Below, piece after piece: positions 1 through 6,991 of a DNA stretch of 6,991 nt (position 1 is the stretch's first letter; the number at the start of each line of letters is the position of its first letter). The DNA comes from Actinomycetota bacterium (GTDB lineage: Bacteria > Actinomycetota > Thermoleophilia > Solirubrobacterales > Solirubrobacteraceae). The notes under the pieces were generated by a model. The model was not told where the DNA came from. It ran no database searches and was given only the letters and a program-made list of their open reading frames with translations. Location of the stretch: the NCBI GenBank assembly GCA_903970315.1, contig CAJCIJ010000342.1, forward strand, positions 1 to 6,991, in the 5' to 3' direction. The translations under genes and the position numbers were made by a program.

Positions 1-3
1 ACT

Positions 4-186
4 TCAGCGCCGCGCGGGCAGCGAGTTGTAAATCGCCCCCAACGCATCGACCACGTCATCACGGGTGTCGACCAGCAGCCGCGTCGCCGCAATCAGCTTC
101 AGTTGCTCGGCCGTCAACAGGCGGTGCGCGGCGGCGGCCTCCGCGAGCATGGCATCCAGGGCGAGACGGAGCTGGTCGCGGTTCAT
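4..186 (-). CDS. Small helical protein of unknown function (60 aa)
   Basis: I do not recognise this protein. It is 60 residues long, rich in Ala and Leu, and reads as two or three amphipathic helices with charged residues spread throughout. It has no Cys, no membrane segment and no signal peptide. The ATG at 186-184 overlaps the TGA of the upstream gene (ATGA arrangement), and a good ribosome site (GAGGA, 7 bases upstream) supports this start. It ends in TGA at 6-4, so it is complete. Its place at the end of a chain of overlapping small genes suggests co-translation with the two genes before it. A small accessory or DNA/protein-binding role is possible, but nothing in the sequence decides this. 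Confidence 0.7.
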   Translation of the reverse strand: MNRDQLRLALDAMLAEAAAAHRLLTAEQLKLIAATRLLVDTRDDVVDALGAIYNSLPARR

Positions 187-368
187 GGCAGGATCCTCAC
201 GAAATTCTCGCGGGTAATCAGCAAGCCGCCGCTCTCAGTCATCCAGTAGGCGACGTGCTCGTTCGCGCCGTGTATGGGCCGAAGCGCCACGACCCAGACG
301 ACGCCGCTGACGATGTCCGGCGTCTTGATCTCCACCTGGTCGTTGGCTTTGATGGCGTCAAAAGTCAT
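183..368 (-). CDS. Small beta-rich protein of unknown function (61 aa)
   Basis: I do not recognise a family. The sequence alternates short hydrophobic strands (QVEIKTP, SGVVWVVALR, HVAYWMT, GGLLITR) with turns, as in a small SH3-like or OB-like beta barrel; this is inferred from the pattern only. I chose the ATG at 368-366 because it overlaps the TGA of the preceding gene as ATGA, typical of translational coupling, with an AAGG about 11 bases upstream. A GTG at 389 would add seven residues (MRKVRNR) but would overlap the upstream gene by 25 bases and has a poorer ribosome site. Its own TGA overlaps the next ATG in the same way, so three small genes form one coupled chain. No signal peptide, membrane helix or Cys is present. 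Confidence 0.7.
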   Translation of the reverse strand: MTFDAIKANDQVEIKTPDIVSGVVWVVALRPIHGANEHVAYWMTESGGLLITRENFVRILP

Positions 369-529
369 TCGGTTGCGCACCTTTCGCACATGCCCATCTT
401 CTCCTCATCCTCGGTGCGCAAGGCGATGCCGCACACGTTGCAGTGGGTGAACACGGGTTTCTTCACCAGACGGCCTCCGTCAAGATCGTCAACGAAGTAG
501 TAGCCGTCCGGGATATAGTCTTCGTCCAC
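365..529 (-). CDS. Small zinc-ribbon-like protein (54 aa)
   Basis: The product has an acidic, Tyr-rich N-terminal half followed by two CxxC knuckles: HCNVCG (C30, C33) and MCERC (C48, C51), 15 residues apart. This is the usual layout of a one-zinc ribbon, so it probably folds around zinc and binds nucleic acid or protein; the role is inferred from this pattern alone. I chose the GTG at 529-527, which has a GGAGG four bases upstream. A GTG at 580 in the same frame would give 71 residues but lacks a ribosome site and would run through one arm of a 15-bp inverted repeat. The stop codon overlaps the next ATG. It is one of three Cys-rich small proteins in the window. Confidence 0.68.
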   Translation of the reverse strand: MDEDYIPDGYYFVDDLDGGRLVKKPVFTHCNVCGIALRTEDEEKMGMCERCATE

Positions 530-547
530 GTCGCCTCCAACACGACA

Positions 548-638
548 GCACTCCCCGGCGGCGGTGCGCCACACGCGCACGACTGATGCAACAGCGCGCG
601 ACGCGACTCGTCCGGACGCGACGGCCGCCGGGGAGTGC
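548..638. repeat. 15-bp perfect inverted repeat with palindrome in its loop
   Basis: Arms GCACTCCCCGGCGGC (548-562) and GCCGCCGGGGAGTGC (624-638) are exact reverse complements separated by 61 bases. The loop holds a 10-bp palindrome CGTCCGGACG (609-618). The element starts five bases after the stop of the 117-aa gene and ends ten bases before the ribosome site of the zinc-ribbon gene. In the minus-strand transcript it would form a very stable GC stem. No run of T follows either arm, so it is not a standard intrinsic terminator. Transcript processing, attenuation or protein binding are possible. Confidence 0.6.
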
Positions 639-643
639 CAGGT

Positions 644-997
644 TCAGGCGACGCCGAACAAAGTCAGAAGGTCGGTGACCAGCGTCAGCGCCCCTGGCCC
701 GTCTGCCTCCAGCAGCGCGATGAGGGCCGCGAAATTGAAGTTCGGCAGGGCCGCGAGTTTGGCAATCTGGTCGGGGGTCGGCGGACACGGACACGCCTTG
801 AGGCGGGTCATTTCCGAAGCGGTCGCTTGCATGGTAGAAGACTCCTCAGAGAGAAAGGGCGAGACGAATTGCTGGCAGAGACACTGCATCCCGGCGTTGC
901 GCGTGCCGACGGGATTGATGTACTCGCAGGCGCCGGATAGTTCGGCGTGGTCGCTGCGCAGGTGGTCGCATGTGACGCAGAAGAACGGCAGCGGCAT
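644..997 (-). CDS. Cys-rich zinc-finger-like protein, two-part (117 aa)
   Basis: The N-terminal part has spaced Cys and His residues (C7, C10, H12, H17, C24, C39, C41), a pattern typical of small metal-binding phage and actinobacterial proteins. A further CPC lies at 69-71. The C-terminal part (about 75-117) is hydrophobic and helical (NFNFAALIALLEADG, LTLVTDLLTLFGVA). The ATG at 997-995 has a GGAG eight bases upstream, within the gap after the peptidase gene. A second in-frame ATG at 832-830 (M56) has an excellent GAGGAG nine bases upstream and sits exactly between the two parts, so a separate 62-residue product is likely to be made as well or instead. No enzyme function can be assigned. It follows the peptidase gene by 16 bases and is probably in the same transcript. 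Confidence 0.65.
   Translation of the reverse strand: MPLPFFCVTCDHLRSDHAELSGACEYINPVGTRNAGMQCLCQQFVSPFLSEESSTMQATASEMTRLKACPCPPTPDQIAKLAALPNFNFAALIALLEADGPGALTLVTDLLTLFGVA
842..847 (-). promoter_or_regulatory. Internal ribosome binding site for M56 of the 117-aa gene
   Basis: GAGGAG lies nine bases before the in-frame ATG at 832-830, a better match and spacing than the site at the full-length start. It could give an independent 62-residue C-terminal product. GAG GAG also encodes two Glu codons, so coincidence is possible. Confidence 0.4.
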
Positions 998-1013
998 GAA
1001 ATAGTCTCCGGTG

Positions 1014-1829
1014 TCAAGGCGCCCAGTCGATGGCCGGTGCGGAGGCGTTGATCTTCGCCCACACCGCCTCGGTCCCTAACCCGTAGGCTCCTTCGCGCAC
1101 CCAGGCGTAGCCGGCGTTGCCCCAGCTTGTGTTCCAGCTATTGCGCATCTTCCAGCAGGTGAGCACCGCTTTGCCCCCGGTGATGTTGACCGCCACAGAG
1201 GTACTGCCCTTGCTGTCGTCCCAGCCGACGATAATCACGTCGTGGTCGATCTGGTCGGAAGTGCCGACGCCGATCCCCGTACCAGAATCCCAAAACGAGT
1301 CGCCGCCGGCGGCGACGCCGCTGCCAGCGCAACCGTAAGCCTTGATCGCGTCCTTGATTTGCTGTGCGGGAGTGACGCCGTTGCCTTGGGCGCCGTCCAC
1401 GAAGCCCCAATCGTCGGCCTTGTACAGCGTCATTCCTGGCTTGAAATTGCAGGTGCCAGCCTGAGCCGCGTACGCCCCGTAGTCGCTGGTCAGGGGCAAG
1501 CCCGTCGCCTTGGCCCATTCAAGCACGGTGGTATTGTCGTCCCCGTCGCAGCCACCATTCTTGCCGCAGGACAGGGTGTATTCTTCCGACAGGACGACGG
1601 TGTTCAGCCCCACCATCCAGTAGGCGATTTCGACGACGCCCGTGCCGGAAAAGCACCAGCACGAGCCGCATTGTCCCTGGTCCTTGATCGGCGGCACCCA
1701 ACCCAGCGCGACGCTGTCCCAGGTCGGTTCGGTGGCCCGTGCCAGCGGCGCTCGCTTGCGCCGCAGCGAGAGAGCGATCAAGTGATCCTTGTTCGGGGCG
1801 CGGCGGTGACCTGTATAACCTCGTGGCAT
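1014..1829 (-). CDS. Papain-family (C1A) cysteine peptidase (271 aa)
   Basis: This is a papain-like endopeptidase with all key residues. The oxyanion-hole Gln is Q51 and the nucleophile is C57 in KDQGQCGSCWCF. The catalytic His is H196 in IDHDVIIVGW, and the Asn is N230 in RNSWNTSWGNAGYAWV. LSEEYTLSCGKNGGCDGD matches the papain LSEQELLDC...GCNGG region. Cysteines C54/C94 and C88/C127 match papain's C22-C63 and C56-C95 disulfides; the C88-C127 spacing of 39 is the same as in papain. Only about 36 residues precede the mature-like start (TWDSVALGW), a basic stretch with no signal peptide and no I29-type inhibitory propeptide. The ATG at 1829 has an AAGGAG nine bases upstream and lies one base after the preceding stop. 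The unusual Asn in NSWN replaces the common Gly. The family assignment is firm; the target (host envelope, virion or host protein) is unknown. Confidence 0.93.
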   Translation of the reverse strand: MPRGYTGHRRAPNKDHLIALSLRRKRAPLARATEPTWDSVALGWVPPIKDQGQCGSCWCFSGTGVVEIAYWMVGLNTVVLSEEYTLSCGKNGGCDGDDNTTVLEWAKATGLPLTSDYGAYAAQAGTCNFKPGMTLYKADDWGFVDGAQGNGVTPAQQIKDAIKAYGCAGSGVAAGGDSFWDSGTGIGVGTSDQIDHDVIIVGWDDSKGSTSVAVNITGGKAVLTCWKMRNSWNTSWGNAGYAWVREGAYGLGTEAVWAKINASAPAIDWAP

Positions 1830-1830
1830 G

Positions 1831-2697
1831 CTACCTGGCTCCTTGCGGTGAGAGATTGGCGAGGGCGGTACTGATCTTGACCAATTCCGCTGCCAGCGCC
1901 GTCACGTCGATCGGCAGGGCGGCCTGCGTGCCGAACTGAGCGACCATCTCGGCGCCGATGGCTTTCTTCAGGTTGACGAGCTGTGTTGGCGACAGTCCGA
2001 CGCGCTTGCCTTGCGGAGTCAGCGCCGCCGAATCGACCTTGGCTTTGATCCACGCGACGGCGTCGCTATTGGTCTTGATCGTGCTGGGGACGGCGACCGA
2101 CATGCCCGCGTACACCACCTGCAAGTACGCCAGTGACGCCGCCCTGTCACTGTCCGTGTCCAGCGCGTAAGCCGTCTGCAAAGCCTTCGTCAGCGGGTCC
2201 ACCGGCGCGGGCGGGGTCGGGGGAGTCGGCGGCACTGGCGGAGCCGGCGTGTCGCCCGTCACGTCGAGACACACTCTAATCCGGTTCGTCTTTACCGCCG
2301 CGACCGGTGGTTTCTCCAGGTCCGGCGACGGCCAGCTAATGACGAGATCCGTCTTGCCCGTGGCAACGGCGGACACCGCGTAGACGTATTTGTCTGTCAC
2401 CGTGCGGTCTTCGTAGCCCGTGCCGTCGGTGAACTTCGTGTGCGCGAACGTGACCGGCCCGGTGTAGGGCGTGATCGTCACGATACCCTGCGTGCCGTCG
2501 ACCACGTCGAGAGACACCGACGAGCGAATCAGGTATACCTGGTCGGCCGCCAGCTTCGCCGGGACTTTCGGAGCCGGCGGCACGGGCGGGATGGGCGGCA
2601 AGCCCGGCAGCACGACGGGGGCCGCCGGCGTGGGGTCCGCGGCGTGGAGCGGAGCGGCGAGAGCGAACAGCAGCAGGAGAGGCCAGAGTCTTTTCAC
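1831..2697 (-). CDS. Secreted two-domain protein with Pro-rich linkers (288 aa)
   Basis: The N-terminus is a clear Sec signal peptide: Lys-Arg, a hydrophobic core (LWPLLLLFALAAP) and a likely cut after LHA near residue 19. No Cys lies at the cut site, so it is not a lipoprotein. A Pro-rich stretch (about 22-47) leads to a beta-rich domain (about 50-146) containing DQVYLIRSSVSLDVV and DLVISWPSP. A second Pro-rich linker (about 151-168) leads to an all-helical domain (169-285). The start is GTG at 2697 with a GAGG that overlaps the stop of the upstream gene. I cannot name a family; the helical tail resembles domains I associate with planctomycete secreted proteins, which is a weak impression. 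It sits one base before the peptidase gene, so the two are very likely made together, and it could be a partner, anchor or inhibitor of the peptidase. Confidence 0.82.
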   Translation of the reverse strand: MKRLWPLLLLFALAAPLHAADPTPAAPVVLPGLPPIPPVPPAPKVPAKLAADQVYLIRSSVSLDVVDGTQGIVTITPYTGPVTFAHTKFTDGTGYEDRTVTDKYVYAVSAVATGKTDLVISWPSPDLEKPPVAAVKTNRIRVCLDVTGDTPAPPVPPTPPTPPAPVDPLTKALQTAYALDTDSDRAASLAYLQVVYAGMSVAVPSTIKTNSDAVAWIKAKVDSAALTPQGKRVGLSPTQLVNLKKAIGAEMVAQFGTQAALPIDVTALAAELVKISTALANLSPQGAR

Positions 2698-2704
2698 GAG
2701 AACC

Positions 2705-2914
2705 TCAGAAGGGCAACAGGAACAGGTGGACCGCCAGCACCGCCATGAACACGAGCATCAGCAGGGCGGGCGTCCAGTACCAAAGCGGATGCAGCCGCAA
2801 CCATTGGGAAATCGTCTTGCGGCCCGTCAAATACAGCGTCAGGTCGAGACACAGCGTCAGCACAATCACCGCCAGCGTCAGCAGACACGCGGTGCGATAG
2901 AGGACAATCTCCAA
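2705..2914 (-). CDS. Small two-helix membrane protein (69 aa)
   Basis: The protein has two transmembrane segments, about 8-30 (TACLLTLAVIVLTLCLDLTL) and 46-67 (WYWTPALLMLVFMAVLAVHL). They are joined by a short polar, basic loop (TGRKTISQWLRLHP). The size and two-helix layout match small phage membrane proteins, including holins, but also many unrelated ones, so holin is only a possibility. The start is TTG at 2914, supported by an AAGGAG eight bases upstream that lies inside the end of the preceding gene; the gap to that gene is four bases. The next gene starts seven bases after its stop, so it is embedded in the cluster leading to the secreted protein and the peptidase. Confidence 0.75.
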   Translation of the reverse strand: MEIVLYRTACLLTLAVIVLTLCLDLTLYLTGRKTISQWLRLHPLWYWTPALLMLVFMAVLAVHLFLLPF

Positions 2915-2918
2915 GTAG

Positions 2919-3110
2919 TCAACTCCTTACCCTGCCCACGCCGCCGCACAGAGAACACGCCTTGAACTCCCCCGGTGTCTCCGTCGCTTCGACCTGGCTC
3001 CCTCCACACGCGGGACATGGCGGCCCGTGCATTAGTCCCAGCCACACGGCGCGCCAGGCGTCGCACAGGAACAGCAGCGGGAGCGCTATCAGGCCGGTGC
3101 AGCCGCGCAT
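2919..3110 (-). CDS. Membrane-anchored double-CxxC protein (63 aa)
   Basis: A hydrophobic N-terminal helix (about 5-28, GLIALPLLFLCDAWRAVWLG) is followed by two zinc-knuckle motifs, CPACGG (C32, C35) and CSLCGG (C52, C55). These have the CxxCxG flavour of DnaJ-type or rubredoxin-like knuckles. The chosen ATG at 3110 has a GAGG eight bases upstream that overlaps the stop of the previous gene. The reading frame stays open much further upstream, but that extension would cover the neighbouring membrane gene and is Arg-rich nonsense, so I reject it. The protein is probably a small membrane protein with a zinc-bound soluble head. Its function is unknown; the tight spacing on both sides places it in the membrane-protein/peptidase operon. 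Confidence 0.75.
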   Translation of the reverse strand: MRGCTGLIALPLLFLCDAWRAVWLGLMHGPPCPACGGSQVEATETPGEFKACSLCGGVGRVRS

Positions 3111-3115
3111 CGCGT

Positions 3116-3325
3116 CTACCTCGTGAGGACCGGGACGCCGCCGACGAGCGACAAGAGCACGCCGATGATGACCAGCACGGCGAAGACGACCACGACGATA
3201 CGGGCGATCTTGTTGAACGGCTCCGGCAGACCGCAGTAGCCGATGAGCCACAACAAGAGCCAGACAATCAGGCCGGTCACAATGAGGTACAAGACGACGG
3301 CTACCAGCGTGCCGAGCGATAACAT
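3116..3325 (-). CDS. Small two-helix membrane protein, Thivi_2564-like (69 aa)
   Basis: Two long hydrophobic helices, about 5-30 (GTLVAVVLYLIVTGLIVWLL onwards) and 41-63 (ARIVVVVFAVLVIIGVLLSL), are joined by a short loop (LPEPFNKI). This layout, with a Pro-containing loop followed by a basic residue and a run of Ile/Val, resembles the Thivi_2564-type small membrane proteins found in phages and bacteria, whose role is unknown; the match is from memory. I chose the ATG at 3325, which puts the first helix at the N-terminus as expected. An upstream ATG at 3367 would add 14 polar residues, but those codons overlap one copy of a duplicated 12-bp element. Neither start has a good ribosome site. Holin-like action is possible but unproven. 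Confidence 0.72.
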   Translation of the reverse strand: MLSLGTLVAVVLYLIVTGLIVWLLLWLIGYCGLPEPFNKIARIVVVVFAVLVIIGVLLSLVGGVPVLTR

Positions 3326-3345
3326 GACGACACCGCACTTTCGAG

Positions 3346-3458
3346 AAAAGAGCCGGTCTAGCCCCATTGCTTCGACCGGTTCCGTCCGGCACTTCCCGGA
3401 GTCCTACAAGGGATGCTTCCAGGCCAGAGATAAAAGAGCCGGTTAAACTCCTACAAGG
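3346..3458. repeat. Duplicated A-B element upstream of membrane-protein cluster
   Basis: Two short motifs each occur twice in the same order. AAAAGAGCCGGT is at 3346-3357 and 3432-3443, and TCCTACAAGG is at 3402-3411 and 3449-3458, all exact. On the minus strand the order is A (CCTTGTAGGA), B (ACCGGCTCTTTT), A, B, with 5 bases between A and B in the first copy and 44 in the second. The position in the leader of the membrane-protein/peptidase cluster suggests a regulatory role or an old partial duplication. Confidence 0.5.
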
Positions 3459-3474
3459 TCCAGCCGGCCCCGTT

Positions 3475-3502
3475 GCTCGCCGGGACTCGCGGCCCGGCGA
3501 GC
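3475..3502 (-). terminator. Strong hairpin just after the 260-aa gene
   Basis: GCTCGCCGGG (3475-3484) and CCCGGCGAGC (3493-3502) pair perfectly over ten GC-rich bases around an eight-base loop. The element begins two bases after the stop of the 260-aa gene in the direction of transcription. There is no T run after it, so it may be a weak or Rho-assisted terminator, or a 3' end stabiliser of the upstream transcript. Confidence 0.45.
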
Positions 3503-3504
3503 GA

Positions 3505-4287
3505 CTACGAAATAACAATCGTGAGGTCCACGGGCGTCGGCGCGGGTGGCGTCGGCAGCGTGAGGGCAATGGATGCCGTGAACGGCCCTGGCGTGCCGGC
3601 GACGAACGCCAGCGTCGCGCTGACGTTGGCTGTCCCGGATGCTCCTGCCGGGATGGTGAAGGTCCAGTGCAGGTTGTCGGCGCCCGGCGTAATGACGAGC
3701 AGCGCGGGATTGTCCACGACGAGAGTCGTCGTCACGGCGGCGGGCAGGATGCCGGGGACGGGTGCGCCCGTGTCGTCCACGGTGACGAGAGAAATCGTGG
3801 TGTCGGCGGCGGTCAGCGTGATGGGCGTCATCACGGCCTTGGGCTTGTTGCCCTTCGGCGTCAGCTTCACAGTCTTGGCGGTCATACTGCTTCCTTTCAC
3901 AATGAGAATTTCCAGATCACTTGGTACGGGCGGTTTCAACTCGACAGCGATAGCGGCCAGCGTCTTTTCGAGCGCATACACGGCCTGCACCGTTCTCCCC
4001 AGCAGTACGTTCAGCGCGACTTGACTCTCCGCCATGCCCGTCAGCGTCTTGTTCAGCGCCGCGAGCTGGGCGTCCAGGCTGCTGTTCTCGACCGCGACGG
4101 GCATGGTGTCTTCCTTGTCGCCGATGGCATCCAGGGCAATCGCTCTGGCTTGTCGGGCGTTGTTCAGGGCGTTGGCGAAGCGCACTTCCACGCCGTCATT
4201 GTCCACGCCGAGCCACAGCACCTGGAAGGCGACACTGAGCGCATTCGTGAAGGCGGCGTCGATGGCAGCGCGTTCGAGCGAGGGCAT
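3505..4287 (-). CDS. Coiled-coil plus Ig-like fibre-type protein (260 aa)
   Basis: Three parts can be seen. Residues 1-61 are helical (AAFTNALSVAFQVLWLGVDN). Residues 62-134 form a heptad-like coiled coil (SSLDAQLAALNKTLTGMAES onwards to AAIAVEL). Residues 135-260 are a beta-rich Ig-like (Big/BppU-type) domain with SLVTVDDTGAPVPGILP and TPGADNLHWTFTIPAG. It ends in a Pro-rich strand. A coiled coil followed by an Ig-like module is common in phage tail fibres and baseplate proteins, and in bacterial adhesins. The first ATG (4287) lies two bases after the stop of the 52-aa gene. Two internal in-frame ATGs, M62 (4104) and M135 (3885), have better ribosome sites and sit at the part boundaries. One full-length product is assumed here; shorter products are plausible. 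Confidence 0.72.
   Translation of the reverse strand: MPSLERAAIDAAFTNALSVAFQVLWLGVDNDGVEVRFANALNNARQARAIALDAIGDKEDTMPVAVENSSLDAQLAALNKTLTGMAESQVALNVLLGRTVQAVYALEKTLAAIAVELKPPVPSDLEILIVKGSSMTAKTVKLTPKGNKPKAVMTPITLTAADTTISLVTVDDTGAPVPGILPAAVTTTLVVDNPALLVITPGADNLHWTFTIPAGASGTANVSATLAFVAGTPGPFTASIALTLPTPPAPTPVDLTIVIS
3892..3897 (-). promoter_or_regulatory. Internal ribosome binding site for M135 (Ig-like part)
   Basis: AAAGGA lies six bases before the in-frame ATG at 3885-3883, at the junction of the coiled coil and the Ig-like domain. It could yield a free 126-residue domain. Confidence 0.4.
4111..4116 (-). promoter_or_regulatory. Internal ribosome binding site for M62 (coiled-coil part)
   Basis: The AAGGA core lies seven bases before the in-frame ATG at 4104-4102, at the start of the coiled-coil part. 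It is stronger than the site at the full-length start, whose nearest GGAG is eleven bases away. Confidence 0.35.
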
Positions 4288-4289
4288 GG

Positions 4290-4448
4290 CTACCAGCGCT
4301 CCGTCTTGAAGAACCCAAACGCCTTGCCTGCGACGGCCCGCAGCACGACGACTGTCAATTCCAGATACAGCGCCAGCGCTCCGTAGGGGAAACCCTCCTG
4401 CCGCGCGCCGTTGGTCAAGGAACGTCGGTACTCGCGCCAGGTCCTCAT
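4290..4448 (-). CDS. Very small membrane protein (52 aa)
   Basis: Reading from the ATG at 4448-4446 gives an uninterrupted 52-codon frame ending in TAG at 4292-4290. The product has a basic N-terminus (MRTWREYRRSLTNGARQEGF), one hydrophobic segment of about 25 residues (ALALYLELTVVVLRAVAGKA and neighbours) and a short basic tail (FFKTERW). Its ATG overlaps the TGA of the 103-aa gene as ATGA, and a GGAGG lies ten bases upstream. Its stop is two bases before the next ATG. It fills exactly the 157-base gap that would otherwise lie between two tightly packed genes, which strongly supports it as real. It is likely a single-pass inner-membrane protein. I recognise no family; a small lysis or assembly factor is possible. 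Confidence 0.72.
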   Translation of the reverse strand: MRTWREYRRSLTNGARQEGFPYGALALYLELTVVVLRAVAGKAFGFFKTERW

Positions 4449-4756
4449 GGGAGCTTGGCCTCCGCGATGGCCGCCACCGTGTCGCCGATGACGGCCAGTT
4501 GCGCGCCGGTCGTGACCGCGTGCTGGGCCAGCGTCTCTTTCATCGCCAGCGTCGCGGCGGCGTCGTCCTTCGCGGCCTTGGCCGCGGCCGCGCTGTCGAG
4601 CTGGGCTTGCAGCGCGGCCGCTTTCGCGTCGGCCTTGGCGTCGTCGGCACGCTGGCGGTCCAGGTACTCCTTGACCGCGAGGCCGCCGGCGACAATAAAC
4701 GCCTGGGCGGTGACGCCGATCATGGCAATCAGGGCGAGTTGGACCGTGTCAGACAC
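4445..4756 (-). CDS. N-terminally membrane-anchored coiled-coil protein (103 aa)
   Basis: One N-terminal transmembrane segment (about 6-27, QLALIAMIGVTAQAFIVAGG) is followed by a long Ala-rich, highly charged helix (30-100) with many Lys/Asp pairs, consistent with a coiled coil or extended rod. The start is GTG at 4756 with GAGGAG six bases upstream; that site overlaps the region just after the stop of the previous gene, ten bases away. The layout recalls spanin-type or other phage envelope proteins, and also generic anchored rods; no conserved motif settles it. It follows a protein with the opposite topology (C-terminal anchor plus coiled coil), so the two could form a pair in the same membrane. 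Confidence 0.75.
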   Translation of the reverse strand: MSDTVQLALIAMIGVTAQAFIVAGGLAVKEYLDRQRADDAKADAKAAALQAQLDSAAAAKAAKDDAAATLAMKETLAQHAVTTGAQLAVIGDTVAAIAEAKLP

Positions 4757-4766
4757 AGGACACTCC

Positions 4767-5480
4767 TCAATGATGCAAGACCATGCCCGCCGCGATACTC
4801 ACTGCGATGGCCACGACGGTCGCCAACAACACGCCGCCGGCGATCAGCAAGCCCGTCAGGTTGCTGAAGTTGTCCCGTGTCTCGGCATTGCCCTTTTTTT
4901 GGGCTTCCGACGCTTGCAGGCGACTCTCGAAAACCGATTGGCGACTCTTCAAGTCGTCAATCTTATCGTCCGTGGCTTTGGTCCCCGTGCTGATGAGGAC
5001 GGCGATCTGGTCGATCTGTTTCGTGAAGGCCGCCTCGCTCTTGGACATGGCGATGGCGTTCGCCTTGTTGTTTTCCGACACTGCCTCTTTGGCAGCTTGC
5101 AGCGCCGCATCCACGGCCACTTTACTATCCCGGCTCGTCTGCTCCGTGCGCGTGTCGCGCTCGGAAAACTGCGTGGCGATGGAATGAAACCGTTCGTCGT
5201 GCAATTCGCGGAGTTGCTTGACGATGACCTCCACGCTGTTGGGGAACTTGTCCGTCTGAAGTTGGAGCAACTCGATAGCTTTGTCCATCCCCGCAAGCCG
5301 CGTTTCCAGGATGCCCCGCAACCCCTTTAGCTCCGCCTCCACCACTTCTCGCGCCGTGGCAATCTCGCGGATCAAGGCCGCCGTCGTCAGGACGGTAGGA
5401 TCGGGATTGGGGGTGACGATGGGTAACCCCCGGCTACTCGCGCTGGTGTTTCCTTCCAAATTAGTGTCGCGCGTCGGCAT
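4767..5480 (-). CDS. Coiled-coil protein with C-terminal membrane anchor (237 aa)
   Basis: A polar N-terminus (1-30) leads into a long helical region (about 34-200), rich in Glu, Lys and Ala. The central part (FSERDTRTEQTSRDSKVAVD, AALQAAKEAVSENNKANAIA, MSKSEAAFTKQIDQ) closely recalls a widespread phage and actinobacterial hypothetical family with the same ERD-RTEQ and DAALQAAKEAV motifs and a following KQID. A single transmembrane segment (207-234, LTGLLIAGGVLLATVVAIAV onwards) ends the protein, followed by HH. The ATG at 5480 has an AGGGG eight bases upstream. Family members often lie near phage tail or lysis genes, but I know of no proven function; a membrane-tethered or virion rod is an inference. 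A 161-base spacer precedes it, so it may open a new transcript. Confidence 0.83.
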   Translation of the reverse strand: MPTRDTNLEGNTSASSRGLPIVTPNPDPTVLTTAALIREIATAREVVEAELKGLRGILETRLAGMDKAIELLQLQTDKFPNSVEVIVKQLRELHDERFHSIATQFSERDTRTEQTSRDSKVAVDAALQAAKEAVSENNKANAIAMSKSEAAFTKQIDQIAVLISTGTKATDDKIDDLKSRQSVFESRLQASEAQKKGNAETRDNFSNLTGLLIAGGVLLATVVAIAVSIAAGMVLHH

Positions 5481-5641
5481 GGATTCAGCCCCTACCGACC
5501 TCGTTCACCGCGCCTTTTAGCTGGCATACGGAAAAGTACCGCTCGCTTCGCGGGCTGGTGTCTGAGGGGGGAGTATGCCGGAAAAGGGGGCGTGGCGGAA
5601 AAGCAGCCGGCGGCCATAATGAGGCGCGCGGCTAACGCGGA
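5481..5641 (-). other. Structured 161-bp spacer, candidate leader
   Basis: This is one of the three larger gaps. It holds a 7-bp inverted repeat, GGCATAC (5523-5529) and GTATGCC (5573-5579), around a small CCGC/GCGG hairpin (5539-5553). It also holds three copies of GGAAAAG (5530, 5580, 5597; CTTTTCC on the transcribed sense) and a short CGCG stem (5627-5639) after the upstream stop. I see no convincing sigma70-type promoter and no gene. It probably carries control signals for the 237-aa gene. Confidence 0.35.
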
Positions 5642-5974
5642 CTAACTCCCGCTCACCTGAAACGGCAGCGGCTTGGTGACCTGCACGAAGCCGAACGCAT
5701 CGGTGAAGGTCCACGTCCGCGCCCACAGACCCGGCGTGTTGACAGTCCAGGCCGGGGCCGTGACGTTGTTGGTGGCGATGGCGCAGACGAGTACCGTTGG
5801 GGCCGCGCCGCCGCTGGGGGTGAGCTTGAGGGTCGCGGAACCGCCGGTCAGATCCCAGGGAGCGGCCACGGGCGGCACGGCATCGTTCTGGAGCAGGATG
5901 TTCAGGGCGGCGAACACTTCGGTGGCGCCGGCCACGAGGGGGTCGATTTCGGTGGTGGTGAAGGACACAAGCAT
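5642..5974 (-). CDS. Beta-rich baseplate/Ig-like protein (110 aa)
   Basis: The core PWDLTGGSATLKLTPSGG, followed by PAWTVNTPGLWARTWTFTD and a final strand with PLPFQVSGS, recalls the N-terminal domain of phage baseplate upper proteins (BppU_N) and related Ig-like modules, where the chain folds as a beta sandwich after a (D)LTG motif. The N-terminal 30 residues are helical and may link it to a partner. The similarity is to a general pattern, so virion attachment or receptor binding is an inference. The ATG at 5974 has AGGGAG upstream that overlaps the stop of the repeat gene, ten bases away. Only one Cys is present, and there is no signal peptide or membrane helix. It is probably co-translated with the repeat protein. 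Confidence 0.7.
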   Translation of the reverse strand: MLVSFTTTEIDPLVAGATEVFAALNILLQNDAVPPVAAPWDLTGGSATLKLTPSGGAAPTVLVCAIATNNVTAPAWTVNTPGLWARTWTFTDAFGFVQVTKPLPFQVSGS

Positions 5975-5984
5975 CGGCGGCTCC

Positions 5985-6991
5985 CTAGGTAAACGTCACC
6001 GCATCGACGATGACAGCGGCGAACACCGCGGTATCGACGATGCTGCTGGCGAACACCAGGCCATCGTCGGCGATAGCCGCGAACGCCAGCGTGTCCACGA
6101 CGCTGCTGGCCAACAGGGCGGTATCGACGATTTGGCTGGCGAACACCAGGCTGTCGATGATCGTGGGGGCGACGTAGTGAATGACGGCGATGAACGCCGC
6201 GTCCGCGAGAGCTGGGGCATCGGTGGTGAGCCGCGCGCCGGCCCAGGTCCGCGTCACCCGCTCCGCGAGGCCCGGAGCGTCTGTTACCGTACGCGCGCGG
6301 GCGCTGTTGCCGGCGGCGCTCTCGCTGGTGGTCGGAGCGTCCGTGGCGCTGCGCGGCTCGGAGATGGCGCGCGCGCCACTGTCGGCCGTTGCCGGGATCT
6401 CCGTGGTGACGCGATTGCCCGTGAATAACCGGGAGGCCGCCTCCGCGAACGTGGGCGTGTCCGCGGTAAAGCACACAGCCGCCAGCGCCCGCGTCAGCAG
6501 CTCCGCTAGGGTAAGTGACTCCGTCGTAACGCGACTGCCCAGCCAGAGCCGCGCGTCCGTGTCCACGGCCGCCAGAGTCTCCGTGGTGACGCGATTGCTG
6601 GCCAGCACGCGCGCCACCAGCTCGGCGGTCGCCGGCGTGTCCACGCCGGCACGACCCATAACCGCGCTCCTGACGAGCAGTTCCCCCGTGGTCGGGTTAT
6701 CAGTCGTCGCGCGCGGCCCCTGCCAGAGCCGTCCTGCCGTCTCCGCCGTGGCCGGGGTGTCCGTGGCTGTCGCTGTCTTGCTATTGCCGGTGGAGGCAGT
6801 GTCGAAGAGGAGCGGGGCGTCCGCCGTGGTCCGTACCAGCAGCGCCAGGGCCGTGGTCGAGTCCGCGATACTCGGCGTGTCGCTCGCGGCCCGTGTGCTG
6901 CTTTGCTGGCGGCTGAGCAGCTCCGCCGTGGCCGCGGCGTCGGTAGTGGCCCGGAAACTCAGCAAGCCCCGGGACAGGCTGTCGGCTGTTA
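5985..6991 (-). CDS. Long tandem-repeat fibre-like protein, 5' end outside window
   Basis: The frame is open to the window edge, and the repeat runs straight through a TTG at 6965 that could be mistaken for a start, so the true start lies beyond 6991. The visible part is thirteen exact 20-residue units (consensus near TAELxxRxxxxxRxTTDxPA), one transition unit, five 10-residue units (like LVFASSIVDT) and a VTFT tail. An acidic residue occupies positions 3 and 17 in all thirteen units; Arg is at 13 in eleven and at 7 in ten; Pro is at 19 in ten. No insertion or deletion breaks the register. Such regular chains suit an elongated rod or fibre. The gene precedes a baseplate-like protein, so a phage tail-fibre or surface-display role is likely but not shown. 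Confidence 0.82.
   Translation of the reverse strand, partial: TADSLSRGLLSFRATTDAAATAELLSRQQSSTRAASDTPSIADSTTALALLVRTTADAPLLFDTASTGNSKTATATDTPATAETAGRLWQGPRATTDNPTTGELLVRSAVMGRAGVDTPATAELVARVLASNRVTTETLAAVDTDARLWLGSRVTTESLTLAELLTRALAAVCFTADTPTFAEAASRLFTGNRVTTEIPATADSGARAISEPRSATDAPTTSESAAGNSARARTVTDAPGLAERVTRTWAGARLTTDAPALADAAFIAVIHYVAPTIIDSLVFASQIVDTALLASSVVDTLAFAAIADDGLVFASSIVDTAVFAAVIVDAVTFT
6000..6149 (-). repeat. Five 30-bp tandem repeats (10-aa units)
   Basis: Units start at 6149, 6119, 6089, 6059 and 6029 on the minus strand and encode LVFASQIVDT, ALLASSVVDT, LAFAAIADDG, LVFASSIVDT and AVFAAVIVDA. Units 1 and 4 are near-identical, 90 bp apart. They form the hydrophobic C-terminal end of the repeat protein. 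Confidence 0.85.
6210..6989 (-). repeat. Thirteen 60-bp tandem repeats (20-aa units)
   Basis: Thirteen units of exactly 60 bp follow each other with no gap and continue out of the window. Most are diverged in DNA but conserved in protein. One 21-bp block beginning TCTCCGTGGTGACGCG is identical at 6398-6418 and 6578-6598, exactly 180 bp (three units) apart, pointing to fairly recent exchange or duplication between units. Confidence 0.88.

Follow-up and report, generated by a model that had tools for sequence, protein, structure and literature searches.

Shafts assembled from short tandem repeats are known from several viral proteins. In the triple beta-spiral of adenovirus and reovirus, the repeat is about 15 residues long and contains hydrophobic positions as well as a Pro/Gly turn, and such repeats follow one another in trimeric shafts of variable length. 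A second case is the virion spike of phage T4, in which the gp5 protein forms a triple-stranded beta-helix; according to the passages of PMC4576200 that deal with it, residues of the gp5 repeat form a ladder of E/K salt bridges, and a small hydrophobic core is found near the C-terminal end. Tandem repeats are also described, in part of PMC5537660, for the trimeric T4 tail fibers gp34 and gp12, where each repeat is of mixed alpha-beta structure, spans 33 to 46 residues and includes a loop of variable length.

The window examined here, a stretch of 6,991 nucleotides that corresponds to a whole contig (C342; CAJCIJ010000342.1) of an incomplete Solirubrobacteraceae genome bin (2.06 Mb in 379 contigs, 63% complete), is cut at one edge within a gene for a repeat protein (Table 1). 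The frame of this gene runs down from position 6989 and closes with a stop codon at 5985–5987, on the minus strand. Since the stop overlaps the GGGAG motif and the next start lies ten bases on, the repeat gene and its neighbor are likely co-expressed, on one transcript. The product of the neighboring gene matched neither Pfam nor PHROG at E 1, and when it was considered as a homologue of the C-terminus of P0013, no relationship emerged (E 0.28). As to the reading direction of the repeat, the homologous sense frame in the viral contig L005 runs for 1333 aa without a stop (encoding a protein with 30 units), and all three antisense frames of L005 contain stops across its two arrays.

Table 1. Features of the window discussed in the text (positions count from the first nucleotide of the window).
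Feature	Position	Strand	Basis or remark
Repeat-protein gene, 334 codons plus stop	5985..6989	-	open frame; 5' end beyond contig
Final 14 residues of an incomplete 20-residue unit (residues 1-14)	6948..6989	-	register
13 consecutive 20-residue units (residues 15-274)	6168..6947	-	register, self-match
Transition unit (residues 255-274)	6168..6227	-	both acids present, both Arg absent
Six 10-residue hydrophobic rows (residues 275-334)	5988..6167	-	period 10; Asp at the same place in each row (6/6)
GGGAG, likely ribosome-binding site of the next gene	5981..5985	-	overlaps repeat-gene stop
110-aa protein	5642..5974	-	starts 10 bases past repeat-gene stop
Papain-family peptidase	1014..1829	-	Pfam PF00112, E 6.7e-32
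288-aa protein	1831..2697	-	weak: 28% over 118 aa, E 0.015, to an L004 gene near the peptidase

When residues 1–275 of the protein were matched against themselves, the score peaked at offsets of 20 and 40 (0.294 each); most of the remaining offsets gave 0.07–0.12, with minor peaks (0.13–0.20) at 6, 14, 24, 26, 34, 36, and 38. Over residues 271–334, the peaks were at offsets of 10 and 20 (0.38). Every unit of the array (13/13) has an acidic residue at position 3 and another at position 9, and Arg occupies position 13 in 9/13 units and position 19 in 10/13, whereas no column collected more than 8 acidic residues or 7 Arg when the array was shuffled 2000 times. The last of these 20-mers is the transition unit. 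The thirteen contiguous 20-residue units with fixed charges claimed by the original prediction (whose positions 17, 3, 7, and 13 are our 3, 9, 13, and 19) are therefore real, and so is the change to hydrophobic repeats of ten residues, of which we count six rows within the period-10 region. The repeats had also been called exact; this holds for the length of the units, but not for their sequence, as the units of the window are on average 30% identical. Given this figure, and given that 238 of the 466 pairs of identical residues in the array are encoded by different codons, the array is not a recent DNA duplication, and its regularity was kept under divergence.

With T4 gp5, as portrayed in part of PMC4576200, the window protein shares a short repeat of even length and a hydrophobic C-terminal end and would share, if our reading is right, a salt-bridge ladder and a place on a phage virion. 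However, the gp5 motif (VxGxxxxx) has 8 residues, whereas the unit described here has 20 (2 × 10), with acidic and basic halves segregated. The self-match at offset 8 was 0.097, i.e., at background, against 0.294 at offset 20, and a PDB sequence search returned no match of the repeat to gp5. The adenovirus and reovirus shafts are similar in being tandem arrays of short repeats that vary in length, although the trimer is only predicted in our case; they differ in their period, as well as in their hydrophobic positions, the 20-residue unit being charged and of little hydrophobicity. An offset of 15 scored 0.108, again against 0.294 at 20. The tandem arrangement is common also to gp34 and gp12, but the present unit is shorter than the repeats reported for these fibers. 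Overall, we estimate at about an even chance that the repeats form the length-adjustable shaft of a tailed-phage virion fiber, which would be made of beta strands from several (probably three) identical chains.

The 20-residue unit is present in 14 proteins besides that of the window, giving a curated set of 156 units in 15 proteins. The first relative was P0001; the others came from chained searches, from scans of IMG/VR (L005, L006, and L017) and from one genome of the same phylum (L009). A profile of the unit detected 157 units in 17 proteins, with neighboring units exactly 20 residues apart in 129 of 140 cases, and found 0–2 units per set in 20 shuffled sets; as these units had served to train the profile, the regularity of its counts is partly built in. 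In 13 of the 17 proteins the longest unbroken run comprised 5 to 18 units; in the remaining 4 it consisted of 1 or 2. One viral contig, L017, had been left out of the training and was tested afterwards. Its raw self-match tops at offset 20 (0.38). The profile accepts 13 of its units, against 0 in each of 20 shuffles; these have D3, P5, and D9 in 13/13, R13 in 9/13 and R19 in 10/13, a pattern that is partly imposed by the profile. The L017 units also have Phe at positions 1 and 11, and the array contains the string SYLGNVVLG. The window protein belongs to the D-P-E-R-R group, defined by a period of 20 in which positions 3 and 9 are acidic and positions 13 and 19 are Arg. Two expectations voiced beforehand, that relatives would keep both the register and the charge pattern and that they would differ in copy number, agree with the units recognized in the 17 proteins and in L017, and with runs that range from 1 to 18 units.

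Two proteins at the margin of this set deserve mention. L007, a Limosilactobacillus protein, was rejected as a relative by eye from its sequence. P0016, with units resembling SDSP/SDSARAYRS, has a profile E of 2.5e-8 with only one unit above threshold, and is reminiscent of archaeal surface proteins. Tblastn searches of annotated phages (50,697 records, with the low-complexity filter on) and of plasmids gave no match to the repeat, although the BLAST filter may mask repeats. In the scans of viral contigs, the window protein matched none directly, L009 gave no match, L005 retrieved only itself, and the C-terminal ten-residue rows alone retrieved no relative.

For the window protein, the best Pfam match had an E of 0.04 (14.1 bits, against a cut-off of 25), the best PHROG match an E of 0.72, and the PDB gave no match by sequence. 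When the profile was run against the PDB, it gave two weak matches, at E 0.026 and 0.5, both to designed helical repeats and both judged to be due to chance. Among 10 relatives, Pfam returned two matches at E 0.03, both under cut-off; the array proteins of L005 and L017 had no PHROG match at E 0.01 and E 0.001, respectively. The earlier statement that the repeat is not assignable to any named family is thus upheld, since none of the sequence matches in Pfam, PHROG or the PDB is credible. The opening lines of the abstracts that led the results of a literature search did not describe this repeat, and a text-string search was without match. Judging from sequence, we read the unit as a putative new repeat family; we take it to function like the repeat shafts of known viral fibers, yet to lie outside all the repeat families tested.

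The distribution of charges along the unit follows a rule. In the 156 curated units, 584 of 611 charges stand at odd positions and 27 at even ones (49 and 1, respectively, in the window units). Ser, Thr, or Ala account for at least 80% of the residues at positions 2, 4, 6, 8, 10, 12, and 20 of the curated units, but for merely 44–63% at the even positions 14, 16, and 18, and the consensus has few large hydrophobic residues apart from position 17. When position 13 is not basic, which is the case in 39 of the 156 units, a basic residue is found at 15 in 16 units and at 15 or 17 in 21, but never at 14 or 16 (0/39). Conversely, the 117 units with a basic residue at 13 have a second one at 15 in no case, and at 15 or 17 in 3; these counts are uncorrected for kinship. 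The shift to position 15 was found in 11 of the 15 proteins. Four of the 13 window units have no basic residue at 13, with none basic at 15 and two at 17, and in L017 the shift is absent (of its 4 units without R13, none has K/R at 15 or 17). Movement of the basic residue in steps of two places would fit a single face of an extended beta strand.

The spacing of positions 3, 9, 13, and 19 puts the charges at equivalent places in the two ten-residue halves of the unit, with acids in the first half and bases in the other. When residues were grouped by class (charged or amide, small, hydrophobic, turn), the profile of the unit showed an autocorrelation of 0.79 at a shift of 10, a value not equaled by any of 5000 column permutations. 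Without the four charged columns, the correlation fell to 0.47 (p 0.010, or 0.17 with odd and even columns kept separate), so that a reading as two decads rests mostly on charge placement. On this basis, the 20-residue unit reads as an acidic decad followed by a basic decad.

The original prediction had envisaged a defined fold, a rod or a solenoid. Of this proposal the conserved register stands, whereas no fold was supported by AlphaFold2. The prediction was to fail if the model were disordered and relatives also lacked the register; of these two, only the first agrees with the results. A monomer run on the 334 residues, with an alignment of 8 rows, had a mean pLDDT of 35.7; in the model, much of the array was drawn with two strands to each unit, and the ten-residue rows were drawn as helical (block pLDDT about 40–63). 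A second monomer run, on 7 units with 36 in-register rows, gave a pLDDT of 29.4 and short helices. Low AlphaFold2 confidence is not proof of disorder, and could be compatible with strands shared between chains as well as with real disorder. Nevertheless, with pLDDT values of 36 and 29, disorder becomes the main rival to a fiber shaft: the array might be a flexible, largely unfolded spacer between two modules, rich in Ser, Thr, Ala, and Pro and in paired charges, whose unit stems from old duplications. The very low confidence of both runs would be natural for such a spacer, and so would the scarcity of large hydrophobic residues in the consensus (position 17 and, in L017, Phe 1 and 11 being the exceptions), but a length of 20 residues maintained at 30% identity would not, and a spacer needs neither charges that shun even positions nor a basic residue that moves by two or four places only. 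We therefore consider a disordered spacer rather unlikely.

A monomeric beta solenoid, in which each 20-residue unit would make one turn, appears very improbable to us. Solenoids typically have coils of constant length whose charged positions stack, but the stacking would here bring like charges together in every coil; furthermore, single-chain solenoids are often predicted well by AlphaFold2, as opposed to the low score given by the seven-unit, 36-row run.

A fiber shaft belonging to a phage, on the other hand, is in keeping with the genes that surround several relatives. Portal and prohead protease genes are usually adjacent. In L005, the array gene follows a portal-like fragment (E 5.5e-4) and precedes the genes for a head maturation protease, a major head protein and a head-tail adaptor, with a glycosyltransferase gene in between. 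The L005 segment at 394–11466 is a cassette of unassigned proteins, the 30-unit protein and the glycosyltransferase, set between the portal-like fragment and the prohead protease. The array of L006 starts after a portal gene and a pectate-lyase-like gene. Since in both contigs the gene is located within or next to the portal-protease block, and not among recognized tail genes, a head fiber is possible there.

Other links are provided by the N-terminus. Four proteins (P0001, P0002, P0004, and P0005) begin with MAFTGRLGT, and an N-terminus of the MAFTG[RQ]LGT type opens the third gene past the tape measure in L016 (phrog_23013, E 3.7e-36) and the third gene past the baseplate-wedge gene in L003 (phrog_6, E 4.2e-16). 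L018 has a gene of this type, followed by one that weakly matches a tail fiber (E 1.1e-4), and in L017 such a gene lies 4.7 kb ahead of the array gene; the two L017 proteins were scanned and had no family match. This N-terminus looks like a common anchor module, whereas P0006, P0003, and P0011 have different N-terminal domains; P0006 carries a precomputed PF13385 label that a Pfam scan at E 0.1 did not return. In its longer form, MAFTG[RQ]LGTxxSxLxxIxLG, the start is seen on otherwise differing proteins (at 10001 in L003, 8001 in L016, 897 in L017, and 8001 in L018). In L016 (8001–9125), a MAFTGQLG start is followed by loose repeats like SDTLALVDLAEG, which resemble the acidic decad.

These associations also bear on the idea that the protein is a surface adhesin of the binned bacterium, with no connection to phages. 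The contig was indeed binned with a prokaryote assembly, and among 395 other genomes of the same phylum one does have the repeat. However, 38 further genomes from the family of that one genome do not have it, and neither the repeat nor the peptidase of the window was found in the 60 related genomes searched, 23 of which are of the same genus. Moreover, virion genes are recognizable on five IMG/VR contigs together with the repeat (L005 and L006) or with the N-terminal module (L003, L016, and L018, the last through its weak tail-fiber match). A bacterial adhesin is, in our judgment, quite unlikely.

Within the window itself, neither Pfam nor PHROG recognized any virion gene. The papain-family peptidase is 47% identical to a relative in L004, a viral contig that also carries a tape-measure-like gene (E 5.3e-7), and a phage origin of the window contig is probable. 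The enzyme, a cysteine peptidase, possibly serves in lysis or entry. Three small proteins, at 4445–4756, 3116–3367, and 2705–2914, appear by eye to be membrane-spanning, and the peptidase gene lies downstream of them; the 3116–3367 protein has a weak match to a holin (E 0.034).

The C-terminal switch was analyzed by scoring the ten-residue rows against the halves of the 20-residue unit. Compared with the acidic half of the window's own units, the rows fit in one phase (mean BLOSUM 5.95, next phase 0.66; column-permutation p 0.027), whereas the window's basic half scored negative at all ten phases. Compared with the acidic half of the whole family, the residue-shuffle p was 0.002 and the column-permutation p was 0.30, and the family basic half scored slightly higher than the acidic half (−5.69 vs −6.36). 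These results weakly suggest that the passage from 20 to 10 residues is a loss of the basic half, with rows plausibly derived from the acidic decad.

In L005 and P0001, too, the repeats become shorter toward the C-terminus: 14-residue repeats (FxLDAVLLxTQSxS) lie downstream of the 20-residue array, with one spacing of 13 in L005. The second tandem repeat of L005 is located at 5757–9758. P0004 shows a faint 14-residue trace (0.11 at offset 14, with a higher score at another offset), and the 14-residue type is found without any 20-residue units in P0002, P0005, P0007, and P0009. A derivation of the 14-residue repeats from the acidic decad was considered and discarded (permutation p 0.67–0.96 in 5 proteins). 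The periods of 10, 14, and 20 are all even, which is what a strand would require in order to maintain its two faces.

If the repeats do form a fiber shaft, each chain would run as an extended, two-faced beta strand, and its acidic blocks would pair with the basic blocks of a neighboring chain, yielding a salt-bridge ladder and a shaft with little hydrophobic core. Gain or loss of units would alter the length of the fiber while leaving the register intact. At the C-terminus, where the basic block would have been lost and the acidic-type block would have become hydrophobic, the chains may form a cap or a trimer-nucleating zone, and an N-terminal module past the contig edge would anchor the protein to the virion or bind the host surface. 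Such a fiber would likely help the phage to reach its host. A more specific proposal, which we regard as possible but doubtful, is that of a new fibrous architecture of tailed phages, in which alternating acidic and basic ten-residue strands would zip the chains together by charge rather than through a hydrophobic core, with extension in steps of 20 residues and a hydrophobic closure of the end where the basic half is missing.

The shafts of phage fibers set the reach and the rigidity of the host-binding tip. The sliding of the basic charge along the unit opens a direct structural test of the proposal. If a charge-zipped beta fiber is the correct reading, two decads and four charges would constitute a simple rule for a shaft of chosen length, and would offer a sequence mark by which fiber genes could be spotted in unassigned phage DNA.
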